IMG/VR virus record: IMGVR_UViG_3300046000_004657
Coordinates: 1-35,196 of that record
Reading direction: 5' to 3' (one strand)
Source of the DNA: a virus
Length of the DNA: 35,196 nt
The notes under the pieces were generated by a model, which had not been told where the DNA came from, did not search any database, and worked only from the letters and a program-made list of their open reading frames with translations. The translations under genes were made by a program, and so were the position numbers. The number at the start of each line of letters is the position of its first letter. Within the stretch, counting starts at the first letter, position 1. Shown one piece after another: positions 1 to 35,196 of the stretch.

Positions 1-254
1 TGGTTAATACGGCTCTATCAGAAGTTGGCGGCAGAACTTCCGAGGGTATTTCAAGCTTGCTTCCTAAAAGCGAGAACCCGTCACTGGTTGAAGAGTATTT
101 AAGTAAGGCGGCTCCTAATGTGGGGGCTCAATTGGTAACGGCGTTATTAACTGGTAACACAGGATCATTAGCGCCAATGGTCAGAAATTCTTTGTTAGGC
201 ACCGGCAAGAACATGGCGGCTAACAGGGTGTTTGGCTCATTAACTGGAGATTGA
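1..254 (+). CDS. Partial virion-region protein, C-terminal end only
   Basis: The frame is open from the window edge to TGA at 252-254, so the gene starts upstream; the TTG at 57 is not needed as a start. About 83 residues are visible. They are rich in Ala, Gly, Leu, Ser and Asn, with an amphipathic stretch near the end. I do not recognise the family. It sits one base before the next rightward gene (TGA, T, ATG), so the two are almost certainly cotranscribed in the late virion operon. A structural or ejected protein is inferred only from position. Confidence 0.75.
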   Translation, partial: VNTALSEVGGRTSEGISSLLPKSENPSLVEEYLSKAAPNVGAQLVTALLTGNTGSLAPMVRNSLLGTGKNMAANRVFGSLTGD

Positions 255-255
255 T

Positions 256-2163
256 ATGGGTGAAGAATTTGATTTTGGTAGCCTAGACGCTGGCGAAGGT
301 GCTTTTGATATTTCTAGTTTACTGGGCGGTGACAGTGGGATTGACTTTGGGTCTTTAGATGCTGGCCCCGGCGCCATGGATCTGTCCGGCCTTGAGGGCA
401 TTGACCTATCTGCTTTAGTGGGTGGCGATAGTGGGATTGACTTATCTGGCATAGATTTAGGCCCAGAAGCTTTTGATATTGCCAGCTTGTTGGGTGGTGA
501 TACGGATGAGTTAAGCCGTAGCATTGGCTCAAAAAGAGTCAACCTTGATGAGTATGAAAAAAATCTCCTAGGCCCCGGTGACTTTGATCAAGCAGCTCCT
601 CCAGCAAATATTGCAGAGCTTTTGACTTCAATGAACCCTAGTTCAGCTGAGAATCTTGCAGCTACAGACTTTAATGCTTTGTATAACGAAGGCTTAACGG
701 ATGAGCAAATTGCTAACCGTGAAAAGCAAATGGACTTTTACAAGGATAAAACCCAAGACTTTGGTGGCGCTGATGTGATGCAGTACTTTGACGAGTACGA
801 TAAAAATATGACCGACATCATGCAGAACAAGGGCGGGTTTACCAGCCAGTGGCAAGATGTTGGCGGCAACAAGGTCATGATCAATGATGACCCTAATGGC
901 GGCAGTACAGCTACAGTTTATAACCCAACCACTGAAAAAACATCGTATTTAAACGAAGCTCAGACCCAAGCGTTAATTGCTAACGGAACCCTTAATACTA
1001 AAGGTTCTGGTTATGTGACTGCTACAGGCGGAACTGGTAATGTTCAGGGTGGCGGTAGAACGTTCTTTAATAATGATGGTACTAAAACAGTTATCACCAC
1101 AGACGGTAAAGTTCTTAAAGTTGACGGGGATGGCAAGGTAACAGACACCGGTAAAAAAGTAGACGTTAACAACGAGAAAGAAATTGTCAAGACTTGCCCA
1201 TCACCAGAGATGTTGATTCTTTTGTCTAACGGCGAGCAACGTATGGCCGGCGATCTGCAAGTTGGCGATGAAGTTAAGACCCAGCATGAGACAACCATGG
1301 AGTGGGGTAACTTCAAAGTTACTCACGCCGAGATCATTCCTAATGCTAAACGTTTAAACATTAAGCTGGATGGTAAAGACTTTATCTGTAGCGTAGACCA
1401 CAAGTTTTACAAAGACCAGTCATGGGTTGACGCCAAAGACATTAAAGTTGGTGATGTTCTAAGCGATAAAGTTGTTACCGAAGTTTCGGAGCACCCTACT
1501 GGTGATGTGGTTCAGATCACTGTTGATGACGCTCACACATATATCTGCGAAGGTGTATTGAGCCACAACAAATCACCCGTACCTAAGACGCCAGTAACAC
1601 CAACCACGCCAAAAACTCCAACCACGCCAACTGGCAAAAAAGACAACAACAATATGCTTATGGCGTTGTTGGCTTTGATGGCCATGATGAACAAAGGTGG
1701 CGGTAGCTCTACGGGCTCTGGTGGCAAGATTCCATCTTTACAGGCCAATCGTACACAGCTTCCGTATGGAGCAATCTCTGGTTCTAAAGCTCGTCCCGGA
1801 GCTGGTGGTGTGGATTACTTCTCACCTACCACCTACACCCAGAAGGCCGCAGGCGGTGGAATGATGTACGGCGGTGGTGGTATCTCTGATCTGGGTGGTT
1901 ACTCGGATGGCGGTCGGCTACTCAAAGGCCCCGGTGATGGTGTATCAGACTCAATTCCTGCGACAATCGGAGGTAAACAACCAGCCCGCTTGGCAACAGG
2001 TGAGTTTGTTGTACCGGCAAGAATCGTGTCTGAACTAGGCAACGGCTCTACAGAGGCAGGCGCTAAGAAGCTTTATGCCATGATGGATCGCGTCCAGAAG
2101 GCGCGCCGCAAGACTAAAAACGTAGCTGCTGATACAAAAGCACACAAATACTTACCCGCTTAA
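256..2163 (+). CDS. Virion-associated protein with internal Hint (intein-like) domain
   Basis: 635 aa. Residues 5-82 hold about three imperfect repeats of a Gly/Asp/Leu/Ser-rich unit (GSLDAGxGAFDISSLLGGD type). Residues 314-438 form a Hint domain: Cys314 opens block A (TCPSPEMLILLSNGE), GDLQVGDEV follows, CSVDHKFY resembles block B, and it ends with DAHTYICEGVLSHN. Residue +1 after Asn438 is Lys, not Cys, Ser or Thr, so it looks like a bacterial intein-like (BIL) domain rather than a classical intein. There is no homing endonuclease. After a Pro/Thr linker and a Met-rich hydrophobic patch (about 455-475), the Gly-rich C-terminus has GPGDGVSDSIPATIGGK and LATGEFVVPA, motifs I recall from phage virion-region proteins. 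A processed virion protein is inferred. Confidence 0.8.
   Translation: MGEEFDFGSLDAGEGAFDISSLLGGDSGIDFGSLDAGPGAMDLSGLEGIDLSALVGGDSGIDLSGIDLGPEAFDIASLLGGDTDELSRSIGSKRVNLDEYEKNLLGPGDFDQAAPPANIAELLTSMNPSSAENLAATDFNALYNEGLTDEQIANREKQMDFYKDKTQDFGGADVMQYFDEYDKNMTDIMQNKGGFTSQWQDVGGNKVMINDDPNGGSTATVYNPTTEKTSYLNEAQTQALIANGTLNTKGSGYVTATGGTGNVQGGGRTFFNNDGTKTVITTDGKVLKVDGDGKVTDTGKKVDVNNEKEIVKTCPSPEMLILLSNGEQRMAGDLQVGDEVKTQHETTMEWGNFKVTHAEIIPNAKRLNIKLDGKDFICSVDHKFYKDQSWVDAKDIKVGDVLSDKVVTEVSEHPTGDVVQITVDDAHTYICEGVLSHNKSPVPKTPVTPTTPKTPTTPTGKKDNNNMLMALLALMAMMNKGGGSSTGSGGKIPSLQANRTQLPYGAISGSKARPGAGGVDYFSPTTYTQKAAGGGMMYGGGGISDLGGYSDGGRLLKGPGDGVSDSIPATIGGKQPARLATGEFVVPARIVSELGNGSTEAGAKKLYAMMDRVQKARRKTKNVAADTKAHKYLPA
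268..501 (+). repeat. Tandem degenerate protein repeat (about three units)
   Basis: Residues 5-28, 29-60 and 61-82 of the Hint protein each contain a (G)IDxGSLDxGPxAxDxSSLLGGDSG-like pattern. The nucleotide copies are diverged but still alignable, for example the two GATAGTGGGATTGACTT / GACAGTGGGATTGACTT segments. The repeat is acidic and Gly/Ser-rich, probably flexible. Confidence 0.65.
1195..1569 (+). other. Hint / BIL-like autoprocessing domain
   Basis: This codes for residues 314-438 of the 635-aa protein, about 125 aa, the size of a mini-Hint module. Visible hallmarks are the N-terminal Cys, the VGDEV turn, a block-B-like VDH, the paired DIKVGDVL strand, block F (DDAHTYICEGVL) and the terminal His-Asn. 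In Hint families the first Cys makes the N-S acyl shift and the terminal His-Asn drives Asn cyclisation. A Lys at +1 argues against normal splicing and for N- or C-terminal cleavage. This is inference from motif order; no activity can be shown here. Confidence 0.75.
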
Positions 2164-2172
2164 GGAGCTGTT

Positions 2173-3153
2173 ATGGCCGGAGAAACCCTACCCACAGGAT
2201 CGACAAACACCCAAGGCCTAGCCGACTGGGCTTCGCCGTACATCACTAACTACTTAGGACAGGCTCAAGCCCTATCCCAGTCGCCCTATCAGACCTACCA
2301 AGGGCCACTGACAGCTGGTGCATCCAACCTACAGAACACGGCGTTCCAAGGTCTTGGTTCTTTGACTGTCCCATCTAGCATTGGAACAGCCGCTGATACA
2401 GCTGGCGCTATTGGCACAGCAGCTCAAGGTCTAAACTACACACCTACGACTCAATCGTTCGATGCCACTCAAGCTCAGAACTACATGAACCCGTATCTGC
2501 AGGCTTCACTTAATCCTCAATTGGATGAAGCTCGCCGTCAGTCACAGATTACCCAGCAGCAAAACGCCGCCAAGATGACTCAAGCCGGTGGGTTTGGTGG
2601 TAGCCGTCAAGCAATCCTTGATGCAGAGACGCAGCGTAACCTTGCCAACACACAAGCTAACATTACTGGCCAAGGCTACAGCAGCGCATTTAACAATGCA
2701 CAACAGCAGTTTAACGCTGACCAGCAACGCAAAATGCAAGAAGCTCAGTATGGTGCTGGCTTTGGCTTGCAAGGCCTACAGACGGGCTTACAGGCGGCTC
2801 AAGCTCAAGGTAACTTAGGCAATATTGCGAACCAAGCAAGTCTCAGCAATCTGCAACAACAGCTTGCAGGCGGAGCACAAGAGCGCGGCATTACTGCTGA
2901 AGGCGTGGCTGCTGATCTGGCTGAGTTTGAAAAGCAACGTCAGTATCCATATCAGCAAGTACAGTTCCAGCGTGACATGATCTCAGGTCTACCCACTGGT
3001 GCAGTCACTAATACGCCCGGCCAGATGTCTGGGATTGGCTCACTATTATCAGTACTAGGCGGTGGCACAGCGGCGGCTTCTGCATTAGGATACAAAAACG
3101 TAGGCGAATTATTGACCAGCCTCGGTCTTGATTTAGGACAGAAGACATCATGA
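2173..3153 (+). CDS. Phage structural protein, Gln/Ala-rich
   Basis: 326 aa, starting at ATG after an AAGGAG Shine-Dalgarno just past the previous stop. The N-terminal third is Ser/Thr/Gly-rich. Around residues 103-150 it has YMNPYLQ, LDEARRQ and AGGFGGSRQAI, a pattern I recall from a conserved phage family near internal virion proteins. Residues about 120-260 are strongly Gln/Ala/Asn-rich and probably helical. There is no signal peptide or catalytic motif. Its stop overlaps the next start (ATGA), showing translational coupling. A virion or ejection-complex component is inferred from context and composition. Confidence 0.7.
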   Translation: MAGETLPTGSTNTQGLADWASPYITNYLGQAQALSQSPYQTYQGPLTAGASNLQNTAFQGLGSLTVPSSIGTAADTAGAIGTAAQGLNYTPTTQSFDATQAQNYMNPYLQASLNPQLDEARRQSQITQQQNAAKMTQAGGFGGSRQAILDAETQRNLANTQANITGQGYSSAFNNAQQQFNADQQRKMQEAQYGAGFGLQGLQTGLQAAQAQGNLGNIANQASLSNLQQQLAGGAQERGITAEGVAADLAEFEKQRQYPYQQVQFQRDMISGLPTGAVTNTPGQMSGIGSLLSVLGGGTAAASALGYKNVGELLTSLGLDLGQKTS

Positions 3154-4709
3154 ATCTCATTCAAATCCAAGAGCACTTAAAAGATCTGCCAACACCGGCG
3201 ATCATGGCTTACGCTAATGGGCAGAACCCGCAGGTTCCCCCGTACATGGCTCTTGGCGAAATGAACCGCCGAAAGTCTATGGAGCAACGTGCAGCTCAAG
3301 CACCTGACTCTTCTGTTAAAGAGAAGCTTGAGAGCGAGCTCAACCAGCAGATTGCTTTACCCGGCGTTGGTCAGGGTATGAACATGAGGATGAATCCTGC
3401 AGGGATGCCCCGTCCTATGCCTGCCGTACAACCCCAGATGGCTCCTCAGATGCGGCCTATGCAAGTTCAACCGGCAGCCCGGCCTACACCTCCCCAGCAA
3501 ATGTCCCAGCCCGGGTCTATCCCAGCGGGAGCTCCGGGAATGGCGGGAGGTGGACTAGCTAATCTGCCTATCAGCAATCGTATGTTTAACTACGCGCCCG
3601 GCGGTATTGTGGCGTTTGCCGGCCCTGATGATCAATTGGTTTTACCTCCCGGTGAATCTGTATCGGGCACATACACTGATGAACAGAATCCAAACAAATT
3701 ACCAGTAGGTTTGGCCAATAAAATTCTGACTGATCGTTTACAAGGTAATGTTAATTTAGCAGAACCAGTTAGCAGGGATCAAGTACGCGCTGAAGTTTTG
3801 GCCAAGAACCCACAGCTTGCCGCCATCATTGATAAATTACCGGGCGACACACTAACTAAGTTAGCCGCCCAGCTTGAACAGCAGAATCTAGCCCAGCGTT
3901 CTAAGTTCCAAGAGGGCGAAGGCCGGCAAGGTCTTGCCGCTTTGTCACAGGCTTTGATTGCCGCTGGTGAAGCTACCCGTGGCCAGAAGGGCATGGGAGG
4001 CATTGGAGCCGCTTTTGGTGGCTTTGGTAAGACTTATAACGCCGCTACTGCCGCACAAGCAGAACGCGCCGCTAAACAGCAAGCCTTAGAACGCGCCCAG
4101 ACCATCGAGACAATGAAGCTCCAAGCGGATATTGAGCAGATGCAACGTGCGTTTGCTGAAGGCCGTGTTGATGAAGCCATGAAGCTCAAAGAGCAGGTCA
4201 ATGCCCGTACAGCCAAGATTGAAGAGATCAAAGGTACAGCGGCTAAAGATGTTCTTACCCAGTCTATGACTCAACAGCAACGTGATGAGCAAGTTCGCCA
4301 CAATAAAGCGGTTGAAGATTATCAGAGACAACAACAGGCGATTGCGGCTGAACGTGCCAAGTACGAGCGTGAGAACCGTCCATCTAAAGACGAGAAGACA
4401 ATGCTAGCGGTGATGGGTAGACTGAACGCTGATCCTCAATACAAAGCATTGTTGAAACGTCAGACCGAATTTAATCCTGCCGATCCTGAGTTTGATGCTA
4501 TTCAAAATGTGTTGGATTCAATTAGGAATGCGGCGTTTACTGATGCAAAATTAACAGCACCAACGCCACGGGAGCGTTTAAAATCTATTGTAAAGCCTGA
4601 AGATACACGCAGCTTTTATGAGAAAATTGCACCGGAGTTTATGGGTGGTAAAACGGCTTCAGCAAGCGGAGCCCCGCAATTGCCACCGGGCTTTGTCCTC
4701 GATAAATAA
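3150..4709 (+). CDS. Probable internal virion protein with coiled coil
   Basis: 519 aa, starting within the previous stop (ATGA). The N-terminus has MAYANGQNPQVPPYMALGE, followed by a Met/Pro/Gln-rich disordered stretch (about residues 75-135). A short NYAPGGIVAFA segment follows, then a long Ala/Gln/Glu/Lys-rich helical region (about 230-420) typical of coiled coils. No enzyme motif is visible. Position between the structural genes and the giant polyvalent gene suggests a core or ejected protein; this is inference. Confidence 0.7.
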   Translation: MNLIQIQEHLKDLPTPAIMAYANGQNPQVPPYMALGEMNRRKSMEQRAAQAPDSSVKEKLESELNQQIALPGVGQGMNMRMNPAGMPRPMPAVQPQMAPQMRPMQVQPAARPTPPQQMSQPGSIPAGAPGMAGGGLANLPISNRMFNYAPGGIVAFAGPDDQLVLPPGESVSGTYTDEQNPNKLPVGLANKILTDRLQGNVNLAEPVSRDQVRAEVLAKNPQLAAIIDKLPGDTLTKLAAQLEQQNLAQRSKFQEGEGRQGLAALSQALIAAGEATRGQKGMGGIGAAFGGFGKTYNAATAAQAERAAKQQALERAQTIETMKLQADIEQMQRAFAEGRVDEAMKLKEQVNARTAKIEEIKGTAAKDVLTQSMTQQQRDEQVRHNKAVEDYQRQQQAIAAERAKYERENRPSKDEKTMLAVMGRLNADPQYKALLKRQTEFNPADPEFDAIQNVLDSIRNAAFTDAKLTAPTPRERLKSIVKPEDTRSFYEKIAPEFMGGKTASASGAPQLPPGFVLDK

Positions 4710-4723
4710 TTTAGGATTTTATT

Positions 4724-7700
4724 ATGCAACGTGCCGTCAATCCTCAAACTGGGGAGGTGTTGTTTCTTGTTGACAATCAATGGACTCCTCCAGCACAAAC
4801 AGCTAAAAATGACGCAGGGGATACGGCATATCTAGTAAATAATCAATGGCAAGTTGTAAAAAACGCTCGTCTTCCAGAACCAATTCTCTCTCCTGAAGAG
4901 CAGGTAATGGGTGCTATTGGTGCGCCATCAGAAGGCCTTGCATCGCTCCAGAAACCTGGAGTACCCAAGCCCCCATCAGAGCTGGCTATGGGCGAAGAGC
5001 TTGGCAAAGGTGCTGGCGCTGGCGTAATCGGTCTGAAGTCCATGTGGGAAAACGTTGGCCTGATGAAAGACATCGGTGCCATGAGTACCGTCCAACAGCG
5101 TCAAGACCTCTTCAATAAGATTGAAACAGGCCAGATCACAAGCCCAGATCAACTGCGTGGTTTAGATCAAACCAGTGGTCTAGGACGCGCTTACCTTGTG
5201 TCTGACCCCGCCACTCGCGAAAAATTACGTGAACGTAATGTAGGCGAGATTGGCCGCCGTACAGATTTTGTCAAAGCGGCTATGACTACTGTTGATCAGT
5301 ACCAAAAAGACGCCCAGAAGTACCAAGGACGTACAACAGACTTGACAGATGTTGAAGGCGTCAAAGACTTTGCCAACTGGCTGTCCTACAACGTAGGCTC
5401 TGGTGCTGTTCAGTTAGCTCCTCTTATGCTTGCCGCCGTTACTACGGGTGGTGCTGGTGTTGCTTTGCTTGGTACAAGTATGGGCACTGGCGAAGCTATA
5501 GGCAACCGACTAGAGTTCTTACAAGAGAAGATCAAGAGTGCACCGGAGCTCACGCCCAATGAACGTGCGGCTATGGTTATTGACTACGTTAAGAAGACTG
5601 GCGATACATCACTGGCCGTTGGTATTGTTAGCGGTGCTTTGGATTCAGTGTTAGGCCCAGCGGCAACCTTGGCCAAGCGCGGTCTGGGTGAAGTCGTTAA
5701 GGGCGAGACTCGTAAGGAAGCACTTAAAGCCGGCGTTAAAGAAATCCCCAAAGGGATGGGTCAAGAGTTTATTACTGGTGGAGCTCAAGAGGCTACCCAG
5801 CTTGGTGGTGCTTTAGCTGAAAAAGAGATTGATGAGTTCTTAACAAAAGAGAATGCTAAGAAGATCCTAAATGCCGCTGCAGCCGAAGCCGCCGGTTCAC
5901 TTGCTGGTGGTGCCGCCACTACGGGAGCCCGTGTCTATGGTGCTGATAGGGCAATTAGGGCAAAAGAAAAGCGAGATGCAGAGATCCAAGCACTTCAAGG
6001 GCAGATGTCTCAGCTTGATGACCTTCTTAAGACTGTATACGAAGGCCCACCTTCTGCTGAACCCACTGCCGCCGCACCTACTCCAGCTCCTGCGCCTGTT
6101 GCCCCAGAGGCTGGTATTGCTGGGCTAATGCCAGAAGCCGCGCCAGTTAAACAGCCTGCCGCCCCTGTGGCCGAAGAGGATCAGCCAGCTCAAGATTTAG
6201 ATGCCATGCTTAAAGAAGTGCTGGCCGCAACGGGCACTGATATTATCACTGATAATATGCCCAAGACACCAGCGGTAGAGCTTGACCAAGCGCAAGTTAC
6301 AGCAATGTCAGATGAGCAATTACAGGCTCAAGTCAAGAACATCAATCTGCGGGACAGGGAATACGAGCTCGTAAAGGCAGAGTTAGAAAGCCGTCAAGCA
6401 CAGCCACCATCTACTGAGCTAATCAAAGAGGTTCTGCCAGAACTAAAGTTGTCAGATAAGTTTGGAACTTTACCTGTTGGTGAATACAGCGTACAAGGTA
6501 CGTTTGAGCAAGATGGCCGTAAGTGGCAAGTTGAGTCTTTAGGTAGATCGGGTGATGGTTTGGTCGCTCAAACCGTTGACAAAGGCGAACCTGTGCGCAG
6601 AGCCTTCCGATTTGAAGAGCCTGTCAATCCTAAGATTCAAGAGTTGTTGGAGATAAACAATCAGCTGGCGAAGGCTGGTAAGGCCAAAGAAACAACTTAC
6701 GACAAATTAAACGAGATGCTCAAAGAAAAGGCATCTTTTGGTCGTGGTTCTGTAGATGAGTTTATCGACAGAAGCATTACTCATGGCAAAGAAATGCTTG
6801 CTAAACAGAAGCCAGCGGCCAAGCCAGCCGCGCCAGCTGTCAATCCTAAAGTTCAAGAGTTTTTGGAGCTGGAGAACCAGAGCCGCGAAAACAGAAAACT
6901 AAAGCCATTGACCTATGAGCAAGCGCTTAAAGCAATTAATGAAGATGTTGAAAACGATATGGAGTTTGGTGACTTTAATACATCCGCAAAGAGGATGGTT
7001 GAAGAAGCTAGAGGCCGACTGGAATACGATGCGGAAATAACAGCTCCATCGTCTACAGTTAACATTTCCAAGACCGGAGAAGCTTTAAGAAACAAACCCT
7101 TTGTACCTGATGAGCTAGATAAAAAAGCCATTGAAATCTACAAAAAGATTAAAGCGGCCAATCCTGAAGCTGATCTTGAAAAAGAATTAAAGAATCCTAA
7201 TTACCGACACCCAGTTGAAGAGGTGGCTAATAGCAAAGGCATCAAGATTGGTGACTTAGTTTATGAGAAAGGTGATCCAGAACCTAAAATTGCAATTAGT
7301 GTTGGTAAAAACGATGTCCAACTAATTGACCAGAACACCGGCAATAGTGGCTTTGAGAACATTGACCTTGTTAGTAAGGAGCCGATTCCCTACGACTACA
7401 ATTTTAACTTTGGCTATGGCGAGATCAACGTCAATGTTAATGAGTGGAACAACAACAAGAACCAATGGCAGTTTAGTATGTATGGCCCAGGTGCCAGTGA
7501 AACTGGTTTTCGTTCTGAGTTGGGCGTTTATTTTAAAGGTACGCCCGGAACAAAAGCATTTGATGACTTTGTTGAATCAATTGTTAGCAGAAGTACGGCA
7601 GACCGCCCTCAACAGATAGCTAAAGAAAAGAAAGAAGCCGAAAAGAACATGACTCCTGAACAGCGCAAACAGCGCAAGGAGCAAGAATCAGCGGCTGATA

Positions 7701-10700
7701 AAGAACGCCTAGCAAAAGAGTCTGCTGAGTCTGATGAAAGAGTTAAAGCTAGGAATGAGCTGCTGGGTGAAATTCAGGAGCACATGAAGAAAAACAAGAT
7801 TGGCATTTACTCGCCAATGCCTTCGCTAAAGACAGCGATGGAGACAATCGAAAAGCTCAAGAAGGGTAACAAGACTGACCCCAGAGCTGAAGGCTGGATG
7901 AAAGGTCAAGGCATCATTTGGACGCCTGAAAAGAATCCGCAGTTCACCCGTATGGGTAAGCGGTTTGTGCAAGAGGTGTACAAACTTAACCAGAAGTTGA
8001 CTGAAGAGCAACGTGCTTCTGGCACTGAGGACGCTACTGTCCTTAAGGCCGCTGTAGACAAAGCCAATGCCATCACTGATAAAGAGCGTAAGAAGGCTAT
8101 TGCTGACAAGCAGAAGGCCATTGAAGCTCAGAACATTGACAAAGCCAAGATAGAGCAAGCTGACCAAGACATTGAAAAAGCCTTGGGTGACTTGGCTATG
8201 CTGATTACAAAGGGCACACGCCTGAACATGATGCCAGAGGATGAGCAAAAGCTCATGCCTATCCTGACTACATTGATGGATGCGTCATTCCGCAAGGGCT
8301 ACTACAAGTTCAAGGAAGCCGCCCGTTATGTAATGGATCTGATCCGTTCACAGCTGGGTCATGACTTTGCCGATGAGATTACTTTGGATCAGCTCCAAGG
8401 TGCATACATTGGTATGGCCGGTAGATACCAAGACCAAGGCGCAAGCTCCAAGAAAGAAGTAATTGCTATTGAGTCTTTGTCAGAAATTGACGAAGTTGCC
8501 GATGAGGCAGTAGCAGAGGGAGCTGGCGGGATGGATATTAACGATCCGTCTGACAAGTTTGAAGTAGCTCAGAACATTGCTCAGTTCTTTATTAACAATG
8601 GTGACTTCCGAGACATCACAGAAGCTCGCAAGATGATTTCCGAGATGACTGGCCAAGACATTAAGGCTGGCACTCGGGAATCTAAGATGACTGACGAAGC
8701 CATTGAGGCTGGTGTAGTTATGGCCGCGCGCAACATTGTTGATGCTGGCCGTCAAGACAAGCTCACTAGCGCACAGATTTTTGACCAGTTGGTTGACCTT
8801 TATGATCGCCAGCCAAACCTAAGTGGCCGTAGTTCCACCAGTGTGGCCGAGCAAGCCTACTCTACCCCTGCTCCGTTGGCTTATGTAGCCTCTGAGCTGG
8901 CTGGTATCAACAAGAAAACAGCCGTATACGAGCCTGCAGCTGGTAACGGGATGCTATTAATTGGTGCTTCTGAAAACAACATCATTGCCAATGAGTTAAA
9001 CCCAGACCGATTTGAGATGCTGTCACGCATTTTGGAAGGCTCTGAGATTGGCAACGAGAACGCGCTTGACTCTAATGTTAAGGGTGCTGACTTTGATGTC
9101 GTGATTGAGAATCCACCTTTTGGTAAAGCTGGAAACATTAGCGACATCGACCACGCTATTGCTATGCACTCCCTTGAGGGTATGAAGGAAGATGGCCGTG
9201 CTGTCTTGATCTTGGGTGGTGTTCAGGCCAATACAGAGGAAGGCCGCCGTGAGGGCTATCGCGGTAAGGCTAAACGGGAGTTCTACTACAACCTCTATAA
9301 CAAATACAACGTTGTTGACCACTTCACAGCTGGCGGCAATATGTATGCAAAGCAGGGCACAACATACCCTGTGGACGTCATTGTCATTGATGGTTTAGGC
9401 AAATCGCAGCGTGACTTACCGGCGGCAGATCTGCCCCAGTTGATTACATCCTACGAACAATTGAAGGAGAAACTAAATGATCGCATGGTATCCAGAGGAG
9501 ATCGTGGCACCGCCAGAGCTGACATCGGTGAGGGTGCCGAAGGGGGAGTTGAGCCAGAAGGAGTGGATCGAGGCACTGTCGGACAGGGTGAACAGCCTAG
9601 TGGAGAAAGAGGAAGACCCACTGGAGATGGCGAACGAGGCGTGTCGGAAGCTGAGTCTGCCCGAGGTGGACAGCGCGAACCAAGCGGGGGACGCACTGGT
9701 GAAGTACAACCTAGACCTACTGACGAATCTGAACGTGATGCAGAAGGAAGACCTGTTTCCGGCACAGGTAAACGAGGAGAAGCCGGCGGCAAGGCAGGCG
9801 CTGAAGGACGTAAGCCTAGCGAACTGGGTGGAGTTAGCGTTGTCTCAGGTGAGCGTGTCGGATCTGGATTAACAGAGCGCAGAGGATTAGAAACAGAAAC
9901 TGGAAATCAGGTTACATATCAACCTTTCTCCAAGGGTACTTCTGTTGGTACGCTCATGCCAAAAGCAATGGCACAAGCAATACGCGATTCTTTGCAAAAA
10001 CTTGCTAATGAAGTTGGCGATATAGATGCTTATGTAGCAGACTCTCTCAACACAGATGAGCAATCGCTGTTTGAAAATTATTCAGCGGAACAGATTGATG
10101 CTTTGGCTTTGTCAATCAATAACGCCGAAGCTGGTAAAGGTTTCATTATTGGAGATCAAACCGGGATTGGTAAAGGCCGTGTAGTCGCTGGAATGATCAA
10201 GTACGCGCTTGAGAGTGGAAAGATCCCAATCTTTGTAACCGAAAAACCAAACCTTTATTCAGACATGATGAGGGATTTGGATGATATTGGAATGACTGAT
10301 GAGTTGAGTTTGGACACAGCCAAGCCCAAGATCTTCATGACTAACAGTGGTGAGTCAGTTCCTTATACTTTGATTCGCACTGTCAAAGGCGAGCCAGTTG
10401 AAAACAACCTGACGCTCAAGCCAGTCAAGTCTTCTGGACTAGACGAAGTTATGAAGCAGATGGTTAAGAATGACAGTTTAGGTAACTACAAGGTTATCTT
10501 TACAACATACAGCCAGCTGCAGAGCGTCAAAGGCAAACCCACAGAGCGTCAAAACTTTATCAAGCACTTTGGTGCTGGTAACTACATGATCTTTGACGAG
10601 AGCCACAACGCTGGTGGAGCTGGTGCCGATATTTCTCAAGCCGCAAAAGATGCGGGCATTACTGTTGGCATGGGTAGGGCTGGGTTTGTTCGTGAGTTGG

Positions 10701-13700
10701 TAAAGGCAGCTGACGGCACATTCTTCTCATCTGCCACATACGCCAAGCGTCCTGATGTGATGGACTTGTATTCCAGTACTGATATGAAACTGGCCGTGGA
10801 TAACATTAGCCAGCTGTCTGACGCGATCAAAGCTGGCGGCATCCCAATGCAACAAATTGTGGCCAATATGCTGACCCAAGCTGGCCAGTACATTCGCCGC
10901 GAGCGTACCTTTGCTGGTGTTTCATACAACACACAAGAAACCAAGGTAGACAAAGATACAGCTGAGAACATGGCTACGTCTATGCGCGACATCCTTGCGT
11001 TCTCACGCGAAAAAGAAGGTGTTGTTAAGAGCTTGCAGAAGTCTTTGGATGCGCAGGGCGCTCGCGCTGGTGTAGAAGGCGAGAAGACTACAGTTCAGCA
11101 AGCAAACTTTGGTTCAATCATGCACAACTTGATTGACCAAATGCTGTTGTCATTAAAGGCTCAAGACTCTGTACGCCACGCCATCGAGCGTTTGAAGGCT
11201 GGCGAAAAGGTGGTTTTGACTGTGTCCAATACCATGGGTTCATTCTTGAAAAGCTACGCAGATGACATGGAGATTGGCGTGGGCGATCCCGTCAACCTGT
11301 CGTTTGCCGATCTGTACATTCGTTACTTGGAAAAGCAGCGGATGATCACAATCAAGAAGCCCGGTGGCACAAAAGAAGAATACCGCTTGACTGATGAAGA
11401 CTTGGGCGAAAACTTGGCCAATCGCTACTATGAAATCCTTGATTTTATCCGTGGTGCTGGGTTTGGTTCTGCTCCGATCTCTCCTATTGACTATATGCAC
11501 AGCGAGCTTCGTAAGGCTGGATATAAGACAGAAGAGATCACAGGCCGTACTGTCTCCCTCAACTATGAGAGTGGCAAGCCTTTGTTGGCCACACGTTCAG
11601 CCAACATCAAGCAACGTGTTAACGCTGTTAAAGCTTTTAACAGTGGTTCAGCTGATGTCATCATTTTAAATCAGGCCGGCTCTACTGGTTTGTCGCTTCA
11701 TGCCTCTAACAAGGTGGTAGACCAGCGCAAACGTCACATGATCATTGTTCAGCCTGAGAAGAACATTGACACCCATATGCAGATGCTTGGCCGTGTGCAC
11801 CGTACTGGTCAGGTGATCGCGCCAGCCTACTCGCAGATGATGGCTGACATCCCTGCTGAGATGCGTCCTGCAGCCGTCCTACTTAAGAAGATGGCGTCCT
11901 TGAGTGCTAACACTACAGCTTCCCGTAAGTCTGCTGTGTCTGCCGAGGGTGCTGTTGACTTTATGAACGAATACGGCGGCCAGATTGCACAGGAATACTT
12001 GCGCGATAACCCAGAGATCTATCAAGACTTGGGTGGTGAGAAGATCACCCAGCTCAAGGACAACACTGAAGATGCTGACGAAACAGATATTCGTAAGCTG
12101 ACTGGTTACATTCCAATCCTGCCAATCAAAGTGCAGGAAGAAGTCTACAAAGACCTGATCGAACGTTACAACGATTTGATTGAGCGCGAAGACAGCATGG
12201 GTTCCAACAAGCTAGAAGCCAAGTCTAGGGACTTGGACGCCCAGACAGTCAGCTCCAAGCCTATTACCGAAGACAAGGGCGAGCCTTCTATCTTTGCCCA
12301 GCCTGCCTATATGGAGCGTGTGGACGTCAAGCGCACTGTCAAGCCTTACTCTAAGGATGAAGTGCAGGAGATGGTCAAGGACAACAAAGAAAAAATTAAA
12401 GACGATCCTAAATATACTTTTAAGGAAATTGACGCCAAAGCAAAAGCATATGCTGATGAACAGCTATTAGATGCCCAAGCTCGCGGAGCTGACCCAGTTC
12501 GTATTGCCTCGATTGAAGGCCAGATAAGAACACAACGTGAGCACGTTAAAACCATCCTACTGAATTACCAAATTGGTAACAACGTGGCCATCAAGAACAC
12601 CAATGGTGTGTTTGTGTATGGTGTCGTGACTGATATTGAAAACAAGGGTAAGACCAAGAACCCAGTGGCTGGCTCTGACTGGAAGATGACTTTGGCTTTA
12701 GCTAACGGTGAAGACAAGTCATTGAACCTGACGTTTTCCCAAATTGGCACACGTTATCAGCTGGCTGTGCAGAACGAAGTGCAGTACCTCAACCCTGAGA
12801 CTCTGCAGAACGAACGCCTCTTGTTGCCAGATTTGTTTGACCGTGGTGCCACAGTACGCCGTGAAAAGCGTTGGATGGTGACTGGCAATATTTTGGCTGG
12901 CTTTGCTGCCGTGAACAACATGGGTCAGATCCTGTCGTACACCAAGAACGATGGTACGACTGGCCAAGGCGTGTTGATGCCACGCACGTTTGACTTTGAG
13001 AAAGAACTGAAGAATGCTCCGATCAGACTCAAGACCTACGAAGATGTGAAGCGTTTCTTCGACCAGTTTGGTCGGGGTGCAATGGTTACGACACCAGATG
13101 CTGTCTTGCGAATCAAGAGTGAAGGCTACGGCACCCTTAAGTTTGTGACGTCCAGTGCCAAGCGTGAGGGCGGTACGTTCTTCTTAGACAAACAGTTAAC
13201 AGCAATAACGGGCGACTTCTATAAGAGTGGCTCAATCATGAGTGCTACTGTCTTTGATGAGCCAAAGAGCAAGAAGGCCATCGAGTACATCTTGAAGGAT
13301 CGTCAGGACTCATTGGTTGCCGCTTCTAACAAAGAAGAAGCGCGTGAGATGTTTGCACCCAAGGACATCCCGTTGTCTAGCATTAAGTTTGACAACGAGA
13401 GGTTGAGCATCAATCCGGCCATGAACCGTGCGATAGATCGTGAAATCCTTATTCGTCAGTACCAAGCAGTGCGTCAGAAGAGCGCGGCCATCTCTGCTAA
13501 GTTTGCCAAAGGTGAGGCAGGTCTTGATGAACAGAAAGCTCTAACGTTCTTGAAGGAAACAGCAAACGACCTGAAGGAAAATATCAAGGACACCAAGCCA
13601 GCAGGCCGTCTTGCTAAGAACTTCTTTGCCAAGGCTACTGCTGACTGGAACAAAGACCTGATCAGCGATGACGTTTATGACGTTATCAGAACCTTGCATG

Positions 13701-16700
13701 ATAAGTATCCAGACGTTCTGGAAGGCCTGCAGTTTTCTATTAAGAAACAGCCAGAAGGTTCAAATGATATTGGACAATTTTTTCCTTTTGTACGCATTGT
13801 TCGTTTATATAAAGGAACAACTGGCGTCACTGAACCAGAAGCAATTCGCCATGAAATAGTCCACAGTCTTGAGCAGATGATGGACAGTCCAACTGCAAAG
13901 GCTTTGGTTGATGACTGGTCTGATAAGTTGGGTAAAGCCATTAAGGCAGATAAGTCTGCTGCCGGTCAAAAGTATTTCCGTAATGTTTTGGAAATGCTCA
14001 ACAGCCCAAGCCGAGAAGCTTACCAAACGGCTATTGATTCTTTGCCTTCAATGGAGTATTACCAGTACCTGAACCCCTCAGAATACTGGGCTGTTAACGC
14101 TGAGAAGCTGATGGCGCGTAAGCTGGGCACAGGCTGGGACAAGTTTGTGTTGGCGGCCAAGCGTTTGTTTGAAGGCTTGAAGTTTATCTTTGGCTTTGAC
14201 AATAAATACATTGTTCAAAGAACCTTCAACGACATTATGAATAGCGGTCAGGGGCGCTTCAGTAAGCGTTCTTTAACTGACTACGTTACAAGCGAAAGCC
14301 TTCCGTTGGCTAACATGGTCAAGAACTACAAGGGTGGAGCTGGCGCGTTGGCTACATGGGAGTCAGCAGAAGATACTAGCCTTGCCAAGTTTCAGTATCA
14401 AATCGTTGACAAGCAAGTTGATACACGCATGGTGGTTAAGTCCATCACTGAGCAGATCGGTGACATCCGAGATCAGCATGACCCAGCCTTGCAGGAAACC
14501 CTGTATCACAGTGCTAAATCAAGCAAAGTTCAAGACTTCTTAAAAGACAATCTGCGTCCATTTGTTGAGCAGATGCGCAAGATGGGCGTGGAGTATCGTG
14601 ACTTTGAGCACTATCTCCATATGCGTCATGCCAAGATTCGTAATGACATCGTGGCCAAGCGCAACCCCGCTATGCCTGATGGCGGCTCTGGCATCTTTAA
14701 TGATGAGGTAGATAAGTACTTTGCTGGGAAAGATAACTCAAAGCTGACACCAGCTGATGAGGCCAAGTACAAAAAGTTGGCTGAGACAGTCGATAAGTGG
14801 GTTCAAGAGACTCAGGACTTGTTAATCGCTTACGGCCTTGAGAAGCCAGAGACTATTGCCGCATGGCGTGAGAAGCTCCCCTTCTACGTTCCTTTGAAGC
14901 GTGATCCAGATGAGCTGGACTACGTGACTCCGGGTTCTGGTTTGGGTCAGGGCTTTGCAACCCGTGGTAACTTCTCTAAGACTGCGACCGGATCGTATAA
15001 GACTGTTGTTGACGTCTTAGCCAACATCGCTCTTCAGCGTGAGGCGGCAATTATCCGTGGCGAGAAGGCCAAGGTAGGCCGTGCTCTGTATGCGTTGGCC
15101 ATCCAGAATCCTAACCCTAACTTCTGGAAGCCCGTCAACCCTGACGCTATTCGCAATAAGAAGAAGCTCAAGGAGGAGATGGCCGGCTTTAACCTAACAG
15201 TGGCTGAAGCTGATGCTTTGTTTGCAGAGCCAGCCTCACCACGTATAGATCCAGCTACTGGGCTGGTAGAGTACAAGGTTAACACTGCGCTGCGGAACTC
15301 ACCTAACGTGTTTGCCGTGCGTGTTAATGGCGAAGACCGATTCATCTTCTTTAATCCCGGTGAGCCCCGTGCAAAGCGCATGGCCGAAGCTTTAAAGAAC
15401 TTGGATGCCAATCAGCTAGAGGGTTATCTTGGTACTGTGGCTGAAGCGACTCGCTTGATCGCGGCCATGAACACCCAGTACAACCCTGTGTTTGGTGCAT
15501 GGAACTTCGTGCGAGATGTCTTTGGCGGCACCATTAACTTGGCCAGCACAGAGATCAAAGATAAAAAGATGCAAGTATTGGCTGGCTCTATCCCAGCTCT
15601 GCGCGCAATCTTTACTGATCTACGTGGCATGAAAGAGTCTGTCGCCGGTATTGTCAGTGACTCAGAGCAAAAAGAATGGATTGCACTGTGGAAACAGTTT
15701 AGAGAAATCGGTGGTATCACTGGCTACAGCGAGCAGTTCAGCCGTGCAAAAGACAAAGCATCCATTGTCGAGCGTGAGATGGCTCGCTTGGATCGCGGTA
15801 ATGCCCGTAGAAAAGCTGATGCTGTCCTAGACTGGCTGTCTGACTACAACGATGCCATGGAAAATGCCGTGCGTCTGTCTGCCTTTAAGGCCGGACTAGA
15901 CCAAGGCATGACGCCACAACGTGCCGCTTCTTTGGCCAAAAACTTGACTGTTAACTTTAATAAAAAGGGTCAAGCCACTGCTAATGCCAATGCCCTGTAT
16001 GCGTTCTTTAATGCTCGCGTCCAAGGTACAACCCGCATGATGGAAGTGCTGGTTCAGAACAAAGACGGCAAGTTCACAATGACCGGCGTTGGCAAGAAGA
16101 TCATTGCCGGTGGTATGTTGTTGGGTACTGTGCAGGCTCTGGCTTTATTGGCGGCAGGCTTTGATGGCGATGAGCCACCAGACTTCCTCAAAGACAAGAA
16201 CTTGATCTTGCCTACCTTTGGTATTGGTGGTGAAAAGAAGTATCTGATCGTCCCAATGCCTTTGGGCTGGAACTTGTTCCCCAACATTGGCCGTGAGTTG
16301 ACTGAGTATGTCTTGATTAACTCTGGTCAGATGAAGGGCAGACGCAAAATTACCCAGACGATTGTTAATATTGCAGCTCAAGTGGCTGATATGTTTAACC
16401 CATTGGGTGCTGGCGGTGCGGCCAATCTGCTTACACCAACGTTGGTAGATCCCTTTGTTAATGTGCTGGCGACAAACAAAGATGCGTTTGGCCGTCCAAT
16501 CTCACGCGAAAGCCGCGAGACAACACCGACCCCAGGTTGGGAGCGTAGCCGTGATAACGCCACCAGTTTGAGTAAAGCTCTGGCTTACGGCATAAATTAC
16601 CTAACTGGCGGCGGTGAAGATGGTATTGGTTTGGTTAGTCCTACGGCTGACCAACTGGACTACCTTGCCAAAGAGTATGCCGGTGGTGTTGGCCGTGAGA

Positions 16701-17101
16701 TCACCAAGGCCGTTCGCTACGTTGGTAAGAAGATAGAGGGAGAAGAGATCCCATCCTACTCTGTGCCTATCGCAGGCAAACTGTATGGTGAGCTCGATAC
16801 TCCTTCGGCTGCAGCTGATAAGTTCTACAAGAACATCAAGGCCATGGCAGAGCACGAAGGCACTATCAAGCGAATCAAAGAGCGCAAGGGTGATGTCAGC
16901 GAATATCGCAACGAGAACAAGGAAGCTACAGCAAGGCTTATAAACCGCGCAAACTATGTTGAAACTGAGGTTGCCAGATACAACAGAGAGATTCGCGCGA
17001 TGTATAAGAAGGAAGCTCCTGAGAAGGACATCAAGGCTAAAAAAGATAAACGTGATGCCGTGATGAAGGCATACAACGAAGAGGTCAGACGAGCCCAATA
17101 A
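4724..17101 (+). CDS. Giant polyvalent (DarB-like) ejected protein: N6-MTase, strawberry-notch helicase, zincin, LPD38-like
   Basis: 4125 aa, starting at ATG after a weak AGGA. Order: an N-terminal pair of short NNQW-type repeats; a hydrophobic Ala/Gly helical region (about 210-400); a Pro/Ala linker; charged coiled-coil regions; an N6-adenine methylase with EPAAGNGM (1403-1410) and NPPF (1463-1466); a Gly/Arg/Glu-rich linker (about 1586-1725); an SF2 strawberry-notch-type helicase with GDQTGIGKGR (Lys1817), DESH (1958-1961) and GRVHRTGQ (2356-2363); then HEIVH (3043-3047) with a possible third zinc ligand at Glu3120; and near the end RNFVRD-like and LTVNFNKKG motifs (about 3580-3900) resembling LPD38. 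Methylase plus helicase matches P1 DarB, which is packaged and protects DNA from restriction. Ejection and protection are inferred for this phage. A second gene appears nested in the linker. Confidence 0.9.
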   Translation: MQRAVNPQTGEVLFLVDNQWTPPAQTAKNDAGDTAYLVNNQWQVVKNARLPEPILSPEEQVMGAIGAPSEGLASLQKPGVPKPPSELAMGEELGKGAGAGVIGLKSMWENVGLMKDIGAMSTVQQRQDLFNKIETGQITSPDQLRGLDQTSGLGRAYLVSDPATREKLRERNVGEIGRRTDFVKAAMTTVDQYQKDAQKYQGRTTDLTDVEGVKDFANWLSYNVGSGAVQLAPLMLAAVTTGGAGVALLGTSMGTGEAIGNRLEFLQEKIKSAPELTPNERAAMVIDYVKKTGDTSLAVGIVSGALDSVLGPAATLAKRGLGEVVKGETRKEALKAGVKEIPKGMGQEFITGGAQEATQLGGALAEKEIDEFLTKENAKKILNAAAAEAAGSLAGGAATTGARVYGADRAIRAKEKRDAEIQALQGQMSQLDDLLKTVYEGPPSAEPTAAAPTPAPAPVAPEAGIAGLMPEAAPVKQPAAPVAEEDQPAQDLDAMLKEVLAATGTDIITDNMPKTPAVELDQAQVTAMSDEQLQAQVKNINLRDREYELVKAELESRQAQPPSTELIKEVLPELKLSDKFGTLPVGEYSVQGTFEQDGRKWQVESLGRSGDGLVAQTVDKGEPVRRAFRFEEPVNPKIQELLEINNQLAKAGKAKETTYDKLNEMLKEKASFGRGSVDEFIDRSITHGKEMLAKQKPAAKPAAPAVNPKVQEFLELENQSRENRKLKPLTYEQALKAINEDVENDMEFGDFNTSAKRMVEEARGRLEYDAEITAPSSTVNISKTGEALRNKPFVPDELDKKAIEIYKKIKAANPEADLEKELKNPNYRHPVEEVANSKGIKIGDLVYEKGDPEPKIAISVGKNDVQLIDQNTGNSGFENIDLVSKEPIPYDYNFNFGYGEINVNVNEWNNNKNQWQFSMYGPGASETGFRSELGVYFKGTPGTKAFDDFVESIVSRSTADRPQQIAKEKKEAEKNMTPEQRKQRKEQESAADKERLAKESAESDERVKARNELLGEIQEHMKKNKIGIYSPMPSLKTAMETIEKLKKGNKTDPRAEGWMKGQGIIWTPEKNPQFTRMGKRFVQEVYKLNQKLTEEQRASGTEDATVLKAAVDKANAITDKERKKAIADKQKAIEAQNIDKAKIEQADQDIEKALGDLAMLITKGTRLNMMPEDEQKLMPILTTLMDASFRKGYYKFKEAARYVMDLIRSQLGHDFADEITLDQLQGAYIGMAGRYQDQGASSKKEVIAIESLSEIDEVADEAVAEGAGGMDINDPSDKFEVAQNIAQFFINNGDFRDITEARKMISEMTGQDIKAGTRESKMTDEAIEAGVVMAARNIVDAGRQDKLTSAQIFDQLVDLYDRQPNLSGRSSTSVAEQAYSTPAPLAYVASELAGINKKTAVYEPAAGNGMLLIGASENNIIANELNPDRFEMLSRILEGSEIGNENALDSNVKGADFDVVIENPPFGKAGNISDIDHAIAMHSLEGMKEDGRAVLILGGVQANTEEGRREGYRGKAKREFYYNLYNKYNVVDHFTAGGNMYAKQGTTYPVDVIVIDGLGKSQRDLPAADLPQLITSYEQLKEKLNDRMVSRGDRGTARADIGEGAEGGVEPEGVDRGTVGQGEQPSGERGRPTGDGERGVSEAESARGGQREPSGGRTGEVQPRPTDESERDAEGRPVSGTGKRGEAGGKAGAEGRKPSELGGVSVVSGERVGSGLTERRGLETETGNQVTYQPFSKGTSVGTLMPKAMAQAIRDSLQKLANEVGDIDAYVADSLNTDEQSLFENYSAEQIDALALSINNAEAGKGFIIGDQTGIGKGRVVAGMIKYALESGKIPIFVTEKPNLYSDMMRDLDDIGMTDELSLDTAKPKIFMTNSGESVPYTLIRTVKGEPVENNLTLKPVKSSGLDEVMKQMVKNDSLGNYKVIFTTYSQLQSVKGKPTERQNFIKHFGAGNYMIFDESHNAGGAGADISQAAKDAGITVGMGRAGFVRELVKAADGTFFSSATYAKRPDVMDLYSSTDMKLAVDNISQLSDAIKAGGIPMQQIVANMLTQAGQYIRRERTFAGVSYNTQETKVDKDTAENMATSMRDILAFSREKEGVVKSLQKSLDAQGARAGVEGEKTTVQQANFGSIMHNLIDQMLLSLKAQDSVRHAIERLKAGEKVVLTVSNTMGSFLKSYADDMEIGVGDPVNLSFADLYIRYLEKQRMITIKKPGGTKEEYRLTDEDLGENLANRYYEILDFIRGAGFGSAPISPIDYMHSELRKAGYKTEEITGRTVSLNYESGKPLLATRSANIKQRVNAVKAFNSGSADVIILNQAGSTGLSLHASNKVVDQRKRHMIIVQPEKNIDTHMQMLGRVHRTGQVIAPAYSQMMADIPAEMRPAAVLLKKMASLSANTTASRKSAVSAEGAVDFMNEYGGQIAQEYLRDNPEIYQDLGGEKITQLKDNTEDADETDIRKLTGYIPILPIKVQEEVYKDLIERYNDLIEREDSMGSNKLEAKSRDLDAQTVSSKPITEDKGEPSIFAQPAYMERVDVKRTVKPYSKDEVQEMVKDNKEKIKDDPKYTFKEIDAKAKAYADEQLLDAQARGADPVRIASIEGQIRTQREHVKTILLNYQIGNNVAIKNTNGVFVYGVVTDIENKGKTKNPVAGSDWKMTLALANGEDKSLNLTFSQIGTRYQLAVQNEVQYLNPETLQNERLLLPDLFDRGATVRREKRWMVTGNILAGFAAVNNMGQILSYTKNDGTTGQGVLMPRTFDFEKELKNAPIRLKTYEDVKRFFDQFGRGAMVTTPDAVLRIKSEGYGTLKFVTSSAKREGGTFFLDKQLTAITGDFYKSGSIMSATVFDEPKSKKAIEYILKDRQDSLVAASNKEEAREMFAPKDIPLSSIKFDNERLSINPAMNRAIDREILIRQYQAVRQKSAAISAKFAKGEAGLDEQKALTFLKETANDLKENIKDTKPAGRLAKNFFAKATADWNKDLISDDVYDVIRTLHDKYPDVLEGLQFSIKKQPEGSNDIGQFFPFVRIVRLYKGTTGVTEPEAIRHEIVHSLEQMMDSPTAKALVDDWSDKLGKAIKADKSAAGQKYFRNVLEMLNSPSREAYQTAIDSLPSMEYYQYLNPSEYWAVNAEKLMARKLGTGWDKFVLAAKRLFEGLKFIFGFDNKYIVQRTFNDIMNSGQGRFSKRSLTDYVTSESLPLANMVKNYKGGAGALATWESAEDTSLAKFQYQIVDKQVDTRMVVKSITEQIGDIRDQHDPALQETLYHSAKSSKVQDFLKDNLRPFVEQMRKMGVEYRDFEHYLHMRHAKIRNDIVAKRNPAMPDGGSGIFNDEVDKYFAGKDNSKLTPADEAKYKKLAETVDKWVQETQDLLIAYGLEKPETIAAWREKLPFYVPLKRDPDELDYVTPGSGLGQGFATRGNFSKTATGSYKTVVDVLANIALQREAAIIRGEKAKVGRALYALAIQNPNPNFWKPVNPDAIRNKKKLKEEMAGFNLTVAEADALFAEPASPRIDPATGLVEYKVNTALRNSPNVFAVRVNGEDRFIFFNPGEPRAKRMAEALKNLDANQLEGYLGTVAEATRLIAAMNTQYNPVFGAWNFVRDVFGGTINLASTEIKDKKMQVLAGSIPALRAIFTDLRGMKESVAGIVSDSEQKEWIALWKQFREIGGITGYSEQFSRAKDKASIVEREMARLDRGNARRKADAVLDWLSDYNDAMENAVRLSAFKAGLDQGMTPQRAASLAKNLTVNFNKKGQATANANALYAFFNARVQGTTRMMEVLVQNKDGKFTMTGVGKKIIAGGMLLGTVQALALLAAGFDGDEPPDFLKDKNLILPTFGIGGEKKYLIVPMPLGWNLFPNIGRELTEYVLINSGQMKGRRKITQTIVNIAAQVADMFNPLGAGGAANLLTPTLVDPFVNVLATNKDAFGRPISRESRETTPTPGWERSRDNATSLSKALAYGINYLTGGGEDGIGLVSPTADQLDYLAKEYAGGVGREITKAVRYVGKKIEGEEIPSYSVPIAGKLYGELDTPSAAADKFYKNIKAMAEHEGTIKRIKERKGDVSEYRNENKEATARLINRANYVETEVARYNREIRAMYKKEAPEKDIKAKKDKRDAVMKAYNEEVRRAQ
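9464..9469 (+). promoter_or_regulatory. Internal Shine-Dalgarno for nested ORF
   Basis: AAGGAG lies 7 nt before the ATG at 9477 and inside the coding sequence of the giant protein (codons for its LKEK segment). It is the main reason for taking the nested reading frame seriously. Confidence 0.6.
9477..9872 (+). CDS. Nested overlapping ORF in the giant gene's linker, unknown function
   Basis: 131 aa in the +1 frame relative to the giant gene. The ATG is preceded by AAGGAG (9464-9469) at a 7-nt spacing, better than most starts nearby. The product has an ordinary globular composition with Trp, Leu, Val, Glu and Lys (starts MIAWYPEEIVAPPEL) and looks mainly helical. The giant protein in the same DNA is a low-complexity Gly/Arg/Glu linker. 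Third codon positions of the nested frame are mostly G or C, unlike surrounding genes. I recognise no family. It could be a true overprinted gene, or a chance open frame in GC-rich DNA; the ribosome site favours the former. Confidence 0.6.
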   Translation: MIAWYPEEIVAPPELTSVRVPKGELSQKEWIEALSDRVNSLVEKEEDPLEMANEACRKLSLPEVDSANQAGDALVKYNLDLLTNLNVMQKEDLFPAQVNEEKPAARQALKDVSLANWVELALSQVSVSDLD

Positions 17102-17387
17102 TCCCTTGCTCAAAGAATAAGCCCAGAGTTTTGCGGTGTGCTTCCTCCCACATCTCAACCCTCTGGGCTTTATCCATCTTAGACCCCTGATCTAACTCCA
17201 TATGGCACCGATAGCACAATGACGCTATGCGGTAGTCGTGAGCCTTGAGGCCACGGCCTTTGCCGTCCCGTAGTTGGTTACTGTGGGCGGCTACCACTGT
17301 TCCATCATTCACCCCGCAGTGCTGGCACGGCAGGAGCCTTGCGGCTTTTAGAAGTTTTTCGTTTCGATACATTTGGTTTACAGTCAT
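17085..17387 (-). CDS. HNH-like zinc-binding protein (DUF1364-like)
   Basis: Up to 100 aa. It has CQHCG, AAHSNQL, a GKGRGLKAHD loop and LCYRCHMELDQG, the Cys/His layout of a treble-clef HNH nuclease, and resembles the phage DUF1364 family. In this family nuclease activity is suspected from the fold. The ATG at 17387 is used here; an internal ATG at 17372 is an alternative. It is the last gene of the leftward recombination operon. Its 3' end overlaps the giant gene by 17 bp tail to tail, and its 5' end overlaps the upstream zinc-ribbon gene. Confidence 0.7.
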   Translation of the reverse strand: MTVNQMYRNEKLLKAARLLPCQHCGVNDGTVVAAHSNQLRDGKGRGLKAHDYRIASLCYRCHMELDQGSKMDKAQRVEMWEEAHRKTLGLFFEQGIIGLV

Positions 17388-17499
17388 AGCACACCCAGCG
17401 GTTGCCTTTTGGATCTACCAGTTTGCCATGGTCTAAGGGTTTGGAATGCTCGCAGGTAGCGCAATAGCGTTTACCGTAGATCCTCATGTTTTCTGACAT
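17305..17499 (-). CDS. Small zinc-ribbon protein
   Basis: 64 aa. YCATCEHSKPL and WVCYDCKP give a CxxC-x16-18-CxxC zinc ribbon, followed by a basic Lys/Arg/Ser tail. The start is ATG with GAAAGG upstream. It overlaps the HNH-like gene by 83 bp in another frame, which is long but the zinc motifs of both look real. A nucleic-acid-binding or adaptor role is plausible; no function is assigned. Confidence 0.6.
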   Translation of the reverse strand: MSENMRIYGKRYCATCEHSKPLDHGKLVDPKGNRWVCYDCKPNVSKRKTSKSRKAPAVPALRGE

Positions 17500-17680
17500 T
17501 GCGTTTGCCTTTCTTGATTGCGGCCAGTCCTTCTTCGGGTTCTTTTCTAGCTTCCATCCATTGATCGGCTAGCTCGTATGCCGCCTCGGCCAGATTCTCA
17601 CCCTCCCTGTTTCGGATGATGAGGCCGGCCAAAGCAAACATAGACGCCAGATCGCGCAGATTGGTGTCGTGTTCAGTCAT
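17471..17680 (-). CDS. Small conserved phage protein (LRD...ADxxMEAR type)
   Basis: 69 aa. It has TNLRDLASMFALAG near the start and AAYELADQWMEARKE in the middle. The same end motifs occur in the protein at 22407-22685, so the two look related. Start ATG overlaps the previous stop by one base (TAATG). Function unknown; probably helical and soluble. Confidence 0.6.
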   Translation of the reverse strand: MTEHDTNLRDLASMFALAGLIIRNREGENLAEAAYELADQWMEARKEPEEGLAAIKKGKRNVRKHEDLR

Positions 17681-17913
17681 TAGTGAACCTCTTTAACTTT
17701 GGCCGCCTCTAAGAGGGCCTGATAAGCGTTTATCATACAAATAAGGAATACATTTTCGGGCATCTTCATTTCATATGCGATCACGCCTGTAACATGGCTA
17801 AGAGCTGCAACAGCAATGTGAGGGTTTTCCATTTCTGTATTCATCACAAGAGCCAGAACTTTGTCTGATAAAGCGTTAATCTGATCCATATCTTGTTCGG
17901 TAGGTGCTTTCAT
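17680..17913 (-). CDS. Small hypothetical protein in recombination operon
   Basis: 77 aa when started at the ATG at 17913, which overlaps the upstream stop (TGATG) and has GGAG six bases before it; a GTG one codon earlier is less likely. Helical, with a hydrophobic second half (MPENVFLICMINAYQALLEAA). No family recognised. Confidence 0.6.
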   Translation of the reverse strand: MKAPTEQDMDQINALSDKVLALVMNTEMENPHIAVAALSHVTGVIAYEMKMPENVFLICMINAYQALLEAAKVKEVH

Positions 17914-18185
17914 CACATCTCCAGTTCTTTAATTTGATCGGCCAGCACATCGGCCAAGTACTTACCGCGAACGGCAATATGCTCGATCTCTTTGATGGTG
18001 TCGATCTCTTTGACACAGTCTTTGAGCGCCTTGTTGTACCCAGACTTAAAGTTATCGTCACCATCAACGATCATGCAAATGGCGTCACGCACCATAGAAG
18101 ATGCTTTACGCTGCTTGGCAAGTTCCTTGATCTTGTCGTAATACTCCACTGGTAAATAGACGCTGTAAGGGATTAGTTTCTTCAT
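17913..18185 (-). CDS. Ribbon-helix-helix DNA-binding protein
   Basis: 90 aa from the ATG at 18185, which overlaps the upstream stop (ATGA) and has AGGAGG just before it; an ATG four codons upstream would place that ribosome site inside the gene. Residues 5-12 (IPYSVYLP) form the strand and 13-40 the two helices (EYYDKIKELAKQR then SSMVRDAICMIV), a typical Arc/MetJ layout. The C-terminal half is helical and charged. It may repress its own operon; this is inference. Confidence 0.7.
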   Translation of the reverse strand: MKKLIPYSVYLPVEYYDKIKELAKQRKASSMVRDAICMIVDGDDNFKSGYNKALKDCVKEIDTIKEIEHIAVRGKYLADVLADQIKELEM

Positions 18186-18604
18186 GCTTTCCTCCAAGCT
18201 TCGAAGCTAGTTCGCAATTGATTGAATAAATGGCGGGCTTCTTCGTTGGTTTTAAGCTCTTTGCGAGACTCAATGTCCAAGTAGGATGAAATCCAACTGG
18301 CACAGGCCTTTTCATTCTTCTCCATTAGCCACTCTTTCTGGTGTAGCCACTCCCAAAAGTCTGGATCACGGCACAGAATTCCGGCCAGCTTCACCGCATG
18401 ATCACCGGGAAACTCGTTCTCTCGGTTCATTGGTTGTTCGTCATCACCCAGCCGCACCATCACAACAACATAGCGCGAGCCTACAAAGTCGCGCATGAGG
18501 TCGTTGTGCAGCTCGTCAGGGTGAACAGCCAAAGACAGCATATAGCCATCCTTAGACTGTTTCAGGCCAGTCTTGATCGCTTCAAACTGGATTGGATCGG
18601 ACAA
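18182..18604 (-). CDS. Conserved phage hypothetical protein
   Basis: 140 aa starting at TTG (18604), supported by GGAG seven bases upstream and by the lack of a suitable ATG. The LSLAVHPDELHNDL and GSRYVVVMVRL segments recall a family common in phages of Proteobacteria that lies near recombination genes. The C-terminal half is charged and helical with several Trp residues. Function unknown. Confidence 0.65.
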   Translation of the reverse strand: MSDPIQFEAIKTGLKQSKDGYMLSLAVHPDELHNDLMRDFVGSRYVVVMVRLGDDEQPMNRENEFPGDHAVKLAGILCRDPDFWEWLHQKEWLMEKNEKACASWISSYLDIESRKELKTNEEARHLFNQLRTSFEAWRKA

Positions 18605-18800
18605 TTTGTAACTCCAAGTACTTGATCACGCCTACGGACATGGTCAACTGCTCTTCCAGCTTGGCAATCTGCTCATGAAGATTCTCAATCTGGACTTCAA
18701 GCTTCTGCTCGTCAGCGTGTTGGGCGTGGATAACATCGTTAAGTTGGCCGCAGACCTTCTCCCAGTCCTTGGCCGTCTTTGGTTTGGCTGATTTAGTCAT
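18582..18800 (-). CDS. Small coiled-coil protein
   Basis: 72 aa. Residues about 12-60 show heptad-like Leu/Ile/Val spacing with Glu, Gln and Lys (QKLEVQIENLHEQIAKLEEQ). It overlaps both neighbours (8 and 23 bp). No known family; a dimerising accessory factor is possible. Confidence 0.6.
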   Translation of the reverse strand: MTKSAKPKTAKDWEKVCGQLNDVIHAQHADEQKLEVQIENLHEQIAKLEEQLTMSVGVIKYLELQIVRSNPV

Positions 18801-19059
18801 CCCATGGATCCTTCGCGCTAGAGGTTACGGCGGCACCACCTTGATAGGTATCAACCTTGAGGGAAACCATGCGGTTGCCGTTCTTGTCTTTTCGCAACCA
18901 GCCACTCAGCTTGACAGTGACCGAGCTTTCGCCTTTGGCTTTTTCAATCAGCTCTAGCAAGTAAGCTTTTTCAATCTTGATGTCACCCCACATATCGGGG
19001 GATTTCTCAAACTTCTTCTGTGTTGATGTGAAGATGGCACCTGAATTTGGGTATTCCAT
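18793..19059 (-). CDS. Conserved phage hypothetical protein (MEYPNSG type)
   Basis: 88 aa, with AAGGAG before the ATG and 10 nt after erf. It begins MEYPNSGAIFTSTQKK and later has VTVKLSGWLRKDKNGNRMVSLKVD, suggesting a small beta-rich domain. I recall similar proteins in phage recombination clusters, vaguely like DUF736, but the match is uncertain. A single-strand-binding accessory role is only a guess from context. Confidence 0.65.
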   Translation of the reverse strand: MEYPNSGAIFTSTQKKFEKSPDMWGDIKIEKAYLLELIEKAKGESSVTVKLSGWLRKDKNGNRMVSLKVDTYQGGAAVTSSAKDPWDD

Positions 19060-19069
19060 TGTTTACTCC

Positions 19070-19780
19070 TTAAAAAAATGATCGTTTTGCGTTGGTGAAG
19101 TTGTCAATGACGTCAGCATAGACAGAAGGGTTCAGCGTTTTAAGCTTGTCGTACAGAGGTTTGTTAACTTGGAACATCTCTTTGAGCTGATCTGCGCTGG
19201 TGGCCAAGCTGATCTTCAGATTGTTGGCTGCAACCATCATGTCAACCCATGCTTCTGGACTATCAGGGGCGTCAATGATGATCGTCCAAGCATCTGGTTC
19301 AACGTGCTGAGGTGGAATAGGGTCTACTTTGCCTTTAACGGGCTTTACAGGCGGTTTTAACGGCTGGATAAGGGGTTGCTTAGGCTCTGGGGCTTTAACG
19401 GCTTCTACGGGGGGCGCGGAATCGACTGCGTCCCCTTCGACTAGCTCCATGGCTGCCATCCAGAGGTACCTCCGTTGGTAGCTCAAAGTGGCGCCCAAAT
19501 TTTGTATGGGGTGTGCACCTTTAAGGTTGGCCTCGGCCATTGGGCTAGTGATCACAATGACTGTGCCGTCATCTACATCGGTGATGCAGAGCTGGGCATA
19601 CTCAGTGTTAAACGTCACGACACCGCACAGGCCAAGGTCGTTGAAGATGGTCTGAACATGGGGGATGAAGTCACCCAGCTCAAAGTATGAGTAGCCTGCA
19701 AACTTGTTCTGGCCAGACTTCTTCATGTCTACCGACAGAAGCTTGACCCTCGCTTGCATTAGTTTCTTATGGACTGACAT
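19070..19780 (-). CDS. erf: Erf-family single-strand annealing recombinase
   Basis: 236 aa from the ATG at 19780 (AAAGGAAA upstream); a longer frame exists but lacks a comparable site. Residues about 5-120 match the ERF family: LMQARVKLLSV, NKFAGYSYFELGDFIPHV and NLGATLSYQRRYLW, then MELVEGDAVD. A Pro/Lys-rich linker (about 125-155) leads to a helical C-terminal domain, as in other Erf proteins. Erf anneals single-stranded DNA in phage recombination and genome circularisation. It overlaps the nuclease gene upstream by 14 bp, a normal exonuclease-annealase pair. Confidence 0.88.
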   Translation of the reverse strand: MSVHKKLMQARVKLLSVDMKKSGQNKFAGYSYFELGDFIPHVQTIFNDLGLCGVVTFNTEYAQLCITDVDDGTVIVITSPMAEANLKGAHPIQNLGATLSYQRRYLWMAAMELVEGDAVDSAPPVEAVKAPEPKQPLIQPLKPPVKPVKGKVDPIPPQHVEPDAWTIIIDAPDSPEAWVDMMVAANNLKISLATSADQLKEMFQVNKPLYDKLKTLNPSVYADVIDNFTNAKRSFF

Positions 19781-20660
19781 TTGTTTCCTTTGTTGATAAA
19801 TACTCTTGGTACTGGTTGCAGAAGCGGCTGACAGAGCAGAAGTTAGCGCATCGCGTCCTTTCACCCTGCCTGACTTCTATCTCGTACTCTTTTCCATACT
19901 CGGCCACCTTGGCTCGAGCTTCCTCATCGGTATTGCAAATATTACGTGCTTTGACATTACCAATCTTTTTCACTGCGTATGTTGTAGGCTTTTCCCAAGT
20001 CTGGTCGGGCGTACAAAACGGCAGCTCATCTCCTGTCTCCAAGTCAAATAATGCGTTGGAGTGTTCTTTGATTCGTTCCTGAATGAATTCTTCGCGCTGT
20101 TCCATCGGCCAGAGCTGAATTGGAATAACTTTGATCGGTGCGTCAGGGTAGTTTGGTTTGAGAGCTGCGTCACGGCGTGACCAGTCTCTGATGATAGCCA
20201 CGATCTCAAGCTTAGAAACCTTGGTGCCCTTAACTTTTTCCACAAGCCAAGCGTAAATGTTGAGCTGATACTCCCAATCAATCTTCTCATTCATTACAGA
20301 CCATGCGCCTGTAGTCTTGTAATCGTTGATTGTCAGAGTGCCGTCTTCGTTGACGATCTGCAAATCAATAGCTCCAGAGATAGACCAGCCATCAATCTTT
20401 GCGTGGAGGCGCTCCTCGATCAGGTGGTTTTCGTCTTTGCCATGCTCAAGGACGCCATGGATAGCCGTGCCAAAGATAGACCAGACCATCTCTGTAACGT
20501 CAGTCTCAATTTTGTCTTCGTGTAGCTTGCGTAGCTGGACGATGCGCGGTGAGTTGATCAGCTCTGTCGCTGATATGTTGGCCTTACCCTTGGAGTAGGT
20601 GGGCCGCTTCATGATGTTCACGAATGTCTGCGGTAAGTTGTATTTGTTTGTGATGATCAT
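19767..20660 (-). CDS. PD-(D/E)XK (RecB/Cas4-like) nuclease
   Basis: 297 aa, coupled to the upstream gene by ATGA and preceded by AAGGAA. Motifs: GTAIH (His68), SGAIDLQ (Asp99), INDYKTT (Asp113, Lys115) and then QLNIYAWLV, as in RecB-type nucleases. The C-terminus has clustered Cys (CANFC then SRFC, CxxxCxxxxxC) plus earlier Cys residues, like the Fe-S end of Cas4/AddB proteins. It likely trims duplex ends to give single strands for Erf. The Fe-S cluster is inference. Confidence 0.82.
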   Translation of the reverse strand: MIITNKYNLPQTFVNIMKRPTYSKGKANISATELINSPRIVQLRKLHEDKIETDVTEMVWSIFGTAIHGVLEHGKDENHLIEERLHAKIDGWSISGAIDLQIVNEDGTLTINDYKTTGAWSVMNEKIDWEYQLNIYAWLVEKVKGTKVSKLEIVAIIRDWSRRDAALKPNYPDAPIKVIPIQLWPMEQREEFIQERIKEHSNALFDLETGDELPFCTPDQTWEKPTTYAVKKIGNVKARNICNTDEEARAKVAEYGKEYEIEVRQGERTRCANFCSVSRFCNQYQEYLSTKETNVSP

Positions 20661-20965
20661 GCTTGTTCCTTTGCTCGAATTGAGTTATCAATTTTTTTGT
20701 AATCGGGGCAGAGTGTTTTATCCTTATGCTCTGGATTGTTAATCCTTGAGCAGCACCAAAACACTGTTTCCGCCCAATCTGGGTCATCAGCCATGGACTG
20801 ATTGCCAACCTCACACAGCGTGTCTACGCAGTTTCTGCGTTCGCAATGTGCTACTAGCTTGGCAAAGGCGTTGATTATTCTGAGTAGCTGTTCATAACTT
20901 CTGCCTCCGGCCTCAACAGTAATCCCTGCCTGTCTAGCCATCTCAATGATTTCATCTTGTGTCAT
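20657..20965 (-). CDS. First gene of leftward recombination operon, conserved hypothetical
   Basis: 102 aa; AAGGAGAG lies just before the ATG. It begins MTQDEIIEMARQAG, a start common to many phage hypothetical proteins, and holds seven Cys residues (ERRNCVDTLC, WCCSR, LCPDYK), which might bind metal. No function is assigned. It follows the proposed leftward promoter at 20997-21026. Confidence 0.65.
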   Translation of the reverse strand: MTQDEIIEMARQAGITVEAGGRSYEQLLRIINAFAKLVAHCERRNCVDTLCEVGNQSMADDPDWAETVFWCCSRINNPEHKDKTLCPDYKKIDNSIRAKEQA

Positions 20966-20996
20966 CTACTCTCCTTTGAGTTATAATTGGCAACAC

Positions 20997-21026
20997 ATTG
21001 TACCCACATACTTTCATGTCTTGCAA
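20997..21026 (-). promoter_or_regulatory. Candidate sigma-70 promoter for the recombination operon
   Basis: On the minus strand TTGCAA (21026-21021), an 18-nt spacer and TACAAT (21002-20997) lie in the 82-bp gap between divergent genes and point at the 20965 start. The -10 matches 5 of 6 and the -35 matches 4 of 6. Confidence 0.5.
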
Positions 21027-21047
21027 CACTTTTAGAAAGAAATTTAA

Positions 21048-21500
21048 ATGTCAGATTTAATTGTTGGAATAGATCCCGGAGCTTCTGGTGCAATTGTTGT
21101 GCTGCAGGATGGTCAGCCTATTGGGTGGGCACCAATGCCCATCATGCAAGTTGGTAGCCATAAGCGTGTGAATGCAAGTATGTTGGCTGACATCTTGCCA
21201 AAGGAATTAAAGCGCGCGTATGTTGAGCAAGTTGGAGCAATGCCAGGTCAAGGGACGGCCAGTATGTTTTCGTTTGGCCATTCTTGTGGCGTTGTGTTTG
21301 GGGTGCTGGGTGCTCTACAGATACCTGTGGTGATGGTTACGCCTCAGTCATGGAAGAAACGCGCTGGCATTATCGGTCAGGACAAGGATGCTTCAAGGTC
21401 AAAGGCCATCCAGATGTGGCCAAAGTGGCGCGAGCTGGACAAGAAGGGAGCCGGCCAAGCGTATGCAGATGCGGCATTCATTGCACTTTACGGAGATTGA
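21048..21500 (+). CDS. RuvC-like Holliday junction resolvase
   Basis: 150 aa. RNase H fold with acidic residues at IVGIDPG (Asp9), AYVEQVG (Glu60) and AYADAAFIA (Asp141), the order seen in RuvC and phage RuvC-like resolvases. VTPQSWKK before the last motif also fits. It probably resolves branched DNA before packaging. It is a single-gene transcript between a divergent promoter region and a strong terminator at 21557-21586. No clear Shine-Dalgarno beyond AAAGAAA is seen. Confidence 0.85.
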   Translation: MSDLIVGIDPGASGAIVVLQDGQPIGWAPMPIMQVGSHKRVNASMLADILPKELKRAYVEQVGAMPGQGTASMFSFGHSCGVVFGVLGALQIPVVMVTPQSWKKRAGIIGQDKDASRSKAIQMWPKWRELDKKGAGQAYADAAFIALYGD

Positions 21501-21556
21501 TGTAGAATAAATTCCGGTGACTGCAGTTGCCATTCTCCTTTGTTGGATTGTCCTTA

Positions 21557-21586
21557 CCCCCGAACTAAACACTCGGGGGTTTTTTT
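21557..21586 (+). terminator. Rho-independent terminator after RuvC-like gene
   Basis: CCCCCGA (21557-21563) pairs perfectly with TCGGGGG (21573-21579) across a 9-nt loop, followed by seven T (21580-21586). Confidence 0.9.
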
Positions 21587-21607
21587 CATATTAGCAGTGA
21601 TAATATG
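21587..21607. promoter_or_regulatory. Operator-like dyad, copy 1
   Basis: CATATTAGCA, one G, then TGATAATATG. The half-sites match those of the perfect palindrome at 33230-33251, with one base less spacing. It lies directly after the terminator and 26 bp before the -35 box of the next promoter, so it could control that promoter. Confidence 0.55.
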
Positions 21608-21633
21608 GCCAAGTAAAAATAAATGTAGTCCTG

Positions 21634-21663
21634 TTGACACGGGTTGAAATAATCTGATATAAA
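21634..21663 (+). promoter_or_regulatory. Strong sigma-70 promoter upstream of structured RNA
   Basis: TTGACA (21634-21639), 18-nt spacer, TATAAA (21658-21663): a perfect -35 and 5 of 6 for the -10. There is no coding frame downstream; a start near 21670 would make an RNA that begins 20-25 nt before the long hairpin. Confidence 0.75.
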
Positions 21664-21669
21664 CGAGGC

Positions 21670-21790
21670 GTTGCTGTCGGAGGCAATGGATTAGGCTGTT
21701 TAGATGTGCGTTCCGCTTTACTTAATGCTTTCTGTGGGGAGAGTCATTAAGCAAAGCTCCGACCGGGCGCACTTCTAAGCAGCCTTTTTT
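21670..21790 (+). ncRNA. Candidate small noncoding RNA with long hairpin and U-tract
   Basis: Expected from the promoter at 21634-21663. A hairpin spans 21693-21785: AGGCTG/CAGCCT, a T-G wobble, TTAGA/TCTAA, a T-T mismatch, GTGCG/CGCAC, an internal loop, GCTTT/AAAGC, an A-C mismatch, CTTAATG/CATTAAG, then a small apical stem. Six T (21785-21790) follow the closing stem, so the same structure works as a terminator. A long interrupted hairpin recalls 6S RNA in shape, but it is shorter and no sequence match is claimed. No ORF is present. The 5' end is estimated. Confidence 0.6.
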
Positions 21791-21796
21791 GTTTTT

Positions 21797-21892
21797 GAGA
21801 CTGGGATTGTGTTGCGGGTTAGCGCCGCAAGCTCCTAAAGTGGACGAAATGTAGTTTTGAAAAACACTGCTTCATGTGAACGTCCCAGTCTC
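21797..21892 (+). ncRNA. Second structured segment closed by a 10-bp stem
   Basis: GAGACTGGGA (21797-21806) pairs perfectly with TCCCAGTCTC (21883-21892). Inside, TTGCGG (21812-21817) pairs with CCGCAA (21825-21830), and another weak stem forms around the AGTTTT/AAAAC segment, giving a multibranch shape. No promoter is seen directly upstream, so it may be read-through RNA. Strand is assumed from flanking genes; function unknown. Confidence 0.45.
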
Positions 21893-22194
21893 TCCTCCTA
21901 CGCAGCCGTCAGAGCGCGTTAGCTAATGGCCTGTATGGGCTGAACTCAAGAAACACAGAACCTCGGTGTGACCCGCACCTCTTAGTAGAGAAATCGAAAA
22001 GAATAAACAGCGATGTCGAAAGGCACATACCCCATAGTTGCACCTGAAAGTGCAGGGAGGCGGATTGGCATTCCGTTAGTCAACGTAAAAACTTGACAAT
22101 GCTCGCTGATAAAGAGCCTTGACCCGTGTACTTCCCCCTCTTTGGGGGAGGGAGGGTCAACGGGTAAGAGGGACTAGGCTTGGTGACATAACAG
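21893..22194 (+). other. Gene-free stretch rich in stem-loops
   Basis: No plausible ORF. It contains small inverted repeats: TGCAC/GTGCA around 22040, CGGA/TCCG around 22065, GTCAA/TTGAC across 22080-22097, GCTC/GAGC around 22101-22116. A larger one has TTGACCC (22119-22125) with GGGTCAA (22154-22160), enclosing CTTCCCCC (22131-22138) with GGGGGAGG (22144-22151). The last has no T-run. It could be part of one long structured RNA, or an origin or regulatory site. Confidence 0.45.
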
Positions 22195-22224
22195 TTGACT
22201 CATCGGTAATTCATGAGTTATATT
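22195..22224 (+). promoter_or_regulatory. Sigma-70 promoter of the replication operon
   Basis: TTGACT (22195-22200), 18-nt spacer, TATATT (22219-22224), both 5 of 6. A start near 22231 puts the GGAGGT ribosome site of the first gene almost at the 5' end of the mRNA. Confidence 0.65.
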
Positions 22225-22242
22225 ATTAACACAGGAGGTAAT

Positions 22243-22410
22243 ATGGAAAATGATACAACAAAGCGTTTCCCACGCACTATGCACGAAGCGTTTAACTGCG
22301 ATAGTGAACCCATCAGTGGGCCATATGGTAAGGAGCCAGTCTGGCCAACGTATGCGATCTTCTTCATTGTGATTGTGGCTGGGATCATTCTGTTCTGGAG
22401 CAAAGCATGA
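22243..22410 (+). CDS. Small single-span membrane protein (KRFPRTMHEAF type)
   Basis: 55 aa from the ATG at 22243, chosen because GGAGGT lies six bases upstream; an in-frame ATG at 22213 would fall inside the promoter. Residues 7-17 (KRFPRTMHEAF) match a motif common in small phage membrane proteins. Residues about 35-52 form one hydrophobic segment (TYAIFFIVIVAGIILFW). Inner-membrane location is likely; function unknown. It overlaps the next gene by ATGA. Confidence 0.7.
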   Translation: MENDTTKRFPRTMHEAFNCDSEPISGPYGKEPVWPTYAIFFIVIVAGIILFWSKA

Positions 22411-22685
22411 AAGCATTCCCAACACCAGCATTCAGCATCAACGATGAAGCGCGTGTCACAGCTGTAGGCGGTGAAGGCGGCATGGATCTGCGGGATTACT
22501 TCGCGGCCAAGGCTATGCCAATCTGTTACCAGTATTGGATAAATGATTTTTACCATCCAGACTGTCCAGATGCAGAGGATAGAAATGCAGAGGGTAGAGA
22601 TGACTTTGGTGGCAATACGATGAATTTGATTGCTGAATATGCTTACGCCTTGGCAGACGCCATGATGAAAGCGAGGGAAGCATGA
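22407..22685 (+). CDS. Conserved phage hypothetical protein ([10 protein letters not shown] type)
   Basis: 92 aa. [14 protein letters not shown] and [14 protein letters not shown] are hallmarks of a widespread phage family of unknown function. The protein at 17471-17680 shares the same two ends. ATGA coupling on both sides places it in the replication operon. Confidence 0.7.
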
Positions 22686-23296
22686 CTGATGAAGTTAATC
22701 CCTATCTGGTCAAGGTATCAATTCGGAATAACTTGATTATCAAAGCAATCCACAAGGCCGGATACAGAAACGTGAGCCAGTTTTGTGAGCAGAACGGTAT
22801 GGGCAAGACGCAATTAACATCGTTAATTTCCTTGAAGACGCCGCCTTTGACGCAAGATGGCGAGTTTCGGGATTCTGCCAAAGCCCTGATGGAGCACTTG
22901 TGTGCGCTGCCAACAGACTTGTGGACAACAGAGCAGCTCACCATGGAACTCAGGCGCAACACCAGCACCAAAGAGGTCGATCTAAATGCCATGGTGGCCG
23001 CCCTTGGGATGAACACAGAAGAGGCCTTACACCTTATTGAGGGGTCATCACCAGATAAGGAATTGGAAAACAGAGAGGCTGTTGAAGTTGTTAACGAAAT
23101 GCTAGAAACGCTGACCCCCAAAGAGGCGAAAGTTTTACGAATGCGTTTTGGAATTGGATGTAATGAACACACTCTTGAGGAGGCTGGCCAAGTTCTTGCC
23201 GTAACAAAAGAGCGCATCCGGCAGATTGAGGCCAAGGCCATGAGAAAGATGCAACACCCATCAAGAATGGTAGAACTATGGAACGTAAAACAATGA
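22682..23296 (+). CDS. HTH / sigma-70 region 4 fusion regulator
   Basis: 204 aa. The N-terminal part (about 12-95) has an XRE-like HTH ([19 protein letters not shown], then [13 protein letters not shown]). Residues about 136-198 match sigma-70 region 4: [44 protein letters not shown]. Regions 2 and 3 are absent, so it cannot melt promoters alone. In known systems such proteins bind DNA or the polymerase flap and redirect transcription. I infer a phage transcription switch, probably early-to-late. Starts within the previous stop (ATGA). Confidence 0.8.
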
Positions 23297-23592
23297 AGCC
23301 CGGACAAGAAGCCTGCCTGCGAATGGCAGAGTACCAATACCGATGCCGCAATCAAGACATGATGTGGCGCTGGCTGTTTACTTGGGCAGCATGGTCTGAC
23401 AATGTTGAGTTCTTCTCAGACCCAAGGCCGCCAGCCCCCAAGACTAAAAAGCCCAGAAGACGTTGGAAGCACCTGACCAATACAGAGACTCTGGCAATCA
23501 TCAAGCAGCTTCCCAACTGGCAGACCGATCACTTAAACACATTTATCTTCAAGGTATTGGTTGAGGACAAACTGAAGGAGAAGAACACATGA
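23293..23592 (+). CDS. Small basic hypothetical protein
   Basis: 99 aa from the ATG at 23293, which overlaps the previous stop (ATGA) like most genes here; an ATG at 23278 would add five residues. It has many Trp residues ([14 protein letters not shown]) and a basic central stretch ([10 protein letters not shown]). No known family. A nucleic-acid-binding role is possible. Confidence 0.6.
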
Positions 23593-23750
23593 AGGTCAGG
23601 ACTAACCGCAAGCGTGTACAGGTCAAGCTGGCGCATAACAGGCGCACCAGTTGGCTGTTGGCACCAATCCTTGCAAGATCAAAGGTGATCGCTGAGAGAA
23701 ACCAGCGCATCAAAGCATTAGTTGACAAATCATTTCCGGAGTTCGCATGA
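23589..23750 (+). CDS. Small very basic protein
   Basis: 53 aa, with both ends in ATGA overlaps. Begins [19 protein letters not shown] and has about 14 Arg/Lys residues; the second half is helical. Coupling and lack of other coding in this stretch support it. Function unknown; likely nucleic-acid binding by charge. Confidence 0.55.
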   Translation: MKVRTNRKRVQVKLAHNRRTSWLLAPILARSKVIAERNQRIKALVDKSFPEFA

Positions 23751-23941
23751 AAGAAGATGACGATGACATTCAAGATTACGTTGCCTCATCAGGTTGGCGC
23801 AAGAAACAAGTAAATGAGGTGTACGAGAAGATTCGCAACGACACAATTGAAGAGGTTGCCAAAGAGATAGAGAAAATGACGGCCTTTGGGCAGGTCACAA
23901 TAGACAGTTTTACGGTTTACATAAGGAGCATGAAGAGGTGA
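23747..23941 (+). CDS. Conserved small phage protein (TIEEVAKEIEKM type)
   Basis: 64 aa. The core RNDTIEEVAKEIEKMTAFG then FTVYIRSMK matches a small family frequent in phages of Proteobacteria. Acidic N-terminus. ATGA overlap upstream, GTGA overlap downstream. Function unknown. Confidence 0.65.
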   Translation: MKEDDDDIQDYVASSGWRKKQVNEVYEKIRNDTIEEVAKEIEKMTAFGQVTIDSFTVYIRSMKR

Positions 23942-24129
23942 ATGGGTTTGCAAAACAACAGCTATCAATCGGAAGTAAGCAGCCGGTACATCAACATAAG
24001 GAGTGCAATAACTGCAATGAAATGAAGCCACCAGAGGGTGGTATCCAACTTGGCCACACAAAATGGCACTGCGCCGCCTGCTGGGCAAACAGAGCATCAA
24101 AAAGAGCATCAACAAAAGGAAAACAATGA
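23938..24129 (+). CDS. Small zinc-ribbon protein
   Basis: 63 aa starting at GTG within the previous stop (GTGA). CNNCNEMKPPEGG and WHCAACW give a CxxC-x17-CxxC ribbon, with a basic C-terminal tail. It resembles in layout the ribbon at 17305-17499. Its stop overlaps the start of the ParB-like gene (ATGA). Confidence 0.6.
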   Translation: MNGFAKQQLSIGSKQPVHQHKECNNCNEMKPPEGGIQLGHTKWHCAACWANRASKRASTKGKQ

Positions 24130-24959
24130 CTACAGACATCATCATTGAGAAAATTAAGCTTCAAAAGATTCGTTTAGATGGTGGCACTCAGCCCCGTAAA
24201 GAGATTGATGAGCCCATGGTTCAGCATTACACAGAGATTTTGCTCGAGGGTAAATCTAAGTTCCCCCCGATTGATCTTTGGTTTGATGGCAAAGACTACT
24301 GGCCTAGCGATGGTTTTCACCGATTTCACGCACATAAACGCGCAGGGTTCTTAACTATTGAGGCCATCGTCAACCAAGGCACAAAGCGCGATGCCTTCAC
24401 GGCTTGCTTAAAAGCCAACAGTAAGCATGGCAAACCCCGCACACCAGAAGAGCGCCGTTATGTAGTTCAGATGGCCTTAGAAGACTTTGAGTATGGCGAA
24501 GTATCTGATGCCATCATTGCAGAATTGTGTGATGTTTCCATCTCTACAGTAGGCCGTGTTCGCAAGGCTTTAGGTTTAGAGAAGTCTTCGGTAGTTGACA
24601 AGAATGGACGCAGGGTCGATGTATCTAAGTCAGGCCGTCCAATGGCACCACCACCCCCACCAGAGCCAGAATATACAGAGGAAGACAAGTTCCATGAGAT
24701 GGCCATCGAGCACACGGCCATGGCTGAAGAGAACGCAAAACTTAAAGATATGTTGGCTGTCAAGTCCCTGCCAGTATCTGAAAAAGCCCGAGCAGAAGTT
24801 CAGCAGACGATTGAAGAGCTGCGCGAGCAAGTCAAAGACCTTGAGTTCCAACTTAGGACAATGACCCAGTCACGCAATGAGTTCCAGAATAAGAATGCTG
24901 AGATGATTAAGCAGATGAATTACTGGAAGAAACGCGCTGAGAAGGCAGAGAAGAAATAA
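24126..24959 (+). CDS. ParB-like domain protein with HTH and coiled coil
   Basis: 277 aa from the ATG at 24126, which has AAAGGAAA upstream and an ATGA overlap; a longer frame from 24063 is a read-in. Residues about 8-95 are a ParB-N-like domain with TQPRKEIDE, DGFHRFHAH and a CLKANSKHG boundary. Residues 127-150 form an HTH (SDAIIAELCDVSISTVGRV). A Pro-rich linker precedes a C-terminal coiled coil (about 205-277). Phage ParB-like proteins act as regulators or nucleases. The place before the helicase and primase suggests a replication initiation role, which is inference. Confidence 0.78.
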   Translation: MTTDIIIEKIKLQKIRLDGGTQPRKEIDEPMVQHYTEILLEGKSKFPPIDLWFDGKDYWPSDGFHRFHAHKRAGFLTIEAIVNQGTKRDAFTACLKANSKHGKPRTPEERRYVVQMALEDFEYGEVSDAIIAELCDVSISTVGRVRKALGLEKSSVVDKNGRRVDVSKSGRPMAPPPPPEPEYTEEDKFHEMAIEHTAMAEENAKLKDMLAVKSLPVSEKARAEVQQTIEELREQVKDLEFQLRTMTQSRNEFQNKNAEMIKQMNYWKKRAEKAEKK

Positions 24960-24966
24960 CCCGAAG

Positions 24967-24982
24967 CTGGGCGGTATCCCAG
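24967..24982 (+). promoter_or_regulatory. Small hairpin before helicase ribosome site
   Basis: CTGGG and CCCAG flank a 6-nt loop, ending 1-2 nt before the AGGAG site of the helicase gene. It may tune translation. There is no T-run, so it is not a terminator. Confidence 0.35.
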
Positions 24983-24994
24983 TAGGAGAATCAA

Positions 24995-26467
24995 ATGCTC
25001 AAGTTAAGACCGCATCAAGCGGAAGTCGTGGAGAAGCTCGCCCAAGGCTTTAAGGATGGCCACAGAAGCCAGCTACTCTACGCGCCCACAGGGTTTGGAA
25101 AGACCGAGGTGGCCATGGCAATCATGCTCGAGCAAGCCAAGGAGCTCAAGAACGTGGCCATGGTGTTAGACCGCATTGTGTTGGTTAACCAGACCAGCAC
25201 CCGCCTTGGCAATTACGGCATCAACCATGGTGTCATGCAGGCAGATCACTGGCGGTATCGTCCTTACGAAAAGATACAAGTCTGCAGCGCACAGACTTTG
25301 GAGAGTCGGGATAACTTCCCCGAAGTCTCCATGTTAATCATTGACGAATGTCACGTTCAGCGTAAGCAAATCATCCAGTTCATTAAAGACAGACCAGAGA
25401 TGAAGGTGATCGGCCTGACCGCCACACCTTTCACCAATGGACTGGGGGACACCTACACCAATGTGGTGGGGGCTAAACCTACTGGTGAGCTGATCGAGAA
25501 TAAGTGGCTTACACCGCTAAAGATCTATATTGCTAAAGAGATCGACATGAGTGGTGCAAAGAAGGTGGCTGGCGAGTGGTCGCAGGATGAGACTACCAAG
25601 CGCGGTATGCAGATCACTGGTGACATTGTCCAAGAGTGGATCAACAAGACCATGCAAGTGTTTGGTAAACCGAGGAAGACAGTGGTCTTTTGCTCGGGTG
25701 TTGAGCATGGCAGGGACTTGGTTCGGCAGTTCAATGAGGCCGGATATAACTTTGTTTCCATCAGTTATTTGGAAGATGATGAGTTCAAAGCCGAAACAAT
25801 CGAGGATTTCAGCAGGCCTGACACGAAAATTAACGGATTAATTGCCACTGACATACTGACTAGAGGTTTTGACGTCCCTGATGTGATGATAGGGGTGTCT
25901 GCAAGGCCGTTTTCCAAATCTTTTAGCAGTCATGTGCAACAAATGGGGCGGATTATGCGTCCCTACGATGGTAAAGACTATGGTTTGTGGCTGGATCACT
26001 CTGGAAACTACCTGAGATTCCGCAAAGAATGGGACACTTTGTTTGAAGAAGGCGTGACTGAGCTCCAAAACGGGGCTGAAACCGCGAAGAAAGAGCCCGA
26101 AGAGAAGGAAAAGAAGGACGCAAAGTGCCCTGCGTGTGGTGCATTGTGGGTTTGGTCGGGTCGGGAATGTGGTGAATGTGGCTATGAAAGGCCAGTCAAA
26201 CAGATCATCAATGTGCCGGGTGAATTGACTGAGCTGGAGACAACTAAACGCGAGCTCCTGACCGAGAATCAAAAGTTCTACTCTGAGCTGATCTACTACT
26301 CGCGTATGCGTGGATACAAAGAGGGTTGGGCAGCACACAAATACAAGGAGCGATATGGGGCATTCCCTCGAGGCCTGACTACAAACCCCGAACCTATCTC
26401 ATACAAGACCACTTCATGGATCAAGTCAAAGAACATTGCATGGGCTAAATCGAAGGCAAACAAATGA
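24995..26467 (+). CDS. SF2 DNA helicase with C-terminal zinc ribbon
   Basis: 490 aa, AGGAG upstream. Motif I PTGFGKT (31-37), motif II DECH (117-120), motif III LTATPF, motif V TRGFDVPD and motif VI QQMGRIMRP (Arg319, Arg322) show a complete superfamily 2 helicase of the Res/RecG-like type. Residues 378-395 form CPAC-x10-CGEC, a zinc ribbon rarely seen in host Res proteins. It probably unwinds DNA for phage replication, acting with the primase that starts within its stop (ATGA). There is no nuclease domain, so a restriction role is unlikely. Confidence 0.88.
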   Translation: MLKLRPHQAEVVEKLAQGFKDGHRSQLLYAPTGFGKTEVAMAIMLEQAKELKNVAMVLDRIVLVNQTSTRLGNYGINHGVMQADHWRYRPYEKIQVCSAQTLESRDNFPEVSMLIIDECHVQRKQIIQFIKDRPEMKVIGLTATPFTNGLGDTYTNVVGAKPTGELIENKWLTPLKIYIAKEIDMSGAKKVAGEWSQDETTKRGMQITGDIVQEWINKTMQVFGKPRKTVVFCSGVEHGRDLVRQFNEAGYNFVSISYLEDDEFKAETIEDFSRPDTKINGLIATDILTRGFDVPDVMIGVSARPFSKSFSSHVQQMGRIMRPYDGKDYGLWLDHSGNYLRFRKEWDTLFEEGVTELQNGAETAKKEPEEKEKKDAKCPACGALWVWSGRECGECGYERPVKQIINVPGELTELETTKRELLTENQKFYSELIYYSRMRGYKEGWAAHKYKERYGAFPRGLTTNPEPISYKTTSWIKSKNIAWAKSKANK

Positions 26468-27255
26468 GCTTTCAAGACTTTGCAAGAGCTCATGGTTTGC
26501 TGATAAAAGACCTAGTGTTAGATCGTTGGGTAAGGGTTGGGACTGAAGACCACCCGAGAAAACAGAATGGCGCGTATATCTTTGATGGCCATAAGGGGGC
26601 ACTTATAAATTTCGCAGTTCATGACAAACACATACTTTTTAAGTCTGAGGAACCATTTATTCCTGATCCCAATGCACACGCAAAGAAGTTGGCTGCCAAA
26701 CAAGAAGCCGAGCTCCGCCAGCGCAAGGCAGCACAAAAGGCCGCATTCATCATGAATAACGCAGTAAAGGAGCAACACCCCTACCTAATCCGCAAGGGTT
26801 TCGTGGACAAGGGGTTGATCTGGAATGATCTGTTGGTGTTACCCATGCGGATTTTGGGTAATTTAGTTGGATGTCAACTGATCTCTCAGGATGGCACTAA
26901 AAGATTTCTCTCAGGTCAGCGCACAAAAGGCGCATCCCTGGTCATCGACAACAAGGGTCGGAACATCTTGTGCGAGGGGTTTGCGACTGGAATGTCGGTG
27001 CGTAGGGCAATGAAACACCTTCGGGAGAGATACACCATCCATGTTTGCTTCTCTGCGGGGAACATGGTTGAGGTGGCCAAGAATCTGCGTGACCCGTTGG
27101 TGATCGCAGACAATGACCCAATGGGGATAGCGACTGCCAAGAAAATAGCCCCGCACTACTGGGTAGGCGAGGCCGGTGAGGACTTCAACGATACTGAGCA
27201 GAGAATCGGGACTGCATCCGCAGCCGACTCCCTGCGTGGTTATTTAGGCCAATAA
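26464..27255 (+). CDS. TOPRIM primase
   Basis: 263 aa. The C-terminal TOPRIM domain has ILCEGFATGMSV (Glu171), VIADNDPMG (Asp216, Asp218) and GEDFND. The N-terminal part (about 20-60) resembles the zinc-binding segment of phage primases but shows no Cys. RNA primer synthesis for phage replication is likely from the TOPRIM family; the missing zinc ligands are a difference from DnaG. It follows the helicase directly and ends with a 16-bp convergent overlap with the next leftward gene. Confidence 0.8.
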   Translation: MSFQDFARAHGLLIKDLVLDRWVRVGTEDHPRKQNGAYIFDGHKGALINFAVHDKHILFKSEEPFIPDPNAHAKKLAAKQEAELRQRKAAQKAAFIMNNAVKEQHPYLIRKGFVDKGLIWNDLLVLPMRILGNLVGCQLISQDGTKRFLSGQRTKGASLVIDNKGRNILCEGFATGMSVRRAMKHLRERYTIHVCFSAGNMVEVAKNLRDPLVIADNDPMGIATAKKIAPHYWVGEAGEDFNDTEQRIGTASAADSLRGYLGQ

Positions 27256-27728
27256 GGATAATACTTACCCTCTGCGGTGAATGTCCACATATTGGTTTCT
27301 ATGTTTTCATCTGCTGATTCGTCAGAGTAGTAATACTCCACATCCCTGCTTACTGCGCGAACAAGATTGTGCAGGGCATCGTCAAACGCGCCTTTGGCAT
27401 CGCCTGTGCGTTTGAATTCATCATAGAAGTGGGCAAAGAGCTCGCAGTCAAGCCACAAGCCTGTGGGCATGGCATCCCTGTCCTGCTCAGAGAGTTTGAT
27501 CCCTCTGAAGTGACGTTGTTCTGCGTCAGTCTTAACATAGCCCCGACCATCGCCAAGATTCCAGTCACGCAAAGTGACATTGAAGTGGTCGCAGAATGCT
27601 TTTAAACTGCCCTTGGCTTCGTCAAACCAAGGATACTCAGAGTTTGTCCTATACCAGTCACGCGCATTCCTCTTGGCTTGCTCGTCCAGCTCATGAAACT
27701 GGAATACTTGTAGTTCAACGACTTCCAT
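27240..27728 (-). CDS. Conserved phage hypothetical protein (acidic, Trp/Tyr-rich)
   Basis: 162 aa from the ATG at 27728, with GAGGAG upstream. VFQFHELDEQAKRNARDWY, YPWFDEAKGSLKAFCDHF, RGIKL and TGDAKGAFDDAL recall a family often found in phage and mobile-element early regions. No catalytic motif is known. Last gene of the large leftward cluster; its tail overlaps the primase gene by 16 bp. Confidence 0.68.
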   Translation of the reverse strand: MEVVELQVFQFHELDEQAKRNARDWYRTNSEYPWFDEAKGSLKAFCDHFNVTLRDWNLGDGRGYVKTDAEQRHFRGIKLSEQDRDAMPTGLWLDCELFAHFYDEFKRTGDAKGAFDDALHNLVRAVSRDVEYYYSDESADENIETNMWTFTAEGKYYPYWPK

Positions 27729-27930
27729 TTGTGATCTCCTCAAAGTTTGGGATAAGTTGTTCAAATTTCTCTAGCACTTGGGCGCGTGTCCCAGTCAGGT
27801 CAAATTCCTTCTTAATGATCGAGTAGCAACTGCGTCCTGAATGGCGCATTCCCTTGATCTCAAGTTGTAAACCTTTCCGCAGCGTAAGCATTCTTGCGAC
27901 TGCAATTTGGTCAAAGTCAGTCAAGATCAT
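27715..27930 (-). CDS. Small conserved hypothetical protein
   Basis: 71 aa. MLTLRKGLQLEIKGMRHSGRSCYSIIKKEF recalls a small family in phages and plasmids that may bind nucleic acid. AGGTGG lies upstream of the ATG. Overlaps the next gene downstream by 14 bp and the upstream one by ATGA. Confidence 0.6.
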   Translation of the reverse strand: MILTDFDQIAVARMLTLRKGLQLEIKGMRHSGRSCYSIIKKEFDLTGTRAQVLEKFEQLIPNFEEITNGSR

Positions 27931-28106
27931 GCGTCCACCTGTTCAATATCCCAGACTTCTGTTTCCATGTCTTCTGGCTTTAGGTTGTGATCGTGGAAAT
28001 GCTGAATCATTGCGTATTCAATGTTGTCTTTCTCTGTGCCATCTTCCACTTCAATAGTGACTTCGCGGTAAAGTTTGCAGACTACTGTTCCTGAGTATGT
28101 TTTCAT
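27927..28106 (-). CDS. Small acidic hypothetical protein
   Basis: 59 aa, GAGGAA before the ATG. Begins MKTYSGTVVCKLYREVTIEV; the first half looks like beta strands and the rest is acidic with several His. It fills the gap between coupled genes with ATGA downstream, which supports it. No family known. Confidence 0.6.
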   Translation of the reverse strand: MKTYSGTVVCKLYREVTIEVEDGTEKDNIEYAMIQHFHDHNLKPEDMETEVWDIEQVDA

Positions 28107-28274
28107 TTATTCCTCGTTAATTGGTTCGTCAACATCTGACTGGGTGTAATGGCCTAGCACTACTGGGTTGTATTTGGCGAGAACGGCATCTACGCACTTG
28201 TCGCAGACTCGGGCAAGGGGAATCCCCTGCCCATCGTATTCCCACCACGAATAGCCTTCGTGTTCGTGGTGCAT
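28107..28274 (-). CDS. Small conserved protein with CxxC (EYDGQGIPLARVCDKC type)
   Basis: 55 aa. MHHEHEGYSWWEYDGQGI, then LARVCDKCVDAVLAKY and a VDEPI tail. I recall this pattern from many phages and mobile elements. GGAGG lies upstream. Its stop abuts the next gene's start. The CxxC may bind metal or be redox active; function unknown. Confidence 0.7.
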   Translation of the reverse strand: MHHEHEGYSWWEYDGQGIPLARVCDKCVDAVLAKYNPVVLGHYTQSDVDEPINEE

Positions 28275-28276
28275 GG

Positions 28277-28894
28277 TCAGCCTCCAAAGTTAGTGGGCAT
28301 ATGGTCGAAACCATTGCGTTCAAAGTACTGGTCAACCTTGTGGTTAATGACTGGAAAATCGTCTTCGTCTGTTTCTACATCTGCGGTGTAAAACTGTTCC
28401 ATCTTTTCGCAAGTATCTACACCATCTGTGTAGAAACCGATATAGCCCATACCCTGCTCGATGTAAGTGGCCTCAACCTTGAATCCCATCTCTTCAAGGG
28501 CATAGTAGATTTGCATTGGCGGTGCCCATGCGGTATCAAAGAAGATAGTCACTTGGTTGTCTGCGAGGATGAATGGCACATCTTCGTCTAAAGTCTTAGC
28601 GTCCCACTTCGTGCCCCATTCACCTGTGCAGAATGAATACCAGTCTTTGTATCCATATTTCTTAAGGTTTTCATTTTGGGCAATTTCGAGAGCAGCTTGC
28701 TCGGGAGTATCTTTGCCTAACCATCCTGATGTGATCATCAGGGCTTCGGGTATGGGCTTGATCAGGTTAAAGATTCCGGCACTCTCTCTAGCTTCATGAG
28801 CTCGCGCGAGCTCCTTCACGATCTCTGCGAGTTTCTTTTCAGAATCAGCAGTAGTAGCAACAAGTTTCAATGAGTTGGCACACCAATTTGGCAT
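28277..28894 (-). CDS. Api92-like (DUF1281-like) protein
   Basis: 205 aa, GGAG before the ATG. It starts MPNWCANSLKL, the signature of the Api92/YubB-like family found in phages and plasmids. Later features include EWGTKWDAK, FDTAWAPP and a Tyr/Phe-rich core, with an acidic C-terminus. Biochemical role unknown. The gene contains a 16-bp perfect palindrome (28798-28813) in its coding sequence. Confidence 0.78.
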   Translation of the reverse strand: MPNWCANSLKLVATTADSEKKLAEIVKELARAHEARESAGIFNLIKPIPEALMITSGWLGKDTPEQAALEIAQNENLKKYGYKDWYSFCTGEWGTKWDAKTLDEDVPFILADNQVTIFFDTAWAPPMQIYYALEEMGFKVEATYIEQGMGYIGFYTDGVDTCEKMEQFYTADVETDEDDFPVINHKVDQYFERNGFDHMPTNFGG

Positions 28895-28927
28895 TTTGTT
28901 TCTCCAGTTAAGTTAAAGGGACGAATC

Positions 28928-28966
28928 GCGGAAAATTCCGCCCAAAGCCCCGACCCGCGAGGCTTC
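28928..28966 (-). repeat. Intergenic stem-loops, copy 1 of a repeated hairpin
   Basis: In the 77-bp gap just after the stop of the 28972 gene. AAAGCCCCG...GAGGCTTC (28944-28966) forms an AAGCC/GGCTT stem and recurs at 31344-31366. A second hairpin, GCGGAA/TTCCGC (28928-28941), follows on the transcript. Neither has a clear T-run; mRNA processing or weak termination is possible. Confidence 0.5.
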
Positions 28967-28971
28967 AGGAG

Positions 28972-29361
28972 TTACTTTGCAAAGTAGGCAGGGTCTTTGG
29001 CGAATTCCAATGCGTCATGCCACACACCATGCGCGTCAGCCAGCCCTGAGTAGTATTCATTGCCATACTCTTCGCAGAATTTGTCATGGTTTTCTGCGCG
29101 TAAGAATGCTTCAACTACATGAGGTGGTGCACCGCTAACATTGCTTTGGTATGCGTCCATAAAAGCAATTTCTTCGTTTGTTAAATTGCGTTGAATGGGG
29201 TAAATATCGCGTTTGATCTCGCGAGCAAACTGGTCGTGAACAGCAACTATGAATTCGTTGTTCGCTACTGTCACTCGAACACATCCGTATTCTTGCCCTT
29301 TGCCAATATCAATGATGTGATTGTCTTCGTCAAATGTGATGCGGTGTTTTGATTCGATCAT
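28972..29361 (-). CDS. Hypothetical protein, acidic
   Basis: 129 aa, ATGA coupled to the gene upstream. Starts MIESKHRITFDEDNHIIDIG; the first half is probably beta-rich, the second half is helical with many Glu, Asp, His and Tyr. No family recognised. An anti-defence role is a possibility for this gene cluster only from position. Confidence 0.6.
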   Translation of the reverse strand: MIESKHRITFDEDNHIIDIGKGQEYGCVRVTVANNEFIVAVHDQFAREIKRDIYPIQRNLTNEEIAFMDAYQSNVSGAPPHVVEAFLRAENHDKFCEEYGNEYYSGLADAHGVWHDALEFAKDPAYFAK

Positions 29362-29960
29362 GTTAATTGCTCCTCAATGTAGGCGGGATTGCCTGTTTCT
29401 TCGTGGTAAAACTTGGCTTCTTTTTCGGCAGCAGACCTATTCTTAAATTCGCCTAAAAGTGTGCCATTGTGGTTTTTTACTTGGTATTGCGCTACCAAAT
29501 AAACTGGTTCAAGGTCGATCATCCATTCGTAGTTGTCCATACCTGTGACTGGGTCAACTTTGTAAACATTGATTTGATACCATCCGTCCTCATCAGGGCA
29601 ATGGATATTGAACGAATGTTCGTCTGTGCCATACCACCAGTCACCTTCCTCGACAATCTCAGCCTTGTATTTTTGAATCAGCTCGTTGGCAGTTTGTTGT
29701 AACTGTTCGTTTTCTTCTTTGTAGTCAAAGTCTAGGTCTGCACTAATGAAGTAGAGGCTTCGTCCGTCCTTCAGCGTGAGGTAGCAAAATGGATGGTCAT
29801 CAGAATCGGCAGGGTCATTGCCTTGGGTCGCGCCCTCGAGCTCCTGCGCGGTGATGTAGAGGTCATCATCTAGCGTGTCGTAATTGCTGAAGGTGGTAGA
29901 GGCAGGGATTGACAATCCCTCCTCTGCAAGGTCATCTCTCATGCGGATGGTGCAGTTCAT
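29358..29960 (-). CDS. Hypothetical strongly acidic protein
   Basis: 200 aa, with AAGGAG before the ATG and ATGA overlaps on both sides. Very Asp/Glu-rich, with Tyr- and Trp-rich strands (DGWYQINVYKVD, YQVKNHNGTLLGEFKNRSAA). The charge could fit a DNA mimic, but there is no family match. Function unknown. Confidence 0.62.
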   Translation of the reverse strand: MNCTIRMRDDLAEEGLSIPASTTFSNYDTLDDDLYITAQELEGATQGNDPADSDDHPFCYLTLKDGRSLYFISADLDFDYKEENEQLQQTANELIQKYKAEIVEEGDWWYGTDEHSFNIHCPDEDGWYQINVYKVDPVTGMDNYEWMIDLEPVYLVAQYQVKNHNGTLLGEFKNRSAAEKEAKFYHEETGNPAYIEEQLT

Positions 29961-30415
29961 TTGTCCAGCTCCTTTTTGACAAGTTTGATAATGTGTGCGT
30001 GTGTGGTTTTCTTTGGGCAGACCATCTCAAAGTAGCGTTCACCGACTCGGGCGCACCATGTGTAGAGGTCATCTGTTTGGCACTCAATGACGCGAAAGGA
30101 CTCGGTTGTCCCTGCTTGCGTCCAGTCTGCAGGCATAAGGACTTCGAGCAATTCCCAAAATCTTTGCTTAGTTATTTCCTTTGGCGGTTCACCTCTGTTA
30201 ATACGCATAGCCTCGTAGCGTTGGCGAGACTGGCGACTGTCTTCGTCTGCCTGTCTGACTCGTTCGAGATAGCTTGTATCGGTTTCGCCAATGGCATGGT
30301 CACTCATCCCGTCATTGCCAGTTCCAAGTTGGTTGTAGGCCTCATAGGCCTTCTCCCAGTTTGGGTATGTGCCAATGATTCGGCCTGATTCCTTGTGGAC
30401 TATTTCATGTGTCAT
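29957..30415 (-). CDS. Hypothetical protein, possibly DUF1419-like
   Basis: 152 aa. The ITKQRFWELLEVLMPADW, TESFRVIE and ARVGERYFEM segments resemble a family I recall as DUF1419 in rhizobial and phage DNA; this is uncertain. The N-terminal 25 residues look like a separate small domain (HKESGRIIGTYPNWEKA). ATGA overlap downstream. Confidence 0.6.
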   Translation of the reverse strand: MTHEIVHKESGRIIGTYPNWEKAYEAYNQLGTGNDGMSDHAIGETDTSYLERVRQADEDSRQSRQRYEAMRINRGEPPKEITKQRFWELLEVLMPADWTQAGTTESFRVIECQTDDLYTWCARVGERYFEMVCPKKTTHAHIIKLVKKELDK

Positions 30416-30426
30416 GGTTTTGCTCC

Positions 30427-30639
30427 TTATGATGAAAAGGTTTTGCCTTCTCTTGTGATCATTGGGGTGAGATAAATTGTGGGATCGCTTCCATAAGACT
30501 CTGAGGAAGTCTCATAGTCTTTGACAAGACAAATGCACTCATTTGAAATGACAATGCACTGGCCATTCTTGAGGATGATGAAATCACAGATCACACCACC
30601 TCCAGTATTTTCAGAAAAAGATCTTTCTACATATTCCAT
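30427..30639 (-). CDS. Small hypothetical protein
   Basis: 70 aa; AAGGAGG before the ATG. Beta-rich (GGVICDFIILKNGQCIVIS), with four Cys? only three are visible in the core. No family known. Overlaps the upstream gene by 13 bp. Confidence 0.55.
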   Translation of the reverse strand: MEYVERSFSENTGGGVICDFIILKNGQCIVISNECICLVKDYETSSESYGSDPTIYLTPMITREGKTFSS

Positions 30640-30824
30640 GATCGTGCCTCCTTGCGTCCTTGCTCAAACCAATAGATAAATTGGTCGCGATAAATTGGGT
30701 ATTGCTGCAATAAATTGCTGAAGGTCTGACGAATGGCAATAGACCTTTGGACTGGGGCTCGTTCATAACGATAGCCCAGTTCAATCAATTCGTGTTCGGT
30801 CTTGACAAACTGGGCTTCGGTCAT
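30627..30824 (-). CDS. Small hypothetical helical protein
   Basis: 65 aa. MTEAQFVKTEHELIELGYRYERA then a basic, aromatic helix (FSNLLQQYPIYRDQFIYWF). ATGA overlap with the upstream small membrane gene. No family known. Confidence 0.58.
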   Translation of the reverse strand: MTEAQFVKTEHELIELGYRYERAPVQRSIAIRQTFSNLLQQYPIYRDQFIYWFEQGRKEARSWNM

Positions 30825-30967
30825 GAGAGCACCATGACGCTGATAAACACGACTGCAAGGCAGACGAACAAGGCAATGAGAAGGTCATAGCCTGCTTGAG
30901 CTCGCGCCTGTCTGCGTTCGTGCAGGAGCTCCTCGCGCAGGGTCATTGTGTGGCGGTAATATTTCAT
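30821..30967 (-). CDS. Tiny membrane protein
   Basis: 48 aa. A charged N-terminal half (LREELLHERRQARAQ) is followed by one hydrophobic segment (about residues 28-47: DLLIALFVCLAVVFISVMVL). Both ends are ATGA overlaps with neighbours, and GGAGG is upstream. Function unknown; single-span inner-membrane protein. Confidence 0.6.
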   Translation of the reverse strand: MKYYRHTMTLREELLHERRQARAQAGYDLLIALFVCLAVVFISVMVLS

Positions 30968-31143
30968 GCGTCCTCCAATAAGGCCAGTTCAATTTTCTTG
31001 AGAGTTGCAGGGGAAATGTTCAGCCAGTTTGACTGGCCGAGCTCGGAATACAGTTTGATCTTGATCTGTCCACAATCCTGCGGTGGCAGGGGGATGGCCT
31101 TGATCAACTGGGCTTCCATGTATTTGTATTCAACGTCTGTCAT
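30964..31143 (-). CDS. Small hypothetical protein
   Basis: 59 aa from the ATG at 31143 (AGGAG upstream); a frame from 31167 runs into the preceding gene. MTDVEYKYMEAQLIKAI then ISPATLKKIELALLEDA at the end. Helical. No family known. Confidence 0.58.
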   Translation of the reverse strand: MTDVEYKYMEAQLIKAIPLPPQDCGQIKIKLYSELGQSNWLNISPATLKKIELALLEDA

Positions 31144-31145
31144 GT

Positions 31146-31313
31146 TCACTCCTGTGTGATGTGGCAAACAGTATTGCCATTGGAATCGCGGGCGGAATCA
31201 GGCAGGACTTCGCAGTCCCTGTAATAGTTCGCAAGACGTTCAAGTAGTTCAGCCATCTCGCGAGGGTTGTCCTCGAATGCTGAGTTATTGGTATCAATGG
31301 TTATCGTTATCAC
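31146..31313 (-). CDS. Small conserved phage protein (NSAFEDNPREMAELL type)
   Basis: 55 aa from the GTG at 31313, chosen for AAGGAG six bases upstream and because the longer upstream frame has unrelated composition. ITITIDTNNSAFEDNPREMAELLERLANYY and DSNGNTVCHI match a common small phage family of unknown role. The first strand and helix suggest an alpha/beta mini-domain. Confidence 0.66.
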   Translation of the reverse strand: MITITIDTNNSAFEDNPREMAELLERLANYYRDCEVLPDSARDSNGNTVCHITQE

Positions 31314-31343
31314 AAGTTCTCCTTTGGTTGGTGGGTAATCCTC

Positions 31344-31366
31344 AAAGCCCCGCACGCGAGGCTTCA
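31344..31366 (-). repeat. Repeated hairpin, copy 2
   Basis: AAAGCCCCG then GAGGCTTCA with an AAGCC/GGCTT stem, nearly identical to 28944-28966 and in the same place relative to the upstream gene (9-12 bp after its stop). No T-run. Confidence 0.5.
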
Positions 31367-31374
31367 AGCATGAC

Positions 31375-31602
31375 TCAGGCATCGTCAAGCAAATACTGGC
31401 TTCGTTGGTTCCAGTCAGCCTGTTCTGCCATTTGTTCTTCAATGATGTGTGGGGCACTGTGTTCGGCGTCCTTGATTGAATCGGCGTTCCATCCTGTATA
31501 GGACTCGCACTCTTGTTCAAAGAAGAGCTCATAGACTTCAGCATCGTGATCAAACTTTGCCCAAATCTCATAGCCGTTTTTCTTGAGGATTAGTTTTGAC
31601 AT
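31375..31602 (-). CDS. Small hypothetical protein
   Basis: 75 aa, AGGAG upstream. Starts MSKLILKKNGYEIWAKFDHD, suggesting beta strands, then an acidic helix rich in Glu and Ala. No family known. Confidence 0.6.
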   Translation of the reverse strand: MSKLILKKNGYEIWAKFDHDAEVYELFFEQECESYTGWNADSIKDAEHSAPHIIEEQMAEQADWNQRSQYLLDDA

Positions 31603-31605
31603 GGT

Positions 31606-32010
31606 TCATTCTCCTAAGTGTTTGAGGGTCTGTAACTGTTGTCCGATTCCCTGACCCTTGAGAGGGAGGCGAACATTGGGGAAACCTTTAACGGCACTCG
31701 CGTAGTCAGCTCCTGCAAGGACTGTGATCTCGCGGTCATATGCACCTAACATCTTTAACTGGGCTTGCACGATCTCCGCCCACTCAGCGCGTTCGGCCTT
31801 GGTCATGTTGCAGAGGGCTTTGTCATAGGGCGCGTATTGTGCGTGAGGCATAACAACACCATGAAGAGCAGAGAGGATGATCACATCTGCTTCAGCTCGT
31901 TCAGAGGCGCGTAGAGCAAACTTGAAGGCTTGACCTTGATAGAGGTCGCGTCCCTTTGCAGGGCGGTCTAGCTTCTTGTTACTGCAGGCTATAAGGTAGA
32001 GAGGCTTCAT
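31606..32010 (-). CDS. DUF6884-like protein
   Basis: 134 aa; AAGGAG before the ATG. LIACSNKKLDRPAKGRDLYQG near the N-terminus, ILSALHGVVMPHA and APYDKAL fit a family I recall as DUF6884, a possible nucleotide-binding fold. Its exact role is unknown. It is the first sizeable gene after the promoter at 32053-32082. Confidence 0.68.
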   Translation of the reverse strand: MKPLYLIACSNKKLDRPAKGRDLYQGQAFKFALRASERAEADVIILSALHGVVMPHAQYAPYDKALCNMTKAERAEWAEIVQAQLKMLGAYDREITVLAGADYASAVKGFPNVRLPLKGQGIGQQLQTLKHLGE

Positions 32011-32037
32011 TAACTTACTCCTTTAAATTGATTGACT

Positions 32038-32082
32038 AACACATGAATAACGATTACGCCATGTCATGTGTTGACCTGTCAA
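32038..32082 (-). promoter_or_regulatory. Candidate promoter with flanking operator dyad for leftward cluster
   Basis: Minus strand TTGACA (32082-32077), 18-nt spacer, CGTAAT (32058-32053). AACACATGA (32038-32046) and TCATGTGTT (32064-32072) form a 9-bp inverted repeat whose arms flank the -10 box, a layout typical of repressor binding. Points to the 32010 start. Confidence 0.5.
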
Positions 32083-32106
32083 GAGTTTTATATAGGTTTT
32101 CTTAAA

Positions 32107-32277
32107 TTATTTTCTAAGGTGTTGCTGACGGAGCTCGCGGGTCTTTCGGACTGGGTTGTATCGTGCGTCCCACTCAGCTCGGGCGCGGGCTTCTCTCTTG
32201 CGGGTTTCCCAGTCCATAAGGGATAGCAGGACAAAGAAGAAGGCGGACATACCGAGGATTGAATAGAGGTAGTTCAT
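32107..32277 (-). CDS. Tiny N-terminal membrane-anchored protein
   Basis: 56 aa. A hydrophobic N-terminus (LYSILGMSAFFFVLLSLM) is followed by a highly basic tail (ETRKREARARAEW, VRKTRELRQQ). No good Shine-Dalgarno. It lies upstream of the leftward cluster and could be a membrane-tethered nucleic-acid or protein binder. Function unknown. Confidence 0.5.
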   Translation of the reverse strand: MNYLYSILGMSAFFFVLLSLMDWETRKREARARAEWDARYNPVRKTRELRQQHLRK

Positions 32278-32460
32278 AGGATTGTTTAGTTGTTACAAAG
32301 GTATAGACGGCAGGACTTGGAAAAGGTCAGGGCAGTTTGAGGAATATTTTGTAATGACAATTTAGGCAGCAGAGCTCATGACCAGTTCGGCCTGACTGGT
32401 TTGCATTGTTTCGCGCGGTCTGCTATGTTCGGGATTCCTAATTCATACCCATGAAACACC
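32278..32460 (+). promoter_or_regulatory. Gene-free region before terS with weak extended -10 promoter
   Basis: No ORF. TTGCAT (32401-32406), 17-nt spacer and TATGTT (32424-32429) with an extended TGC before the -10 could drive terS. ACCAGT (32381-32386) and ACTGGT (32395-32400) form a 6-bp dyad touching the -35 box. Nothing else clear is seen. Confidence 0.4.
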
Positions 32461-33192
32461 ATGCCCCAAAAACTTACTCGCACGCAAATCAGAGAAGGCC
32501 TTGATACCATTCCGATAGAACAGTTACTAACTAGCGGAGAAGGTAAGAGGCCAAAGATCACCAGTAAGCAAAGAGCATTTGCTCATGCCATTGCACTAGG
32601 AGAGAGTAAGGCACAAGCATATAGGGTCAGCCATAAGGCCAAGCCCAGTAAGAGAACACTGAGCTCAGAACCATACAGACTTGCCCGTGACCCGAGAATT
32701 GCCCGAGAGATCGAGGCCTACCAACTGGCTTTAGAGGCAGAGAAACATCGAAACCCCATTCAACTGAAGGCACTCTTGGTGCAACAGCTCGTCCAGCACT
32801 CACTTGATGAGGACTTTCCCCCTGCACAACGCATGAAGGCCTTACAGATGATAGGCAACCTATTCGAGGTCGGAGCATTCCTTGAACGAAAGGAGAGCAC
32901 GATCATCCACAAGAGCTCGGACATACGCACACGATTGCTTGAACGACTGGGTAAGGTCAGCGATGTGACGGCCAAGCAGGACGATGGGCTCACATTGCTT
33001 GAGGAAATCAGGGGTGATGGGCTTGCAGATCGTGCCCCTGACGCACCCACGGACGGGGTGGGCGCGCCTGCGGGCGGTGCGCGTGTGGGTGCACATACAC
33101 ATACTGTTTCACTCATCCAAACATCAAATAAAAACAGTGGGGGGGGTTCCCAAAATTCCAGCGACACTGTATTGGACTTTGATAAGGAATGA
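32461..33192 (+). CDS. terS: Terminase small subunit
   Basis: 243 aa. ITSKQRAFAHAIALGESKAQAYRVSH (about 33-58) is the HTH typical of phage TerS; RLARDPRIAREIEAYQ follows. The C-terminal 80 residues are Gly/Ala/Thr/Ser-rich and end acidic. TerS recognises the packaging site and regulates TerL. No Shine-Dalgarno is visible upstream. A run of eight G (33139-33146) lies near the end. Here the gene is separated from terL by two regulator genes. Confidence 0.8.
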   Translation: MPQKLTRTQIREGLDTIPIEQLLTSGEGKRPKITSKQRAFAHAIALGESKAQAYRVSHKAKPSKRTLSSEPYRLARDPRIAREIEAYQLALEAEKHRNPIQLKALLVQQLVQHSLDEDFPPAQRMKALQMIGNLFEVGAFLERKESTIIHKSSDIRTRLLERLGKVSDVTAKQDDGLTLLEEIRGDGLADRAPDAPTDGVGAPAGGARVGAHTHTVSLIQTSNKNSGGGSQNSSDTVLDFDKE

Positions 33193-33229
33193 CCCCCCTA
33201 TGTGTTTTCATACGAAAAAGGGCGGGGGG

Positions 33230-33251
33230 CATATTATCAGCTGATAATATG
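33230..33251. promoter_or_regulatory. Perfect 22-bp palindrome, operator-like dyad copy 2
   Basis: CATATTATCAG followed directly by its exact reverse complement. It lies in the gap between terS and the LexA-like gene, 62 bp before the chosen start. The half-sites recur at 21587-21607. Confidence 0.65.
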
Positions 33252-33312
33252 AAACTTACTGATTTCTTACAAAATGATCCAACAAACTTACGATGCGTGT
33301 ATAGGGGCGTGT

Positions 33313-33537
33313 ATGACTGAGAAGCAGAGGACTGTGTTCCTTGTGATAGATGAGTATTGGAGGAACTATGGATATGGGCCTTCTATAGATGACATCATGT
33401 TTCACACTGGGGACAGAGGGCGCGGGAATGTTCATCGGGTTGTGAAGAAGCTCTGTGACTTAGGGATATGCCGGCGGGCTAAGAATTCGGCACGTAGTGT
33501 GCGCCCGTCTTACTTGAAACTTAGGAACTTGCCATGA
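33313..33537 (+). CDS. LexA-N-like winged-helix protein
   Basis: 74 aa from the ATG at 33313, with AGGGG upstream; an earlier ATG at 33274 has no ribosome site. MTEKQRTVFLVIDEYWRNYGYGPSIDDIM then GNVHRVVKKLCDLGIC matches the DNA-binding half of LexA. The autoproteolysis domain is absent. It is probably a transcription regulator; ATGA-coupled to the XRE gene. Confidence 0.72.
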   Translation: MTEKQRTVFLVIDEYWRNYGYGPSIDDIMFHTGDRGRGNVHRVVKKLCDLGICRRAKNSARSVRPSYLKLRNLP

Positions 33538-33794
33538 ACATTGGATTAGCATTAAAAGTGGGTAGGGCTGCGATGGGTTTGACTGCCAAAGAGTTAGCGG
33601 CGCGATCTGGTGTTGCCCAGCCTACGATAGCCAGGGCCGAGAACGGCGGGAACCCTACTCTTGAGACAATTAATAAATTGTTTAAAGCGATGGATAAGGT
33701 GTCATTTGTTGAGACATATGATGGTTTGATTGTGAACATTAAGACGCACAAAGCTAATGCAGAAATAATGGCCGCGATTAAAGGCCTTGAATGA
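33534..33794 (+). CDS. XRE-family HTH regulator
   Basis: 86 aa. LTAKELAARSGVAQPTIARAENGGNPTLETINKLFKAM is a complete XRE HTH. The C-terminus is short. ATGA overlaps link it to the LexA-like gene upstream and terL downstream, so all three may be co-regulated. It is the nearest candidate to bind the palindrome at 33230; untested. Confidence 0.8.
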   Translation: MNIGLALKVGRAAMGLTAKELAARSGVAQPTIARAENGGNPTLETINKLFKAMDKVSFVETYDGLIVNIKTHKANAEIMAAIKGLE

Positions 33795-35196
33795 ATAAAA
33801 AGCAACAACTAGAGATGCAAGAGGAGCGCGACCTGTTTGTCAGGAGGGTAATGTTTGCTCTTAACCTTACGAAACCAGAAGCCGAGGCCGCCGCTGAGAC
33901 TTTCTTTAAGATGCCTTCTAACGAACAAGCCTCTTACCTTGACGACTTAGACGCATTAGAAGCCAGCCAACAAAGAGAAGAAGCATTTGATGACTTTAAT
34001 AAATTTGCCCATGCTATGTGGCCGGGGTTCATTGACGGACGCCACCACAAGGTAATGGCTAAGAAGTTCGAAGAGATCGCGACTGGGAAAATAAAACGCC
34101 TGATCATCAATATGCCTCCTCGGCATACAAAGTCTGAGTTTGCATCCTATATGCTGCCGGCTTGGTTCTTGGGAAGAGATCCTAGTAAAAAAATTATCCA
34201 GTGCTCGAACACCGCAGAGTTAGCGGTAGGCTTTGGCCGTAAGGTTCGTAACTTAGTAGCCAGTGAGCCGTTTTCTAAGATATTCCCCAATGTTAATTTG
34301 AGGTCTGACAGTAAAGCGGCTGGCCGTTGGTCTACCAATAAAAACGGAGAGTATTTTGCTATCGGGGTTGGCGGTACAGTGACGGGTAAAGGTGCTGACC
34401 TACTGATCATTGACGATCCCCACTCCGAGCAAGAAGCTGCCCTTGCCGCTGGAGATCCTACTGTCTTTGATAAAGTCTATGAGTGGTACACATCCGGCCC
34501 CCGCCAACGACTTCAGCCTGGAGGTGCGATTATTGTCGTGATGACGCGCTGGGCTAAGAGGGATCTGACTGGCCGGATCTTGCAGTCTGCGATTGATAAA
34601 GACGGGAATGACGATTGGGAGGTAATTGACTTCCCTGCGATTCTCCCGAGTGGAAACCCCCTATGGCCAGAGTTTTGGAGCCTAGAAGAACTCCACGCCC
34701 TACAGTCTGAACTGCCCGCATCTAAGTGGAACGCCCAGTATCAGCAAAGCCCGACCAGTGAACAAGGCGCGATTGTTAAGCGGGAGTGGTGGAAAGAATG
34801 GACAAACGAAGACCCACCTAAGTGTGAGTTTGTGATCCAGTCTTGGGATACAGCGTTTACAAAGAACGAACGCTCTGACTATTCGGCCTGTACGACTTGG
34901 GGGGTTTTCTATTTGAATGAGAACCAGAACGATGCGAATATTATTTTGCTTGATGCGTTTAAAAAGCGCATGGAATTCCCAGAGCTAAAAGAGAAAGCCT
35001 TTAACCACTATAAAGAGTGGGAGCCAGATGCGTTTATCGTTGAGGCCAAGGCTTCAGGAGCGCCATTGATTTATGAATTAAGGGCGATGGGAATACCTGT
35101 TCAAGAGTTTACGCCGTCTAGAGGTAATGATAAGATGGTGAGGATCAATTCTGTATCTGATTTGTTTGCCAGCGGTAAGGTTTGGGCGCCAGCTAC
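33791..35196 (+). CDS. terL: Terminase large subunit, 3' truncated by window edge
   Basis: 468 residues are visible; the frame runs off the window. Walker A-like MPPRHTKS (108-115), LLIIDDP (Asp208, Asp209) and VVMTRW give the packaging ATPase. The nuclease half has QSWDTAFT (Asp353) and FIVEAKASG (Glu418, Lys420). TerL cuts and pumps the genome into the procapsid. Starts within the XRE stop (ATGA). Confidence 0.92.
   Translation, partial: MNKKQQLEMQEERDLFVRRVMFALNLTKPEAEAAAETFFKMPSNEQASYLDDLDALEASQQREEAFDDFNKFAHAMWPGFIDGRHHKVMAKKFEEIATGKIKRLIINMPPRHTKSEFASYMLPAWFLGRDPSKKIIQCSNTAELAVGFGRKVRNLVASEPFSKIFPNVNLRSDSKAAGRWSTNKNGEYFAIGVGGTVTGKGADLLIIDDPHSEQEAALAAGDPTVFDKVYEWYTSGPRQRLQPGGAIIVVMTRWAKRDLTGRILQSAIDKDGNDDWEVIDFPAILPSGNPLWPEFWSLEELHALQSELPASKWNAQYQQSPTSEQGAIVKREWWKEWTNEDPPKCEFVIQSWDTAFTKNERSDYSACTTWGVFYLNENQNDANIILLDAFKKRMEFPELKEKAFNHYKEWEPDAFIVEAKASGAPLIYELRAMGIPVQEFTPSRGNDKMVRINSVSDLFASGKVWAPA

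What the first reader, a model, noticed from the sequence alone, without database searches (positions are those of the whole stretch)
21634..21790. Phage-encoded hairpin RNA with its own strong promoter
A near-perfect sigma-70 promoter leads not to a gene but to a roughly 93-nt interrupted hairpin closed by a GC stem and six U. Size and shape suggest a small regulatory RNA, possibly one that acts on host RNA polymerase like 6S RNA; that analogy is only by shape.
Basis: partly seen in the sequence, partly recalled or inferred. Interest (0 to 1): 0.75.

Follow-up and report, generated by a model that had tools for sequence, protein, structure and literature searches.

The report
New pseudoknotted phage RNA family
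Uncultivated freshwater phages carry a small RNA gene with its own promoter and stop signal, whose about 120-letter RNA folds into a compact knotted shape that evolution has kept while changing the letters; the family is absent from the public RNA family library and its job is unknown.

Summary
The 8-nt loop of the 5' hairpin forms a 7-bp pseudoknot with a bulge inside the long hairpin. I found about 100 relatives, all but three of them in IMG/VR phage contigs. In elements collected without reference to the pseudoknot, 54 of 55 keep perfect 7-nt complementarity with 16 different sequences; 0 of 2640 swapped controls do. Compensatory changes cover all four helices. Rfam 15 has no match, and a consensus pattern gave only three chance hits in 84,980 species genomes. 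The 6S analogy is not supported: there is no open bubble, no 6S match, and the long stem shrinks to about 90-nt versions. The RNA is the first unit of an RNA-only island. Behind its terminator, with no promoter between, lies a second structured RNA of about 270 nt, and the two always occur together. Best reading: an early, stable phage ncRNA that acts through its folded shape. Main rival: a transcription gate for the downstream RNA. No expression data exist.

The parts
21634..21663 (+). sigma-70 promoter (TTGACA, 18 nt, TATAAA)
   Evidence: Read directly. Over 89 distinct upstream regions of the family, 79% reach 9/12 or better against 3.5% of shuffles; the -10 ends 6-7 nt before P1 in 61 of the 70 that score 9 or more.
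21670..21687 (+). P1, the 5' hairpin, starting at about +1 of the transcript
   Evidence: 21670-21674 pairs with 21683-21687; 99% of cells paired in 79 members
21676..21682 (+). pseudoknot 5' strand GUCGGAG in the P1 loop
   Evidence: 97.2% of cells paired against 70.6% in shuffles; 152 doubly changed cells, covariation 0.662 against 0.150; 54/55 in the set collected without the pseudoknot
21694..21710 (+). P2 5' strand (terminator stem, one internal mismatch in the window)
21711..21756 (+). P2b 5' strand (21711-21715) and P3 inner hairpin (21716-21756; long here, short in mini forms)
   Evidence: P3 94.2% paired, 11 of 12 pairs with double changes; mini forms
21757..21763 (+). pseudoknot 3' strand CUCCGAC in the 7-nt bulge
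21764..21784 (+). P2b and P2 3' strands
21785..21790 (+). U6 tract of the intrinsic terminator
   Evidence: 5 or more T in the 10-nt tail of all 89 members examined
21798..21893 (+). RNA-B: second small structured RNA behind the terminator (outer stem, hairpin with GGGUUAGCGCC, hairpin CACUGCUUCAUGUG)
   Evidence: 113 IMG/VR stretches carry the pattern; alignment A3 with 24 invariant columns
21905..22172 (+). RNA-D: larger structured RNA with a long closing helix; no promoter found between it and RNA-A
   Evidence: 51 IMG/VR stretches; 47 consensus pairs, 20 with compensatory changes; every copy with enough upstream sequence is preceded by an RNA-A-type element (and reading)
22195..22224 (+). 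next promoter (TTGACT, 18 nt, TATATT), in front of the following genes

Best explanation
RNA-A is the gene of a new family of phage non-coding RNA. Host sigma-70 RNA polymerase starts at about 21670, so the transcript begins with the P1 hairpin. It then makes P2 and P3, the P1 loop captures the 7-nt bulge next to P3, and transcription ends at the U tract, giving an RNA of about 120 nt that is structured at both ends. Inferred, not shown: blocked ends make the RNA long-lived; it is made early in infection; it acts through its folded shape by binding a protein (host or phage factor) rather than by antisense pairing; and leaky read-through of its terminator supplies the downstream structured RNAs B and D, so that A is the first unit of an RNA-only operon. 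The anatomy (promoter, P1, pseudoknot, terminator, conserved RNA on the + strand) is about 0.95 likely; the shape-acting function is about 0.45.
For: Fold z -6.3. Covariance model: window 104 bits, E 1.7e-28 on the + strand against 22 bits on the - strand, and about 90 hits in phage contigs at E < 1e-10. 97.4% of cells paired against 83.4% in shuffles, 29 of 43 pairs with compensatory changes. The pseudoknot, which was not part of the model used to align, covaries at 0.662 against 0.150, and 54/55 versus 0/2640 in the set collected without it. Promoters conserved at fixed distance although upstream sequences differ. The only unpaired positions at 90% identity or more are one A before P2 and the U tail, so there is no conserved seed for base pairing. 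Complementarity to the rest of the phage is no longer than for shuffled RNA-A. A second structured RNA follows with no promoter between.
Against: No transcript, partner or phenotype is known. A perfectly efficient terminator would starve RNA-D, so the terminator must leak or be regulated, which also fits a gate. The pseudoknot sequence is free to vary, which could mean target-specific pairing that changes with the host. Stability and early timing are inferred from anatomy and neighbouring genes only.
Confidence: 0.5

Rival explanations
1. RNA-A is a transcription gate (attenuator or antiterminator) in the leader of the downstream structured RNA D. Whether the pseudoknot forms, or is bound, before the terminator stem closes decides how much polymerase continues into B and D.
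For: Every RNA-D with enough upstream sequence is preceded by a promoter plus pseudoknotted terminator RNA of some type (plus reading). Behind A the next ORF with a ribosome-binding site is at 225 nt or more in 73 of 74 cases. In loci such as L191 D starts about 20 nt behind the U tract, leaving no room for a promoter.
Against: No alternative pairing that would disrupt the terminator is visible; the pseudoknot and the terminator stem are compatible. The U tract and P2 are kept as in a plain terminator.
Confidence: 0.33
2. A 6S-like RNA that occupies host RNA polymerase by mimicking an open promoter.
For: Long interrupted hairpin, own promoter, near a phage gene with a sigma-70 region 4 domain.
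Against: No Rfam 6S match; no conserved open bubble; the inner stem is dispensable.
Confidence: 0.05
3. A trans-acting antisense sRNA of the Hfq or ProQ type that pairs with host or phage mRNAs.
For: Own promoter, intrinsic terminator with U tail, small size; the loop sequence varies as targets might; RydC is a pseudoknotted sRNA that works by seed pairing (PMC8383071).
Against: No conserved unpaired seed; no unusual complementarity within the phage; the loop is always sequestered by its own bulge.
Confidence: 0.1
4. A DNA-level element (replication origin, cruciform, recombination site) rather than an RNA.
For: It lies close to replication and recombination genes.
Against: G-U pairs on one strand, higher model score on the + strand, promoter at fixed distance, U tract on the same strand, and a pseudoknot with no meaning in duplex DNA.
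Confidence: 0.02

Closest known systems
6S RNA (SsrS)
   Same: Small non-coding RNA dominated by one long interrupted hairpin
   Different: No Rfam match, no open central bubble, pseudoknotted, ~120 nt or 90 nt, ends in its own intrinsic terminator
RydC, pseudoknotted enterobacterial sRNA (PMC8383071)
   Same: Small RNA with a pseudoknot
   Different: RydC uses a conserved seed in its pseudoknot region to pair with cfa mRNA; here no conserved unpaired seed exists and the knot joins a hairpin loop to a bulge inside the terminator hairpin
GOLLD and ROOL large ornate phage RNAs (PMC12286853)
   Same: Phage-encoded structured RNAs of unknown function, pseudoknotted, often near other phage RNA genes
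   Different: 600-800 nt against 120 nt; no Rfam match
RNA anti-CRISPRs (PMC10651486) and ToxIN antitoxin mimics (PMC3475682)
   Same: Small phage RNAs that act by molecular mimicry
   Different: Those mimic CRISPR repeats or a repeated RNA antitoxin; RNA-A is a single 120-nt unit. No direct comparison with CRISPR repeats was made.
~100-nt non-coding RNA of phage PhiKZ found by Grad-seq (PMC8545117)
   Same: Small intergenic phage RNA
   Different: No homology tested; different phage group

Membership tests
6S RNA | Match to the 6S covariance models in Rfam | tested here: not met
   No Rfam match in the window at gathering score nor at E up to 2 in the locus and six relatives
6S RNA | Long duplex with a large single-stranded central bubble | tested here: not met
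   Bulge fully paired in the pseudoknot; only a 2x2 mismatch otherwise; mini forms
6S RNA | Binds sigma-70 holoenzyme and templates product RNAs | not testable with these tools
   Needs biochemistry
Autonomous small non-coding RNA gene | Own promoter at fixed distance | tested here: met
   79% against 3.5% of shuffles; spacing 6-7 nt to P1
Autonomous small non-coding RNA gene | Intrinsic terminator | tested here: met
   GC-rich P2 and U tract in all 89 examined
Autonomous small non-coding RNA gene | Structure conserved by compensatory change | tested here: met
Autonomous small non-coding RNA gene | Transcript detected | not testable with these tools
   No transcriptome of these uncultivated phages was available to me
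Antisense sRNA of the Hfq type | Conserved unpaired seed | tested here: not met
   Only one A and the U tail conserved among unpaired columns
GOLLD, ROOL and other known structured RNA families or small ribozymes | Match to the Rfam covariance model | tested here: not met
Type III toxin-antitoxin RNA (ToxI-like) | Tandem repeats of a short pseudoknot | tested here: not met
   One copy in the window; the whole RNA is a single unit
RNA anti-CRISPR | Resemblance to a CRISPR repeat | not tested
   No repeat collection was compared

The most novel reading that the evidence does not exclude
RNA-A is the universal head (promoter, 5' cap hairpin, pseudoknot, terminator) of an exchangeable RNA cassette system in phages: the head gates or accompanies one of many different large structured RNAs placed behind it, and the cassettes are swapped among phages as a purely RNA-based host-takeover or counter-defence device.
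Probability: 0.25. Interest if true: 0.9.

Novelty: new variant of a known kind. Interest (0 to 1): 0.7.

Why it matters
Few phage non-coding RNAs are characterised. This is a well-supported new family with an unusual loop-bulge pseudoknot inside a terminator hairpin, in about 100 phage contigs, tied to a neighbouring set of further undescribed structured RNAs. It gives exact, short, synthesizable constructs for transcription, probing and pull-down tests, and argues that some phages devote an early locus of about 0.6 kb to RNA alone.

Tried and rejected
6S homology. Known Rfam families at E up to 2. Antisense to the rest of the phage: longest exact complement 10 nt, shuffles 10-13. DNA-level element (strand asymmetry). 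Relatives in cultured phages by DNA similarity: none apart from two Manatee Spring metagenome records; the resolvase regions of Stenotrophomonas, Pseudomonas and epsilon15 phages and the helicase region of an Acidovorax phage gave no credible match; MW202426 gave one. Prokaryote genomes: three pattern hits, judged chance because none shows the element around it. Host assignment failed: no prophage copy was found. MFE z-scores of the D slot are weak, so D rests on covariation instead. A generic pseudoknot-terminator scan was too noisy to use alone (49 background hits).

Full report
Observation. The promoter (TTGACA 21634-21639, 18 nt, TATAAA 21658-21663), the interrupted hairpin 21694-21784 and U6 (21785-21790) are in the sequence. 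The region folds far better than shuffles (z -6.3). It lies between a Holliday-junction resolvase gene (21048-21500, PHROG match), which has its own terminator-like hairpin near 21556-21587, and a small ORF at 22213. The gene with a sigma-70 region 4 domain is further on, at 22682. Rfam has no match anywhere in the window or in relatives at E up to 2.

The transcript begins with an 18-nt hairpin (P1, 21670-21687). Its loop GUCGGAG is complementary to the bulge CUCCGAC (21757-21763) on the 3' side of the long hairpin. In relatives the pair reads GUAGUGA/UCACUAC, GUAGGAA/UUCCUAC, GUAGCAA/UUGCUAC and so on.

Relatives. The resolvase and DNA patterns for this RNA and its neighbours brought about 240 IMG/VR loci. 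A covariance model of P1, P2 and P3 finds the element in about 100 of them and in three Manatee Spring metagenome phage records: L045, L250 and L251. In one genome for each of 84,980 prokaryote species the consensus pattern gave three hits without the surrounding element, so the family looks confined to phages, mostly from freshwater-type metagenomes (habitat is my reading of the collection, not tested).

Pseudoknot test without circularity. Most rows of alignment A1 had been picked with a pseudoknot filter, so its pair counts are biased for that helix. Two tests avoid this. First, elements found only by the P2 consensus pattern: 54 of 55 have perfect 7-nt complementarity with 16 different loops, while none of 2640 swapped loop-bulge pairs does; the exception, L189, has 5 of 7. 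Second, 79 members aligned by the model, which knows nothing of the pseudoknot: 97.2% of cells pair against 70.6 +/- 1.3 in shuffles and 20-49% when slid; covariation 0.662 against 0.150, 0 of 500, although many of those 79 were again known copies. The whole structure: 97.4% against 83.4%, 29 of 43 pairs with changes on both sides. Relatedness inflates such counts, but the margins are very large.

Promoter and ends. In 89 distinct upstream regions, 79% reach 9 of 12 promoter positions against 3.5% of shuffles. Of the 70 scoring 9 or more, 61 have 6-7 nt between the -10 box and P1, which places P1 at the first transcribed base (inference from standard spacing). All 89 tails hold 5 or more T in 10. 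Both RNA ends are therefore structured.

Forms. Long forms (about 116-127 nt) and mini forms (90-103 nt) differ in P3. More divergent types (L004, L005, L012, L015, L050, L121, L138, L161) score 23-37 bits with the same layout. Further types occupy the same slot with the same order of promoter, hairpin, pseudoknot and terminator (L054, L165, L180: reading).

Neighbourhood. The locus sits between left-going recombination genes (exonuclease, Erf annealing protein) and right-going resolvase, ParB-like, helicase and primase genes, an early-region layout similar to lambda-like phages (general knowledge). Behind RNA-A the next ORF with a ribosome-binding site is 225 nt or more away in 73 of 74 cases. 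The space holds further structured RNAs. RNA-B (21798-21893) has invariant GGGUUAGCGCC and CACUGCUUNAUGUG within a freely varying stem. RNA-D (about 21905-22172) has 20 of 47 pairs with compensatory changes. D-slot sequences of different loci fall into 12 clusters by BLAST. All RNA-D copies with 420 nt of upstream sequence have an RNA-A-type element in front: 34 by script (one of these, L001, is a copy of the window itself), and four flagged 'none' that on reading are L179 (a member missing from the script's list), L002, L054 and L180 (other types). No promoter was seen between A's terminator and D, so D must be reached by read-through (inference).

Mechanism. Conserved shape without conserved unpaired letters (only one A and the U tail) argues for recognition of the fold, and against a fixed antisense seed. 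Obligatory coupling to D argues that the terminator also matters as a gate. I rank shape-acting stable RNA first, gate second, and 6S-like or antisense action low. None is demonstrated.

Caveats. No transcript data; hosts unknown; E-values from the short calibration are rough; many contigs are close relatives; gene calls around the island are mechanical.

Noticed in passing
window 21798-21893; L046:9855-9947, L095:4746-4834, L049:3735-3818 and many others: RNA-B, a widespread small RNA element (113 IMG/VR stretches by exact pattern) with two invariant motifs and a freely varying closing stem. It occurs in tandem in the islands, exactly behind sigma-70 promoters at the 5' end of mRNAs, and between genes; not in Rfam.
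   Followed up: partly
window 21905-22172 and D slots behind RNA-A in other loci: RNA-D, a ~270-nt structured RNA with a long-range closing helix and GNRA-type loops; the slot behind RNA-A holds many different large RNAs in different phages (12 BLAST clusters).
   Followed up: partly
L003:4557-4590, L013:4828-4900, L007:4675-4740, L017:5016-5085: RNA-C: conserved helix ACACGCAUGGGGAUUG...CAGUCCCCAGCCGUGUU enclosing variable inserts, usually just upstream of a copy of RNA-B.
   Followed up: no
window 22682-23296: A 204-aa protein with only sigma-70 region 4 (Pfam E 4e-16) behind an unrelated N-terminal half; a possible phage transcription factor, close to the RNA island.
   Followed up: partly
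L163:4498-4663 (minus strand): tRNA-His and tRNA-Pro genes lie immediately upstream of RNA-A in this one relative; other relatives scanned have none.
   Followed up: no
L045 (MW202484.1) 3890-4271: The public record annotates a hypothetical protein (3912-4271) across RNA-A and the start of the following RNA; probably a spurious gene call.
   Followed up: no
window about 1190-1570: By eye, a Hint or intein-like segment (CPSPEMLILLSNGEQ...HTYICEGVLSHN) inside a phage protein.
   Followed up: no
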